Assembly (NCBI RefSeq): GCF_019795295.1
Contig: NZ_JAIMCG010000003.1
Span: 62,001 to 126,000, forward strand
DNA: 64,000 bases
Source: Cupriavidus sp. AU9028
GTDB lineage: Bacteria; Pseudomonadota; Gammaproteobacteria; Burkholderiales; Burkholderiaceae
Reading direction: 5' to 3'
Positions 1 through 64,000 of this stretch are shown here, piece by piece; position 1 is the stretch's first letter; every line of letters begins with the position of its first letter. The notes under the pieces are model-generated. The model was not told the origin of the DNA, made no database searches, and was given only the letters and a program-made list of their open reading frames with translations. The translations under genes were made by a program, and so were the position numbers.

Positions 1-519
1 GTCGGCAACCGGCCGATCGAGGCGATGAAGATACCGCTGGGAATCGTCGCCACCGACCTCAAGAGCGGTCGCGGCATCCTGTTCCGCCGCGGCAATACCG
101 GCCAGGCGGTGCGTGCTTCGAGCAGCGTGCCGGGCGTGTTCCAGCCGGTGTCGATCCAGGGGCGCGACTACGTCGATGGCGGCCTGGTCGAACCGGTGCC
201 GGTGGACTCGGCCCGGGCGATGGGCGCGGACTTCGTCATTGCCGTCAATATTTCCGCGGACCCGGCCACGCAGGAGCATGCCGGCCAGAGCGGGGTGCTG
301 TTGCAGACCACCGCCATCATGGGGCAATCGATCAACCGGCTGGCGCTGGCGCGCGCCGATGTGGTGATCCGCCCCGATCTGCCAGACGTGGCCGGCAGCG
401 ATTTCGGGGCGCGCAACCGCGTCATCCTCGCGGGCGAGCAGGCCGCCGTCGCGGCGCTCGGCACGCTGCGGGACAAGCTGGCGCAAGCCCGGCAGCCGGG
501 ACAAGCCACAGCGCGGTAA
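1..519 (+). CDS. Patatin-like phospholipase, C-terminal part (5' end outside window)
   Basis: The reading frame is open from the first base of the window, so only the C-terminal ~172 residues are present. A DGG motif (from about residue 57 of the fragment, in YVDGGLVEP) matches the catalytic Asp of the Ser-Asp dyad of patatin-like hydrolases; the GXSXG nucleophile would lie upstream of the window. The stretch ATDLKSG followed by VRASSSVPGVF resembles bacterial RssA/YchK-type patatin proteins. Expected role: lipid acyl hydrolase; the substrate cannot be told. A bidirectional hairpin terminator follows and separates it from the convergent NlpC/P60 gene. Confidence 0.85.
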   Translation, partial: VGNRPIEAMKIPLGIVATDLKSGRGILFRRGNTGQAVRASSSVPGVFQPVSIQGRDYVDGGLVEPVPVDSARAMGADFVIAVNISADPATQEHAGQSGVLLQTTAIMGQSINRLALARADVVIRPDLPDVAGSDFGARNRVILAGEQAAVAALGTLRDKLAQARQPGQATAR

Positions 520-546
520 CACCGCCCGCGCCTGCGCGCCACAATG

Positions 547-573
547 AAAAAGGGACCGCGCTTGCGGTCCCTT
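547..573. terminator. Bidirectional rho-independent terminator
   Basis: A perfect 9-bp stem (AGGGACCGC / GCGGTCCCT) with a 4-nt GCTT loop is preceded by an A run and followed by TT. It sits between two convergent genes and can serve both. Confidence 0.8.
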
Positions 574-589
574 GTCCGGCAGGCAGGTC

Positions 590-1297
590 CTAGCCGCCGT
601 AGAGGCTGCGGCCGGTCGCGCTTGGCTCGAAACGCTTGAGCGTTTCGACCATGCCGCCCAGCCCGCTGTTGCCGTCGACCTGCTGCAGATCGTCGATGCG
701 ACGGGCACCGTTGTAGCGCGTCAGCCAGTACGACGACCGCATGTCGTCGACGCGGATCTTGCTGCCGGTGGACGGCGCGTGCACGAACTTGTTGTCGCCA
801 ATATAGATGCCGACGTGCGAGAAGGTACGTCGCATGGTGTTGAAGAACACCAGGTCGCCCGGACGCAGCTCGTGGGTATCGACGTTGGTGCCGACGCGGC
901 TGATTTCGACCGAGCGGCGCGGCAGCACGAAGCCGAACGTGTCATTGAAGACGTAGCGGACGAAGCCGCTGCAATCGAGTCCGGATTCGGGGGTGTTGCC
1001 GCCGAAACGATAGCGCACGCCGATCAGGCCAAGGGCATTCATCACCAGATCGCCGGCCTTGTTGGCCACGTGGCTGGTCGAATGCATCACCGAAGACAGC
1101 AGGCCCTTGCGGCCTTCCGGCCGGCTTGCAGTCGCTTCGGCACCCAGCTCGGCTGCCGCGTCGACGCGGACTTCAGCCATGCTGCCGGGCTCCTTGAACA
1201 CCGTATCGGCCAGCGCTCCATTCGACAGAACCGCACCGCAAGCCAGGGCAACTCCGATGGCGGCCTGCGCCAGGGAATGAAGCACCGTTCGCTGCAT
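590..1297 (-). CDS. NlpC/P60 family cell-wall endopeptidase (C40)
   Basis: A 235-residue secreted peptidase expected to cut peptide cross-links of peptidoglycan in the periplasm. The N-terminus is a typical signal peptide ending near SNGALA. The catalytic Cys lies in GLDCSGFVRYVF and the His in SHVGIYIGDNKFVHAP, the usual NlpC/P60 order. The ATG at 1297 was chosen over the longer frame because AAGGAGAC lies just upstream and the signal peptide begins there. It is the last gene before the convergent patatin gene. A possible sigma-70 promoter (TTGACT and TATACC, spacer only 15 bp) is at 1538-1564. Confidence 0.9.
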   Translation of the reverse strand: MQRTVLHSLAQAAIGVALACGAVLSNGALADTVFKEPGSMAEVRVDAAAELGAEATASRPEGRKGLLSSVMHSTSHVANKAGDLVMNALGLIGVRYRFGGNTPESGLDCSGFVRYVFNDTFGFVLPRRSVEISRVGTNVDTHELRPGDLVFFNTMRRTFSHVGIYIGDNKFVHAPSTGSKIRVDDMRSSYWLTRYNGARRIDDLQQVDGNSGLGGMVETLKRFEPSATGRSLYGG

Positions 1298-1718
1298 TGG
1301 GTCTCCTTGATGGGTCTGGAAGCCCCCGGGTCCATGAGGCGCCGGGGATACACGCATTCATTGCACACAGCACGACCCGGCTCCCTTGTCGAGGGCGCAA
1401 GGTGGTACTGCATTGAAACGGGAAAAAAACCTGGAAGGGAATCCGCCACCGGGTTGACCGGCGCGCCGGTGTCCCCATGTGCACTACCCTGTGCTATGCG
1501 GCTATGTGACCTCCCGCACTACACGTTCTCGCGGGATGGTATAGGGATGCGTCCTACAAGTCAAAGTTCGTTACAAAATCGGCCGAAATTCCCGCCGAAT
1601 CAAGGGAATAGAGGGGGATTCGCATCGTAATTCTGCGGTTTGACGGCTTGCTGTGTGGCGGACGGGTTACTCGAAATTCCCGGGGCGCGGAGGGCTTGCG
1701 GGCCCTCGCGCGCGCGCC
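1298..1718. other. Intergenic region, nlpC promoter side
   Basis: This 421-bp gap holds the upstream region of the NlpC/P60 gene and the 3' side of yejF. A GC-rich hairpin (about 1685-1711) with no T run lies 8 bp past the yejF stop and may end that operon. A weak minus-strand promoter candidate is at 1538-1564. No credible gene was seen. Confidence 0.5.
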
Positions 1719-3416
1719 CTACTCCGCTGCTTCACGCGGCTCTTCGCCGATTTCCGCCGCCGCCATCAGCTTGCGGGTATACGGATGCTGCGGCGCTTCG
1801 AGCACCTGCCGCGTGTCGCCGGCCTCGATCACCTGCCCGCCCATCATCACCATGACCCGGTGCGCCATCGCGCGGATCACGGCGAGGTCATGGCTGATGA
1901 AGAGGTAGCTCAGGTTGTACTTGCGCTGCAGATGCGCCAGCAGCGCCAGCACCTGCTGCTGGATGGACACGTCGAGCGCGGAGGTCGGCTCGTCCAGCAC
2001 CACCACCTGCGGCTTGAGGATCAACACCCGCGCGATGGCGATGCGCTGGCGCTGACCGCCGGAGAACTCGTGCGGATACCGCCCCAGCGCGGTGCGGTCC
2101 ATGCCCACCTCGCGCAGCGCCTCGACGATGCGCTCGCGCCGCGCCTGCGCCGACAGTTCCGGCTGATGCAGCGCCAGCCCTTCGCCGACGATCTGCTCGA
2201 TCGTCATGCGCGGCGACAACGATCCGTACGGGTCCTGGAAGACCACCTGCAGCCGCGACCGCATCCGGCGCCGCTCGACCCGGCCCGCCTCATCGAAGCT
2301 GCGGCCAAGGAAACGGATGTCGCCGCCGCTCTTGCGCTGCAAGGCCAGCACCGCATGCGCAAGCGTGGTCTTGCCCGAACCCGATTCGCCGACGATGCCC
2401 AGCGTCTCCCCTTCACGCAGCACGAAATCGACGCCTTGCACGGCGAGGATGGTGTCATGGCCGAACCAGCCGGCAAAGCCCCGTCGCTTGCGCGAGTAGT
2501 TGACGTCCAGTGCCTTGGCCTCCAGCAGCACCGGCGCGAGCGGCACGACCGGCACCACCTCGCGGCGGGGGCGGCTGTCGATCAGCCGCTGCGTGTAGGG
2601 ATGCGAGGGAGCGGCAAACACCTGCGCGGTCTCGCCGATCTCGACGAGCCGGCCCTTTTCCATCACGCCGACCCGGTGCGCGAAGGCACGCACCATGTTC
2701 AGGTCGTGCGTGATCAGCATCACCGCCATGCCGAACTCGGCCTGCAGGTCGGCCAGCAGCTCCAGGATCTGGGCGCGGATGGTGACATCGAGCGCGGTGG
2801 TCGGCTCGTCGGCCAGCAGCAGCTTGGGCCGGCATGCGAGCGCCATCGCGATCATCGCGCGCTGCCGCTGTCCGCCCGAGAGCTGGTGCGGAAAGCTGTG
2901 GAAGCGATTTGCCGCGTCCGCGATGCCGGTACGTTCGAGCAGTGCGATGGCGCGTTCGCGCGCCGCGCGCTTGTCCAGGCCCTCGTGCAGCTCCAGCGTC
3001 TCGACGATCTGGTTGCCGATGCTGTAGAGCGGATTGAGCGCGGTCATCGGCTCCTGGAAGATCATCGCGATCTCGCCGCCGCGAACGGCGCGGATGTCGC
3101 GATCGGCGGCCTGCAGCAGGTCCTTGCCCTCGAAGCGGATGGCCCCGCGATAGCGGGCTTCGGCGACCAGGCGCAGCATCGAGAGCGCCGTCACCGTCTT
3201 GCCCGAGCCCGACTCGCCGACCAGCGCAAAGCGTTCGCCGGCGCGCAGCTCGAAGCTGACCTCCGACACGGCGCGCGTCGCGTTCGCTCCCTCGCCGAAC
3301 CACACCGACAGCCGATCGACCTCAAGCAGCGGCCCCGACGGCGACCCGCCACTCGTATTGCCGTTGGCGCCGCTGGCGCTGTGGCCCTCGGCCACCAGGG
3401 AAGTCGCGTTCCTCAT
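1719..3416 (-). CDS. yejF: Peptide ABC transporter, double ATP-binding protein (YejF)
   Basis: A 565-residue fusion of two ABC ATPase domains that powers the YejABEF importer, which in enterobacteria takes up oligopeptides and microcin C. The first Walker A (GESGSGKT) is near residue 67 with signature LSGGQRQR and Walker B LLLADEP; the second half repeats them (GESGSGKT, FSGGQRQRIA, VVVLDEP). The start at 3416 overlaps the yejE stop as ATGA, which indicates translational coupling and rules out the longer frame that runs into yejE. It is the last gene of the operon. Confidence 0.93.
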   Translation of the reverse strand: MRNATSLVAEGHSASGANGNTSGGSPSGPLLEVDRLSVWFGEGANATRAVSEVSFELRAGERFALVGESGSGKTVTALSMLRLVAEARYRGAIRFEGKDLLQAADRDIRAVRGGEIAMIFQEPMTALNPLYSIGNQIVETLELHEGLDKRAARERAIALLERTGIADAANRFHSFPHQLSGGQRQRAMIAMALACRPKLLLADEPTTALDVTIRAQILELLADLQAEFGMAVMLITHDLNMVRAFAHRVGVMEKGRLVEIGETAQVFAAPSHPYTQRLIDSRPRREVVPVVPLAPVLLEAKALDVNYSRKRRGFAGWFGHDTILAVQGVDFVLREGETLGIVGESGSGKTTLAHAVLALQRKSGGDIRFLGRSFDEAGRVERRRMRSRLQVVFQDPYGSLSPRMTIEQIVGEGLALHQPELSAQARRERIVEALREVGMDRTALGRYPHEFSGGQRQRIAIARVLILKPQVVVLDEPTSALDVSIQQQVLALLAHLQRKYNLSYLFISHDLAVIRAMAHRVMVMMGGQVIEAGDTRQVLEAPQHPYTRKLMAAAEIGEEPREAAE

Positions 3417-4615
3417 GGCTGCGCCCCTACCCGGGCGCCGGGCTGCGCGCCAGTGGGCACGCCGTCCGGCATGCCCTCCGGCCGGTCGCCCGGCACGTCC
3501 GGCACGCGGGGTTCGACCCGGCCGCGCAGTGCGGCAAGGCCCAACCGCGTATCGAAGGCATCGCGCAACGCATCGCCCATGAAGGTCAGCAACAGCAGCG
3601 TGGTAACCAGCACCGCGAAGGTAAACAACGAGATCCACCAGGCGTCAAGATTGGCCTTGCCCTGCGCCAGCAGCTCACCCAGGCTCGGCATCGTCGGCGG
3701 AACGCCCAGGCCAAGGAAGTCCAGGCTCGCCAGCGCGAGAATCGCCGCGCTCATGCGGAACGGCAGGAACGTAATCACCGGGGTCAGGCTGTTGGGCAGG
3801 ATATGGCGCCACATGATCTGTGCATTGGACAAGCCGAGGGCGCGCGCCGCCTTGACATAGTCGAGCGTGCGGTTGCGGTAGAACTCGCCGCGCACGTAAT
3901 CCGACAGCCCCATCCAGCCAAACAGGCCCAGCAGGATGATCAGCAGCGACAGGCTGGGTTCGAAGATCGACGAGAAGATGATCAGCAGGTACAGCTCCGG
4001 CATCGAGCTCCAGATCTCGATCGCCCGCTGCGATACCAGGTCGAAGCGCCCGCCGAAGAACCCCATCAGCGCTCCGGTCAGCGTGCCGACCAGCACGCCG
4101 ATCACGGTCAGCGCCAGCGCCGCCAGCACCGACACGCGAAAGCCGTACAGCAGCCGGGCCAGCACGTCGCGGCCGCGGTCGTCCGTGCCCAGCCAGTTCT
4201 CGGACGACGGCGGCGCGGGATTCGGCGCCGAAGCAAAGTAGTTCAACGCCTCGTAGGAATAGCGGTTGGGCGGATAGATGGCGAAGTTGCCGTCGCGCGT
4301 CAGCCGCTCCTGGATGTACGGATCGAGGTAGTCCGTGCGGGTCGGAAAGTCGCCGCCGAAGGTGGTCTCGGGATAGGTCTTGACGATGGGGAAGTAATAC
4401 TCGCCCTGATAGCGCACCAGCAGCGGCCGGTCGCTGGACAGCACCTCGGCCATCATGCTGAGCACGAACAGCACGACAAAAAGGATCAGGCTCCAGTAGC
4501 CGAGGCGGTTGCGGCGAAAGCGCTGCCAGGCGCGCTGGCGCGGCGACGCCGATTGCAACAGCGGAAGCGGGCTTGCGGACGCGCCGCGGGAGAAGCGGCT
4601 GGTAAGGCGACTCAT
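3413..4615 (-). CDS. yejE: Peptide ABC transporter permease (YejE)
   Basis: A 400-residue inner-membrane permease of the DppC/OppC class. The N-terminal region has a membrane segment (YWSLILFVVLFVLSMM), followed by a large periplasmic loop and the usual transmembrane block with the permease EAA-type loop (YVKAARALGLSNAQIMWRH). The C-terminal tail after GDALRDAFDTRLG is Pro/Gly-rich and unlike the core. The start overlaps the yejB stop by 4 bp (ATGA), so translation of the operon is coupled. Confidence 0.92.
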   Translation of the reverse strand: MSRLTSRFSRGASASPLPLLQSASPRQRAWQRFRRNRLGYWSLILFVVLFVLSMMAEVLSSDRPLLVRYQGEYYFPIVKTYPETTFGGDFPTRTDYLDPYIQERLTRDGNFAIYPPNRYSYEALNYFASAPNPAPPSSENWLGTDDRGRDVLARLLYGFRVSVLAALALTVIGVLVGTLTGALMGFFGGRFDLVSQRAIEIWSSMPELYLLIIFSSIFEPSLSLLIILLGLFGWMGLSDYVRGEFYRNRTLDYVKAARALGLSNAQIMWRHILPNSLTPVITFLPFRMSAAILALASLDFLGLGVPPTMPSLGELLAQGKANLDAWWISLFTFAVLVTTLLLLTFMGDALRDAFDTRLGLAALRGRVEPRVPDVPGDRPEGMPDGVPTGAQPGARVGAQP

Positions 4616-5661
4616 CGCGTCATGCCCTCGAAGTGAATGCGCGGATCGACCAGCACGTAGCAGACGTCGGAGATCAGCCTGGTCACCAGGCCGATCAGCG
4701 TAAACAGGTAGAGCGTGCCCAGCACCACCGGGTAGTCGCGGCGCAGCACCGCCTCATACGACAGCAGGCCGAGTCCGTCCAGCGAGAACAACGTCTCGAT
4801 CAGCAGCGAGCCGGTGAAGAACGCGCCGATGAAGGCCGCAGGGAAACCGGTCACCAGCGGAATCAGGGCGTTGCGGAACACGTGCTTCCACAGCACGCGC
4901 CGCTCCGACAACCCCTTGGAGCGCGCCGTCAGTACGTACTGCTTGCGGATCTCTTCCAGAAAGGCGTTCTTGGTCAGCATCGTGACGACGGCAAAGCTGC
5001 CCACCACCGAGGCGGTGATCGGCAGCACCAGGTGCCACAGGTAGTCCATCACCTTGCCCATCAGCGACAGCTGCTCCCAGTCGTCCGAGGTCAGGCCGCG
5101 CAGCGGGAACCACTGCACGAAGGTGCCGCCGCCAAACAGCACCAGCAGCAGCACGCCAAGCACGAAGCCCGGGATCGCATAGCCGATCAGCACGATCAGG
5201 CTGGTCACCATGTCGAAGCGGCTGCCCGCCCGGATCGCCTTGGAGATGCCGAGCGGCACCGATATCAGGTAGGTCAGGAAGAAGGTCCACAGCCCCAGGC
5301 TCACCGAAACCGGCAGCTTCGATTTGACCAGCTCCCAGACGCTGCGATGCTGGAAATAGCTCTGGCCCAGGTCGAACTGGGCGAAACGCTTGAGCATCAG
5401 CCAGTAGCGCTCGAGCGGCGGCTTGTCGAAGCCGTAGAGCGCCTGGATCTCCTTGATGCGTTCGGGGTCGACACCCCGGCGGCCGCGATACTCCGCGCCG
5501 CCGCCGCTGGCCTCCCCGGCGCCGCCGCGGCCCTTGAGTTCCATCATCAGCTGCTCGACCGGACCGCCGGGAACGAACTGGATCACGACGAAGGTCAGCG
5601 TGATGACGCCGAGCAGGGTCGGGATCATCAGCAATATGCGTTTGAGCAGATAGGCGAGCAT
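4612..5661 (-). CDS. yejB: Peptide ABC transporter permease (YejB)
   Basis: A 349-residue permease of the DppB/OppB class, opening with the hallmark MLAYLLKRILLMIPTLLG. It carries the YejB-type insertion of about 50 residues after the first membrane helix, here rich in Gly and Ala, and the cytoplasmic loop VLTARSKGLSERRVLWKHV that docks on the ATPase. It should form the heterodimeric channel with YejE. A 117-bp gap separates it from yejA. Confidence 0.93.
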   Translation of the reverse strand: MLAYLLKRILLMIPTLLGVITLTFVVIQFVPGGPVEQLMMELKGRGGAGEASGGGAEYRGRRGVDPERIKEIQALYGFDKPPLERYWLMLKRFAQFDLGQSYFQHRSVWELVKSKLPVSVSLGLWTFFLTYLISVPLGISKAIRAGSRFDMVTSLIVLIGYAIPGFVLGVLLLVLFGGGTFVQWFPLRGLTSDDWEQLSLMGKVMDYLWHLVLPITASVVGSFAVVTMLTKNAFLEEIRKQYVLTARSKGLSERRVLWKHVFRNALIPLVTGFPAAFIGAFFTGSLLIETLFSLDGLGLLSYEAVLRRDYPVVLGTLYLFTLIGLVTRLISDVCYVLVDPRIHFEGMTR

Positions 5662-5778
5662 GCCGCTTCCTGTAACTTGATCTGTTGCGCCGGTCGCGCG
5701 GTTGCGCCGGTCCGGCCGTCACGCCTGCCATGCGGCTGCGGCGTTCCCGGTCTTCGGCAGCGCGGCCGGCGGTGGCCG

Positions 5779-7704
5779 TCAGCCGCCGCCGCGGCCGGCT
5801 TGCGCGGCCCGGGCGGATCCGGCCGGCGCCGGGCGCTGCGCACCGCCGTGCCACCACATGCCGAGAACCCAGCCTTCCGCGGTGTAGAACGCGGGCAACC
5901 GCTCCGGGTAGCGCAGCTCGCTGCGATACGCGACCCGGTGATAGGCGCTGTACCAGTTCGGAATGACGTAGTAGCCGTGCATCAACACGCGGTCGAGCGC
6001 GCGCCCGGCGTCCACCAGCTCCTTGCGTGTGCCCGCGCGCAATACGTGGTCCACCAGCTTGTCCACCACCGGCGACTTCAGCCCGAACAGGTTGTCCGAA
6101 CCCGGCGTGGTCGCCGCCTCGCTGTGGAAGCGGTCGCGCAACTCGTTGCCCGGGCTCTGCGAGTCCGAGAAGCGGATCGACACCATGTCGAAGTCGAAGT
6201 CCTCCAGCCGCTTCTGGTACAGCGCGTAGTCCATGGTGCGCTGGTGCGCCACGATGCCGAGCTTCTCCAGGTTGCGCACATAGGTGGTGATGACCCGGCT
6301 CATGGCACCGCCATCGTCGAGGAACTCGAACTCGAAGGGCTCGCCCTTTGCATTGCGCAGCGCCCCGTCGCGGTAGGTCCACCCGGCCTTTGCCAGCAGC
6401 TCGCGGGCCTGGCGCAGGTTGTCGCGCAGCGAGCGCGGCGGGTCGGTGGAGGGCATCACGACCGCCGGTCCGAACACCGCTGGGTCAAGCTGGCTGCGCA
6501 AGGGCTCCAGAAGCTTCAGCTCCCCTGGTCCGGGCCGCCCGTCGAAGGTGGAACTGGCGGCCAGCTCGCTGTTTGAGAACCAGCTGTCCAGACGCCGATA
6601 GGCCCCGTAGAACAGCTGGCGATTGAGCCATTCGAAATCGAGCGCCAGCAGCATGGCCTGGCGCACCCGCACGTCGACGAACAGCGGCTTGCGCATGTTC
6701 ATCACGAAACCCTGCATGCCGGCGCCATTGCGGTGCGGGAACTCCGTGCGCAGCAGCTCCTCCTCCTCGAAGCGGTCGCCGACATAGCTCTTGGCCCAGC
6801 TCTTCGCCTTGTATTCGACGATCGCGTCGAACTCGCCCGCCTTGAACGCTTCCAGCCGCGCGGTCTCGTCCTTGTACAGGCGGTAGACCACGCGCTCGAA
6901 GTTGAAGGTGCCGCGCCGCACTGCGAGGTCGTTGCCCCAGTAGCGGGGATCGCGCATGTAGGTGATGCCGCGACCTGCATCGTAGCGCTCGATCCGATAG
7001 GGGCCGCTGGCGATCGGCGGCTCGAAGGTCAGCTTCTCGAACGGCACCGAGGCCGTCCATTTGCGCGAGAACACCGGCAGCGAACCGACGATCAGCGGCA
7101 GTTCATTGTTGCGCTGCTTGAAGTCGAAGCGGACGGTACGATCGTCGACCACCGTCACCGATTTCACGTCGACGCACATGCTGCGGTAGCCGGGATTGGC
7201 GGCCTTGCTCATCAGCATGTCGTAGGAGTACTTGACGTCGCTGGCGAGCACGGGGTCGCCGTTCTGGAAGCGTGCCTGCGGCCGGATGCGGAAGGTCACC
7301 GACAGCCCGTCCGGTGCGACCACCACGTCCTCGGCGAGCAGCCCATAGGCGCTGGCGGTCTCGTCGGCACTGGACAGCAGCAGCGACTCGAACATCAGCG
7401 CGGTCAGCGCGGGTGCGGGAATGCCCTTCAGCGTGAAGGGATTGAACTTGTCGAAGCTGGTGCGCCGGTCCGGATTGGCCAGCGTCAGCGTGCCACCACG
7501 CGGCGCGTCCGGGTTGACGTAGTCGAAGTGGGTGAAATCCGGCGGGTATTTCAGATCGCCATGCAGCGCGAAACCATGCGCGGCCTGTACTGGCCGGGAC
7601 ATCAAGGCTGCGAGCAGGATGATCGCTACTCCGCACCGAAGCAGCATCGCGCCTATAGTGAAGCGATGCCATGCCGAACCCGGCCCTAGTGCGTGCATTT
7701 GCAT
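5779..7704 (-). CDS. yejA: Peptide ABC transporter periplasmic binding protein (YejA)
   Basis: An extracellular solute-binding protein of family 5 (DppA/OppA fold), the substrate-capture part of the YejABEF importer. A signal peptide (LLRCGVAIILLAALMSRPVQA) precedes the mature part, which has the family features GGTLTLANPDRRTSFD and a conserved C-terminal NWYSAYHRVAYRS. The start is uncertain: ATG at 7704 has GGAGG 11 nt upstream; ATG at 7647 would give a classical signal peptide but has a weak ribosome site. It is the first gene of the operon and divergent from fabI. Confidence 0.9.
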   Translation of the reverse strand: MQMHALGPGSAWHRFTIGAMLLRCGVAIILLAALMSRPVQAAHGFALHGDLKYPPDFTHFDYVNPDAPRGGTLTLANPDRRTSFDKFNPFTLKGIPAPALTALMFESLLLSSADETASAYGLLAEDVVVAPDGLSVTFRIRPQARFQNGDPVLASDVKYSYDMLMSKAANPGYRSMCVDVKSVTVVDDRTVRFDFKQRNNELPLIVGSLPVFSRKWTASVPFEKLTFEPPIASGPYRIERYDAGRGITYMRDPRYWGNDLAVRRGTFNFERVVYRLYKDETARLEAFKAGEFDAIVEYKAKSWAKSYVGDRFEEEELLRTEFPHRNGAGMQGFVMNMRKPLFVDVRVRQAMLLALDFEWLNRQLFYGAYRRLDSWFSNSELAASSTFDGRPGPGELKLLEPLRSQLDPAVFGPAVVMPSTDPPRSLRDNLRQARELLAKAGWTYRDGALRNAKGEPFEFEFLDDGGAMSRVITTYVRNLEKLGIVAHQRTMDYALYQKRLEDFDFDMVSIRFSDSQSPGNELRDRFHSEAATTPGSDNLFGLKSPVVDKLVDHVLRAGTRKELVDAGRALDRVLMHGYYVIPNWYSAYHRVAYRSELRYPERLPAFYTAEGWVLGMWWHGGAQRPAPAGSARAAQAGRGGG

Positions 7705-7951
7705 CCGGCTGATGCCCTCCCCGTGACGTCGAACGACAGCGGCCGCGGGCAGACCCGCGGCCAACTTGTGCGACAATTTTACCTTCGCCCCGCATGGCTA
7801 CAGCCATCGGGACATTCCAGTACAACCTGGCGCTGCGCCTTGCGCCGCTGCCGATCGCCGTGCAAAGCGGTCATGGTCAGCGGGGTCGGCGGTGGCGTCT
7901 GCCGAGCACGATATGTGCCCGCGCACTCACAAGACTACCATTGGAGAACTT

Positions 7952-8740
7952 ATGGGATTTCTGGCAGGCAAGCGGATCCTGATCACAGGCTTGCTCTCGA
8001 ACCGTTCGATCGCCTACGGCATTGCCTCGGCATGCAAGCGCGAAGGCGCGGAACTGGCCTTCACCTATGTCGGCGAACGCTTCAAGGACCGGATCGAGGA
8101 CTTTGCCAGGGAATTCGGCAGCGACCTGGTGTTCGAGTGCGACGTGTCGAGCGACGAACAGATCGAAGCGACGTTCGCCGCGCTGGGACAGCGCTGGGAC
8201 AAGCTCGACGGCCTGGTGCATTCGATCGGCTTTGCGCCGCGTGAAGCGATTGCCGGCGACTTCCTCGACGGCCTGTCGCGCGAAGGCTTCCGCGTCGCAC
8301 ACGACATCTCGGCCTACAGCTTCCCGGCGCTGGCCAAGGCCGCGCTGCCGCTGCTGTCCGACAAGGCCTCGCTGCTGACGCTGACCTACCTGGGCGCCGA
8401 ACGCGTGGTTCCCAACTACAACACCATGGGCCTGGCCAAGGCCTCGCTCGAAGCGAGCGTGCGCTACCTCGCCGCGTCGGTCGGCCCGCGCGGCATCCGT
8501 GCCAACGGCATCTCGGCCGGCCCCATCAAGACGCTGGCCGCCTCGGGCATCAAGGGCTTCGGCAAGCTGCTTGGCCACTTCGAGGACGCCGCCCCGCTGC
8601 GCCGCAACGTCACCATCGAGGAAGTCGGCAACGTCGCCGCGTTCCTGCTGTCCGACCTGGCCAGCGGCGTGACCGGCGAGATCACCTATGTCGATGGCGG
8701 CTTCAATATCGTCGGCGCGAGCCTGCCCGAAGGGGAATAA
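7952..8740 (+). CDS. fabI: Enoyl-[acyl-carrier-protein] reductase (NADH), FabI
   Basis: A 262-residue short-chain-dehydrogenase-fold enzyme that reduces the enoyl-ACP double bond in the last step of type II fatty acid elongation. It begins [23 protein letters not shown], the FabI nucleotide-binding signature, and has the Tyr-x6-Lys catalytic pair in [15 protein letters not shown] at 7952 is preceded by TTGGAGA; longer upstream readings lack family similarity. A strong terminator follows, so it appears to be monocistronic. Confidence 0.96.
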
Positions 8741-8780
8741 GCACGGAGCGGGCATTCCCTGCCCTGCTCCGACGACAGGA

Positions 8781-8806
8781 AAGCCGGCCCCGAAGGCCGG
8801 CTTTTC
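8781..8806 (+). terminator. Rho-independent terminator of fabI
   Basis: AAGCCGGCC pairs perfectly with GGCCGGCTT across a 5-nt loop and is followed by TTTCTCG. It is 40 bp past the fabI stop. Confidence 0.85.
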
Positions 8807-8881
8807 TCGTTCTGGCGGGCATGTGCGTGCACCTGGGAAGGGCCGGTCGATGCCGGCATTGGTGCAAGGATGGGTATAGGC

Positions 8882-8958
8882 TGGCGCGTCCTAGAGGATT
8901 CGAACCTCTGACCGCTCGCTTAGAAGGCGAGTGCTCTATCCAACTGAGCTAAGGACGC
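8882..8958 (-). tRNA. tRNA-Arg (anticodon TCT)
   Basis: The minus strand gives a complete cloverleaf: acceptor stem GCGTCCT/AGGACGC, D arm TTAGCTCAGTTGGATAGAG, anticodon stem CTCGC/GCGAG with loop CTTCTAA (anticodon TCT, reads AGA and AGG), T arm GGTTCGAATCC. The CCA end is encoded in the DNA (positions 8884-8882). Confidence 0.97.
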
Positions 8959-9050
8959 GAAGGGCGGTATTTTACTCCACTTGCCGCTGCGTTCCGCTGC
9001 ACCGGCTTGTTTTCCGCAAGACAAACCCTTGCAACGGAAACCCCCAAACG

Positions 9051-9088
9051 AAAAAACGGTCCGGGCGGAAACGCCAGGACCGTTTTTT
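9051..9088. terminator. Terminator between the two tRNA genes
   Basis: AAAAAACGGTCC pairs with GGACCGTTTTTT over a 14-nt loop. On the minus strand it lies about 25 nt past the tRNA-Pro 3' end, and its T runs let it act in both directions. tRNA-Arg, further downstream on the same strand, therefore probably has its own promoter. Confidence 0.8.
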
Positions 9089-9112
9089 CGTCAAACGTAT
9101 ACTGCGGAAAGC

Positions 9113-9189
9113 TGGTCGGGGCGACATGATTCGAACATGCGACCCTCTGATCCCAAATCAGATGCGCTACCAGGCTGCGCTACGCCCCG
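9113..9189 (-). tRNA. tRNA-Pro (anticodon TGG)
   Basis: The minus strand folds as a tRNA: acceptor CGGGGCG/CGCCCCG, anticodon stem TCTGA/TCAGA with loop TTTGGGA (anticodon TGG), T arm with GTTCGAATC. A discriminator A and an encoded CCA end complete it. Confidence 0.97.
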
Positions 9190-9266
9190 AAGCCGGCCAT
9201 TGTAGCCGGGGCCGCTTCCCGGGTCAAACGTTGTCGTGATCGGCATGAAATGGTGCACTGCGGACG

Positions 9267-9275
9267 TGCTACAAT
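9267..9275 (+). promoter_or_regulatory. Extended -10 promoter of infA
   Basis: TGCTACAAT is an extended -10 element (TGn before TACAAT). No good -35 is present 17 bp upstream, as is normal for this class. Transcription would start about 44 nt before the infA start codon. Confidence 0.55.
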
Positions 9276-9326
9276 CGCAGAGCAACAAACTTTGCAGCCG
9301 TCAGGGCTATCACAAAGGAAGGAACA

Positions 9327-9548
9327 TTGGCTAAGGAAGAACTGATCGAGTTTGGCGGCGTAGTGTCGGAAGCACTGCCGGACAACCGCTATCGTGTACT
9401 GCTGGAAAACGGCGTCGAGATCTGGGCCTATGCATCGGGCAAGATGCAGAAGCACCGCATTCGTATTCTGGCTGGCGACCGCGTCACGCTGGAAATGTCG
9501 CCCTACAACCTGACCAAGGGTCGGATCAACTTCCGTCACAAGAGCTGA
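9327..9548 (+). CDS. infA: Translation initiation factor IF-1, second-type paralogue
   Basis: A 73-residue S1/OB-fold protein that binds the 30S A site and helps choose the initiator tRNA. It begins [13 protein letters not shown] and keeps the IF-1 core [36 protein letters not shown], but differs clearly from the ribosomal-operon IF-1 form. In Burkholderiaceae a divergent infA outside the ribosomal operons is known. The start codon is TTG with a strong ribosome site (AAGGAAGG) 4 nt upstream; no in-frame ATG would preserve the N-terminus. Confidence 0.94.
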
Positions 9549-9852
9549 CGGAAGCAGTACGCGCACAGCGGGCGCCATACCGGCCCGAGCGCTGACGTCT
9601 GCGGGCACGCAGACCTGGGGATTCTCATGCCCCGCCGTGCCCCTCCCCTCTTTTCCCGCCGCCTGCCTTTCCATCCTGCTTCAGGATGTGCCGCCGCTTG
9701 ACCGAGCGAATGCGGCGAGCCCCGACTCGTCCGGACAATCCGGGAAACCGCTGCGGCGTTGCGCCTGTCATATCGTTCACGCATACTGCGCGCGGCGGCA
9801 TGTGTCGCTGCGATAACTTGCGCGCCGCATGGCGCCCCTGTCCCAGGTAGCG
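9549..9852. other. Intergenic region infA-sixA
   Basis: About 300 bp with a small hairpin (GTCTGC/GCAGAC, 9597-9614) that may help end infA transcription. No gene or strong promoter was seen. Confidence 0.4.
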
Positions 9853-10329
9853 ATGAATCTGATTCTCTGGCGCCACGCCGACGCCGAGGCGCTTCCCGAA
9901 ACGCGCAGCTTCGGCCGCACGGCCGACCTGCAACGCGCATTGACACGCCGCGGCCTTCGGCAGGCGGAATTGAGTGCGAAGTGGTTGAAAAACCGCCTGC
10001 CCGCCGACGCGCGCGTGCTGTGCAGCCCGGCCCAACGATGCCGCCAGACCGCAGCGGCCCTGGGCTTTCCCACCGAGGTTCTCGACGCGCTCTCGCCCGA
10101 GGCGGATGCCGCAACCGTCCTGCGCGTTGCAGGGTGGCCGAAGGCACGCGGCACGGTGGTGGTCGTCGGTCACCAGCCGTGGCTGGGTGCAACGGCCAGC
10201 CGCATCCTTGCCGGCCAGGAACAGCCCTGGAGCGTTCACAAGGGCTGCGTGTGGTGGTTCGGCAACGGGGAAAGCGAGCGGCCTACCGGCGCGCAGCTGC
10301 GGGCGGTCATCGACCCCGACTGGCTCTGA
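9853..10329 (+). CDS. sixA: Phosphohistidine phosphatase, SixA-like
   Basis: A 158-residue histidine-phosphatase-family protein. The catalytic RHG-type motif is LWRHADAE near the N-terminus, with a second conserved block VVVVGHQPWLG holding the other active-site His; SPAQRCRQTA supplies the substrate Arg. SixA proteins remove phosphate from phosphohistidine in phosphorelay or PTS proteins. ATG at 9853 was preferred because the family starts with MNLILWRHAxA. It lies before the OlsB-like gene but is separated from it by Pho boxes, so the two may be controlled separately. Confidence 0.85.
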   Translation: MNLILWRHADAEALPETRSFGRTADLQRALTRRGLRQAELSAKWLKNRLPADARVLCSPAQRCRQTAAALGFPTEVLDALSPEADAATVLRVAGWPKARGTVVVVGHQPWLGATASRILAGQEQPWSVHKGCVWWFGNGESERPTGAQLRAVIDPDWL

Positions 10330-10378
10330 GGGGAGCGCCGCGGGCCGGCAGCATCGTCGCGCCAGCGCGAATGCCGGC

Positions 10379-10434
10379 GCGTCACGTAACGGTCATCGGC
10401 GCTTCACGGCGCTGTCACCGCCCTTCCCTACATT
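10379..10434 (+). promoter_or_regulatory. Double Pho box with -10 element before the OlsB-like gene
   Basis: Four 7-mers recur exactly every 11 bp: GCGTCAC (10379), CGGTCAT (10390), GCTTCAC (10401), CTGTCAC (10412). This is the layout of two tandem PhoB boxes (consensus CTGTCAT with 4-bp spacers). A -10-like TACATT starts at 10429, 10 bp after the last repeat, the distance seen in PhoB-activated promoters where the box replaces the -35. Confidence 0.75.
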
Positions 10435-10469
10435 GTTTCGCAACAGTGTCGTCACCCACAGGACATCTG

Positions 10470-11315
10470 ATGCGAGACCTTCCGACGCCTACCCAACCGC
10501 TCTTCGAATCCCTGCCCAATGGCCTGGCCGGCCAGACGGCCCGGAGGCGTCTTCTACGGCCCTCATCTGCGTCAACGGATGCGGCACCTGCTCTCAGCGT
10601 GGCGTGGGCGCGTCACCAGGACGAAGTAGTCGAAGCACAGCGGCTGCGCTACAAGGTCTTTGCCGAAGAGATGGGCGCGCGCCTGTCGTCGCCGGCGGCC
10701 GAGCTGGACGTCGACATGTTCGACCCCTACTGCGATCACCTGATCGTGCGCGACCAGGCCACGCTGAAGGTGGTCGGCACCTACCGCGTGCTGCCGCCTC
10801 ACCAGGCCAAGCGCATCGGCTGCCTCTACTCGGAATCGGAATTCGATCTGGTGCGTCTGGCGCACCTGAAACCGAAGATGGTCGAACTGGGACGCTCCTG
10901 CGTGCACCGCGACTACCGCAGCGGCAGCGTCATCATGGCGCTGTGGGCGGGCCTTGGCGAGTACATGCAGCGCTGGGGCATCGAGTCGATGCTCGGCTGC
11001 GCCAGCGTGCCGATCCACGATGGCGGGCACTATGCGGCGAGCCTGAGCCGGCTGTTCCAGCAACGGCATCTGGCGCCGATCGAATATCACGCGTTCCCGC
11101 GACTGCCGCTGCCGGTGGACGAGCTGAACCAGTCGCTGGAGGTGGACCCCCCCGCCCTGATCAAGGGATATCTGCGCCTTGGCGCCCGGATCTGCGGGCT
11201 GCCGGCCTGGGACCCGGACTTCAACGTGGCGGACTTTCTGACCCTGCTGCGCGTGAACGAGATGAACCCTCGCTATGCGCGCCACTTCCTCGGCCTGCCT
11301 GCGGCGACCGCCTGA
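10470..11315 (+). CDS. olsB: GNAT-fold acyltransferase, probable ornithine N-acyltransferase (OlsB-like)
   Basis: A 281-residue protein of the acyl-homoserine-lactone-synthase-like GNAT group. Visible family features are QRLRYKVFAEEMGA, the DxxDPYCDHLIV block, VGTYRVLPP, and ELGRSCVHRDYRSGSVIMALWAGL. OlsB moves a 3-hydroxyacyl group from ACP to ornithine, the first step of ornithine lipid synthesis; an OlsA partner is not in the window. ATG at 10470 follows ACAGGA. Its promoter carries tandem Pho boxes, which fits a role in replacing phospholipids when phosphate is scarce. It could instead be an uncharacterised acyltransferase of the same fold. Confidence 0.75.
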   Translation: MRDLPTPTQPLFESLPNGLAGQTARRRLLRPSSASTDAAPALSVAWARHQDEVVEAQRLRYKVFAEEMGARLSSPAAELDVDMFDPYCDHLIVRDQATLKVVGTYRVLPPHQAKRIGCLYSESEFDLVRLAHLKPKMVELGRSCVHRDYRSGSVIMALWAGLGEYMQRWGIESMLGCASVPIHDGGHYAASLSRLFQQRHLAPIEYHAFPRLPLPVDELNQSLEVDPPALIKGYLRLGARICGLPAWDPDFNVADFLTLLRVNEMNPRYARHFLGLPAATA

Positions 11316-11331
11316 CTGCCTGTGCGCTTGC

Positions 11332-11358
11332 TGCCATCGGCCACGACGGCCGATGGCA
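11332..11358. terminator. Hairpin between convergent olsB-like and ppx genes
   Basis: TGCCATCGGCC pairs perfectly with GGCCGATGGCA over ACGAC. There is no T run, so it may act with Rho or simply protect the 3' ends of both convergent transcripts. Confidence 0.6.
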
Positions 11359-11363
11359 AGCAC

Positions 11364-12896
11364 CTAGTCGTACACCACCTTGTACCGCATGCCGATGCGC
11401 TCCCACTCGTCGGCTTCCTTGGCCAGGCTGTACTCGATCAGCGGGTTGGCATCGATCCACGCGCGCGGCAGCCGCACCTCGAATCCCTCTTCCAGCGCTT
11501 CGGCGCGCTGACTGACACGGATCTCGGGCAGCTCGACATCCGCCCGGCGCCGGCACAGCACGAAGGCCAGGCGCAGGCAGAACAGCATGCGCCAGTCGAG
11601 GAAACGTCCCCGCCCGGACAGCTTGCCGAGCTTGCCAGCATGGCCGAGCACCAGCGTGGCGAGCCGCGTCTGGTCGGTCCTGGAAAAGCCCGGCATGTCG
11701 GCATGGGTGGCGATGTAGGCCGAGTGCTTGTGATAGCCGCTGTGGGCGATCGACATGCCGATCTCGTGCAGACTGGCCGCCCAGCCGAGCAGGGCGAGGT
11801 TCTCGTCGCGCCGCTCGTTGGCCGGCTCCGGAAACTGCGCGAGCAGGCGCTGCGCGGCCTGGCGTACGCGTGCCGCCTGCGCCCGGTCCACGCCGTAGCG
11901 CCGCACGAACTGGTCCACCGTCACGGTACGCATGTCCTCATGGTGGCTGCGCCCCAGCAGGTCGTAGAGCACGCCCAGCCGCAGCGCCCCCTCGGTGACA
12001 TCCATCCGTTCGATATCCAGTTCGGCGAACACGCCGAGCATGATCGACAGTCCGCCGGGCAGCACCGGAATGCGGTCCGGCTTCAGGCCGATCAGCCGTA
12101 CGCGGTTGGTGTTCTCCGCCTTGATCAGCGCCCGCTTGAGCCGCTCCAGACCCTCGCGCGTGATGCCATGCTCATGCGGGTTGTCGTTCATGCCGTTCAG
12201 CTCGATCAGCTCGGCCAGCGCCCGCGCGGTGCCGGAGGAACCGACCGCCTGCTGCCAGCCGGCGGCGCGATAGTCCCGCACCAGCACCTGGATCTCGCGA
12301 CGCGCCGCCAGCTCGGCCTGCTTCATCGAATAGTCGTCGACATTGCCGCTCGGGAAGAACTGGCGGCTATGCGACACGCAGCCGATATACAGGCTCTCCA
12401 TCAGCCTGGCGTCATAGCCGCTGCCGATGATGAATTCCGTCGAGCCGCCGCCGATATCGACCACCAGCCGGTTGCCGGTGCAGGCGGGCGCGTCGTGCGA
12501 GGCGCCCAGGTAGATCAGGCGGGCTTCCTCGCGGCCGGCGATGATCTCGATGGGGAAGCCCAGCGCGTTCTCCGCCTCGATCAGGAATTCGCTGGCGTTG
12601 CGGGCCACGCGCAGGGTATTGGTGGCCACCGCGCGGACATGCGCCGGAGAGAATTCGCGCAGCCGGTCGCCAAAACGCCGCAGCGCCTCCACCCCTCGGC
12701 TGCGCGCGGGCTGGTCCAGGTATTTGTCGGCGGTCAGGCCAGCGGCCAGCCGCACCGGCTCGCGCATCGCATCGACCTGGAAGATCTGGCTGGCCGGGCC
12801 GCTGGCGGTCTGCACGACATCGACGCGGCCGATCATCAGCCGGAAACTGTTCGATCCCATGTCGACGGCGGCTAGCAGGCGTGGAGTATCGTTCAT
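11364..12896 (-). CDS. ppx: Exopolyphosphatase, Ppx/GppA family
   Basis: A 510-residue ASKHA-fold phosphatase that removes terminal phosphate from polyphosphate (or pppGpp). The N-terminal phosphate-binding loop AAVDMGSNSFRLMIGRV and the second loop VVDIGGGSTEFIIG are intact, and a C-terminal HD-like region (WAASLHEIGMSIAHSGYHKHSAYI) follows, so it is a full-length Ppx. ATG at 12896 puts the family start MNDTPRLLAAVDMGSNS at the N-terminus; no clear ribosome site is visible. It diverges from ppk, the enzyme that makes its substrate. Confidence 0.94.
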   Translation of the reverse strand: MNDTPRLLAAVDMGSNSFRLMIGRVDVVQTASGPASQIFQVDAMREPVRLAAGLTADKYLDQPARSRGVEALRRFGDRLREFSPAHVRAVATNTLRVARNASEFLIEAENALGFPIEIIAGREEARLIYLGASHDAPACTGNRLVVDIGGGSTEFIIGSGYDARLMESLYIGCVSHSRQFFPSGNVDDYSMKQAELAARREIQVLVRDYRAAGWQQAVGSSGTARALAELIELNGMNDNPHEHGITREGLERLKRALIKAENTNRVRLIGLKPDRIPVLPGGLSIMLGVFAELDIERMDVTEGALRLGVLYDLLGRSHHEDMRTVTVDQFVRRYGVDRAQAARVRQAAQRLLAQFPEPANERRDENLALLGWAASLHEIGMSIAHSGYHKHSAYIATHADMPGFSRTDQTRLATLVLGHAGKLGKLSGRGRFLDWRMLFCLRLAFVLCRRRADVELPEIRVSQRAEALEEGFEVRLPRAWIDANPLIEYSLAKEADEWERIGMRYKVVYD

Positions 12897-13054
12897 TGAT
12901 GGTTTCGTATTGGTCGCCCCGTCATCCGGGATGCCCGACGGCCGCTCCGGTGCGGTTGCGCGGGCGGTCGGAGCGGCAGGCGAAGCCCGGCTGCGCCGGC
13001 ATGGGGACATCGAGAATATGTCCTGTGCATGTCGGTGTCGTGACAGAATTCAGA

Positions 13055-13088
13055 ATGTCATCACGCTGACACGGTTCCATGCAAAAGT
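13055..13088 (+). promoter_or_regulatory. Candidate Pho box upstream of ppk
   Basis: ATGTCAT (13055) and CTGACAC (13066) are spaced like a single Pho box (11 bp). The expected -10 position (13083) reads AAAAGT, a poor match, so this site is weaker than those before pstS and olsB. Confidence 0.4.
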
Positions 13089-13117
13089 CCAAGCATCGCC
13101 ATTCGAAGGTCATGCCC

Positions 13118-15196
13118 ATGACGACCACGCCGTCCGGTACGCTGCTCAACCGCGAACTTGGCATGCTGGAATTCAACTCCCGTGTCCTGGCACAGGCGGC
13201 CGATCCGTCCGTCCCCCTGCTCGAGCGGCTGCGTTTCGTCTGCATCGTATCGAGCAACCTCGACGAGTTCTTCGAGATCCGGATGGCGGGCCTGAAGGAG
13301 CAGATGCGCGACAACCCGTCCGGACTGACGCAGGACGGGCTGTCGGTGCAGCAGGCCTACCAGCTGGCGACGCAGCGCACGCAGCGGCTCGTTGCAGCGC
13401 AGTATGCCATGCTCCAGGACGTTATCCTGCCGCTGCTCGAACGCGAGGGTGTGTTTTTCCACCTGACCGGTTCCTGGAACGAAGCGCAGCGCAAATGGGC
13501 ACGCGAGTTTTTCGTGCGCGAACTCGGACCGGTGCTGACGCCGATCGCGCTCGACCCCGCGCATCCCTTCCCGCGCGTGCTCAACAAGAGCCTGAACTTC
13601 GTGGTCGAACTGTCCGGCAAGGACGCCTTCGGGCGCGAGGCCGAGCTGGCCATCGTGCAGGCGCCGCGGGCCCTGCCGCGGGTGGTGCAGATGCCGGAGG
13701 AGCTGTCCGGCTACCCCTACGGCTTCGTGCTGCTGTCCTCCTTCATGCAGAGCTTCGTGCACGAGCTGTTCCCGGCGATCACGGTCGACGGTTGCTACCA
13801 GTTCCGTGTCACGCGCAATTCGGATCTGTTCGTCTCCGAGGACGACATCACGGACCTGCGCGAGGCGCTGCAGGGCGAACTGCCCTCGCGGCACTACGGC
13901 GATGCCGTGCGGCTGGAGGTATCGGCGGAGACGCCGCCCGCCCTGACGCGCCGCCTGCTCAACGAAATCGGCCTGGGGGAGCAGGACCTCTACCGCGTCA
14001 GCGGGCCGGTCAACCTGGTGCGGCTGATGCCGATCCCGGACATGGTCGATCGGCCTGCATTGAAGTACCCGCCGCACGTGCCGATGGCGGTCAAGGCGTT
14101 CGCCGGCGGCCAGCCGATGTTCGACGTGATTCGCCAGCGCGACGTGCTGCTGCACCACCCTTACGAGAGCTTCAATTCGGTGCTGGACCTGCTGCAGCTG
14201 GCGGCCAACGATCCGGACGTGGTGGCTATCAAGCAGACCGTCTACCGCACCGGCAACGACTCGGCGGTGATGGATGCGCTGATGACGGCGGTGCGCAATG
14301 GCAAGGACGTCACGGTGGTGGTCGAGCTGCTGGCGCGCTTCGACGAGGAAACCAATATCAACTGGGCCGAGCGGCTGGAATCGGCCGGCGCCCACGTGGT
14401 GTACGGGGTGGTCGGTCACAAGTGCCACGCCAAGATGCTGCTGATCGTGCGGCGCGAATCCGCGGCGCCGAAGAACCGCCAGACGCGACTGCGCCGCTAC
14501 GTTCATCTGGGCACGGGCAACTACCATCCGCGCACCGCACGGCTTTATACCGACTTCGGCCTGTTGACCGCCAACGAGGAAGTCTGCGAGGACGTGCATC
14601 ACGTCTTCCAGCTGCTGACCGGTACCGCGGGCTCGATCAAGCTGCACCATCTGTGGCAGTCGCCGTTCACGATGCAGAGCAACCTGGTCGAGAACATCCG
14701 CGCGGAGGCGCGCAACGCGCGCGCGGGCAAGCCGGCACGGATCATCGCCAAGATGAACGCGCTGCTCGAACCCTCGGTGATCGACGAGCTGTACAACGCC
14801 TCGCGCGCCGGGGTGAAGATCGACCTGATCGTGCGCGGCGTCTGCGCGCTGCGTCCAGGCGTGCCCGGAATGTCGGAGAACATCACGGTGCGATCGATCG
14901 TGGGCCGCTTCCTCGAGCATCACCGGGTCAACTACTTCCTTGCCGGCGGCAGCGAACTGCTGTACCTGTCCAGCGCCGACTGGATGGACCGCAACCTGTT
15001 CCGCCGCGTCGAGGTCGCCTTCCCCATCCTGGACAAGACGCTGAAGGCCCGGGTGATCCGGGAAAGCCTGCTGGTGCATCTGGACGACAACGCGTCGGCG
15101 TGGGTGATGCAGCCGGATGGCACCTACCTGCAGCAGGCCAATGGCGACAAGGACCGCCGCGTCAGCCAGATCGAACTGCTGGCGATGTTTACCTGA
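13118..15196 (+). CDS. ppk: Polyphosphate kinase 1
   Basis: A 692-residue cytoplasmic or membrane-associated enzyme that makes polyphosphate from ATP through a phosphohistidine. The N-terminus LLNRELGMLEFNSRVLAQA is the PPK1 signature; the catalytic-domain His motifs are VGHKCHAKM and FLEHHRVNYFL, and HLGTGNYHPRTARLYTDFG is conserved. ATG at 13118 is preferred over 13079: GAAGGT lies 7 nt upstream, the length then matches the ~690-residue family, and a possible Pho box with its -10 would fall inside the longer version. Confidence 0.94.
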   Translation: MTTTPSGTLLNRELGMLEFNSRVLAQAADPSVPLLERLRFVCIVSSNLDEFFEIRMAGLKEQMRDNPSGLTQDGLSVQQAYQLATQRTQRLVAAQYAMLQDVILPLLEREGVFFHLTGSWNEAQRKWAREFFVRELGPVLTPIALDPAHPFPRVLNKSLNFVVELSGKDAFGREAELAIVQAPRALPRVVQMPEELSGYPYGFVLLSSFMQSFVHELFPAITVDGCYQFRVTRNSDLFVSEDDITDLREALQGELPSRHYGDAVRLEVSAETPPALTRRLLNEIGLGEQDLYRVSGPVNLVRLMPIPDMVDRPALKYPPHVPMAVKAFAGGQPMFDVIRQRDVLLHHPYESFNSVLDLLQLAANDPDVVAIKQTVYRTGNDSAVMDALMTAVRNGKDVTVVVELLARFDEETNINWAERLESAGAHVVYGVVGHKCHAKMLLIVRRESAAPKNRQTRLRRYVHLGTGNYHPRTARLYTDFGLLTANEEVCEDVHHVFQLLTGTAGSIKLHHLWQSPFTMQSNLVENIRAEARNARAGKPARIIAKMNALLEPSVIDELYNASRAGVKIDLIVRGVCALRPGVPGMSENITVRSIVGRFLEHHRVNYFLAGGSELLYLSSADWMDRNLFRRVEVAFPILDKTLKARVIRESLLVHLDDNASAWVMQPDGTYLQQANGDKDRRVSQIELLAMFT

Positions 15197-15205
15197 CGCG
15201 GCGAC

Positions 15206-15231
15206 GCCGCCCCTCGGCGGCCCTGCCGGTT
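15206..15231 (+). terminator. Possible terminator of ppk
   Basis: GCCGCC/GGCGGC hairpin with a CCTC loop, followed after a few bases by TTCCTTTTC. It lies in the 40-bp gap between convergent ppk and phoR. Confidence 0.4.
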
Positions 15232-15236
15232 CCTTT

Positions 15237-16535
15237 TCACTGGCGGACGCTTCGGTCCGTCGGAAACACCACGCGGAACACGCTGCCCTTGCCCACTTCG
15301 CTGCTGATGCGCAGCTCGGCATGGTGGCGCGACAACACGTGCTTGACGATGGCCAGGCCAAGGCCGGTGCCACCTGTATCGCGCGAGCGGCTGCGGTCGA
15401 CGCGGTAGAAGCGCTCCGTCAGCCGCGGAATATGCTCGGCATCGATGCCAAGCCCGGTGTCCTTGACGGCGAATACCGCGTGCCCGTGCTGCCAGTCCAG
15501 GCAGATGCAGATGCGGCCGCCGGCCGGCGTATAGCGGATGGCGTTGGTGACCAGATTGCCGAATGCCGACATCAGTTCGCTATGCGTGCCCCGGATGCCG
15601 ACCGTCGGATCGATCTCGGTATCGATGGCATGCCTGCCCTGCGACAGTGCCTCGGCGTCATGCACCAGATGCTGCACCACCGCGGCGATGTCGATCCGAT
15701 CCTGGCTGGGCGGCTGCATGTCGCTCTCCAGCTTGGCCAGCGCCAGCAGGTCCTCGACGATATGCTGCATCCGCATGGACTGCGTCAGCATCATGTCGAC
15801 GTAGCGGCGCTGGTCCTCCGGAGATACCGGGAGGTCGCGCATGGTTTCCAGGAAGCCGGTCAGCACCGTCAGCGGCGTCTTCAGCTCGTGCGACACGTTG
15901 GCGACGAAGTCGCGCCGCATCGCCTCGGTGTTCTCGAGCTTGGTGATGTCCTGGGTCAGCACGAGCTTGCGGTTGTCGCCGTAGGGAAGCACCTGCACCG
16001 CGATCACGTTCTGCTTGTGCTCGCCCATGTCGCGCATTTGCAGCGGTTCGTCGTAGCGTTGCAGCATCAGGTACTGGACGAACTCCGGGCGCCGGATCAG
16101 GTGCGTGATGCGCTGGCGGACATCGCGCCGCGCATTGAGGCCAAAATGCAGTTCGGCAACCTCGTTGCACCATTCGATCTGGTCGGCGTCGTCGAGCATC
16201 AGCACGCCGTTGGGCGACGCCTGGATGGCCTGGATGAAGCGGGTGTGCTGCTGCTCGACCTGCAGCACCTGCATGCGCCAGCGCTTGACCAGCCGGTGCA
16301 GGCGGTAATACACCTCGCCCCATAGCCCGAGCGCGCTCGGGATGTCGCCATACGCGGGGGCGTCCAGCACCTTCCACAGCCGGTTGATCTGGTACAGGTA
16401 GTACAGCAGCAGCGCCATCAGCACGCCGCAGGCGAGCCCGAGGGCGGCCTGGGGACTGACGGTCAGATACATGGCCAGCGTCCCGATCGCGATGAGGATC
16501 AGGACGGCCAGCGAGCGGGCCCAGATGACGTTCAT
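15237..16535 (-). CDS. phoR: Phosphate regulon sensor histidine kinase PhoR
   Basis: A 432-residue membrane kinase. Two N-terminal membrane helices lie within about the first 50 residues, followed by a charged linker, a PAS domain (FIQAIQASPNGVLMLDDADQ), HisKA with phospho-accepting His in NVSHELKTPLTVL, and a HATPase with NLVTNAIRYTPAGG, KDTGLGID and GGTGLGLAI. No large periplasmic domain is present, as usual for PhoR, which senses phosphate through the Pst-PhoU complex. ATG at 16535 removes a low-complexity N-terminal extension. A 147-bp gap separates it from phoB. Confidence 0.94.
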   Translation of the reverse strand: MNVIWARSLAVLILIAIGTLAMYLTVSPQAALGLACGVLMALLLYYLYQINRLWKVLDAPAYGDIPSALGLWGEVYYRLHRLVKRWRMQVLQVEQQHTRFIQAIQASPNGVLMLDDADQIEWCNEVAELHFGLNARRDVRQRITHLIRRPEFVQYLMLQRYDEPLQMRDMGEHKQNVIAVQVLPYGDNRKLVLTQDITKLENTEAMRRDFVANVSHELKTPLTVLTGFLETMRDLPVSPEDQRRYVDMMLTQSMRMQHIVEDLLALAKLESDMQPPSQDRIDIAAVVQHLVHDAEALSQGRHAIDTEIDPTVGIRGTHSELMSAFGNLVTNAIRYTPAGGRICICLDWQHGHAVFAVKDTGLGIDAEHIPRLTERFYRVDRSRSRDTGGTGLGLAIVKHVLSRHHAELRISSEVGKGSVFRVVFPTDRSVRQ

Positions 16536-16682
16536 GGTTGCAGCTTCGAGGGGCCGGGCGCTCCGCCGTCGCGGCCGGCCCGCGCCGGATGGGGCGCAGT
16601 GTGCCACGAAACCGGCGAGGCGAGCCCGGGGGCGCCACGGGGGCAGCGGAATCCGGGCGCCGAGATTGCCGGCCCGTTGCTG

Positions 16683-17390
16683 TCAGAGTCCGGGCGTGCG
16701 CGCGAGCCGGTAGCCGCTTCCACGCACCGTCTCGATCATCGCGCTGAATCCGCCCGGGGCGAGCGCGGCGCGCAGGCGCTTGATATGAACGTCCACCGTG
16801 CGCTCCTCGACAAAGACGTGGTCGCCCCACACCTGGTCCAGCAGCTGCGAGCGGCTGTGTACGCGCTCCGGATGGGTCATCAGGAAATGCAGCAGACGGA
16901 ATTCGGTCGGCCCGAGATCGAGCCGGATGGGACCGGACTCGTTCTCTCCGGTGACGCGATGGGTCGCCGGGTCCAGCTTCAGGCCGTTGATCGACACCAC
17001 ATCGTCAGTCAGCTGCGGCGCACGGCGGCGCAGCACCGCCTTGATGCGCGCCAGCAGCTCCTTCGGCGAGAACGGCTTGGTGACGTAGTCGTCGGCGCCC
17101 GCTTCCAGGCCCATCACCTTGTCCTGTTCCTCGCTGCGCGCGGTCAGCATGATGATGGGGATCTGCTTGGTCCGCTCGTTGTTGCGCAGTTCCTTGGCGA
17201 ACACGGCGCCCGACTTGCCGGGAAGCATCCAGTCCAGCAGCACCAGGTCGGGCAGCACATCGCTCATCAGCGACAGCGCCTGCTCGGCATTGTAGGCACG
17301 GATCGGATAGTGACCCGCGTGCTGCAAGTTGACCGCGATCAGCTCGGCGATGGCCGGCTCGTCCTCGACGACCAGAATACTGCTAGGCAT
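16683..17390 (-). CDS. phoB: Phosphate regulon response regulator PhoB
   Basis: A 235-residue OmpR-class regulator. The receiver domain has the acidic pair ED near residues 9-10, the phosphorylated Asp at about 53 (LVLLDWMLPGKSG), the conserved Thr in MLTAR and Lys in VTKPFSPKELLAR; the winged-helix domain includes EFRLLHFLMTHPERVHSR and a recognition helix region ERTVDVHIKRLR. PhoB binds 7-bp repeats spaced 11 bp, sites for which are seen before pstS and olsB. It starts 27 bp after phoU, so it is probably co-transcribed with the pst genes. Confidence 0.96.
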   Translation of the reverse strand: MPSSILVVEDEPAIAELIAVNLQHAGHYPIRAYNAEQALSLMSDVLPDLVLLDWMLPGKSGAVFAKELRNNERTKQIPIIMLTARSEEQDKVMGLEAGADDYVTKPFSPKELLARIKAVLRRRAPQLTDDVVSINGLKLDPATHRVTGENESGPIRLDLGPTEFRLLHFLMTHPERVHSRSQLLDQVWGDHVFVEERTVDVHIKRLRAALAPGGFSAMIETVRGSGYRLARTPGL

Positions 17391-17417
17391 GTGTGAGATT
17401 CTCCGCTGATGGCAGGT

Positions 17418-18122
17418 TCAGCTCAGGGCTTCCTTCTCCATGGCCTCGCGCGAGGTATGGCGGACATCGGTGCCCTTGACGATATAGATGATGAACTCGG
17501 CGATATTCTTGGCATGGTCGCCGATCCGCTCCACCGCCTTGGCGATGAAGAGGAAGTCCAGCGCCACCGAGATGGTGCGCGGGTCTTCCATCATGTAGGT
17601 GATCAGCTTGCGCACGAAGGCACGGAACTCGTCGTCGATGGCCTGATCGTCCTTGACGATGCGTGCCGCGGCGGCCGTATCCAGGCGCGCGAACGCATCC
17701 AGCGACTGGCGCAGCAGCGCCACCGCCAGTTCGCCCGCCAGCTTGACCTCGGCATAGTTGATGCCGCCGGCGCCGGTTTCTTCCATGATATGGCGGGTAC
17801 GGCGGGCGATCTTCTCCGCTTCATCGCCGGCGCGCTCCAGATTGGTGATGGTCTTGGAGATCGCCATCACCAGGCGCAAGTCGCGGGCGGTCGGTTGCCG
17901 GCGCGCGATGATGTTGTTGCAGTCGGCGTCGATTTCCACTTCCAGCGCATTGATCTGCAGCTCGCGCTCGATCACCTGGTCGATCAGGTTGGTATCGAAC
18001 TCGGCAAGCGCCTTCATGGCGGTGGCGATCTGCGCCTCGACCAGGCCGCCCATCTGCAGCAGCTTGGTGTTCACGGCGTTCAGATCGGCGTCGAATTGCG
18101 TCGACAGGTGCTTGTCGGACAT
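17418..18122 (-). CDS. phoU: Phosphate transport regulator PhoU
   Basis: A 234-residue all-helical protein of two PhoU repeats (each with a GDEAEKIA or GDHAKNIAE metal-binding E/DxxxD motif). It passes the phosphate status from PstSCAB to PhoR and keeps the kinase silent when phosphate is plentiful. ATG at 18122 gives the family start MSDKHLSTQFDADL; the upstream in-frame extension is only a translated tandem repeat (TPYTPY). Confidence 0.95.
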   Translation of the reverse strand: MSDKHLSTQFDADLNAVNTKLLQMGGLVEAQIATAMKALAEFDTNLIDQVIERELQINALEVEIDADCNNIIARRQPTARDLRLVMAISKTITNLERAGDEAEKIARRTRHIMEETGAGGINYAEVKLAGELAVALLRQSLDAFARLDTAAAARIVKDDQAIDDEFRAFVRKLITYMMEDPRTISVALDFLFIAKAVERIGDHAKNIAEFIIYIVKGTDVRHTSREAMEKEALS

Positions 18123-18182
18123 CGTTTTCTCCTGGCCACGGCTTCGGGCCTGCATCAGCCGGCTTGCCCGGTGGTTTGGTTT

Positions 18183-18218
18183 GGTGTACGGGGTGTACGG
18201 GGTGTACGGGGTGTCCGG
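18183..18218. repeat. Four-copy 9-bp tandem repeat between pstB and phoU
   Basis: GGTGTACGG repeats three times without error (18183, 18192, 18201), then once as GGTGTCCGG. It ends 3 bp before the pstB stop codon region and lies in the non-coding gap before phoU. A repeat of this sort can change copy number by slippage. Confidence 0.85.
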
Positions 18219-18221
18219 CAA

Positions 18222-19010
18222 TCAGCCGAAGCGGCCCGTGATGTAGTCCTCGGTTTCCTTCCGGTGCGGCTTGATGAAGATCTTCTCCGTCTCGCCGAAT
18301 TCGATCAGCTCGCCCAGGTACATGTACGCCGTGTAGTCGGAGCAGCGCGCTGCCTGCTGCATATTATGAGTCACGATCACGACCGTGTACTCGTCCTTCA
18401 GCTCCGCGATCAGCTCTTCGATGCGGCCCGTGGAGATCGGGTCCAGCGCAGAGCACGGCTCGTCCAGCAGCAGCACTTCGGGACGGATGGCGATGCCGCG
18501 CGCGATGCAAAGACGCTGCTGCTGGCCGCCGGACAGGCTGTAGCCGGACTGGTGCAGCTTGTCCTTGGCCTCGTTCCACAGTGCCGCCTTGCTCAGTGCC
18601 CACTCGACACGGTCGTCCATCTCCGAGCGCGACAGCTTCTCGAACAGGCGCACGCCGAAGGCGATGTTGTCGTAGATCGACATCGGGAACGGCGTCGGCT
18701 TCTGGAACACCATGCCGACCTTGGCGCGCAGCAGCGCGATGTCGCGGCGCGTGGTCAGCAGGTTCTCGCCATCCATGTTGATCTCGCCCTCGGCCCGCTG
18801 CTCGGGATACAGCGCGTACATCTTGTTGAAGGTACGCAGCAGGGTCGACTTGCCGCAGCCCGACGGGCCGATGAAGGCCGTGACCTTGCGGTCGGGGATC
18901 GACAGGTTGATGTTCTTCAGCGCGTGAAACTGGTTGTAATAGAAGTTCAGGTTGCGCACGTCGATCTTGGCGCGCACGTTCTCGGGAATGTCGATGACAG
19001 TCGAAGTCAT
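18222..19010 (-). CDS. pstB: Phosphate ABC transporter ATP-binding protein PstB
   Basis: A 262-residue ABC ATPase that powers phosphate import. Walker A is GPSGCGKST, signature [17 protein letters not shown] and Walker [13 protein letters not shown], with the PstB-specific [10 protein letters not shown] following. It lies third from the end in the pstSCAB-phoU-phoBR order, after pstA by about 60 bp. Confidence 0.97.
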
Positions 19011-19070
19011 GCTCAGTCTCGCTGGGAATTTCGTCGGTTCGTTGCGATGCAGCCGGTCCGGAGGTCAGGC

Positions 19071-19973
19071 TCAGGACTTCTTGAACAGCACGCGCGCCAG
19101 GATGTTCAGGGCCAGCACGCCGATGGTTATCAGGAACACGCCGGCCCACGCCAGCTCCTGCCATTCGGTGAACGGGCTCATCGCGAAGCGGAAGATGGTC
19201 ACCGGCAGGTTGGCCATCGGCTTCGACAGGTCGGTACTCCAGAACTGGTTCGACAGCGCGGTGAACAGCAGCGGCGCGGTCTCGCCGGCGATGCGGGCGA
19301 CAGCCAGCAGCACGCCGGTGATGATGCCCGCGTACGAGGCCTTCACCGTGATCGACAGCACCATCTTCCACTTCGGCGTGCCAAGGGCGAAGGCCGCTTC
19401 GCGCAGCGCATTCGGAACCAGGTTCAGCATGTTCTCGGTCGTGCGCACCACGATCGGCACCTGCAGCAGCGCCAGCGCGCAGATGCCCGCCCATGCCGAG
19501 AAGTGGCCCATGCGGGCAACCACCAGCGCGTAGACGAACAGGCCGATCACGATCGACGGCGCCGACAGCAGGATGTCGTTGATGAAGCGGATCAGGCTGG
19601 CCAGGTACGACTTCTGGCCATATTCAGCCAGGTAGATGCCGGCCAGGATGCCCAGCGGCGTGCCGATCAGGGTCGCCATGCCGACCATCACGAAGCTGCC
19701 GAAGATGGCGTTGGCCAGGCCGCCGCCGGCCGTGTTCGGCGCCGGCGTCATTTGCGTGAACAGGTCCCACGACAGCCCGCCGATCCCCAGCGAGATGGTG
19801 GTCCAGAGGATCCACGCGAGCCAGAACAGACCGAAGCTCATCGCCAGCAGCGATGCGGTCAGCGCATAGAAGTTGACGCGGCGGCGGCGCGATTGCAGTC
19901 GGGTGCGAACCTCGTCCGAATTGGCGGCGACCGACGGCATCGAGCCGTGCATGGTTTGGCTGGTCGTATTCAT
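19071..19973 (-). CDS. pstA: Phosphate ABC transporter permease PstA
   Basis: A 300-residue inner-membrane permease with six predicted helices after a hydrophilic N-terminus of about 40 residues. The permease signature [16 protein letters not shown] and the loop [20 protein letters not shown] match PstA. ATG at 19973 overlaps the pstC stop (ATGA), showing translational coupling. Confidence 0.96.
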
Positions 19974-20935
19974 TTGGCCCCCTCGTTGCGGGACAGGCGC
20001 AGCAGCAGCAGTTTCGACAGGGCCAGCACCACGAAGGTGATGAAGAACAGGATCAGGCCCAGTTCCATCAGCGCGGCGGTATGCAGTCCCGGGCCGGCTT
20101 CGGCAAACTCGTTGGCCAGCGCGGAAGTGATGCTGTTGCCCGGCGCGAACAGCGAGACGCTGTCGAGCAGGTTCGTATTGCCGATGACGAAGGTCACCGC
20201 CATGGTCTCGCCCAGCGCGCGGCCCAGGCCGAGCATGATGCCGCCGATCACGCCAGCGCGCGTGTAGGGCAGCACCACGTTCCACATCACCTCCCAGGTG
20301 GTGCAGCCCACGCCGTACGCGGACTCCTTGAGCAGCACCGGCGTGACTTCGAACACGTCGCGCATCACCGAGGCGATGTAGGGGATGATCATGATCGCCA
20401 GGATCACGCCGGCACACAGCAGGCCGATGCCCAGCGGCGGCCCCTGGAACAGCGGCCCGATCACCGGCAGCTGGCCCAGGGTATTGTTCAGCGGCTTCTG
20501 GAAGTACTCGGCGAACAGCGGCGCGAAGACCAGCAGACCCCACATGCCGTAGACGATCGACGGCACCGCCGCCAGCAGTTCGATCGCGGTGCCCAGCGGC
20601 CGGCGCAGCCACGCCGGGGACAATTCGGTCAGGAACAGCGCGATGCCGAAGCTGACCGGCACCGCAATAATCAAGGCGATCAGCGAGGACACGATGGTGC
20701 CGTAGATCGGCACCAGCGCGCCATAGACGTCGGCCGGGGGATCCCACTCCGAGGTCCACAGGAACTTGAGGCCAAAAGCCTCGATCGAGGGCCAGGCGCT
20801 GATGGCCAGCGACACGATGATGCCGCCCAGCAGCAACAGGGTCACGACGGCAGCACCGCACGTCAGGCCGCCGAACAGGATGTCGCCGGTACGGCTCGGT
20901 GCGCGCACATTGGAGAGATCGGGCGTAGTGGCCAT
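19970..20935 (-). CDS. pstC: Phosphate ABC transporter permease PstC
   Basis: A 321-residue permease partner of PstA. It opens with a hydrophilic region and a first helix ([18 protein letters not shown]), and contains the conserved [20 protein letters not shown] and [22 protein letters not shown] segments. The stop overlaps the pstA start by 4 bp. It is separated from pstS by 196 bp holding a nested hairpin. Confidence 0.96.
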
Positions 20936-21019
20936 GGATCAGGTATTGGGTCAGCGGCGGCAGCCGCCAAGTGGGCGCGATAAGTGACTATTTAGTCATC
21001 TTTTCGTCACCTTCTACAG

Positions 21020-21060
21020 GTCCGGCCCGCGCGACCGCCCAAACTTCGGGCAGGCCGGAC
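21020..21060 (-). other. Nested hairpin between pstS and pstC
   Basis: GTCCGGCC pairs with GGCCGGAC (8 bp) and encloses an inner GCCC/GGGC hairpin. No T run follows. In this position it may protect the pstS message or partly stop transcription, giving more binding protein than permease. Confidence 0.5.
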
Positions 21061-21131
21061 GGGCCGGGGTTGCCGGTCATGCGGACAGGGGGTTCACCCC
21101 TGCCCCCGCCGGCATGTCAGCGTGGTGCGGA

Positions 21132-22163
21132 TCAGTACAGGCCCTTGCCCGATGCATCCTTCACGCTGTTCTTCCAGGTCGTCTGGATCTGCTTGACGAC
21201 GGCTTCCGGCATCGGCACATAGTCCAGGTCCGAAGCCATGTTGCCGCCGTTCTTGTACGCCCAGTCGAAGAACTTCAGCACTTCGGCACCCTGCTCCGGC
21301 TTCTCCTGGTTCTTGTGGACCAGGATGAAGGTCGCGCCGGCGATCGGCCATGCGTCCTTGCCCGGCTGGTTGGTCAGGATCTGGTAGTACGACTTGGACC
21401 AGTCCGCACCGGCAGCTGCCGCCTTGAAGGCCTTCTCGTCCGGCTGGACCACGGCACCGTCGACGTTCTTCATCTTCAGGTGCGTCATCTTGTTCTGCTT
21501 GGCGTAGGCGTACTCGACATAGCCGATCGCGCCGTTCAGACGCTGCACGAAGGCGGCCACGCCCTCGTTGCCCTTGCCGCCCGTGCCGCCGCCCGGCCAG
21601 TTCACGGTCGTGCCCTCGCCCACCGTGCTCTTCCAGTCGGCGCTAACCTTGGACAGGTAGTTGGTGAAGATGAAGGTGGTGCCCGAACCGTCGGCGCGGC
21701 GCACCGGCAGGATGTCCTGGCTCGGCAGCTTGACACCCGGGTTCAGCGCCTTGATCGCGGCGTCATCCCACTTCTTGATCTTGCCCAGGTAGATGTTGGC
21801 CAGCACTTCGCCGGTGATCATCAGCTCGCCCGGCTTGACGCCCTGCAGATTGACGACCGGCACCACGCCGCCGATCACGGTCGGGAACTGGACCAGACCC
21901 TGCTTGTTCAGGTCTTCGTCCTTCAGCGGCGCGTCCGAGGCACCGAAATCGACCGTCTTGGCGTTGATCTGCTTCAGACCGCCCGACGAACCGATGGATT
22001 GATAGTTGACCTTGTTACCCGTGGCTTTTTGGTATGCGTCGGCCCACTTGGAATAGACGGGCGCGGGGAAAGAGGCGCCTGCACCGGTAATTTCTGCCGC
22101 GAATGCGGTACCTGCTACTACCAGCGACACGATGCCCGCGACGGCAGTCTTGACCAGCTTCAT
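21132..22163 (-). CDS. pstS: Phosphate-binding periplasmic protein PstS
   Basis: A 343-residue type-2 binding protein. A signal peptide of about 22 residues (ends GTAFA) is followed by the PstS start [22 protein letters not shown]; phosphate ligands are in [13 protein letters not shown] and [12 protein letters not shown] at 22163 has GGAGGACAT upstream. It is the first gene of the pst operon and is preceded by a clear Pho box and -10. Confidence 0.97.
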
Positions 22164-22212
22164 ATGTCCTCCAGAGAACATGGTTGGGAATGTCAGTTTG
22201 TTGACATGCCGA

Positions 22213-22246
22213 ACTGTATTCGTCCTCTGTGACAGAACCATGACAT
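22213..22246 (-). promoter_or_regulatory. Pho box and -10 element of the pst operon
   Basis: On the minus strand ATGTCAT and CTGTCAC are separated by 4 bp (22246 to 22229), a nearly perfect Pho box. TACAGT lies exactly 10 bp further on (22218-22213). Transcription would start about 43 nt before the pstS ATG. Confidence 0.85.
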
Positions 22247-22321
22247 CGCAAAAACTTCCCGAAGATCGGATTTAGGCATGGTCTTGTGGCTTGGAAGGCA
22301 CGGGAGAAGCGTCCCCGAAAC

Positions 22322-22347
22322 AAAAACGGCCCCGGGGGGCCGTTTTT
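22322..22347 (-). terminator. Rho-independent terminator after the DUF2335-like gene
   Basis: AAAAACGGCCC pairs perfectly with GGGCCGTTTTT over a 4-nt loop; the minus-strand reading ends in a T run. It separates the small unknown operon from the pst promoter. Confidence 0.85.
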
Positions 22348-22375
22348 GCGTGACTCGCGTTCCATGGCGCCGCAG

Positions 22376-22774
22376 CTAGGGTGGATCTGCCGCCGTGTTT
22401 CGCGCGCGGTTTCCTACCACGAAGACCGTCACGAGGCCGACCACGGTCGTTCCTCCGATGACACCGGCCACCCATTGGGATCCGTGAAGCGCCAGGTATC
22501 CGGCAATGCCCAGCGCCGCCAGGCCGATCGCCAGCCCCGAGAACATCGACAACAAGCGCTCGGCAAAGACGAGCGTGTTGACGCGCCTGGTTTCCGCCCG
22601 TCGAAACTCGCCTTCCGTCTGAGTCTGCTCGAAGACCCAGTCCACCCGCTCCGGCGCGATCCGGTGCAATGCCTCGAGGTGAGCGATCGGCAAAAGAGGG
22701 GAGTCGGTCTCCTGCTCCTGTACAGCGATATGGTTGTTACCGTGTCTGACCTGAGCGCTCCTTGATCGACCCAT
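22376..22774 (-). CDS. Predicted membrane protein, DUF2335-like
   Basis: A 132-residue protein: a polar N-terminal half with a helical stretch (LEALHRIAPERVDWVFEQTQTEGEFRRAE shortened here) and two membrane helices (LLSMFSGLAIGLAALGIAGYL and VAGVIGGTTVVGLVTVFVV), then a short basic tail. The pattern of an acidic cytosolic segment before two helices is that of DUF2335 proteins, whose function is not known. Its start lies within the 3' end of the 72-residue gene upstream, so the two are probably translated together. Local base composition is less GC-rich than the neighbours. Confidence 0.65.
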   Translation of the reverse strand: MGRSRSAQVRHGNNHIAVQEQETDSPLLPIAHLEALHRIAPERVDWVFEQTQTEGEFRRAETRRVNTLVFAERLLSMFSGLAIGLAALGIAGYLALHGSQWVAGVIGGTTVVGLVTVFVVGNRARNTAADPP

Positions 22775-22955
22775 TTTGCTGCAGCGCCTTCGTGGTGTTC
22801 TTGTCTAGCCGCGCCTGCACCGTGCAGGCGTCCTGATAGATGTTCTTCGCGTCGCGAACGGTGTCTCCCCGCTTCGGGACGTCGTAGCGTCGGACCGTTC
22901 CGAACGCGCCCAGCACATCACCCAAACCAGTCAGGATGTGGACGAGATTGTTCAT
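22737..22955 (-). CDS. Small protein of unknown function, coupled to the DUF2335-like gene
   Basis: A 72-residue frame beginning MNNLVHILTGLGDVLGAFG, with a ribosome site AGGAGCG 5 nt before the ATG. The first 20 residues are hydrophobic, perhaps amphipathic; the rest is polar and basic. It overlaps the next gene by 38 bp. I do not recognise the family. The good ribosome site and the overlap support a real gene; the low local GC (about 56% by eye against about two-thirds around it) suggests later arrival. Confidence 0.5.
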   Translation of the reverse strand: MNNLVHILTGLGDVLGAFGTVRRYDVPKRGDTVRDAKNIYQDACTVQARLDKNTTKALQQNGSIKERSGQTR

Positions 22956-23139
22956 ATCGCTCCTAGTCGTGTGCACCGCTGCGACAACCTTGGCGGCAGA
23001 GTTTATCCAGATCGAACGCGTTCCCATCGGGACGAGCGCCGAATACCGAAGTTTCGGTGCTGCAAGTTAAAAGCTTGAGCCGGCCCACGATGACGAGCGA
23101 CAACCAAAAGCGCCTCTGGTCAAACTTGAGGACCAAGCA

Positions 23140-24495
23140 TCAGGCTGCGGCGCTGTCCCCCAGCGCATCGGCGAGCTTGCGCGCCGCCATTTCCGCCGTC
23201 TCGACCTGCTCGGCCTCGACCATCACCCGCACCACCGGCTCGGTGCCGGAAGCCCGGATCAGCACGCGTCCCTTGCCATCGAGCATCGGCTCGACCTCGG
23301 CCCGGGCGGCCTTCAGGCCGGCATGCTGCTGCCAGTCGAAGCCCTTCTCCACGCGGACATTGATCAGGGTCTGCGGGAACAGCGTGACGCCCTCCACCAG
23401 TTCGGCCAGGGACTTGCCGCTGCGTCGCAGCGCGGCGAGCACCTGTAGCGCCGACACGATGCCGTCGCCGGTGGTATGTCGGTCCAGGCAGAGCAGATGG
23501 CCGGACCCTTCCCCGCCCAGCGTCCAGCGGCGGCGGGCCAGTTCCTCCAGCACATAGCGGTCGCCCACCTTGGCACGTACGAATTCCACGCCCATGCGCT
23601 GGAACGCCAGTTCCACGGCCATGTTGGTCATCAGCGTGCCGACCACGCCGGGCACGGCATGACCGCTGTCCATCCGGTCTCGCGCGATCACATAGAGCAG
23701 TTCATCGCCGTTGTACAGCCGCCCCTGGGCGTCGACCACCTGCAGGCGGTCGGCATCGCCGTCGAAGGCCAGGCCCAGGTCCGCCTGGTTGGTCCGCACC
23801 GCCTCGATAAGCTTCTCGGGCGCGGTCGCGCCATAACCGGCGTTGATATTGCGCCCGTCGGGCTGGTTGCCGATCGAGATGACGTCCGCGCCCAGCTCGT
23901 GAAATACATGAGGGGCGATATGGTAGGCCGCGCCATGGGCGCAATCGACCACCACCTTGAGCCGATGCAGATCGCGGTCGTAGGGGAAGGTGCTCTTGCA
24001 GAATTCGATATAGCGTCCTGCCGCGTCGTCGATACGCCGGGCACGGCCCAGGTCGTCCGAGCGCACGCAGACCATCGGCTGTTCGAGCTCCGCTTCGATC
24101 GCCATCTCGACGTCGTCGGGCAGCTTGTCGCCGGACGAGGAGAAGAACTTGATACCGTTGTCGTAGTACGGGTTGTGGCTGGCGGAGATGACGACCCCGG
24201 CGGCAAGCCGCAGCGCGCGGGTCAGATAGGCGACGCCGGGCGTGGGCAACGGCCCGGTCAGCAGGACATTGACGCCCGCCGAGGTAAAGCCGGCTTCGAG
24301 CGCCGCCTCGAGCATATAGCCCGAGATCCGCGTGTCCTTGCCGATCAGCACCGTGGGCCGGCCCTGCGCCGGCTGCCGGCCCAGCGCCAGCACCCGCCCG
24401 GCGGCATAACCAAGCCGCATGACGAGATCCGGCGTGATCGGCGGCTCGCCCACACGGCCGCGCACACCGTCGGTGCCGAAGTATTTCCGAGTCAT
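23140..24495 (-). CDS. glmM: Phosphoglucosamine mutase
   Basis: A 451-residue alpha-D-phosphohexomutase that converts glucosamine-6-phosphate to glucosamine-1-phosphate for UDP-GlcNAc and cell-wall synthesis. The phosphorylated Ser is in [14 protein letters not shown], the metal loop is AFDGDADRL, and the sugar loop GGEGSGHLL and C-terminal [15 protein letters not shown] are present. ATG at 24495 gives the family start [13 protein letters not shown]. It follows folP by 110 bp on the same strand, the usual pairing. Confidence 0.97.
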
Positions 24496-24605
24496 CCGCA
24501 ATTTCTCCGTTCTATGGGCCGTCCTCGCCTTGCTTGCCAGGCGGCCGTCTGTGTTTTGATCTTGTCCGGTCCGGACTGGACCACACCTGCCGCTCGCGCC
24601 GCTGG

Positions 24606-25469
24606 TCAGGGCTGCAATGCGGCGTCTGCCCGCTGCTGCCGTATCGCCCACCAGGTCCGGATGGCGTTGACGGTGTCGGCGACATCGTGCACCCGCACGA
24701 TATAGGCGCCCCGTTCGGCGGCGCACACTGCGGCGGCGACGCTCGCGGCGATCCGGCCTGCCGGCGGCCGCCCGCCCAGGATGGCACCCAGCGTGGACTT
24801 GCGCGACAGCCCCGCCAGCAGCGGCAGGCCGTCCACGCTCAGCCGGGGCAGCTCGCCAAGCAGGCGCAAATTATGATCGGGCGTCTTGCCAAAGCCAAAC
24901 CCTGGATCGAGCACGATGCGGCTGTCCTCGATGCCCGCGGCCCGCAGCGCGGTGACGCGATCGGCAAGAAAGGCGTGCACCTCCCCCACCACGTCCTGGT
25001 AGTGCGGCGCCTCCTGCATGGTCTGCGGATCGCGCTGCATGTGCATCGCGCACAGTCCCGCCTGTCCGCCGGCGACCGCTTCGATGGCGCCCGGCATCCG
25101 AAAGCCCCAGATATCGTTGATGAGGTCGGCGCCGGCAGCCAGCGCGGCGCGCATGGTGTCGGGCTTGTAGGTGTCGATCGACAGCGGTTTGCCGCAGTCG
25201 CGCAGCGCTTCGATCACCGGCAACACCCGGTCCAGTTCCTCGGACAGGGGCAGCGACGCCGAGCCCGGACGGCTCGACTCGCCGCCGATATCGATGATGT
25301 CCACGCCCTCGTCGATCATGCGCTCGGCGTGCCGCAGCGCGGCGTCACGCCCGGCATGCTGGCCGCCATCCGAAAAGGAATCCGGGGTCACGTTCAGAAT
25401 TCCCATCACCAGCGGGCGGCGGTCAAGAGCGAAACGATAGCGTCCGCACTGAAAATACTGTGTAAACAA
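24606..25469 (-). CDS. folP: Dihydropteroate synthase
   Basis: A TIM-barrel enzyme that joins p-aminobenzoate to the pterin in folate synthesis, the target of sulfonamides. Conserved loops are [42 protein letters not shown] and [11 protein letters not shown]. The frame stays open up to a GTG at 25562, but that codon lies inside the ftsH terminator hairpin, so it cannot be used normally. TTG at 25469 (reading [13 protein letters not shown]) follows AACGAGG and gives 287 residues, close to E. coli FolP. No ATG fits. Confidence 0.9.
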
Positions 25470-25543
25470 TCGAAACAGCCTCGTTCCAGATGGCGTCGGC
25501 GTGATCGCGGTGCCGACTTCCGCGGCAAGGCCGGCGATGCCAA

Positions 25544-25576
25544 TGAAAAAAAGCCGGTGCACCTGGCACCGGCTTC
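25544..25576 (-). terminator. Rho-independent terminator after ftsH
   Basis: On the minus strand AAGCCGGTGC pairs with GCACCGGCTT over 5 nt and is followed by a seven-T run. It is about 100 bp past the ftsH stop and overlaps the 5' part of the longest possible folP frame. Confidence 0.9.
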
Positions 25577-25673
25577 ATATTGATTCGCCAGCGAGGACCT
25601 TGCGGTCCCTTTGCCGTCCGTAGCGGCCGAAGGCGGGCTGGCTGCCCTTGCGCTCCAGACCGCCCGGCTCTCC

Positions 25674-27560
<1,887 letters not shown>

Positions 27561-27770
27561 GGCCGAACTCCTTTGCGAATGCCTTGCCAACGAGGTAGCT
27601 GCGTTGCATTGTAATGCAGCGCATGAAACCAGGTACGAACAGTCTATCTATCGGGCCGATAGTCGGCCGTCAGAGCGGCCCCGAAGCCGCCTGGGGCGAC
27701 ACGTAGCCGAGAAATCAGACCGAGGAAAGCCGGGATAGTTGCCCGCCGGCCGACCGGTCGGTTCGCCGGC

Positions 27771-28436
27771 CTACGCGGGGTTCTTCAGGTACCGTCCCAG
27801 GATGAAGGTTTCGGATGACTTGTCGCGCGACGCCTTGGGCTTGCGCTTGGCCACGACGCGGAATTGCCGCTTGAACTTCTCCACGATCTGGCTGTAGCCG
27901 CTGCCATGGAAGCACTTTACCAGCAACGCCCCGTCCGGCTTCAGATGCGCCTGGGCAAACTCCAGCGCCAGGTCGCACAGATACTCGATCCGGGCCGCGT
28001 CGGCCGCCGCCACACCCGACAGGTTGGGGGCCATATCGGATAAAACAAGGTCGATCTTGCTGCCGCCCGACGCCTGCAGGACCACGGCCTCCAGCTGGCG
28101 GAACACCTCCTCCTCGCGGAAGTCGCCCTGGATGAAGGCCACGTCGGCGACCGGCTCCATCGGCAGCAGGTCGATCGCGACCACGGCGCCGTCGATGCGG
28201 CCATCCTGCGCTCGTGGCGAGGCGGCCAGCTTGTTGCGCACATATTGGCTCCAGCTGCCTGGCGCCGCGCCCAGGTCGACCACCACCTGCCCTGGCTGGA
28301 TCAGCTTGTCCTGCTCGTCGATCTCCTTGAGCTTGTAGGCCGCCCGCGCGCGGTAACCCTCGCGCTGCGCCATCTTCACGTAGGGATCGTTGATGTGGTC
28401 ATGCAGCCATGACTGCCTGAATTTGTTCTTCGCCAT
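27771..28436 (-). CDS. rlmE: 23S rRNA 2'-O-methyltransferase RlmE (FtsJ/RrmJ)
   Basis: A 221-residue SAM-dependent enzyme that methylates U2552 of 23S rRNA in a late step of 50S assembly. The SAM loop is [15 protein letters not shown], and the K-D-K catalytic set is seen in the N-terminal [21 protein letters not shown] and [13 protein letters not shown] at 28436 gives the family start [14 protein letters not shown]. It lies upstream of ftsH on the same strand, an order common across proteobacteria, and diverges from yhbY. Confidence 0.95.
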
Positions 28437-28621
28437 TCGAATGCCGCTTGCGAGGGGAGTCGGGGGCATGGCCGCCGGACACCTCGCTTCCCGTTCCTCA
28501 ATGAAATCGCCGCCCGAGGGCGCCGGTTTGGCGGATAATACGCGCCGTTGCGCAGTGCCAGCCACCGAGGCTGCCGCTGTTTTGCTGGCCGTGCGCCAGC
28601 CGTCCGCTTTTCCAACAGATC

Positions 28622-29119
28622 ATGCCTGCCCTTCAACTGATTCCCGCCCAGCGTTCCGAACTCCGCTCCCGCGCCCACGGCCTCAATCCGGTCGTGATGA
28701 TCGGCGCGGAAGGACTGACCCGCTCGGTCCTGGCCGAAATCGATCGCAGCCTTGCTGCCCACGACCTGATCAAGATCCGCGTGTTCGGCGACGACCGCGA
28801 AAGCCGCATCGAGATCTACGAAGCCATCTGCGACGAACTCAATGCCGCGCCGATCCAGCATATCGGCAAGCTGCTGGTGGTATGGCGTCCGGGACCGGCC
28901 CGCCTGAAGGAGAACCAGCCGGAAGAACTCGGACGCATGGCCCAGCGCCGTGGCGCCGCGCCGCGTACGGTCACCGTGCGCAAACCCGCTGCAACGCCGG
29001 GACGCCGCCCCACGCGCAGCACGGTCACCGTGCTGGGCAACGAGCGTGTCACCGCCGGCGGCAACGTCAAGCGCGCGCGTACGCGCCAGGCGAGCCCCAA
29101 GAAGAAATCGCTGGGCTGA
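28622..29119 (+). CDS. yhbY: CRM-domain ribosome assembly RNA-binding protein YhbY
   Basis: A 165-residue protein. The first ~95 residues are a CRS1/YhbY (CRM) domain with the motif RSRAHGLNPVVMIGAEGLT and the GxxG-like region; such proteins bind pre-50S particles. The remaining ~70 residues are a basic, Arg/Pro/Thr-rich tail that E. coli YhbY (97 residues) lacks; the tail is a beta-proteobacterial feature as far as I recall. It diverges from rlmE. Confidence 0.92.
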   Translation: MPALQLIPAQRSELRSRAHGLNPVVMIGAEGLTRSVLAEIDRSLAAHDLIKIRVFGDDRESRIEIYEAICDELNAAPIQHIGKLLVVWRPGPARLKENQPEELGRMAQRRGAAPRTVTVRKPAATPGRRPTRSTVTVLGNERVTAGGNVKRARTRQASPKKKSLG

Positions 29120-29134
29120 CCGCTCCCTCGCATG

Positions 29135-29155
29135 GGGCCGGCTTCCGTCCGGCCC
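29135..29155. terminator. Hairpin between convergent yhbY and DUF4149-like genes
   Basis: GGGCCGG pairs with CCGGCCC over 7 nt, 15 bp past the yhbY stop. No T run follows. Confidence 0.45.
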
Positions 29156-29218
29156 TGCCGCCCTGCCGCCCCTCCGCCGAATCGGCGCCTTCACGGTCCT
29201 GGCGCCTTGAACGCCTCG

Positions 29219-29761
29219 TCACATCTGGCGACGGCCCTTGTCACCGCGACCGCCGTGAGCGGCCACTCGCCACACCAGCGCAAGCGCCAGCAGGCTCTGC
29301 AACAGGTAGAACGCGCTGGAGATGCCGTGCAGCAGGCCGAAGCGCGCGCGGAACGGCGAGTCGCCAACGCCGACCCCGAGCGCCTGCGCCTTGTGCCGCA
29401 GGCTCTCCATGAACGGCTGCAAGCCGAAGTAGCCAATCAGCACGCAGCACAGCATGCCGAGCACCAGCCAGCGCAAGGCCCGGTAGTGCGTGGCGCCGCG
29501 GCGGATCATCACATTGCACAGCACCAGCTGCAGCACGCCGATTACCACCCCGAGGATCGCCTCGGTGCGGAACAGCTGCCCCGCCACCATGCCGGCCATC
29601 TGCCGGCTGGGCAGGCTTGCGAACAGTGTCGGCGCGACCAGATAGCCGATCGTCCACAGGCTGCCCGCCCAGACCACCGTCAGCAGCAGGAACAGCCGAT
29701 CCGGCAGCAGCCCCTCGCGGGGCGCTGCCTGGGAGGAAGGCGTGTTGGCGGTGAGGGACAT
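29219..29761 (-). CDS. DUF4149-like membrane protein
   Basis: A 180-residue inner-membrane protein with about four helices: LFLLLTVVWAGSLWTIGYLVAP, AILGVVIGVLQLVLCNVM, WLVLGMLCCVLIGYF and FYLLQSLLALALVW. The pattern and the position next to greA match the DUF4149 family; its role is unknown. ATG at 29761 excludes a low-complexity extension. It starts 31 bp after greA and is probably co-transcribed. Confidence 0.8.
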   Translation of the reverse strand: MSLTANTPSSQAAPREGLLPDRLFLLLTVVWAGSLWTIGYLVAPTLFASLPSRQMAGMVAGQLFRTEAILGVVIGVLQLVLCNVMIRRGATHYRALRWLVLGMLCCVLIGYFGLQPFMESLRHKAQALGVGVGDSPFRARFGLLHGISSAFYLLQSLLALALVWRVAAHGGRGDKGRRQM

Positions 29762-29792
29762 GCCGTTGCTGGAGGCAGCGATAGCGCCGGCC

Positions 29793-30269
29793 TCAGATGT
29801 AGCGCACGCCGATGACTTCGTACTCGCGCTCGCCGCCGGGGGCCAGCACGGTGGCGACATCGCCCTCGAACTTGCCGATCAGGGCGCGCGCGATGGGCGA
29901 GCTCACGGAGATCTTGCCCTTGTCCAGATCGGCCTCGTCCTCGCCGACGATCTGGTAGCAGACTGCCTTGCCCGACTCGAGATCCTCCAGATCGACCGTG
30001 GCGCCGAACACGATGCGGCCATCGGTTTCCAGCAGGGTCGGATCGATGATCTGGGCGGCGGACAGCTTGGCCTCCACTTCCTGGATGCGACCTTCGATGA
30101 ATGCCTGCTTTTCCTTGGCGGCATCGTATTCGGCGTTCTCGGACAGATCGCCCTGGGCACGCGCCTCGGCAATGGCATTGATCACCGCAGGACGCTCGAC
30201 GGCCTTCAGGCGTTGCAGCTCCTCCTTCAGAAGTTCTGCGCCGCGCTTGGTAATCGGAATCGTGCTCAT
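29793..30269 (-). CDS. greA: Transcript cleavage factor GreA
   Basis: A 158-residue factor that enters the RNA polymerase secondary channel and stimulates cleavage of backtracked RNA. The N-terminal coiled coil carries the acidic tip in [15 protein letters not shown] (Asp and Glu that coordinate metal), and the C-terminal FKBP-like domain includes [14 protein letters not shown]. Full length. It is the first gene of a short unit with the DUF4149-like gene. Confidence 0.97.
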
Positions 30270-30467
30270 GTCTCTTCAGGCAAAAAAATGAGCCGCAGCG
30301 TAGCGGGCGATGTGCACGGCGACGTTGCCGTCACACACCTCCGCCCTACCGCGGCTTTTGGGTGGTTTCTCTAACGACTTCTACGACTTCGACAAGCTGT
30401 GAGGTCGAGGCTACAGGCGACTGGATCGCCGAAATTCCCGCTAGTTTAGGTCAAGACGACCGCCGCC

Positions 30468-30491
30468 AGCAACTGCGGCGGGAGGTCGGGA
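30468..30491 (-). terminator. Terminator at the end of the sugar-acid gene cluster
   Basis: On the minus strand CCGCCGC pairs with GCGGCGG over 8 nt, followed by TCGTCTTG. It lies 15 bp past the aldolase stop. Confidence 0.55.
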
Positions 30492-30505
30492 TGCCTGCCG
30501 GCGCG

Positions 30506-31321
30506 TCAGTAGCCCGGTCCGTCGGTAACCGGCAGCGCGCACGTTCGGGCGCCGTCACCCCCGAGGAAGGAGGCGGCCAGCTGCCGCGCGGCCTTGGCAA
30601 ACAGCAGCACATCGACGCCGGTCGCCACGAAGGTGCAGCCCAGCTCGAGATAACGGCGCGCCAGCGCGGCGTCCGAGGTCAGCGTGCCGGCCGCCTTGCC
30701 GCTGGCGATAATGGTGCGCATGGCGCTCTCAATGGCTTGCTGCACTTCCGGATGACCCGGATTGCCCCGGTGCCCCATCGATGCGGCAAGGTCGGCCGGC
30801 CCGATGAACACGCCGTCCACCCCCTCGACGGCGCAGATCGCGTCCAGGTTGGCCAGCGCCGTCACGGTCTCGGCCTGCACCAGCAGGCAGACTTCGTCGT
30901 CCGCGATATCGAGATAGTCGGCGCGGCCGCTCCATTGCGAGACACGCGCCACCGCGCTGCCGACGCCGCGAATGCCAGCCGGCGGATAGCGCGTCGCGGC
31001 AACCAGCGCGCGCGCCTGCTGGGCGGTATCCACCATCGGCACGAGCAGCGTCTTCGCGCCGATATCGAGCAGTTGCTTGATCAGCGCCACGTCACCGGCG
31101 ACCGCGCGCACCACGGGCGCGGCACGGTAGGGCGCGACGGCCTGCAGCTGCGCGAGGATGCTGCGCACGTCGTTGGGCGCGTGCTCGCCGTCGATCAGCA
31201 GCCAGTCGAAGCCGGCCGTGGCGGCAACCTCGGACAGATAGGGCGAGGCCATCGACAGCCACAGGCCGACCTGGGCCTGGCGCGCGGCAAGGGCCGCCTT
31301 GAAGGGATTGTTGGCAGGCAT
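30506..31321 (-). CDS. HpcH/HpaI-family aldolase
   Basis: A 271-residue class II pyruvate aldolase. It is very like HpaI (4-hydroxy-2-oxoheptane-1,7-dioate aldolase): N-terminal [34 protein letters not shown], the catalytic-Arg region [12 protein letters not shown], metal ligands in QAET and [11 protein letters not shown]. No homoprotocatechuate pathway genes are nearby; instead a UxaA/GarD-like dehydratase and an aldehyde dehydrogenase are, so a 2-keto-3-deoxy sugar acid is a likelier substrate, giving pyruvate and an aldehyde. It is the last gene of the cluster. Confidence 0.85.
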
Positions 31322-31374
31322 GCGACAGTGTCCTCGACAGATAACAGGAAGATCTTGTTCTTGCAGCGGGCTTG

Positions 31375-32850
31375 TCAGCCGAGCTGGCCCTGGCACAGGT
31401 ACTTCAGGTGCAGGTAGTCGTCCAGGCCATGGCGCGAGCCCTCGCGCCCATAGCCCGACTCCTTGACGCCGCCAAACGGTGCGGCCTCGGCAGCGATGGC
31501 CCCCTCGTTGATGCCCACGATACCGGTTTCCAGCGCCTGTGCAACCCGCCAGATACGGCGCACGTCGCTCGAGTAGAAGTAGGCGGCAAGACCGAACGGC
31601 GTATCGTTGGCATGATGGACTACCTCGTCCTCGCTGTCGAAGCGGAAGACTGGCGCCACCGGGCCGAAGGTCTCCTCGCAGGACAGCGCCATCTCGGGCG
31701 TGGCGCCGACCAGCACGGTTGGCGCGTAGTAGTTGGGCCCATCGTCCCGCCGCACGCGCTTGCCGCCTGTCACCACGCGGGCGCCCCTCGCCACGGCATC
31801 CTCGACATGACGCGCGATCTTGTCCACCGCACGGGCGTTGATCATCGGGCCGATGTCGGCGCCGTCCTCGCTGGCCGGCCCGACCGTCAGCGCGGCAACG
31901 CGCCGCGCCAGCCGCTCGACGAAATCGTCGTGCACCGCGCGCTGTACATAGATGCGGTTCGGACAGACGCAGGTCTGTCCGCCATTGCGGAATTTCGATG
32001 CCATCAACCCGTCCACGGCCGCGTCCAGGTCCGCATCGTCGAACACGATGAATGGCGCATTGCCTCCCAGCTCCAGCGACAGCTTTTTCAGCGTGTCGGC
32101 CGATGCGCGGGCCAGGTGCTTGCCTATCGGGGTCGAGCCGGTGAAGGTGATCTTGCGCACGCGGGGATCGGCGAGCCAGGCATCGACCACCTCCGGCGTG
32201 CGCTCGCGCGACGCCGTGACGATGTTGATCACCCCGTCAGGAATCCCCGCCTGCCGCGCGAGGTGGACCAGCGCCAGCGCCGTCAGCGGCGTGTCCTCGG
32301 CAGGCTTGGCCACCACCGTGCAGCCGGCCGCCAGCGCGGGCGCGATCTTGCGCGCGATCATCGCCAGGGGGAAATTCCACGGGGTGATGGCGGCGACCAC
32401 GCCCACCGGCTCCTTGAGCACCATCAGCTTGCGGCCCGACACAGGCTCCGCAAGGATGTCGCCGCAGATGCGCGGGGCTTCCGCGGCAAACCACTCCACA
32501 TAGGAGGCGCCGTACTGCACCTCGCCCCGGCTCTCCTTCATGGGCTTGCCCTGCTCGGCCGAGATGATGCGGGCAAGGTCTTCGCGATGCTCCAGCATCA
32601 GCGCATGCCAGCGTTGCAACAGCCGGCCGCGCTCCTGCGCCGGCCGGCGGCTCCACCCGGCGAAGGCGGCGCTGGCCGCGTCGGCGGCGGCCCGTGCATC
32701 GTCGGCGCGACTGTCCGGCACCAGGGCGATCCGCGCGCCGGTGGCGGGGTCGGTGACGTCGAACTCGCTGGCCGATCGTGCGGCGCGCCACTCGGCGCCG
32801 ATCAGGTTTCGCGTGCGCAGCAGCGCGGGGTCGGATAGTGACAAGGGCAT
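31375..32850 (-). CDS. NAD(P)-dependent aldehyde dehydrogenase, succinate-semialdehyde dehydrogenase-like
   Basis: A 491-residue ALDH-fold enzyme of the GabD class. The catalytic Glu is in [19 protein letters not shown], the nucleophilic Cys in [14 protein letters not shown], and the cofactor region [22 protein letters not shown] is intact. In this cluster it could oxidise the semialdehyde released by the aldolase (for example tartronate or succinate semialdehyde); the true substrate cannot be read from the sequence. ATG at 32850 gives the usual length. Confidence 0.85.
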
Positions 32851-32932
32851 GGTCGATGCATGGTTGATGGGGTGGATCGGCGTCGCGTGCGAACGCTCCG
32901 ATGGGCCGGCGGGGTCGGCGCTGCGCTGCTGC

Positions 32933-34456
32933 TCAGCTGACGATGCCCAGATGCCACGGCACGAACTCATGGTCGCCCAGCCCCAGCCGTTCGCTGCAGG
33001 TGCGCTCGCCCGACGCCGCGCGCAGGATGTGCTCGAAGATCCGTTGCCCCATCTCCTGCACCGACAACTCGCCGTCGATCACCAGGCCGCAGTTGATGTC
33101 CATATCGTTGGACAGGCGCCGGTACATCGGCGTGTTGGAGGCGAGCTTGATCGTGGGCGCCGGCTTGGAGCCGAACATCGAGCCGCGCCCGGTGGTAAAG
33201 CAGATCAGGTTCGCGCCACTGGCGATCTGTCCCGTGACCGCGACCGGGTCGTAGCCGGGGGAATCCATGAAGACGAAGCCGGCCTTGTCGATCGGCTCCG
33301 CATACTCGTACACCGCCTGCAGCGGCGTGGTCCCGCCCTTCATCGCCGAGCCGAGCGACTTCTCGAAGATATTGGCCAGCCCGCCCTGCTGGTTGCCGTG
33401 ACCGACCACGCCATTGAACTGCGCGTTGTGTCCGGCGGTGTACTGCTCCCACCATGCAAGCCGGTCCAGCAACTTCTGGCCGACCTCTGCAGAGACCGCG
33501 CGCCGCGTCAGCATGTATTCGACGCCATGGATCTCTGGCGTTTCCGACAGGATCGCCGTGCCGCCATGGCGCACGAGGATGTCCATCGCCGCGCCGAGCG
33601 CGGGGTTGGCGCTGATGCCTGAAAAGCCGTCCGAGCCGCCGCACTCCAGCCCGATCTTCAGGTGGCTTGCCGGCACCGGCTGGCGCCGCGCCGCGTTGGC
33701 CGCGGGCAGCATCGCCTCGATGGCGCGAATACCGGCGTCGATGGTCTCGCGCGTGCCGCCGCTTTCCTGCATCACCAGCGTCTGCACATTGACGCCGGGC
33801 ACCAGCCCCTGCGATTCGACCAGTGCGCCCACCTGGTTGCGTTCGCAACCCAGACCGACGATCAGCACGCCCGCGAGGTTCGGATGGCGCGCGTAGCCCG
33901 CCAGCGTGCGGCGCAGCAGGTCGAAATGCGGGCTGGGCGAGGACATGCCGCAGCCGCTGCCATGCGCGAACGCGACCACGCCGTCGACATTGGGATACGC
34001 CGCCAGCCGCTCCCGCGTGAAATGCGCGGCGATGTGGTGTATCACCGTGGCGGAGCAGTTGACGGTCGACAGGATGCCGATGAAGTTGCGCGTGCCCACG
34101 CGGCCGTCGGGACGCACGTAGCCGTCGAAGCGCGCGCGGTGTTCCTCCGGCACATAGTCGATCGGTTGCACATCGGCGCAGAAGGCGGGATCGCGCGCGA
34201 AATCTTCCAGCCGCAGGTTGTGGGAATGCACGTGGTCGCCCGCGGCGATATCGCGCTCGGCCACGCCGATCACGGCATCGTACTTGCGCACCGGCGTGCC
34301 GCGCGGGATCCGGCACGCCGCGATCTTGTGGCCAGCCGGCACCTGCGCCCGCGCCCGCATGCCGCAGGCATCGATGACCTGGCCGAGCGACAACGCGCTT
34401 CGGGCAATCAGTACGTTGTCGTTGGCATGCAGGCGGATGACCGGGTTCGAGTTCAA
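32933..34456 (-). CDS. UxaA/GarD-family sugar-acid dehydratase
   Basis: A 507-residue protein with an N-terminal SAF domain (about residues 8-80) and a large dehydratase domain. Conserved family stretches include GYVRPDGRVGTRNF, AHGSGCGM, LECGGSDGFSGISANPALG and the C-terminal TTGRGSMFGSKPAPTIKLASN. Members are altronate (UxaA) or galactarate (GarD) dehydratases that need iron and make 2-keto-3-deoxy acids. The start appears to be TTG at 34456 (the SAF domain begins a few residues later); no strong ribosome site was seen. Confidence 0.85.
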   Translation of the reverse strand: MNSNPVIRLHANDNVLIARSALSLGQVIDACGMRARAQVPAGHKIAACRIPRGTPVRKYDAVIGVAERDIAAGDHVHSHNLRLEDFARDPAFCADVQPIDYVPEEHRARFDGYVRPDGRVGTRNFIGILSTVNCSATVIHHIAAHFTRERLAAYPNVDGVVAFAHGSGCGMSSPSPHFDLLRRTLAGYARHPNLAGVLIVGLGCERNQVGALVESQGLVPGVNVQTLVMQESGGTRETIDAGIRAIEAMLPAANAARRQPVPASHLKIGLECGGSDGFSGISANPALGAAMDILVRHGGTAILSETPEIHGVEYMLTRRAVSAEVGQKLLDRLAWWEQYTAGHNAQFNGVVGHGNQQGGLANIFEKSLGSAMKGGTTPLQAVYEYAEPIDKAGFVFMDSPGYDPVAVTGQIASGANLICFTTGRGSMFGSKPAPTIKLASNTPMYRRLSNDMDINCGLVIDGELSVQEMGQRIFEHILRAASGERTCSERLGLGDHEFVPWHLGIVS

Positions 34457-34505
34457 GATGAGGGCAATCGTGAAGGTGGGAGGGAGCGCCGCAGGTCGCC
34501 GCGCA

Positions 34506-35540
34506 TCAGGTCTGCTGCAGCAGTTCCTTCAGCCGCAGACGCTGGATCAGCTGCGTCTCCTGCTCGTAGACGGTACCGATGTACTTCTTGTAGTCGGGGC
34601 CGTCCAGGTACATCACGGGCGCATCGATGCGCGCGGCTACCTGCCGGAATTCGTCGCTGCCCACCGCGGCGCGGAAGGCTTCGCGCAGACGCGACTCGAC
34701 CGCCGGGTCCAGCCCGGCCGGGGCGCCGATGCCATTCGGCGCCTCGACCACGACGTCGTAGCCGAGCTCGCGCAGGGTCGGCGTGTCCTTGAAGCGCGGC
34801 GTGCGCTGCGCTCCCCAGGTGGCGAGCAGTCGCAGCTTGCCCGCTTCCACATGCGGCGCCCAGGAGCTCGAATCGGCGAGCAGATCGACCTGCCCGGCCA
34901 GCACGTCCTGCAGCGCCTGCGCGCCGCCCTTGTAGGCGATCGCATTGAAGCGCACGCCGGCTGCCATGGCGAACTGCTCCATGCCCACATGGGTCGCGCC
35001 GCCCACGCCGGCATGGCCGTAGGTCACCTTGCCGGGATTTGCCTTCGCTGCGGCCACGACCTCCTGCAGCGTCTCGTAGGGCGAGGAAGCGGGCACCGCG
35101 ATGCCGAAGGTCTGGCCGGAGGTCCTGGCCAGATAGGTCAGTTCCCGGCGGGGATCGATTTCGAGCATGCCGAGCTGCGAGAAGCGCGTCACCGAGATCG
35201 GGATCTGGCCGATGGTATAGCCGTCCGGCTTGGCCCGCGCCAGCGCCCGGGTGCCGATCATGCCGGACGCGCCGGCGCGGTTCTCCACCACGATCGACTG
35301 CTTCAGCAGGCCGGAGGCGACCTGGCAGAGCGCGCGCATCGACTGGTCCGCGGTGCCGCCGACCGGCCAGGGACAGATGAAGGTGATGGGCCGCTCCGGG
35401 TAGCCGCTTGCCGCTCGCGCCGCAGCCGGCAGCAGCGCGCTGGCCAGACCGGTGATGCCGGCGGCGCCGGCCGCGGTTGCCGCGCCCGCGCCCAGCAGCA
35501 GACGGCGGCGGAGAGGATTGGTGGGGATCTCGCGCTTCAT
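34506..35540 (-). CDS. Tripartite tricarboxylate transporter (Bug/TctC) binding protein
   Basis: A 344-residue periplasmic binding protein of the Bug family, very abundant in beta-proteobacteria. It has a twin-arginine-like signal (RRRLLLGAGAATAAGAAGI), then YPERPITFICPWPVGGTAD and the Bug motifs VVENRAGASGMIGTRALARAKPDGYT and GHAGVGGATH. Bug proteins bind carboxylates; no TctA/TctB membrane parts are in the cluster, as is common. It is the first gene of the minus-strand cluster and diverges from the LysR gene. Confidence 0.9.
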   Translation of the reverse strand: MKREIPTNPLRRRLLLGAGAATAAGAAGITGLASALLPAAARAASGYPERPITFICPWPVGGTADQSMRALCQVASGLLKQSIVVENRAGASGMIGTRALARAKPDGYTIGQIPISVTRFSQLGMLEIDPRRELTYLARTSGQTFGIAVPASSPYETLQEVVAAAKANPGKVTYGHAGVGGATHVGMEQFAMAAGVRFNAIAYKGGAQALQDVLAGQVDLLADSSSWAPHVEAGKLRLLATWGAQRTPRFKDTPTLRELGYDVVVEAPNGIGAPAGLDPAVESRLREAFRAAVGSDEFRQVAARIDAPVMYLDGPDYKKYIGTVYEQETQLIQRLRLKELLQQT

Positions 35541-35665
35541 GTGTCTTCCTCGCATGCTGTCATTGGTCTTGTCTTCGATGCCGGTCCGCGCATTGACGTG
35601 GCCGGCATGCCCGGATTGTGTCCGCGCCCGGCATAACAATCCAATCCAATTACGGAATCGCTTCA

Positions 35666-35679
35666 TAACCTTCCGGTTA
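35666..35679. promoter_or_regulatory. Candidate LysR-type operator
   Basis: TAACC-TTCC-GGTTA is a perfect 5-bp inverted repeat in the 153-bp divergent region, 14 bp before the LysR start codon. It resembles LysR-type sites but the exact T-N11-A spacing is not met. Confidence 0.4.
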
Positions 35680-35693
35680 GGTAGACTACGGGC

Positions 35694-36680
35694 ATGGCCC
35701 ATATCGACCGCGCGCTGCGCTCCAACATCAAGCTGCGCCATCTGCAACTGCTGGTGGCGCTCGACGAATTCCGGCACCTGGGGCGCACCGCCGAATTCCT
35801 GTCGGTCAGCCAGCCGGCTGTCTCGAAGACGCTGACCGAGATCGAGAAGATGCTCGACCTGGTGCTGTTCATCCGCTCCACGCGCGGTACCGAGCCGACT
35901 TCGGCGGGCGAAGCGCTGATCCGCTTCGCGCGGGGCGTGATCGCGCAATACGAGCGCACGCGCGAGGAGATCGACGCGGCGGGAACCGGCGCGATGGTGC
36001 GGGCGCGGGTCGGCGCGATGGGGGCGGCGCTGCCGGTGCTGCTCAACCGCGCCGTCGCGCTGCTCAAGACGCGCTCGGCGCAGGCCACCGTGCTGGTCGA
36101 GGAAGGCGATCTGACCCATCTGCTGCCCAAGCTGCGCCTGGCGGAGCTCGATCTGATCGTGGGCCGGCTCGAGCCCGGCTACGCCGCGCCCGACCTGGCG
36201 ACCGAGGCGCTGTACAACGAGCCGATGTCCGCGGTGGTGCGCGTGGGCCATCGGCTTGCCAGCCCGGCGGGCAAGACCGGCGCGCGGCGCAGGGCACCGG
36301 CGGCCTCCTGGGAAGATCTGGCGGGACTGCCGTGCGTGATGCCACCGCCCTGGGCATCGCTGCGCGTCAAGCTGGAGCAGGCGTTTCTCGCCCGCGGGCT
36401 GGAGCCGCCGTCCGACCGCATCGAGACTTCGTCGTATCTGGCGGTGGCCGCCTTTGTCGCGGACAGCGATGCGGTGGGGTTTCTGGCGCGCTCCGTGGCG
36501 GCACGCCTGGCCCGCCAGGGCCAGTTGCACATGCTGGACCTGGCCGTCCCGGTGGAATTGCCGCCGGTGGGTATCATCACGATGCGCGAGCGCGCCCTGC
36601 CCGGCGGCGCGAGGCAGTTGAGCGAATGCCTGCGGCTGGCCGCCGGCGAAGTCAGCGCCACCAGCCGTCAGGCCGTCTGA
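35694..36680 (+). CDS. LysR-family transcriptional regulator
   Basis: A 328-residue regulator. The winged helix-turn-helix lies at about residues 13-70 (LRHLQLLVALDEFRHLGR, SVSQPAVSKTLTEIE), followed by a LysR substrate domain. The lack of a long N-terminus and the KTLTEIEKML region recall GbpR-like sugar-acid regulators. It diverges from the Bug gene and so likely controls that catabolic cluster. Its 3' end overlaps the convergent fdhD gene by 13 bp (36668-36680). Confidence 0.88.
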   Translation: MAHIDRALRSNIKLRHLQLLVALDEFRHLGRTAEFLSVSQPAVSKTLTEIEKMLDLVLFIRSTRGTEPTSAGEALIRFARGVIAQYERTREEIDAAGTGAMVRARVGAMGAALPVLLNRAVALLKTRSAQATVLVEEGDLTHLLPKLRLAELDLIVGRLEPGYAAPDLATEALYNEPMSAVVRVGHRLASPAGKTGARRRAPAASWEDLAGLPCVMPPPWASLRVKLEQAFLARGLEPPSDRIETSSYLAVAAFVADSDAVGFLARSVAARLARQGQLHMLDLAVPVELPPVGIITMRERALPGGARQLSECLRLAAGEVSATSRQAV

Positions 36681-37546
36681 GCGTCATGCGCCTGGGCCGC
36701 GCCATGGACAGGACGCACCTGCCGGCCGTCCGCATAGACCACGCAACCATCCTGCCGGCAGAAACTGGCCAGCGTCATGCCGGCCTGCCGTGCGATGTCG
36801 ATCGCCAGCGATGTCGGCGCGGAGATCGTCGCCAGCATGGGGATCCCTACCCGCGCGGCCTTGCGCACGAGTTCGTAGCTTGCCCGGCTGGACAGGAAGA
36901 CGAAGCCGTCGCCGAAGGGTTGCCGGCGTAGCGCGCGCGCGCCGATCAGCTTGTCCAGAGCGTTGTGACGGCCGACATCCTCGAACGCTTGCAGCACCCG
37001 CCCCTGCCGGTCGCACCATGCCGCCGCATGCATCCCGCCGGTGCGGGCCATCAGCGCCTGGTGCGCGGGCAGCTCCCTCGCCGCGCGCGCCACGGCACTG
37101 GCAATATCGAGCGGCCCGGCCAGGGGCGCCACACGCTCGGGCGCGAGATCGAGCATTGCAAGGCTCTCGATGCCGCACAGCCCGCACCCGGTCCGTCCCG
37201 CCAGCGAACGGCGCCTCGCCTTCAGCGCGAAGAACGCGCCCTGCGAGATGGAGAGCCGCACTTCGGCGGCACGGTCGCCGACCACCGCCTCGTAATCGAG
37301 AATCGCGCGCCGGTCCGGCACGATGCCCTCGGTCAAGGCAAACCCGACCGCCAGTGCTTCCAGGTCGCGGGGCGTCGCCATCATCACCGCGTGCGACAAA
37401 CCGTTGAAGACCAGCGCGACCGGAAACTCCTCGCACGCGGTGTCGGTCTCCTCGGCGCGAGCGCCCCGCCGGTAGCGGGTAACGGCAAAGTCCCCGTAGC
37501 CGGCGCGATCGGCCACGGGAAGCGTCGGATCGAATTCGGCTGTCAT
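36668..37546 (-). CDS. fdhD: Formate dehydrogenase accessory sulfurtransferase FdhD
   Basis: A 292-residue protein that passes sulfur from a cysteine desulfurase to the molybdenum cofactor of formate dehydrogenase-type enzymes. The two active-site Cys are in GRTGCGLCGIESL, and the conserved C-terminal FEDVGRHNALDKLIG and SSRASYELVRKAARVGIP are present. ATG at 37546 overlaps the upstream oxidoreductase stop (ATGA), so it is translated with the enzyme it probably serves. Confidence 0.94.
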   Translation of the reverse strand: MTAEFDPTLPVADRAGYGDFAVTRYRRGARAEETDTACEEFPVALVFNGLSHAVMMATPRDLEALAVGFALTEGIVPDRRAILDYEAVVGDRAAEVRLSISQGAFFALKARRRSLAGRTGCGLCGIESLAMLDLAPERVAPLAGPLDIASAVARAARELPAHQALMARTGGMHAAAWCDRQGRVLQAFEDVGRHNALDKLIGARALRRQPFGDGFVFLSSRASYELVRKAARVGIPMLATISAPTSLAIDIARQAGMTLASFCRQDGCVVYADGRQVRPVHGAAQAHDAQTA

Positions 37547-39987
37547 GATGCGGGCACCGTGGCCGGCTGCGTACGCTGGGCCGACGTGCGGGAGTTGTCC
37601 GGCGCGGTGCCCGGCGCGGCGCGGCTTCGTCTGACGAAGATCGGCACCGACTTGTACGACGGCGTGCCGCTGCGCGGATCGAAATGCACCAGTTCGACCA
37701 GGCAGTTCGCCTCCGGATAGTAAGCGGCAACCGATCCGCGCGAGATCGGAAAGGCCACCGCGGTCAGGCCGCGCAGCACCCGCGATCCCGGCACGCCGAC
37801 CGTATCGGACACCGCTTCCAGATCGACCAGATCGCCATGACGCAAGCCGCGGTCGGCGAGGTCGCGCTCGTTCATGAAGACCACGTCGCGGCGCCCGGTG
37901 ATGCCACGGTAGCGGTCGTTCGCACCATAGATGGTGGTGTTGTACTGGTCGTGGCTGCGGATGGTGGCCAGCATCAGCGCCTCGCTGTGATTGGTGCGCG
38001 GATCCTCGTTCAGCCCTGCCATCGGGATGAAGTTGGCGCGGCCGCTGGGCGTGCGCCAGATGCGCTCGGAAGCGGTATTGCGCAGCCGGAATCCGAGCGG
38101 CCGGGACACGCGGTCGTTGTAATCGTGGAAGTCGGCAAACACCGCCTCGATGGCGTCGCGGATCTTCGCATAGTCGGCGACGAAGCCGTCCCAGTCGATA
38201 CGTGTGCGCGGCAGCGTTGCCTTGGCCATCTGCGCGACGATCCACGGCTCCGAGCGCAGGTGCGGCGAGGCCGGCGGCAGGGTGCCACGCGAAACATGGA
38301 CCATCGACATCGAATCCTCGACGGTCACCGACTGCGCCGCCCCGTTCTGCTCGTCGCGTTCGGTGCGGCCCAGGCACGGCAGGATCAGGCTCTGCCGCGC
38401 GATCAGCAGGTGCGAACGGTTGAGCTTGGTGGCGATATGCACGGCAAGGTCGAGCTTGCGCATCGCCTCGAAGGTCTGCTCGGGATCGGGCATCGCCACG
38501 GCGAAATTGCCGCCCAGCGAAATCATCGCGCGGGAGTCGCCGCGCTGGATCGACTTGACCGTCTCGACGGCGTTATGACCGTGCCTGCGCGGCGACTGGA
38601 TGCCAAACACCTGGTCGAGCCGGTCGAGGAAGTCCGCGGTGGGGATTTCGGTGATGCCGACGGTCCGATCGCCTTGCACGTTGGAGTGCCCGCGCAGCGG
38701 ACAGATGCCGGCGCCCTCGCGGCCGATATTGCCGCGCATCAGCAGCAGATTGCACAGCTGCTGCACGTTGGCGGTGCCCTGCCGATGCTGGGTGATGCCC
38801 ATGCCGTAGCAGACGATGACCCGCCTTGCCTGCGCATAGACCTGTGCGGCCGCCTCGATCTCCGCGCGTGGCAGGCCCGACACGGCTTCGATATCGTCCC
38901 AGCCGGTGCCCTGCAGATCGGCGACCAGCGCCTCGTAGCCGTCGGTATGCTCGGCGACGAAGGCGTGGTCGATGACTGGCTCACCGCCCTGCTGCCGCGC
39001 CAGCTCGTCCAGCGCCAGCAGTGTCTTCATCATGCCCTTGATCACCGCCACGTCGCCGCCGATCTTCGGCTGCAGATACATGGTGGCGAGTTCGGTGGGC
39101 CGGCGCAACGTCATCTCGATCGGATGCTGCGGCGACAGGAAGCGCTCCAGGCCACGCTCGCGCAACGGGTTGATGACGACGATGGGCGCGCCACGGCGCG
39201 CAGCGGCGCGCAGCGTGGAGAGCATGCGTGGATGGTTGGTCCCCGGGTTGTGGCCGAAGGAGAAGATCGCATCGCAGTGATCGAAGTCCTCCAGCGTCAC
39301 CGTCCCCTTGCCTACGCCAATCGACTCCGGCAAACCCACGCTGGTCGCTTCGTGGCACATGTTCGAGCAGTCCGGGAAGTTGTTGGTGCCGAACTCGCGC
39401 GCGAACAGCTGGAACAGGAAGGCCGCCTCGTTGGAGGCGCGCCCGGAGGTGTAGAACTCGGCCGCGTCGGCGCCGGGCAGTGCCTGCATCGCCGCGCCGA
39501 TACGGGCGAAGGCGTCCTCCCACGAGATCGGCACATAGCGATCGCTGGCGGCATCGTAGGCCATCGGATGCGTCAGTCGCCCCTCGTCCTCCAGCTCGAA
39601 GTCGCTCATCTCCCACAACTGCGCCACCGTATGGCGGGCGAAGAATTCGGGCGTGGTGCGCTTCGTGGTCGCCTCCCAGGCCACCGCCTTGGCGCCGTTC
39701 TCGCAGAACTCGAACGACGAGGCGGCGCGCGGATCGGGCCAGGCGCAGCCGGGACAATCGAATCCGTCCGGCTGGTTGACCCGCAGCAGCATGATGGCCT
39801 CGCGTCCAGCGCCCATCTGACGGCGTACCGTACGGGCCACCGCCTGCAGGGCGCCCCATCCTCCCGCCGGACCGCCGTACTGGCCGACGCCGGTCAAATC
39901 GCGGCGCCCCTCCTGTTCCCGAGCCTGCGGTTCGTCGGGGCCGATCTCCTGCCGACCGTCAGGGATGCGTTGCTGCTCTGTCGCCAT
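37543..39987 (-). CDS. FdhF/YdeP-family molybdopterin oxidoreductase
   Basis: An 814-residue bis-MGD enzyme of the formate dehydrogenase alpha-like group that includes E. coli YdeP. A Cys set near residue 75 (FDCPGCAWPDP, then FEFCENGAKAVAWEAT) could bind an iron-sulfur cluster; the cofactor regions SGRASNEAAFLFQLFAREFGTNN, FGHNPGTNHPRML and the C-terminal SHDQYNTTIYGANDRYRGI follow. The first ~50 residues are Gln/Arg/Gly-rich and variable. Substrate unknown; YdeP-type proteins are linked to acid resistance in E. coli, not proven as formate dehydrogenases. ATG at 39987 was chosen as the first ATG giving the family length. Confidence 0.85.
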   Translation of the reverse strand: MATEQQRIPDGRQEIGPDEPQAREQEGRRDLTGVGQYGGPAGGWGALQAVARTVRRQMGAGREAIMLLRVNQPDGFDCPGCAWPDPRAASSFEFCENGAKAVAWEATTKRTTPEFFARHTVAQLWEMSDFELEDEGRLTHPMAYDAASDRYVPISWEDAFARIGAAMQALPGADAAEFYTSGRASNEAAFLFQLFAREFGTNNFPDCSNMCHEATSVGLPESIGVGKGTVTLEDFDHCDAIFSFGHNPGTNHPRMLSTLRAAARRGAPIVVINPLRERGLERFLSPQHPIEMTLRRPTELATMYLQPKIGGDVAVIKGMMKTLLALDELARQQGGEPVIDHAFVAEHTDGYEALVADLQGTGWDDIEAVSGLPRAEIEAAAQVYAQARRVIVCYGMGITQHRQGTANVQQLCNLLLMRGNIGREGAGICPLRGHSNVQGDRTVGITEIPTADFLDRLDQVFGIQSPRRHGHNAVETVKSIQRGDSRAMISLGGNFAVAMPDPEQTFEAMRKLDLAVHIATKLNRSHLLIARQSLILPCLGRTERDEQNGAAQSVTVEDSMSMVHVSRGTLPPASPHLRSEPWIVAQMAKATLPRTRIDWDGFVADYAKIRDAIEAVFADFHDYNDRVSRPLGFRLRNTASERIWRTPSGRANFIPMAGLNEDPRTNHSEALMLATIRSHDQYNTTIYGANDRYRGITGRRDVVFMNERDLADRGLRHGDLVDLEAVSDTVGVPGSRVLRGLTAVAFPISRGSVAAYYPEANCLVELVHFDPRSGTPSYKSVPIFVRRSRAAPGTAPDNSRTSAQRTQPATVPAS

Positions 39988-40406
39988 TGCTGGACTCCGT
40001 TCTGGCTGCCACGCGGCTTGCGATGCCGGCAAGGCTTGCAAAGACTGCAAGATGCGCGAGGTCCAACCGTGGGTGGGGACAGCGAGGCGGCGTGAAGCGG
40101 CCCGCCCTGTCCGTGGTCATGGACGGGTTGCAAGGCTCGTGCCGGAAGGAGGGAGATGGCGGCGTTTACCGCGGGAGGGGGTGGCGGGAGTGGAAGCGGA
40201 GGGGTTCCCTCTCCCCCGGCCCCTCTCCCGCGAGCGGGAGAGGGGAGCGACCGTTGGCCGCTTTTCGCTCTCCAGCAAGCGGAAGAGGAAAGCAAACCGG
40301 CAGTATTTCCACCGCTGCCGGTTTTCCCCCTCTCCCCTTCAAGGGGAGAGGGCCGGGGAGAGGGGTTGGTCTTCAACCGGCGCAGGCAAGCCCACGCCGC
40401 GGGCCA
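39988..40406. repeat. Intergenic region with REP-like palindromes
   Basis: The 419-bp gap contains two perfect hairpins built on the same core: CCCTCTCCCG/CGGGAGAGGG (40221-40244) and CCCTCTCCCC/GGGGAGAGGG (40328-40352). Further partial copies of CTCTCCC and GGGAGAG lie around them. Such cores are typical of repetitive extragenic palindromes. The elements follow the 3' end of carB and precede the molybdoenzyme gene. No gene was seen here. Confidence 0.75.
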
Positions 40407-43655
<3,249 letters not shown>

Positions 43656-43716
43656 TGCACGCTCTCATTGTCGGCCGGCCTCGCTTGGCGAGCGTGCCGG
43701 TCCGGATATCTAAATT

Positions 43717-44415
43717 TCAGTTCAGGGTGGCCGTCGCCAGCTTGGCGCCGAAGCCGATAAACATCGCGCCCACGCCGCTGGCGACGCCGGCCGAGAGCCG
43801 GCGGCGCTGGCGAAACGCGGCGGCCAGCCTCGCACCGGCGAAGATGATCACCGTCAGGTAGGCGAAGCTGCACAGCTGGCACACCAGCCCCAGCACGGCG
43901 AACGACAGCGCCGGATAGGCGAACTGCGGGTCGACGAACTGGATGAAGAAGGACACGAAAAACAGGATGGCCTTCGGGTTCAGCAGGCTGATCAGCAGCG
44001 CCTTGCGGAACGGGTCCGCGGCCTTGTCCGCCGTCTCTTCCTGCCGGGCCCCGCCAGCGCCATCACCGGCTTTCGTCTCCCCGGCCTCGGCACGGACCCA
44101 GCCGCGCAAGGCGCCGCGCAGCATCTGCAAGCCGATCCAGGCCAGGTACGCCGCACCGGCGTACTTGATCACATAGAACAGCCCGGGACTGGCCTTGAGC
44201 AGCGAGGCGACCCCCGCCGCCGACAGCACCATCAGGATCGCGTCGCCGAGAAACACCCCGCAGGCGCCGCGATAGCCGGCCCGCACGCCACGCTGGGCGG
44301 CGACCGACAGCACATACATCGAATTCGGACCCGGCAGCAGCACGATGAAGATCGTGCCCAGCAGATAGGTCCAGAAGTCGGTGATGCCGAAGCTGGCATG
44401 CATCATCGCGTTCAT
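43717..44415 (-). CDS. LysE/RhtB-family amino-acid exporter (LeuE-like)
   Basis: A 232-residue membrane protein with about six helices, opening with FWTYLLGTIFIVLLPGPNSMYVLSVAAQRG shortened to the LPGPNSM signature seen near residue 25. The helix AYLAWIGLQMLRG and the LLNPKAILFFVSFFIQF motif are typical. A hydrophilic loop (Glu/Lys/Gly-rich) splits the protein. The family exports amino acids; the substrate is not defined. It sits between carA and carB on the same strand and is probably co-transcribed. ATG at 44415. Confidence 0.88.
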   Translation of the reverse strand: MNAMMHASFGITDFWTYLLGTIFIVLLPGPNSMYVLSVAAQRGVRAGYRGACGVFLGDAILMVLSAAGVASLLKASPGLFYVIKYAGAAYLAWIGLQMLRGALRGWVRAEAGETKAGDGAGGARQEETADKAADPFRKALLISLLNPKAILFFVSFFIQFVDPQFAYPALSFAVLGLVCQLCSFAYLTVIIFAGARLAAAFRQRRRLSAGVASGVGAMFIGFGAKLATATLN

Positions 44416-44491
44416 CGGAGGTTCCTCGGTTGGCTCGCGCGGGCGCTGGCTGTGCGATGCCGGCAGCCGCACTGCGGCGCCGGCATCCGGC

Positions 44492-45628
44492 TTACTTGCG
44501 CGCCTGCTCCATCAGCGTGGTGAAGCGGTCGAACAGGTACGCCACGTCGTGCGGGCCTGGCGACGCCTCCGGGTGCCCCTGGAAGCAGAAGGCCGGCTTG
44601 TCGTTCAGCGCGAAGCCCTGCAGCGTGCCGTCGAACAGCGACACGTGCGTCACCCGTGCGTTGGCCGGCAGCGTCTGTGCATCGACTTCGAAGCCATGGT
44701 TCTGCGAGGTGATCACCACGCGGCCATCGTCCAGGTCCTTGACCGGATGGTTGGCGCCATGGTGGCCGGTTGCCATCTTGCGCGTCTTGGCGCCGACGGC
44801 CAGGCCCATGATCTGGTGGCCCAGGCAGATGCCGAAGGTCGGGATGCCCTTGCGCAGGAACTCCTCGGTCGCGCGGATGGCGTAGTCGCACGGCTCGGGA
44901 TCGCCCGGGCCGTTGGCCAGGAAGATGCCGTCCGGGTTGTACGCCAGCGCGTCGGCGGCGCTCGACTGGGCCGGCAGCACCGTGATGCGGCAGCCGCGCT
45001 GCGCCAGCATGCGCAGGATGTTGTACTTGACGCCGTAGTCGAACGCGACCACGTGGAAACGGGGCTTCTCCAGCTTGCCGTAGCCCTGGCCCAGCGCCCA
45101 TTCCGTCTGGTTCCATTCGTACGGCTCGCGCACGGACACGACCTTGGCCAGGTCCATGCCGGCCAGGCCCGGGAACGAGCGCGCCAGGTCGATGGCCTTC
45201 TGCACATTGTCCTCGCCGGCCAGGATGCAGCCGTTCTGCGCGCCCTTCTCGCGCAGGATGCGGGTCAGCTTGCGGGTGTCGATGCCGGCGATGCCGGGCA
45301 CCTTCTCCTGCTTCAGGTAGTGCGAGAGCGTGTGTTCCTTGCGGAAGTTGGAGGCCAGCAGCGGCAGATCCTTGATGATCAGGCCGGCGGCATGGACTTT
45401 GGCGGCTTCGACGTCCTCAACATTGACACCGACATTGCCGATATGCGGATACGTCAGCGTGACGATCTGCCGGGAATAGCTCGGGTCGGTAAGGATTTCC
45501 TGGTAACCGGTCAGCGCGGTGTTGAACACCACTTCGCCGATGGTATGGCCGGGGGCGCCGATGGAATAGCCACGAAAGACCGTGCCGTCTGCTAGCGCAA
45601 GAATGGCGGGCGGGAAAGACGGTAACAC
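44492..45628 (-). CDS. carA: Carbamoyl-phosphate synthase small subunit
   Basis: A 378-residue glutamine amidotransferase that supplies ammonia to CarB. The N-terminal CarA domain starts [18 protein letters not shown]; the class I amidotransferase has the nucleophile Cys in [10 protein letters not shown] and the His/Glu pair in [13 protein letters not shown]. The start codon is GTG at 45628 with AGGAG 9 nt upstream. It is the first gene of the carA-exporter-carB unit, driven by a good promoter 240 bp upstream. Confidence 0.96.
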
Positions 45629-45865
45629 GGGTAGAGGCTCCTGCTGGATTCACCCCGTGACCAACCTCTCTCGACGCCGTTGCCCCTGTTCGGGGGCCCC
45701 CTGATGGACAGCCTCGACTGGCCGGCTTCCCGCATTGGCGGGTGACTGGCAGGGGCCGGGCCGCGCGACAATCCGGCTCATGGGCCGGGCGCAGCGACAA
45801 GGGGGCAGCGGAAGGTGGAATGCGGTAGGCGCTAGGGTGAAGGGTTCTGAAAGCGAAACTTTCGG
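45629..45865 (-). other. Long untranslated leader of carA
   Basis: Between the promoter and carA lie ~230 nt with several possible hairpins, including GAAAG/CTTTC near its 5' end and a run CAGGGGGCCCCCGAACAGGGG near 45685-45705. No reading frame with a good ribosome site was noticed. Pyrimidine- or arginine-linked control in this leader is possible but not shown. Confidence 0.4.
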
Positions 45866-45894
45866 ATTGTACCTCACTGGCGCCAATTTCTCAA
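45866..45894 (-). promoter_or_regulatory. Sigma-70 promoter of carA
   Basis: On the minus strand TTGAGA (-35) and TACAAT (-10) are separated by exactly 17 bp. The predicted start leaves a leader of about 230 nt before the GTG start codon. Confidence 0.75.
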
Positions 45895-46026
45895 GAATTC
45901 AAAGACTTGCGCGCGACCGGGCGGGCTTGCACGAACCGGCGTCGCTGCTCGGCTGAGTCGCAATCGCCACTCGCGCGAGCGCCTATACTGAATCCGCCGG
46001 CCGCCAGGCCGGAGGCAGGAGGCCAT

Positions 46027-46227
46027 ATGGAATCCAAGCGCAAGACCATCGATTGCCGCGACTATCCGAGCGCCAATCACTGCACGGTAGCGATCAGCGC
46101 CGACAGCGAGGACGAGTTGCTCGAAGCCGCGGTCCAGCATGCGGTTGCGGTGCATCAGCATCAGGACAGCCCGGCGCTGCGCACCCAGCTGAAGTCGCTG
46201 TTCAAGGACGCCGCCACGACGGCGTGA
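46027..46227 (+). CDS. DUF1059 small protein
   Basis: A 66-residue protein with the DUF1059 pattern: KTIDCRDYP, a Cys-containing N-terminal part, then DELLEAAVQHAVAVHQHQDS and a short helical end. ATG at 46027 has GGAGGCAGGAGG upstream. Function unknown; the family is widespread in high-GC bacteria. It is convergent with the RidA-like gene. Confidence 0.8.
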   Translation: MESKRKTIDCRDYPSANHCTVAISADSEDELLEAAVQHAVAVHQHQDSPALRTQLKSLFKDAATTA

Positions 46228-46233
46228 CCCCGC

Positions 46234-46265
46234 AGCCGGCGTGCCGAAAGGACGGCGCGCCGGCT
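46234..46265. terminator. Hairpin between convergent DUF1059 and RidA-like genes
   Basis: AGCCGGCG pairs with CGCCGGCT over 16 nt; the loop holds a further CCG/CGG pair. It overlaps the last base of the RidA-like stop codon. No T run. Confidence 0.45.
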
Positions 46266-46705
46266 CACTCTCCTGGCGGCACCACCGCCGTCACTTCGAT
46301 CTCGATCAGCGCCCGCGGTTCGACCAGATCGGCGACTTCAACCGCCGTCATTGCCGGGAAGTGGCGTCCGATGATTGTCCGATAATGGGCACCGATCTCG
46401 CGCCACGCGGCGACGTAGGCGCGCTTGTCCTTCACATACCAGGTCATCCGGGCGATGTGCGCCGGGCTTGCCCCGCCCTGCTCCAGCACCGCGACGATGT
46501 TGCGCAAGGCCTGGCCGGCCTGCTCCGCCAGATCGTCGGTCTCGAATTCGCACTGGGCATTCCAGCCGATCTGCCCGCCGACGAAGATCAGCCGGCTGCC
46601 CACCTGCAGTTCGGTCATCACACCGTTGGCATAGCCGCGCGGCGGGGCCCAGCCCGGCGGCTGCAGGAAGGTCATTGGTTCCGCGAGCGGCATCTGCATG
46701 GTCAT
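46265..46705 (-). CDS. RidA/YjgF-family protein, probable enamine/imine deaminase
   Basis: A 146-residue protein with the RidA fold: N-terminal [25 protein letters not shown], the helix [33 protein letters not shown], and a C-terminal [13 protein letters not shown] with the conserved Arg that binds the carboxylate. RidA proteins hydrolyse reactive enamines or imines. As the last gene of an aryl-CoA operon overlapping the thioesterase stop by 4 bp (ATGA), it could deal with the amino group left after ring reduction of 2-aminobenzoyl-CoA. Confidence 0.85.
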
Positions 46706-47148
46706 GTCGGTTCTCTCGTTTGCTCGAAATCAGTGTTGCAGAAGCGGGCCATCGCCGCGCGCACGGCGGGCGGAAACGGCTGCGGGGTCAAGGCGCCTTG
46801 CGCCGTGACGCAGACCAGCCGCTGGGTCAGTTCCAGCCGCAGGTCGGACGCCGGCCCGGTGAAGCGCACCGCGAGCGTGCAACTGCTGGTGCCCAGCCGC
46901 GTCACCCGCAGTTCGCGCCTCAGTTCATCGCCCAGCCGGCTGGGCGCGACAAAGCGGCATTGGATCTCGGCAGTGGGCATCGCCGCGCGGTCGGCGCCGT
47001 GCATGGTGGCGAACGGCCATTGCAGCGCCTCGCCGAACCAGTCCTCGACCAGATCGTTGAGCATCTCGAAGTAGCGCGGAAAGAACACGATGCCGGCGGC
47101 GTCGCAGTCGCCGAATCGCACCCGATGCGCGCGGACGAAGGCCTGCAT
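46702..47148 (-). CDS. 4-hydroxybenzoyl-CoA thioesterase-like hotdog protein
   Basis: A 148-residue hotdog-fold thioesterase of the 4HBT/YbgC type: [29 protein letters not shown] holds the catalytic Asp. It would free CoA from aryl-CoA dead-end products. The start is uncertain: ATG at 47148, or GTG at 47157, which would overlap the ligase stop (GTGA). It is coupled to the RidA-like gene downstream. Confidence 0.88.
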
Positions 47149-47153
47149 GCCGC

Positions 47154-48860
47154 TCACCGCCGTGCCGCGGACACGGCGCCCGCGCCGCCATCGACCACCG
47201 GCTCCATGTCGGCAGCCATCTGCCGCAGCCGGAAGCGCTGCAGCTTGCCGGTTTCGGTGCGCGGCAGCTGCTGCACGAAGACGATGCGGCGCGGGTACTT
47301 GTAGGGAGCGATCTGCCGCTTGACGTGGTCCTGCAACGCCTGTCGCAAGGCGTCGCTGCCCTCGAAGCCCGCGCGTGTCACCACATATGCCATCACGATC
47401 TGCCCGCGCTCCGGATCGGGTACCCCCACCACACCGCACTCGGACACTGCCTCGTGCTGCATCAGCGCCGCTTCGACCTCCGGCCCGGCGATGTTGTAGC
47501 CCGCCGAGACGATCATGTCGTCCGAGCGCGCCTGGTAGAAGTAGTAGCCGTCCTCATCGGCGACGAAGGTGTCGCCGGGCAGGTTCCAGCCGTCGCGCAC
47601 GTAGTCGTGCTGACGCGGATCGTCCAGGTAGCGGCAACCGGTGGGGCCGCGCACCGCAAGCTTGCCCGGCGTGCCGGGCGGCAGCGTGCGCATCTGGTCG
47701 TCGACAATGCGCGCCTCGTAGCCGGGCACGGCCTTGCCAATCGCACCTGGGCGCACCTCGGCGCCGGCGCTGGAGATGAAGATATGCATCATCTCGGTGG
47801 CGCCGATGCCATCGATCATCTCGATGCCGGTGGCCGCCTTCCAGCGCTGGCGCGTCGCGTCGGGCAGGGCTTCTCCCGCCGACACGCTCTTGCGCAAGCT
47901 GCCCAGGTCTCGTCCTGGCGCGGCCGCCGCCATCTGCCGGTAGAAGGTCGGGGCGGTGAAGACGATGGTCGCCCGGGTCGCCTCGATCAGGTCCAGCAGG
48001 CTCTCCGGCGTCAGCTTCTCGGCCAGCACGGTGGTGGCGCCGGCCCGCAACGGAAAACACAGCAGCCCGCCGAGTCCGAAGGTGAAGGCAAGCGGCGGCG
48101 TGCCGCAGAACACGTCGTCCTCGGTCGGCTTGAGGATGTGCCGCGGGAACAGATCGCACATCGCGATCACGTCGCGGTGAAAGTGCACGGTCCCCTTGGG
48201 CTGGCCCGTGGTGCCGCTGGTAAAGGCGATGATCGCCACATCGTCGGCGGCGGTATCGCAGGCGGCGAAGTCGGCCGGCTTGCCCGCCAGCGCCGCGTCC
48301 AGCGACGCATCGTCGCCCGGCGCCTGGAAGACCCGCAGTTGCCGCAGGGACGGGCAGTGCGACGGACCGCCCGCCTGCCGCAGCGGCTCCAGCTCCTCCA
48401 GCAGCCGTGCGTCGCACAAGGCCGCGTCCACCTGCGCCCGCTCGACGATGGTGCGCAGCTCGCGCGCCCGCAGCAGCGGCATGGTGGGCACGGCGATCAG
48501 CCCGGCCTTGAGGGTGGCCAGCAGGCTCGCCGCCATCATCGGGCTGTTCGGCCCGCGCAGCAGCACGCGATTGCCGGGGATCAGGCCCATGTCCTCGGTC
48601 AGCACGCGCGCGATCCGGTTCACCGTGGCGGCGAGGCCCGCGTAGGTGAGCGTGGAGAATCCGCCCTGCGCACTGGCGTCCGGGTAGCAGATCGCCGCGT
48701 GCTCGCCGCGGCCCGCATCCAGTTGGCGGTCGAGCAGCTCGGCCGTGGCGTTCAGCCGCTCCGGATAGCGCGTATCGTCGTTGAAGACGAACTCGGGCCA
48801 GGCGTCGCGCGGCGGCAGGCGGTCACGGGCAAAGGTATCGAGGTGGGCAGTGGCGGCCAT
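47154..48860 (-). CDS. Aryl-CoA ligase (benzoate/2-aminobenzoate-CoA ligase type)
   Basis: A 568-residue ANL-superfamily enzyme that activates an aromatic acid with ATP and CoA. The phosphate loop is [13 protein letters not shown], the A5 motif [17 protein letters not shown]8 [22 protein letters not shown] and the C-terminal catalytic Lys in [21 protein letters not shown] and the N-terminal start are like benzoate- and 2-aminobenzoate-CoA ligases. The neighbouring aminobenzoyl-CoA-type monooxygenase suggests 2-aminobenzoate; salicylate is also possible. Confidence 0.87.
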
Positions 48861-48952
48861 GGCGGGCTCCCTTCTTGGCGCGGAGGATGGGTTCGGCGAA
48901 GGACTGCTGGCAGGAGTGCGGTTCAGAAACTCTCCGGATCGCGGCGCCGGCG

Positions 48953-50176
<1,224 letters not shown>

Positions 50177-50194
50177 GTCCTCGCTCCTGTCGGT

Positions 50195-50266
50195 CCGGTG
50201 CTCTGTCCGGTGCTCTGTCCGGTGCTCTGTCCGGTGCTCTGTCCGGTGCTCTGTCCCGTGTTCTGC
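50195..50266. repeat. 12-bp tandem repeat (5 perfect, 1 degenerate copy)
   Basis: CCGGTGCTCTGT occurs five times in a row from 50195 to 50254; a sixth copy (CCCGTGTTCTGC) is changed at 3 of 12 positions. The array lies between the enoyl-CoA hydratase stop and the acyl-CoA dehydrogenase start. It has no spacers, so it is not a CRISPR array; slippage could alter its length and the distance between the genes. Confidence 0.92.
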
Positions 50267-50272
50267 CCGGTG

Positions 50273-51130
50273 TCAGTCGCCCTGGAAGGCGGGCGGCAGC
50301 TTGGCGACAAACGCCTCGTAGGCGCGGCGGAAATCCGCCGTCTGCATGCAGATCGCCTGTGCCTGTGCCTCCGCCTCGATCGCTTCGTCCAGGCCCATGT
50401 TCCATTCCTGGTGCAGCAGCGTCTTGGTGATGCCGTGCGCGAAGGTCGGCCCGGCGGCAAGACGCGCCGCCAGCGCCGAGGCCTCCTGCTGCAGGCTGTC
50501 GGGCGAATGCAGCGCATTGAAAAAGCCCCATGCCAGGCCCTCCTGCGCGCTCATCGAGCGGCCGGTGTAGAGCAGCTCGCTCGCCCTGCCCTGGCCGATC
50601 ACGCGCGGCAGCAGCGAGCACGCGCCCATGTCCGCGCCGGCCAGCCCTACCCGCACGAAGAGGAACGCCGTGCGTGCCGCCTCGGTGGCCAGGCGCATGT
50701 CGGCGGCCAGCGCGATCATCGCGCCGGCCCCGGCGCAGACACCGTCCACCGCGGCAATCACCGGCTGCGGACAGTGGCGCATCGCCTTGACCAGATCGCC
50801 CGTCATCCGGGTGAAGGCGAGCAGGCCCGCCATGTCCATTCGCGTCAGCGGCCCGATGATCTCGTGCACGTCGCCGCCCGAACAGAAGTTGCCGCCGGCG
50901 CCGGTGACCACCACCACGCGGATATCCGATGCGTACACCAGCGCGCGGAACAGGTCGCGCAGCTCCGCATACGAATCGAAGGTCAGCGGATTCTTGCGGT
51001 CCGGCCGGTTCAGCGTGATGGTGCCGACCTTGCCGTCTTCGGACACCGACCACAGGAAATGGCGGGCGGCATAGCTCGCCAGTTCTCGCCGATGGTGCTG
51101 CATGGCGCCCACGCTGTCGCTCTCGTTCAT
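50273..51130 (-). CDS. Enoyl-CoA hydratase/isomerase family protein
   Basis: A 285-residue crotonase-fold protein. The oxyanion-hole residues lie in [15 protein letters not shown] and the second Gly region [40 protein letters not shown] holds the usual catalytic segment. It would hydrate a ring-derived enoyl-CoA. ATG at 51130 has AGGAGCGCAG just before it. Part of the aryl-CoA operon. Confidence 0.88.
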
Positions 51131-51183
51131 CTGCGCTCCTTGCCTGTCAGGAAATCGTGGTGTCGCGTTGTGGATGGTGTGCT

Positions 51184-51990
51184 TCATCCCGTCATGACCT
51201 CGCCGCCGGCCACCGCAATCGCTTGCCCCGTCATCGCTGCAGCATCGGGGCGGCACAGCCACAGCACGGTGCTGGCCACCTCCTCGGGCTGCACCAGGCG
51301 CCGCTGCGGATTCCTCGCCGCCAGTTCGGCGCGCGCCTGCGCTTCGTTGCGCCCGGTCTTCGCGACGATATTGGCGACCGCGTCGCGCACCAGGTCGGTC
51401 TCGGTGTAACCGGGGCACACCGCATTGACCGTGACACCGCTGCGCGCGGTCTCCAGCGCCAGCGCTCGCGTCAGGCCGATCACGCCATGCTTGGCGGCGC
51501 AATACGCGCTGACATAGGCATAGCCGGTCAGGCCCGCGGTACTGGCGACGTTGACGATCCGGCCCCAGCCGGCGTCGAGCATCGCCGGCAGCGCCGCCTG
51601 CGTGCAGTGGAACGTGCCGTTCAGGTTAGCATCGAGCATCCGTCGCCACAGCTGGGCATCGGTGCGCCCGAACGGCGCGCTCACCGCCTGCCCGGCGTTG
51701 TTGACCAGGATCGCGATCGGTCCGGCCTGCTGGCTTGCGCGTTCGAACGCGTGCTGCACGGCATCGGCATCCGCGACATCGGCCTGCACCGCTTGCACCG
51801 CTGCGCCAGCACCGGACGCCGCGCGCAGCTGCATGACGGCGCGCTCCAGCGACGCGCCGTCGCGCCCGACCAGCGTGACCGCCGCGCCTGCCCGATGCAG
51901 CGCCGCAGCAATGGCGGCGCCGATGCCGCGCGCACCGCCGGTAACCAGCGCATGCCGGCCGGCGAGAACATCGATCCGCTCGGCGCTCAT
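51184..51990 (-). CDS. Short-chain dehydrogenase/reductase, likely 3-hydroxyacyl-CoA dehydrogenase
   Basis: A 268-residue SDR with the cofactor motif [14 protein letters not shown], and catalytic Ser and Tyr-x3-Lys in [10 protein letters not shown] and YCAAKHG. In this operon it would oxidise the hydroxyacyl-CoA formed by the hydratase. ATG at 51990 overlaps the stop of the monooxygenase gene (ATGA), so they are translationally coupled. Confidence 0.87.
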
Positions 51991-54356
51991 GCCACCACAC
52001 CCTGCGCCGCCGCGCGCTCGTACAGCGTTTCCAGCTGCCGCTTGCCCGCCAGGTAGGGACGCGGCCACGGCACCTCCCGGTAGCCCAGCCGCGCCGCCTG
52101 GTGCAGGGTCCAGGCCGGATCCGCCAGGTGCGGCCGCGCGATCGCGCACAGGTCGGCGCGGCCGGCAGCGATGATGCTGTCGACCTGGTCGCCGTCGGTA
52201 ATGGCGCCCACCGCGATGGTCGCGATGCCGGCCTCGTTGCGGATACGGTCGGCAAACGGTGTCTGGTACATCCGCCCGTAGACCGGCGCCTGCTCGGGGC
52301 TGACCTGGCCGGACGAACAGTCAATCATGTCGGCACCGGCATCACGGAAGGCGCGGGCAATCTCGACCGCGTCATCGGGTGTGATGCCGCCTTCCACCCA
52401 GTCGTGCGCGGAGATGCGCACCGACATCGGCCGGCGTGACGGCCAGACTTCCCGCACCGCGGCGAAGACCTCCAGCGGATAGCGCAGCCGCGCCTGCAGC
52501 GAGCCGCCGTATTCATCCTGGCGCAGGTTGGTCAGCGGCGAGATGAAGGACGACAGCAGATAGCCGTGCGCGCAATGCAGCTCGAGCCAGTCGAAGCCCG
52601 CCTCCGCTGCCCGGCGCGCCGCGGCGACGAAGGCATCCCGCACCTCGTCCATATCCTGCCGCGTCATCTCGCGGGGCACCTGCGAGATGCCGGGCAGATA
52701 GGGCAACGGGGACGCGGACAGCAGCGGCCAGTTACCCTCGGGCAACGGATGGTCCATGCGCTGCCAGCCCAGTTGCGTCGAACCCTTGCGCCCCGAGTGG
52801 CCCAGCTGGATGCCGATGCGCGCGCCGCTGTTGCCATGGACGAAATCGACGATGCGCCGCCAGGCATCGCGCTGGGCATCGTCCCACAGGCCGGGGCAGC
52901 CCGGCGTGATGCGGCCCTCGGGCGTGACGCAGGTCATCTCCGCCATCACCAGCGCCGCGCCGCCAGTGGCCCGGGCGCCCAGATGCACCAGATGAAAGTC
53001 GCCGGGCACGCCGTCGACGCACGAGTACATCGCCATGGGAGATACCACCACGCGGTTGCGCAGCACCAGGTCGCGCACACGGTAGGGCGTCAGCATCGGC
53101 GGCAGCGGATCCGCGGCGGGCGGATTCTCGCCGTCCGGCGCCATGCCCGATTGCGCCGCTAGCCAGCGCTCGTAGCCCGCGACGTAGCCAGGGTCGCGCA
53201 GCCGCAGGTTTTCATGCGAGATGCGCTGGGAGCGCGTCAGCAGCGAATAGGCAAACTGCTCCACCGGCAGGCGCGCATAGCGTTCGACGTTCTCGAACCA
53301 CTCCGTCGAATTGCGCGCGGCGTTCTGGATCTTCAGCACCTCGACGCTGCGGGTGGCTTCATAGCGTTGCAGCGCCTCTTCCAGCCCAGGCCCTGCACCG
53401 CCCTGCCCCACGTCGACACCGCGCAGGTTGTTCGCCAGGTCGATGCCGTCCTCCAGCGCCAGCCGGGTGCCCGATCCGATCGAAAAGTGCGCGGTATGGG
53501 CCGCGTCGCCCATCAGCACCACCGGCACGCGGCGCCCGTCGTCCAGCGTGTTCCAGTGCACCCAGGTGCGGCAGATCACGCGCTGGAAGCGGATCCAGTT
53601 GGCCGACCCGCGCAGATGCGTGGCGTTGCTGATCAGCGGCTGCCCGTCCAGGTAGCGCGCGAACAGCCGCTCGCAGAAGGCGATCGCCTGCGGCTGGTCC
53701 ATCCGGTCCAGCCCCGCGGCGCGCCACACCGCCTCCGGCGTCTCCACGATGAAGGTCGAGGTGTCGTCGTCGAAGCGGTAGGCATGCGCCTGAAACCAGC
53801 CGTGCTCGGTCTGCTCGAAGGCGAAGGTGAAGGCGTCGAAGCGGCGATGCGTGCCCAGCCAGACGAAGCGGCAGTGCCGCGCTTCGACATCCGGCTGGAA
53901 GGTGTCGGCATAGCGCGTGCGAATGCGGCTGTTGACGCCGTCCGAGGCGATCACCAGATCCGCGCCGAAGCGCTGCGCCAGCGCCGCATCGTCCTCGACA
54001 TCGGTCTCGAACACCAGCCGCACGCCGAGCGCTTCGCAGCGCGCCTGCAGGATATTGAGCAGACGCTTGCGGCCGATGCCGATAAAGCCGTGGCCGCCCG
54101 ACCGGATCGTGCGGCCGCGCATGTGGATATCGATGTCGTCCCAGTGGTTGAAGGCGGCGTCGATCTGTTCCGCGCTCTGCGGATCGGCCTCGCGCAGGTT
54201 CGCCATGGTCGCGTCGGAGAACACCACGCCCCAGCCGAAGGTGTCGTAGGGCCGGTTGCGCTCCACTACCGTCACCTCATGCGCCGGGTTCTGCCGCTTC
54301 ATCAGCAGGCCGAAGTAGAGCCCCGCAGGACCGCCGCCGATACACAGCACTCGCAT
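51987..54356 (-). CDS. Fused FAD monooxygenase/old yellow enzyme, 2-aminobenzoyl-CoA monooxygenase/reductase type
   Basis: A 789-residue fusion. Residues ~1-375 form an aromatic flavin monooxygenase ([21 protein letters not shown] loop, [25 protein letters not shown]); residues ~415-780 form an old-yellow-enzyme barrel ([22 protein letters not shown], with QLGHSGRKG and [17 protein letters not shown]). This layout is known from 2-aminobenzoyl-CoA monooxygenase/reductase of Azoarcus, which hydroxylates and then reduces the ring; related proteins are named salicylyl-CoA 5-hydroxylase. First gene of the operon, with AAGGAGA before the ATG. Confidence 0.9.
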
Positions 54357-54390
54357 TGCCTGTCTCCTTGGGGTGTCCCCCGGGCGCGCT

Positions 54391-54427
54391 TTTTATATAG
54401 ATATGAATATTTTAGTTATAAAATATT
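54391..54427 (-). promoter_or_regulatory. AT-rich palindromic operator and promoter of the aryl-CoA operon
   Basis: AATATTTTA and TAAAATATT form a perfect 9-bp inverted repeat around GTTA (54406-54427). On the minus strand it is followed by TATATAAAAA (54401-54391), a likely -10 region. The stretch stands out sharply in a GC-rich surround. The shape resembles MarR- or TetR-type operators. No regulator gene is adjacent. Confidence 0.65.
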
Positions 54428-54505
54428 AGTCGACGCGGGGGCGAATGGCAAGGCGATATTTGGGCGCCGCCCTGCTCCGCAGCCAGGGCGGCAAGGGACG
54501 CCCGC

Positions 54506-56431
54506 CTAGCCCGCGCCGCTCGCAGCGGGAACTGCCTCGGCCACGCCGAGCGCCTGCCGCAGATGATCCAGCGTAGACGGATCCTCGATGGTCGTCAGAT
54601 CGCCGGTCTCGCGTCCTTCCGCGATCGCCTGGATCGCCCGACGCAGCAGCTTGCCGGACCGGGTCTTGGGCAGTGCCGGTACGAACACGATGCGCGACGG
54701 TCGGGCCACCGCTCCCAGCTGGCTCTCCACGATGCGCATCAGTTCGCCTTCCAGTGCCCTGTGCGCGGCATCGGTACCGGCAAGCTGGGCATCGCGCAGG
54801 ATGCACACCGCCAGCGCGACCTGGCCCTTGAGGGCATCGGCCACGCCCACCACGGCCACTTCCGCCACTGCCGGGTGCGACGCCAGGCTTTCCTCGATTT
54901 CGCGTGTGCCGAGCCGGTGACCGGCCACGTTGATGACATCGTCGGTGCGTCCCAGGATGAAGAGATAGCCGTCCTCGTCCCGCACGCCCCAGTCGAAGGT
55001 CGAATAGCGCTGGCGATCGGGGAAGTTGGACCAGTAGGTGCGCACGAAGCGGCTGTCGTCGCCCCACACGGTGCTCATGCACCCCGGTGGCAACGGGCCC
55101 TCGATCGCCACCACGCCCTTCTGCCCCGCCGCGCAATCCGCGCCGGTACGCTCGTCGACAATGCGAACGTCATAGCCATAGACCGGCACCCCGGGCGAGC
55201 CGAGCTTCGGCGGCAGGCGCTCGATGCCCGGCTGCAGGGCGATCACCGGCCACCCCGTCTCGGTCTGCCAGTAGTTGTCCACCACCGGCTTGCCGATGCC
55301 CTGCTGGATCCAGCTGGCGGTCGGCTCGTCCAGCGGTTCCCCCGCCAGGAACAGCGTGCGCAGGCTCGACAGATCGTAGCGCGTCAGCCAGGCGGGATCC
55401 TGCTTCTTCAGCACGCGGATGGCGGTCGGCGCGCTGAACATCACGTTGACGCGATGCTGCTCGGCCAGCCGCCACAGGATGCCGCCGTCCGGGCGCACCG
55501 GCGTGCCCTCGTACATCACCGTGGTCATCCCCGCCAGCAGCGGTCCGTAGACGATATAGCTGTGCCCGACCACCCAGCCGATGTCCGAGGTGGTGAACAT
55601 GGTGTCGCCGGCATGGGCGCCGAAGATCAGCTCCATCGAGGTGGCCAGCGCCACCGCATAGCCACCGGTATCGCGCTGCACCCCCTTCGGTTTGCCCGTG
55701 GTGCCGGAGGTATAGAGCACATAGGACGGTTCATTGGATTCGAGCCACTCGCAGGGCACTGCCGCCGCCCCGACCCGTTCGCGCCACCCCGCGTAGTCCT
55801 CGTCGCGCCCCGGCACCATCGCCACCGGCGCCAGGCCCCGGTCCACCAGCAGTACGCGCTCGGGGCGATGGGTGGCGCGCGCCAGCGCCTCGTCCAGCAG
55901 CGGCTTGTAAGCGACCACCTTGCCTGCGCGAGAACCCGCGTCGGCGCTGATCACCACCCGCGGGCGGGCGTCGTCCAGCCGCGCGGCCAGGCTGATCGAG
56001 GCAAACCCGCCGAACACCACGGAATGGATGGCGCCGATCCGCGTGCACGCCAGCATCGCGAACACCGCTTCGGGGATCATCGGCATGTAGATCAGCACGC
56101 GGTCGCCCTTGCGCACGCCAAACTCGCGCAATATCGCCGCCATGCGGTTGACCTCGCCATGCAGCTCGCGGTAACTGATGCTGCGCTGCCGATCGACCTC
56201 GGTCGAAGTCCAGACCAGCGCGGCCTGGTCCGCTCGCGTTGCCAGATGGCGGTCCACCGCGTTGTGGCACAGATTGGTTCGTCCCCCGACGAACCACCGT
56301 GCGAACGGCGGCCTGCTGTAGTCGAGCACCCGCTCGCAGCGGGTCTCCCAATCGATGCGCTCGGCCTGCTCGGCCCAGAAGGCCTCCGGGTCGGCCAGGG
56401 AACGTGCATGCACGGCGCGAATCGTCGTCAT
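54506..56431 (-). CDS. prpE: Propionate-CoA ligase
   Basis: A 641-residue acetyl-CoA-synthetase-type ligase that makes propionyl-CoA for the methylcitrate cycle. It resembles E. coli PrpE along its length: FWAEQAERIDW, SRPPFARWFVGGRTNLCHNA, YTSGTTGKPKGVQRDTGGYAVALA, DNYWQTETGWP and the catalytic Lys in PKTRSGKLLRR. No other prp genes are near, so it may serve other short-chain acids. It lies upstream of the aryl-CoA operon but is separated by that operon's own promoter. Confidence 0.9.
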   Translation of the reverse strand: MTTIRAVHARSLADPEAFWAEQAERIDWETRCERVLDYSRPPFARWFVGGRTNLCHNAVDRHLATRADQAALVWTSTEVDRQRSISYRELHGEVNRMAAILREFGVRKGDRVLIYMPMIPEAVFAMLACTRIGAIHSVVFGGFASISLAARLDDARPRVVISADAGSRAGKVVAYKPLLDEALARATHRPERVLLVDRGLAPVAMVPGRDEDYAGWRERVGAAAVPCEWLESNEPSYVLYTSGTTGKPKGVQRDTGGYAVALATSMELIFGAHAGDTMFTTSDIGWVVGHSYIVYGPLLAGMTTVMYEGTPVRPDGGILWRLAEQHRVNVMFSAPTAIRVLKKQDPAWLTRYDLSSLRTLFLAGEPLDEPTASWIQQGIGKPVVDNYWQTETGWPVIALQPGIERLPPKLGSPGVPVYGYDVRIVDERTGADCAAGQKGVVAIEGPLPPGCMSTVWGDDSRFVRTYWSNFPDRQRYSTFDWGVRDEDGYLFILGRTDDVINVAGHRLGTREIEESLASHPAVAEVAVVGVADALKGQVALAVCILRDAQLAGTDAAHRALEGELMRIVESQLGAVARPSRIVFVPALPKTRSGKLLRRAIQAIAEGRETGDLTTIEDPSTLDHLRQALGVAEAVPAASGAG

Positions 56432-56639
56432 GGTCTCCTCCGCATTCTGTTCTTGTAGGCGGGATTGGCCGGCAGTGAACCGGCCAGCGCCAGTTTGCCA
56501 CCATGCGAGGGAGAGCGGGATTGGGGTCGTTACCCCCTTTCGGGGGAGACACGACAGAAAGACGAGATTTGGTGCGGCGCGACAGAAACGCGCGCCGCGG
56601 CAGGGGCCCGCGCTCCACCGCGGGCCGCGGCAGGCCGCT

Positions 56640-58283
56640 TCAGCGCGACTTCGCCTTGACCTTGGGCTTGCTGCTGGAGGATGAGGCGCGAATCACCTTT
56701 CCCTGGCTGGCGGAGGCCTTCGCTCGGGCATTGGACTGCACCACGACGCGCTTGCGGCTCGGCGCCTCGGCGTTTCGCGCGGACCCCTTGCTGGACGCCC
56801 GGACCACCTTGACCTTGTGCTCCGATGCCACCGCACGGCTGCTGCGCGCCGGCACATGCAGCACCAGCGTCTGCCCGCGCACCAGCCGGGAGCTGGAGAG
56901 CCGGTTCCAGGCGCGCACCTGCGATTCGGTGACACCATGCCGGTCGGCGATCGAGGCAATGGTGTCCCGCTTGCCGGCGCGGACCACGACGCGGCGCGTA
57001 TCCGGCCGGTCCGGCTCCATTGCCAGGATGGCGCTGTCGGCGATACTCGCGCTGATGTCCTCGGTATGCCGGCCCGAGCGCGGGATCATCACGGTAGAGC
57101 CCGGCTTCAGCCGCATGCCCTTGGGAATGCGGTTGACCTCGCGCAGCGTTTCCGGATCGACGTTCAACCGCGCCGCCAGCGATTCGATGCGCTCGCGGCC
57201 ATCCACCGTCACCGCGGTCCAGCTCGACAAGCCGCCCCGGTAGGTATTCAGGTTGTACTGGAAGCGCTCCGCATTATCGAAGGGCAGCAGGATCTGCGGA
57301 TTCGAGGCGCCCAGAATCACCGGCTGGTTGAACGACGGATTGAGCGCGCGGAATTCTTCCAGCGGCATGTTGGCCAGCTTCGCCGCCAGCGACACATCGA
57401 TATCCCGCGACGTCGTCACCGTGACGAAGTAGGGATGATCCGGAATCGACGGCAGGTTCACGCCGTATAGCGACGGATTGCCGACGATATTCTTGACCGC
57501 CTGCAGTTTCGGCACGTAATAGCGCGTCTCGTTCGGCATCGACAGGCTGGCGTAGTCCGTCGGCAGGCCCCGCGCCTCGTTGCGCGCGATTGCCCGCGAT
57601 ACGGCGCCTTCGCCCCAGTTATAGGCAGCCAGAGCCAGATGCCAGTCGCCGAACATATCGTGCAGCTTGCTCAGATAGTCCAGCGCGGCCTCGGTCGACG
57701 CGAGCACGTCGCGCCGCTCGTCGCGGAACAGGTTCTGCTTCAGGTTGAAGCTCTTGCCCGTGCTCGGAATGAACTGCCACATGCCCGCCGCCTTCGCGCT
57801 GGACACGGCCTCCGGGTTGAACGCGCTCTCGACGAACGGCAGCAGCGCCAGCTCGGTCGGCATGTTGCGGCGTTCCAGCTCGGCGACGATGTGGTAGAGG
57901 TACTTGCTGGAGCGCCCGATCATGCGCTCCATATAGTCCGGACGCGCGGCATACCACTGCGTCCGGTCCTCCACCAGCGTGCCTTCCAGGTCCGGCATGC
58001 TGAAGCCACGGCGGATGCGAACCCAGATGTCTTGCGACTGCCCGGCCAGGGCCCAGTCCAGTTCGCCCTTGTCGACGTCCAGCGGCTGCGACTCGCGCGC
58101 GATGGTCGCGGGGACATGAATCGAATTGAGCGGATCGGTCGCGGGCAGGCCGCCGCGACGCGGTTCATTCGCGACACTGGTCAGCAGGCCGGCGGGACCG
58201 GCTTCGGGCGGCGTGGGCGTGCCGGCGCACGCCGCAAGCAGCGTGGCGCACGCTATTGCCGCCAGGAATCGACCAAATTGCAT
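56640..58283 (-). CDS. mltD: Membrane-bound lytic murein transglycosylase D
   Basis: A 547-residue lipoprotein (lipobox LLAAC, Cys at residue 19) of the outer membrane that cleaves glycan strands of peptidoglycan. The SLT domain has the catalytic Glu in ALLPFVESAFNPEAVS, the AAGMWQFIPSTG block and ALAAYNWGEGAV. Two or more LysM repeats follow in the C-terminal part (GERIESLAARLNVDPETLREVNRIPKG; KRDTIASIADRHGVTESQVRAWN). The tail is basic and Ser/Lys-rich. It is followed on the same strand by a GC hairpin (56606-56625). Confidence 0.93.
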   Translation of the reverse strand: MQFGRFLAAIACATLLAACAGTPTPPEAGPAGLLTSVANEPRRGGLPATDPLNSIHVPATIARESQPLDVDKGELDWALAGQSQDIWVRIRRGFSMPDLEGTLVEDRTQWYAARPDYMERMIGRSSKYLYHIVAELERRNMPTELALLPFVESAFNPEAVSSAKAAGMWQFIPSTGKSFNLKQNLFRDERRDVLASTEAALDYLSKLHDMFGDWHLALAAYNWGEGAVSRAIARNEARGLPTDYASLSMPNETRYYVPKLQAVKNIVGNPSLYGVNLPSIPDHPYFVTVTTSRDIDVSLAAKLANMPLEEFRALNPSFNQPVILGASNPQILLPFDNAERFQYNLNTYRGGLSSWTAVTVDGRERIESLAARLNVDPETLREVNRIPKGMRLKPGSTVMIPRSGRHTEDISASIADSAILAMEPDRPDTRRVVVRAGKRDTIASIADRHGVTESQVRAWNRLSSSRLVRGQTLVLHVPARSSRAVASEHKVKVVRASSKGSARNAEAPSRKRVVVQSNARAKASASQGKVIRASSSSSKPKVKAKSR

Positions 58284-58423
58284 TAAATTCTCAGATCGTG
58301 ACGCTAAAAATTGTCCGATGCTAAAGAAAAAGCGGCGGTAGCGTCAATCTGAAATTTGGGCGAGGGGCGGACAAGGCGCAGCGCCGCATGGCCCCGGCGG
58401 CGTCCCTGCCCTGTCCCTGCCCT

Positions 58424-59224
58424 CTAGCGGAATTCGTCCTTCCACGCCCGCAGCGCGGCAAAGGCCGCGGCATCGTCGGCGTCGGCGGGCATCCGCCCGG
58501 CCAGCGCCTGCCGCACCTGGGGCAGGCGGGAACGCAAGAAGGGATTGACCTCGCGCTCGTGGCCGATGGTGGTGGGCAGCGTTGGCTGCCCCGCCGCGCG
58601 CAGTTCGGCCACCTTGTCCTGCCACCGTGCCAGCGCGTTGTTCCGCGGTTCGACGGCACGCGCGAAGCGGACATTGCTGGCGGTATACTCATGAGCGCAG
58701 TAGACGCGCGTGTCGTCCGGCAGGGCCGCGAACTGGTCCAGCGACCGCAGCATTTGGGCGGCGGTGCCTTCGAACAGCCTGCCGCAGCCGCTGGCAAACA
58801 GCGTGTCGCCGCAAAAGAGCACCGGTCCGAGGCCGTCGAGCGAACCGGTATAGGCGATGTGGCCCGCGGTATGGCCGGGGACCTCCAGCACGCGCAAGGT
58901 CAAGGCAGGATGGGCCAGCGTGACGGTATCGCCCTGGGCCACCGCCTGGGTGCGGTGCCCGATCTTCTCGGTGGCAGGACCTGCCACGGGCAGCGAACGT
59001 CCATCGGGGCCGAGCGGGTGGCTGGCGAGCAGCTGCGCGACCCCGCCCTGGTGATCGCCGTGATGATGGGTGATTAGAATGGCACCGAGTTGCAGCCCCT
59101 TGCGTTCCAGATACGCCAGCACGGGGGCCGCGTCGCCAGGGTCGACCACCGCCACCGACCGGCCGTCGTGGATGGCCCAGATGTAGTTGTCCTGGAATGC
59201 GGGGATCGGCTCCACCTTCAACAT
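58424..59224 (-). CDS. gloB: Hydroxyacylglutathione hydrolase (glyoxalase II)
   Basis: A 266-residue metallo-beta-lactamase-fold enzyme that splits S-lactoylglutathione in methylglyoxal detoxification. The binuclear metal site is [10 protein letters not shown], with further ligands in [31 protein letters not shown] and CAHEYT. ATG at 59224 gives the family start [16 protein letters not shown]. Its start codon is only 10 bp from that of the divergent methyltransferase gene. Confidence 0.95.
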
Positions 59225-59234
59225 GCGTACTCCT

Positions 59235-60032
59235 ATGTCCAAGCGTCCGATTATAGATTGGGAAAACTGGCTGGCCTCACCCCCCGGCCAGTACATGCTG
59301 CGCTGGGAGGAAGGGCAGTACGACCGCACCGTGGCCGATATATTCGGCTACCACGCCGTCCAGCTGGGTCTGCCGGCAATCGACACGCTGCGCGAGAACC
59401 GCATGCCATTCTCGGCATTGGCGCTCGACGCCGACAGCGGACCGCATGGTCCACGCGCCATCGAGCCGGGCACCGGCCCGTCGCGGCACCTGCTGTGCCG
59501 CTTCGACGAACTGCCGTTCGGCACCCAGAGCCTGGACCTCGTCACGCTGCCGCATGTGCTGGAGTTCAGCGAGGATCCGCACGAGGTGCTGCGTGAAGTC
59601 TCGCGGGTGCTGATGCCCGAAGGCCGGGTGGTGATTTCCTGCTTCAACCCGATGAGCCTGTGGGGCGCCCGCCAGGGCCTGAACCGGCTCGGCGCCGAGC
59701 CCTTCCTGCCCACCGATGCGCAGTCGATCGGATTCGTGCGCATCAAGGACTGGCTCAAGCTGCTCGGCTTCGATATCATTCGCGGCCGCTTCGGCTGCTA
59801 TTGCCCTCCCTACCGGACCGAGCGCTGGTTGCAGCGCGCCGCCTTCATGGAGAAGGCCGGGGACCGCTGGTGGCCGATCTTCGGCGCCGTGTATATGCTG
59901 TCCGCAGTCAAGCGCGTGCGCAACATCCGACTCGTCGGACCGGCCTGGAAGACCCCCAAGCCGGCGCTTGCGCCGGTCGCCACGCCTGTCGCCAACGGTA
60001 CTCACGGCAAGACGCCCGACGACGACGCCTGA
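59235..60032 (+). CDS. SAM-dependent methyltransferase (YafS-like)
   Basis: A 265-residue class I methyltransferase. The motif I region is degenerate (LALDADSG..); motifs [18 protein letters not shown] and [26 protein letters not shown] are clear. In E. coli the same place (mltD-gloB-yafS-rnhA-dnaQ) holds yafS, whose substrate is unknown. ATG at 59235 leaves only 10 bp to the gloB start; a later start is possible, but the N-terminal [15 protein letters not shown] looks conserved. Confidence 0.82.
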
Positions 60033-60147
60033 GCCGGGTACCAGCCCTGCCAGAGCCGGCGCGTGCGGCGCTTCCCGCAAGCGCCTCGGAAGCGCCCCGC
60101 AGGCTGCGGACGCCGGCGGCAGCCTTTTCATCTCGCCACCCATCCAC

Positions 60148-60606
60148 ATGCAACAAGTCACGATTTATTCCGACGGCGCCTGCAAGGGCAATCCCGGCCC
60201 TGGCGGCTGGGGTGCGGTGCTGGTCGCCGGCACCCATGAAAAGGAGCTGTTCGGCGGCGAGGCGAACACCACCAACAACCGGATGGAGCTGACCGCCGTC
60301 ATCGAAGCGCTGCGGGCACTCAAGCGTCCCTGCCGGGTGGATGTCTACACCGATTCGCAGTACGTCCAGAAAGGGATCTCGGAATGGGTCAAGGGCTGGA
60401 AGGCGCGCGGCTGGAAGACCGCCGAGCGCAAGCCGGTCAAGAATGCCGACCTGTGGCAGACGCTGGATGCGCTGGCTGCCGAGCACGATGTGGTCTGGCA
60501 CTGGGTGCGCGGCCACAACGGCCATCCGGGCAACGAGCGGGCCGACGGACTGGCCAACCGCGGGGTCGCCTCGATTTCGACCGCCACGCGGGCCGGGCTT
60601 GGGTAG
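60148..60606 (+). CDS. rnhA: Ribonuclease HI
   Basis: A 152-residue nuclease that cuts the RNA strand of RNA-DNA hybrids. The acidic active-site residues are visible: Asp in [17 protein letters not shown], Glu in [12 protein letters not shown], Asp in VYTDSQYV, and the last Asp in [12 protein letters not shown]. Full length. Its stop codon is separated from the dnaQ start by ten bases or fewer. Confidence 0.97.
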
Positions 60607-60616
60607 AATGCCCGCC

Positions 60617-61327
60617 ATGCGACAAATCGTACTGGACACCGAAACCACCGGCCTGAACGCCGCCACTGGCGACCGCGTGATCGAAATCGGCTGCGTCGAG
60701 CTGGTCAACCGCCGGCTCACGGGCAGGCATCTGCACTTCTATCTCAATCCGGAACGCGAGATCGATGCCGGCGCCATCGAGGTGCACGGGCTGACGCTGG
60801 AATTCCTCGCCGACAAGCCGCGCTTCGCGGAAGTGGTCCATCAGATTCGGGAATTCGTCCAGGACGCGGAGCTGATCATCCACAATGCCGCCTTCGACCT
60901 GGGCTTCCTCGACATGGAATTCCAGTTGTGCGGCCTGCCTCCCTTCCGGAAACATGCGAGCAATGTGATCGACACATTGCTTGAAGCACGCCAGATGTTC
61001 CCCGGCAAACGCAACTCGCTCGATGCGCTTTGCGAGCGGCTCGGGGTCAGCAATGCGCACCGCACGCTGCACGGTGCGCTGCTTGACGCGGAACTGCTCG
61101 CCGAGGTCTACCTCGCCATGACCCGCGGACAGAACTCGCTGGTCATCGATATCGCCGAGGCGGGCGGCAGCCGTGATGGCGTCGCGGTGGCGATGGCGGA
61201 CCTGTCCGCGCTGGCGCTGCCGGTGATCGAGCCGAGCGAAGAGGAACTCGCGGCGCACGCTGCCCTGCTCAAGGGGATGGGCAAGGCCGTGTGGCAGGAA
61301 GACGCCCCGCTGGAAGAGGCGGCCTGA
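60617..61327 (+). CDS. dnaQ: DNA polymerase III epsilon subunit (proofreading exonuclease)
   Basis: A 236-residue DEDDh exonuclease that corrects replication errors. Exo I is VLDTETTGLN, Exo II HNAAFDLGFLDMEF, Exo III AHRTLHGALLDAELLAEVYL (catalytic His and Asp). The C-terminal tail binds the alpha subunit. Start: ATG at 60617 (MRQIVLDTETTG) is the family start; ATG at 60608 is in frame and would add three residues. It follows rnhA as in many proteobacteria. Confidence 0.96.
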   Translation: MRQIVLDTETTGLNAATGDRVIEIGCVELVNRRLTGRHLHFYLNPEREIDAGAIEVHGLTLEFLADKPRFAEVVHQIREFVQDAELIIHNAAFDLGFLDMEFQLCGLPPFRKHASNVIDTLLEARQMFPGKRNSLDALCERLGVSNAHRTLHGALLDAELLAEVYLAMTRGQNSLVIDIAEAGGSRDGVAVAMADLSALALPVIEPSEEELAAHAALLKGMGKAVWQEDAPLEEAA

Positions 61328-61370
61328 GGCCTCCTTCTCCCCTGCCCTGTTGCGCGGCTCCCGGAAAGCG

Positions 61371-62276
61371 TCAGGGCGTGGCCGCCAGGCCGCCCGCTTC
61401 CCCTGCACCGGCGGGGACAGTGCGCCCCGTCAGGGCTTCCACGGCCTGCCATAGCGCCGGTCCACACGGTGCAGACACTTTCAGCGCGAGCAGGCCGTCG
61501 GCGCGCGTCATGCCCAGGTTCAGCGCCGCGATCGGCTTGGCCTGCTGCACAGCCGCCAGGCAGAAGCGGTAGCCCGAATACACCATCAGCGACGAGCCGA
61601 CCACCAGCAGGGCATCGGCCCGAGCCAGCGCCGCGTGCACCGCTTCTACCCGCTCGCGCGGCACCGAATCGCCGAAGAACACCACATCGGGCTTGAGCGT
61701 GCCGCCGCAGTGCAGGCAATCGGGCACCACGACGCGGTCGAAATCGTCGCGCTCCAGCCGTGCATCGCCATCGGCGGCGGGCGCCGCCGTCAGGCCGGCA
61801 AACCCGGGGTTACGGGCTTCCAGCCGGTGCTGCACCTCCTGCCGCGAAACACGCAGCCCACACGACAGGCACGAGGCGAAGTGGATGCTGCCGTGCAGTT
61901 CCACCACGCCGGTGCTGCCCGCGGCCTGATGCAATCCATCGACATTCTGCGTGACCAGCATTTCCACCTGTCCGGCATGCTGCAAACTCGCCAACGCGTG
62001 ATGTGCGGCATTCGGGCGCGCACGGGACACCACTGGCCAGCCCACCATGCTGCGAGCCCAATAGCGCTGCCGCACGGCGTGCGAGTCCAGATATTCCCGA
62101 TGCTGAATCGGCTTGCGGCCTTTCCAGTTGCCATCGGCATCCCGATAGCCGGGAATACCGGACTCGGTGCTGATGCCGGCCCCGGTCAGCACCAGCAGAC
62201 GCCTGTGCCGGCCGAGAAAATCCGCCAGCGCCGCGATCCGCGCCTGCATTGTCACGGCAGCATCGTCCGAAATCAT
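61371..62276 (-). CDS. NAD-dependent protein deacylase, Sir2 family
   Basis: A 301-residue sirtuin. NAD-binding motifs are LTGAGISTESGIPGYRD, TQNVDGLH and VVGSSLMVYSGYRF; the catalytic His is in VELHGS. The zinc site consists of CLSC and CLHC, separated by a long (~55-residue) insert. The ATG at 62276 overlaps the stop of the upstream Cys-rich gene (ATGA); a second ATG nine codons later is also possible. The target protein is not known. Confidence 0.9.
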   Translation of the reverse strand: MISDDAAVTMQARIAALADFLGRHRRLLVLTGAGISTESGIPGYRDADGNWKGRKPIQHREYLDSHAVRQRYWARSMVGWPVVSRARPNAAHHALASLQHAGQVEMLVTQNVDGLHQAAGSTGVVELHGSIHFASCLSCGLRVSRQEVQHRLEARNPGFAGLTAAPAADGDARLERDDFDRVVVPDCLHCGGTLKPDVVFFGDSVPRERVEAVHAALARADALLVVGSSLMVYSGYRFCLAAVQQAKPIAALNLGMTRADGLLALKVSAPCGPALWQAVEALTGRTVPAGAGEAGGLAATP

Positions 62277-62581
62277 GCCGCCGTTTCCCCGGGATGGCGT
62301 GCCAGCCAATCGCGCAGCTCCTGGCGATAGCGCTCCATTTCCTCGTAATAGAAATCGAAAATGCACGGATCGCAGCCGCTGCCGCAACAGGCGTCGTCGT
62401 CCGGACGATTGGGAGGCAGCGGGCGCGGGTCGTCGGCGGCGGGAGCAGTGGCTGGGGTCACGGGCACTTCAGCGGGATTTCTTTGCACGCTATCGAGTAT
62501 ACGGCCAGCGCCGGATTCCTGCCGCCCGCGAGCGGGCAAGCCGCAGCCAATGACCGGAACACCGTTCGTTACTGCGGCCAT
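62273..62581 (-). CDS. Small Cys-rich oxidoreductase-like domain protein
   Basis: A frame of up to 102 residues. The conserved part is C-terminal: a PP-rich linker (PRPLPPNRPDDD), then CCGSGCDPCIFDFYYEEMERY, the pattern of the oxidoreductase-like N-terminal domain family (also in eukaryotic OXLD1). Biochemical role unknown; four Cys may bind metal. The start is not settled: besides 62581, GTG codons nearer the conserved part exist, and a -10-like TATACT lies just before one. It overlaps the sirtuin start. Confidence 0.75.
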   Translation of the reverse strand: MAAVTNGVPVIGCGLPARGRQESGAGRILDSVQRNPAEVPVTPATAPAADDPRPLPPNRPDDDACCGSGCDPCIFDFYYEEMERYRQELRDWLARHPGETAA

Positions 62582-62831
62582 CGATGCGGGAATCGGAATT
62601 GCGGAAAATGCCGCTCATTTGGCTACGGGATGACTTTACCTAAAGTGCGCAGCTAAAGAGGAAAGCACGCCATTCGGGTTTTTAGGGATTATCACCATCT
62701 CGACCGGCGCCATCGATCGATCATTTTCTGCACCGGTTTTCCTTGTCACGGATTGTGCGGCCGCCCGCAGGCTGTCGTAGCGACCGTGCCATCCCATCAA
62801 CCTGGCGCGATTTTCAAACCTGATACTTACC

Positions 62832-63209
62832 ATGGTCGGCGATCCTCTCAAGCAATTCGGGCAACGCCTCACCTTTCTTCGCAAGCAGCGCGGGTGGTCC
62901 CAGGAAAAACTGGCACTGGAGAGCGGTCTGGCGCGCTCCTATCTGAGCGGAATCGAACGCGGCCTCCGAAACGTCGCATTAATCAATATCTGCACCCTTG
63001 CCGATACGCTCGGCGTGCCGCCCTTCGAGATGCTCAAATTCTCCGAGGAAAACGGTGCCGTCAATGTCGAGGAACTGCGTTCGCCATTTTCGGGAGACGA
63101 AACGCCTGCCCAGCGCAATGTACGCAGGTATATGGCCAGACTGGACAGCGACGACCAGGACGTTGTGGCGGCGGTGGCACGGGCCCTGGCTCGCAAGCGG
63201 GCAGGGTGA
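62832..63209 (+). CDS. XRE-family helix-turn-helix regulator
   Basis: A 125-residue protein with an HTH_3 domain in residues ~6-65 (FGQRLTFLRKQRGWSQEKLALESGLARSY shortened to the RGWSQEKLA and LSGIERGLRNV landmarks). The C-terminal half is acidic then basic (DDQDVVAAVARALARKRAG) and has no known domain. It stands alone, so its targets are unknown. An opposite-strand frame shares bases of its start codon; I did not call that as a gene. Confidence 0.8.
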   Translation: MVGDPLKQFGQRLTFLRKQRGWSQEKLALESGLARSYLSGIERGLRNVALINICTLADTLGVPPFEMLKFSEENGAVNVEELRSPFSGDETPAQRNVRRYMARLDSDDQDVVAAVARALARKRAG

Positions 63210-63376
63210 TACGCAGGACGGCGGGCCGTCAGTGCTGTCACAGGCTGCGGTCCGCTCGCAGAAGCGGGCTGGTACCGATGCCGCAAGCCACCCTCTATCC
63301 CGCCGTGGAGACTGGCCGCTTCCATGGTGGCATGCCGGCCGGCAATGACACCGACCGATTGCCTGACTGACTCTTG

Positions 63377-64000
63377 CTAGACCTGTCCCGCCAGCTCCGG
63401 CGCCGCCTCACGGGTTCGCCCTGTCACCTCGTCGATCGCGCTCAGCACTTCCGCCACGGTGGGCACCACCCCGTTGTCGCCGACTGACACTGCCTGGCCG
63501 GGGGCGTCGACGCCGAAGTGTTCGCGGGAGGTGGCGGTGAACAGCATCACGCAGGGCTTGCACAAGGCGTGGGCCAGGTGGACGAAGCCGGTATCGGTGC
63601 CCACCACCAGGCTTGCGGCGTCGACGCGCTGGGCGCATTCGGTGATTGTCATCTTCGGCAGCACTTCGGCGCCCGGCATCCCCTCGGCAAGGACCTCCGA
63701 CTGCTGCCGCTCGGCATCCGACCCCCAGGGCAACTGGACTCGGTAGCCCCGCGCCTGCAATTCGCGGCCGACGGCGATCCACCGTTCGGCGGGCCACTTC
63801 TTGGCCTCGGCGGAGGTGGCGTGGAACAGCATGGCGCGTGGCACGCCGTCGGAATTCAGCGGCTGCGCAGGGGCTGGCACGCGGACTTCATACCGCTCTT
63901 CAGGGCTGATCGAATATCCGAGCGCCCTGGAGGCGACCAGCCGCATCTTGTAGCGGGCGGTCGCGTCGCCATGCGGGACGAAGATATCGGTGTAGAGCGC
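63377..64000 (-). CDS. waaC: Lipopolysaccharide heptosyltransferase I-like, 3' part (5' end outside window)
   Basis: The frame is open to the right edge, leaving the C-terminal ~207 residues. It is a family 9 glycosyltransferase: AMLFHATSAEAKKWPAERWIAVGRELQARG, then the ADP-heptose-binding block VVGTDTGFVHLAHALCKPCVMLFTATS. WaaC adds the first heptose to Kdo in the LPS inner core; RfaF is an alternative, but the spacing and the HATS-KxWP motif favour WaaC. Confidence 0.82.
   Translation of the reverse strand, partial: ALYTDIFVPHGDATARYKMRLVASRALGYSISPEERYEVRVPAPAQPLNSDGVPRAMLFHATSAEAKKWPAERWIAVGRELQARGYRVQLPWGSDAERQQSEVLAEGMPGAEVLPKMTITECAQRVDAASLVVGTDTGFVHLAHALCKPCVMLFTATSREHFGVDAPGQAVSVGDNGVVPTVAEVLSAIDEVTGRTREAAPELAGQV

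What the first reader, a model, noticed from the sequence alone, without database searches (positions are those of the whole stretch)
10379..11315. Tandem Pho boxes in front of an OlsB-like acyltransferase gene
Four 7-mers related to CTGTCAT recur exactly every 11 bp (10379, 10390, 10401, 10412), and a -10-like TACATT begins 10 bp after the last. This is the known design of PhoB-activated promoters, and the pst promoter in this window has the same 10-bp distance. The gene encodes a GNAT-type protein like ornithine N-acyltransferases, so a phosphorus-free membrane lipid may be made under phosphate limitation and is encoded inside the phosphate gene block.
Basis: partly seen in the sequence, partly recalled or inferred. 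Interest (0 to 1): 0.7.

Follow-up and report, generated by a model that had tools for sequence, protein, structure and literature searches.

The report
Phosphate-controlled promoter of ornithine-lipid gene
A gene that probably makes a phosphorus-free membrane lipid sits in this Cupriavidus-type bacterium's phosphate gene block behind a switch that looks built to turn on when phosphate runs out; this matches a known strategy, and comparison with relatives suggests how one related group may have lost the off-state.

Summary
Four TCAY cores at exact 11-bp steps (10379, 10390, 10401, 10412), then 10 bp, then TACATT: the four-core pattern occurs once in the 4.68-Mb genome and in 0 of 300 simulated windows. 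Of 52 distinct promoters examined in the genus, 52 have TACATT at this distance and 49 keep all four cores. The gene encodes an Acetyltransf_5 protein whose best models are the two OlsB models (174 and 172 bits, below their narrow cut-offs of 350 and 320); a Burkholderia lata orthologue scores similarly (162, 159). An OlsA-like gene lies elsewhere beside pyrC, with no such repeat in 3.4 kb around it. Pho boxes before olsB were already predicted in Burkholderia sensu lato (PMC7814305) and tested in Acinetobacter (PMC11828411), so this is a new member of a known kind.

One lead I did not find in print: in Burkholderia sensu stricto, the only group of Burkholderia sensu lato reported to make ornithine lipids constitutively, gene order around olsB is changed and a 26-bp promoter-like element precedes olsB in 28 of 30 genomes (0 of 219 others). 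It marks a single clade.

The parts
10379..10385 (+). PhoB half-site 1, GCGTCAC
   Evidence: GTCA in 50 and TCA in 2 of 52 distinct promoters of the genus
10390..10396 (+). PhoB half-site 2, CGGTCAT
   Evidence: GTCA in 52 of 52
10401..10407 (+). PhoB half-site 3, GCTTCAC, the weakest site
   Evidence: GTCA 23, TCA 26, neither 3 of 52
10412..10418 (+). PhoB half-site 4, CTGTCAC, next to the promoter
   Evidence: GTCA in 52 of 52
10429..10434 (+). -10 element TACATT, 10 bp after half-site 4; no consensus sigma-70 promoter with a -35 found in 10250-10550
   Evidence: TACATT in 52 of 52 distinct promoters of the genus
10460..10463 (+). AGGA, likely ribosome-binding site, 6 nt before the ATG
   Evidence: sequence; GGACA in the leader of 52 of 52
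10470..11315 (+). olsB-like gene, 281 aa, Acetyltransf_5 (GNAT) N-acyltransferase
   Evidence: start region conserved in relatives
9829..10329 (+). sixA-like histidine phosphatase gene, upstream neighbour on the same strand (SixA model 51.6 bits, below its cut-off 74.5)
11364..13010 (-). ppx/gppA-type exopolyphosphatase gene, convergent with olsB (true start inferred to lie about 110 nt inside this ORF)
   Evidence: relatives match from about residue 32-39
13029..13046 (-). Pho-box pair CTGTCAC-N4-CCGACAT of ppx; 10 bp further a -10-like TATTCT (13018-13013)
   Evidence: pair + 10 bp + TANNNT in 14 of 14 loci examined
13055..13072 (+). Pho-box pair ATGTCAT-N4-CTGACAC before ppk
13079..15196 (+). 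ppk1, polyphosphate kinase gene
15237..16607 (-). phoR-type sensor kinase gene
16683..17390 (-). phoB, the proposed activator
   Evidence: TIGR02154 343.7 bits, cut-off 296.2
22229..22246 (-). pst Pho box ATGTCAT-N4-CTGTCAC, 10 bp, TACAGT (22218-22213): the yardstick in this window

Best explanation
Positions 10379-10434 form a PhoB-activated sigma-70 promoter. When phosphate is scarce, PhoR phosphorylates PhoB. PhoB dimers bind the four half-sites side by side on one face of the helix (two 22-bp Pho boxes). They take the place of the missing -35 element and recruit RNA polymerase to TACATT, so a transcript starts near 10441 and makes OlsB. [quoted passage not shown] An OlsA-like O-acyltransferase, encoded elsewhere and apparently not under PhoB, adds the second acyl chain. 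The resulting ornithine lipid replaces phospholipid. Shown here: the sites, their spacing, their conservation, the protein family, the regulators and a candidate partner gene. Inferred: PhoB binding, induction, substrate and product.
For: The 4-core array is unique in the genome and conserved in the genus with constant geometry (49 of 52 distinct promoters with all four TCAY cores in register). The pst promoters show the same spacing (30 of 30). OlsB models fit best. An OlsA-like partner beside pyrC scores 133.8 bits on an OlsA model, with no TCAY pair at 11 bp in its 3,360-base locus. phoB and a phoR-type gene are in the block. olsB followed by convergent ppx is kept in 70 of 70 named loci outside Burkholderia. 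Parallels in print: PMC7814305 (sections 16 and 22 read; other passages seen) predicts Pho boxes before olsB in Burkholderia s.l. and reports, as data not shown, that P. xenovorans replaces PE with ornithine lipids at low phosphate; PMC11828411 (passages) shows for A. baumannii a Pho box before olsB, dependence on phoR, and olsA elsewhere and not phosphate-regulated. Unidentified amino lipids are reported in some Cupriavidus strains (passages of PMC12982536 and PMC12180409).
Against: Half-sites 1 and 3 match the consensus poorly, and a pst-trained matrix ranks single olsB pairs only 21st and 32nd in the window. The OlsB and OlsA equivalog cut-offs are not reached. Of 14 more distant loci of the order, 1 has four cores in the array, 4 have three and 9 have two or fewer, so the four-fold array is not general. 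I saw no olsB expression or identified ornithine lipid for Cupriavidus in the listings. The amino lipids are unidentified, and I did not see the growth medium; if it was phosphate-rich, gating would not be strict. A. baumannii OlsB also makes lysine lipids, so the head group is not certain.
Confidence: 0.86

Rival explanations
1. The promoter is PhoB-controlled, but the enzyme acylates another amino acid (lysine, glutamine or glycine) and makes a different phosphorus-free aminolipid.
For: OlsB of A. baumannii makes both ornithine and lysine lipids (passages of PMC11828411); sequence does not fix the head group; OlsB equivalog cut-offs are not reached; amino lipids seen in Cupriavidus are unidentified.
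Against: The GlsB (glycine) model scores 19.8 bits against 173.6 for OlsB. The B. lata orthologue (65 % identical), from a genus reported to make ornithine lipids, gives a similar profile picture, 162.4 bits.
Confidence: 0.15
2. The 11-bp array is bound by another OmpR-family regulator, not PhoB.
For: Direct repeats at about 10-11 bp serve many OmpR-type regulators (general knowledge); the olsB half-sites are weaker than the pst ones.
Against: Same 10-bp distance to the -10 as pst; phoB, pstS, ppx and ppk are neighbours; boxes of the same kind lie before ppx and ppk; PhoB/PhoR control of OL synthesis in other bacteria.
Confidence: 0.06
3. The enzyme is a FeeM- or autoinducer-synthase-like N-acyl amino acid synthase that makes a signal or antibiotic, not a membrane lipid.
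For: Weak similarity to FeeM (20.3 bits, cut-off 27) and to solved autoinducer synthases (E 0.02).
Against: OlsB models cover the domain at E 6e-51 and 2.5e-50; the gene is found in 226 of 249 genomes of the family, as expected for core lipid metabolism; an OlsA-like partner exists.
Confidence: 0.03
4. The repeats are chance and the gene is read through from sixA.
For: Some half-sites are poor; 2 of 100 null windows reach the matrix score.
Against: One exact match in the genome, 0 of 300 simulated windows, conservation in the genus.
Confidence: 0.02

Closest known systems
olsB of Burkholderia sensu lato with predicted Pho boxes (PMC7814305; B. cenocepacia BCAL1281, P. xenovorans LB400)
   Same: Orthologous protein (63-67 % identity to the named Burkholderia and Paraburkholderia loci); Pho-box array and a TACATT-like -10 at the same distance; in Paraburkholderia the same gene order (23 of 23 named loci).
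   Different: Here the genus is Cupriavidus and all four cores are intact. In Burkholderia s.s. half-sites 2 and 3 are lost, the gene order is changed and an extra element is present.
Acinetobacter baumannii olsB (PMC11828411, passages seen)
   Same: Pho box before olsB; olsA at a separate site without a Pho box.
   Different: There induction and lipids were measured, and lysine lipids are made as well; in the passages I saw one Pho box is described, against four half-sites here.
E. coli PhoB-activated promoters such as pst and phoA (recalled) and the pst promoter of this window
   Same: 11-bp direct repeats replacing the -35 element, 10 bp to the -10.
   Different: Four half-sites with weaker matches at olsB.
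OlsF of Vibrio cholerae (PMC12186959, abstract read)
   Same: Ornithine lipid made at low phosphate; phoB mutants were studied.
   Different: One bifunctional enzyme of another family; the OlsF model gives only 55.9 bits here.

Membership tests
OlsB, ornithine N-acyltransferase | Acetyltransf_5 / GNAT domain | tested here: met
   PF13444, 130 bits, cut-off 22.4
OlsB, ornithine N-acyltransferase | Best match among curated families is OlsB, over the full domain | tested here: met
   NF052554 173.6 and NF052555 171.5 bits; next is OlsF 55.9
OlsB, ornithine N-acyltransferase | Curated equivalog score reached | tested here: not met
   173.6 of 350 and 171.5 of 320. The models are narrow: a B. lata orthologue gets 162.4 and 158.6. 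I therefore file it as OlsB-like
OlsB, ornithine N-acyltransferase | An OlsA-type partner in the same genome | tested here: inconclusive
   Beside pyrC: OlsA models 133.8 and 126.0 bits, below cut-off 300 but best of the three PF01553 proteins found
OlsB, ornithine N-acyltransferase | Makes lyso-ornithine lipid from ornithine and a 3-hydroxyacyl donor | not testable with these tools
   needs biochemistry
PhoB-activated promoter (Pho box) | At least two 7-bp half-sites at 11-bp spacing | tested here: met
   four
PhoB-activated promoter (Pho box) | -10 element 10 bp after the last half-site, no consensus -35 | tested here: met
PhoB-activated promoter (Pho box) | Matrix trained on known sites scores it above background | tested here: inconclusive
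   four-site score rank 2 in window but 2 of 100 null windows reach it; pairs rank 21 and 32
PhoB-activated promoter (Pho box) | PhoB binding and induction by low phosphate | not testable with these tools
   needs an experiment

The most novel reading that the evidence does not exclude
In an ancestor of most Burkholderia sensu stricto, the PhoB-gated olsB gene became constitutive through a change in cis. The sixA-olsB pair ended up on the other side of ppx-ppk, and a 26-bp element (TTTCTGCTAAAGTCAAWTCGGCGACA, with a TGnTAAAGT extended -10-like core) arose upstream of the old Pho boxes and acts as a phosphate-independent promoter. This would explain why, within Burkholderia sensu lato, only this genus is reported to make ornithine lipids on rich medium, while Paraburkholderia, Trinickia and probably Caballeronia, like the Cupriavidus genome of this window, keep the ancestral arrangement.
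Probability: 0.35. Interest if true: 0.55.

Novelty: new member of a known kind. Interest (0 to 1): 0.38.

Why it matters
It extends the predicted PhoB-olsB switch to the genus Cupriavidus and places the lipid switch beside the polyphosphate genes ppx and ppk, which carry Pho-box pairs too. One regulator could then control uptake, polyphosphate storage and membrane phosphorus sparing in a genus used for bioplastic production, where unidentified amino lipids have been reported. The comparison also gives a sequence-level, testable reason for the published split between constitutive and non-constitutive ornithine-lipid makers in Burkholderia sensu lato.

Tried and rejected
The consensus CTGTCAT-N4-CTGTCAT with 3 mismatches does not find the array; the strict TGTCAY-N5-TGTCAY pattern finds three places in the genome, pst among them, and not olsB. 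A second olsB-like gene in the genome was considered: the weak hit at contig C11 (E 0.027) lies in a region whose ORFs look to me like cobalamin and histidine-phosphatase genes (ORF list; labels recalled, no family search), so I dropped it as chance.

Loss of half-sites 2 and 3 as the sole cause of constitutive ornithine lipid in Burkholderia was rejected: Trinickia shows the same loss (10 of 10 distinct promoters) but is reported as not making them on complex medium (PMC7814305); two genomes of genus g37 show it too. Against the novel case: the sigma-70 scan of the B. lata region calls no forward promoter (the element has no -35), and its one call lies on the opposite strand, using the complement of TGCTAA in the element as its -35. 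The four-fold array is not general in the order: 1 of 14 distant loci has four cores. In 22 Polynucleobacter or unclassified MAG loci my scan gave a four-site arrangement as best in 3 (L075, L078, L079); one (L087) had too little upstream sequence, and some starts may be misplaced. 23 of 249 genomes of the family have no match to the gene at E 1e-40, most but not all of them small genomes.

L026 and L064 were left out because their contigs begin inside the gene. 'Ralstonia' includes L069, titled Burkholderiaceae bacterium 26; L070 was kept apart. The genome set is a sample; I fetched wide stretches for 20 of the 30 g35 genomes and 20 loci of other genera, because the place list was cut. A structure prediction was not run, as it would not settle the substrate.

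Full report
What is there. At 10379-10434 four TCAY cores lie at exact 11-bp steps, followed after 10 bp by TACATT, with an ATG and a likely ribosome-binding site at 10470. The open frame of 281 aa is an Acetyltransf_5 protein (130 bits). Tested genes of the block are sixA-like, olsB-like, ppx (opposite strand), ppk, phoR-type and phoB (opposite strand) and pstS (opposite strand).

Is it chance? Single half-sites are weak (4, 6, 3 and 6 matches of 7 to CTGTCAT). The regular spacing is the evidence. The pattern of four TCAY at 11 bp occurs once in 4,683,457 bases, at this place, with 0 in the reversed control, and never in 300 simulated 64-kb windows. A matrix made only from pst half-sites of 30 loci of the genus (10 distinct half-sites, the window's own pst included) places the four-site array second in the window behind pst, yet 2 of 100 null windows reach that score and the single pairs rank only 21st and 32nd. 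The conclusion therefore rests on spacing and conservation, not on the quality of single sites.

Conservation. Of 64 rows of the genus, 52 have distinct 140-base upstream stretches. All 52 have TACATT 10 bp after half-site 4, and 49 have all four TCAY cores in register; the three others (L049, L053, L054) lack half-site 3. In Paraburkholderia (26 distinct of 29 rows) half-sites 1 and 2 are kept in 26, half-site 3 in 10 and half-site 4 in 16, with TACATT (19), TAAATT (6) or TATATT (1) at the same distance. In 14 genomes of genus g33, which I infer but did not test to be Caballeronia, TACATT is at the same distance in 14, half-sites 1 and 2 are kept in 14, half-site 4 in 13 and half-site 3 in 0, with sixA-olsB-ppx order in 14. 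Of 14 more distant loci of the order, one has four cores, four have three and nine have two or fewer.

The enzyme. The two curated OlsB models give 173.6 and 171.5 bits; the next families are OlsF at 55.9, exosortase-associated acyltransferase at 28.3 and GlsB at 19.8, with FeeM at 20.3 in Pfam. Neither OlsB cut-off (350, 320) is met. The models look narrow: the orthologue in B. lata, from a genus in which ornithine lipids are reported, scores 162.4 and 158.6, and four other orthologues tested score 158.7 to 174.1. I call it OlsB-like, most probably OlsB. The closest solved structures by sequence are autoinducer synthases at E 0.02. Three PF01553 proteins were found in the genome. The one beside pyrC fits OlsA models best (133.8 and 126.0 bits, cut-off 300), and no pair of TCAY cores at 11 bp was found in its 3,360-base locus; a promoter further upstream was not looked at.

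Mechanism. The simplest reading is a PhoB-dependent promoter that gates the first and committing step, with the second enzyme not under PhoB. That is the arrangement reported for A. baumannii: a Pho box before olsB, induction at low phosphate and dependence on phoR, with olsA elsewhere and not phosphate-controlled (PMC11828411, passages). That paper also reports lysine lipids, so the head group here is inferred.

What was known. PMC7814305 (sections 16 and 22 read; other passages) predicted Pho boxes before olsB in 21 of 43 Burkholderia s.l. genomes and, with a second matrix and as data not shown, in all 43. It reported, as data not shown, ornithine lipids in P. xenovorans at low phosphate. 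Among the 35 Burkholderia s.l. strains it grew on complex medium, it found ornithine lipids only in Burkholderia s.s. My searches for ornithine lipid with Cupriavidus, with Ralstonia and phosphate, and for phosphate starvation, PhoB and membrane lipid with Cupriavidus gave listings of titles and abstracts in which I saw no description of this promoter in Cupriavidus. Passages of two papers report unknown amino lipids in some Cupriavidus strains: one in strain AcVe19-1a (PMC12982536) and two in strain LEh21 but not LEh25 (PMC12180409). They are not identified and I did not see the growth medium. They are candidate products of this gene; if the medium was phosphate-rich, they would speak against a strict switch. 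The window feature is a new member of a known kind.

The block as a regulon. The divergent ppx-ppk interval carries a Pho-box pair on each side. On the ppx side, pair, 10 bp and TANNNT are found in 14 of 14 loci examined: the window and 13 named loci grouped as Cupriavidus. On the ppk side a pair is followed after 10 bp by AAAAGT in 13 of 14; for L059 the scan reported another pair. So olsB, ppx and ppk all lie behind Pho-box-like pairs, besides pst.

A lead beyond the window. In the 70 named loci outside Burkholderia, olsB is followed by ppx on the opposite strand in 70 (in the 22 Polynucleobacter or MAG loci without sixA in view). In 10 named Burkholderia loci the order is ppk-, ppx+, sixA+, olsB+ in 5, and ppx is not in view in 5. 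In the larger set, 15 of 26 distinct Burkholderia promoters (18 of 30 rows) show ppx upstream on the same strand, the rest show no ppx, and none of the 30 rows shows the other order. Half-sites 2 and 3 have lost TCA in 26 of 26 Burkholderia, but also in 10 of 10 Trinickia, a genus reported not to make ornithine lipids on complex medium. What I found only in Burkholderia is a 26-bp stretch: one exact match in each of 28 of 30 genomes of genus g35 and in 0 of 219 other genomes of the family. In the 24 of 28 genomes whose olsB place is printed, it begins 122 nt before the olsB start. Of the two misses, one keeps TTTCTGCTAAAGTCA and one, G277, does not. The stretch contains TGCTAAAGT, like an extended -10, but no -35; a simple promoter scan of the B. 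lata region calls nothing on the forward strand and one site on the reverse strand that overlaps the stretch. The stretch fits the published phenotype, yet it marks a single clade and so perhaps a single event; the correlation is weak until tested. PMC7814305 says the context is usually conserved (data not shown). I saw no mention of the changed order or the element in the sections I read or in the listings; the other papers listed there were not read for this.

Noticed in passing
window 22190-22207 (-): A second Pho-box-like pair (ATGTCAA-N4-CTGACAT) lies just after the pst -10, over the expected transcription start; such a pair is present in 30 of 30 pst loci of the genus. It could be a repressing or second-promoter site.
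   Followed up: partly
window 13013-13088: Divergent Pho-box pairs between ppx and ppk; on the ppk side the hexamer 10 bp downstream is AAAAGT in 13 of 14 loci, not a normal -10, and overlaps the start of the longest ppk frame, so the real ppk start is probably further in.
   Followed up: partly
window 10451-10455: A further GTCAC, out of 11-bp register with the array, lies in the olsB leader; GTCA is in the leader of 52 of 52 and CGTCACC of 47 of 52 distinct promoters of the genus.
   Followed up: partly
L117 and other Burkholderia loci, 122 nt upstream of olsB: Genus-specific 26-bp element TTTCTGCTAAAGTCAAWTCGGCGACA, 28 of 30 genomes, 0 of 219 others, together with a changed gene order.
   Followed up: yes
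L068 5870-5990: The three Ralstonia-group olsB promoters have CTGTCAY, 10 bp, TAGAAT and a longer, irregular run of GTCAC-like sites upstream.
   Followed up: partly
L096, L109, L114, L206-L215 upstream of olsB: Trinickia promoters share a TGAA...GTGTC stretch before the array (9 of 10 distinct), mostly followed by CGACATGTCAT.
   Followed up: partly
L136, L138: The strict pattern TGTCAY-N5-TGTCAY occurs at only two places in the genome besides pst (contigs C10 and C39); their genes were not examined.
   Followed up: no
literature: Unknown amino lipids were reported in some Cupriavidus strains (passages of PMC12982536 and PMC12180409); they could be products of this gene.
   Followed up: partly
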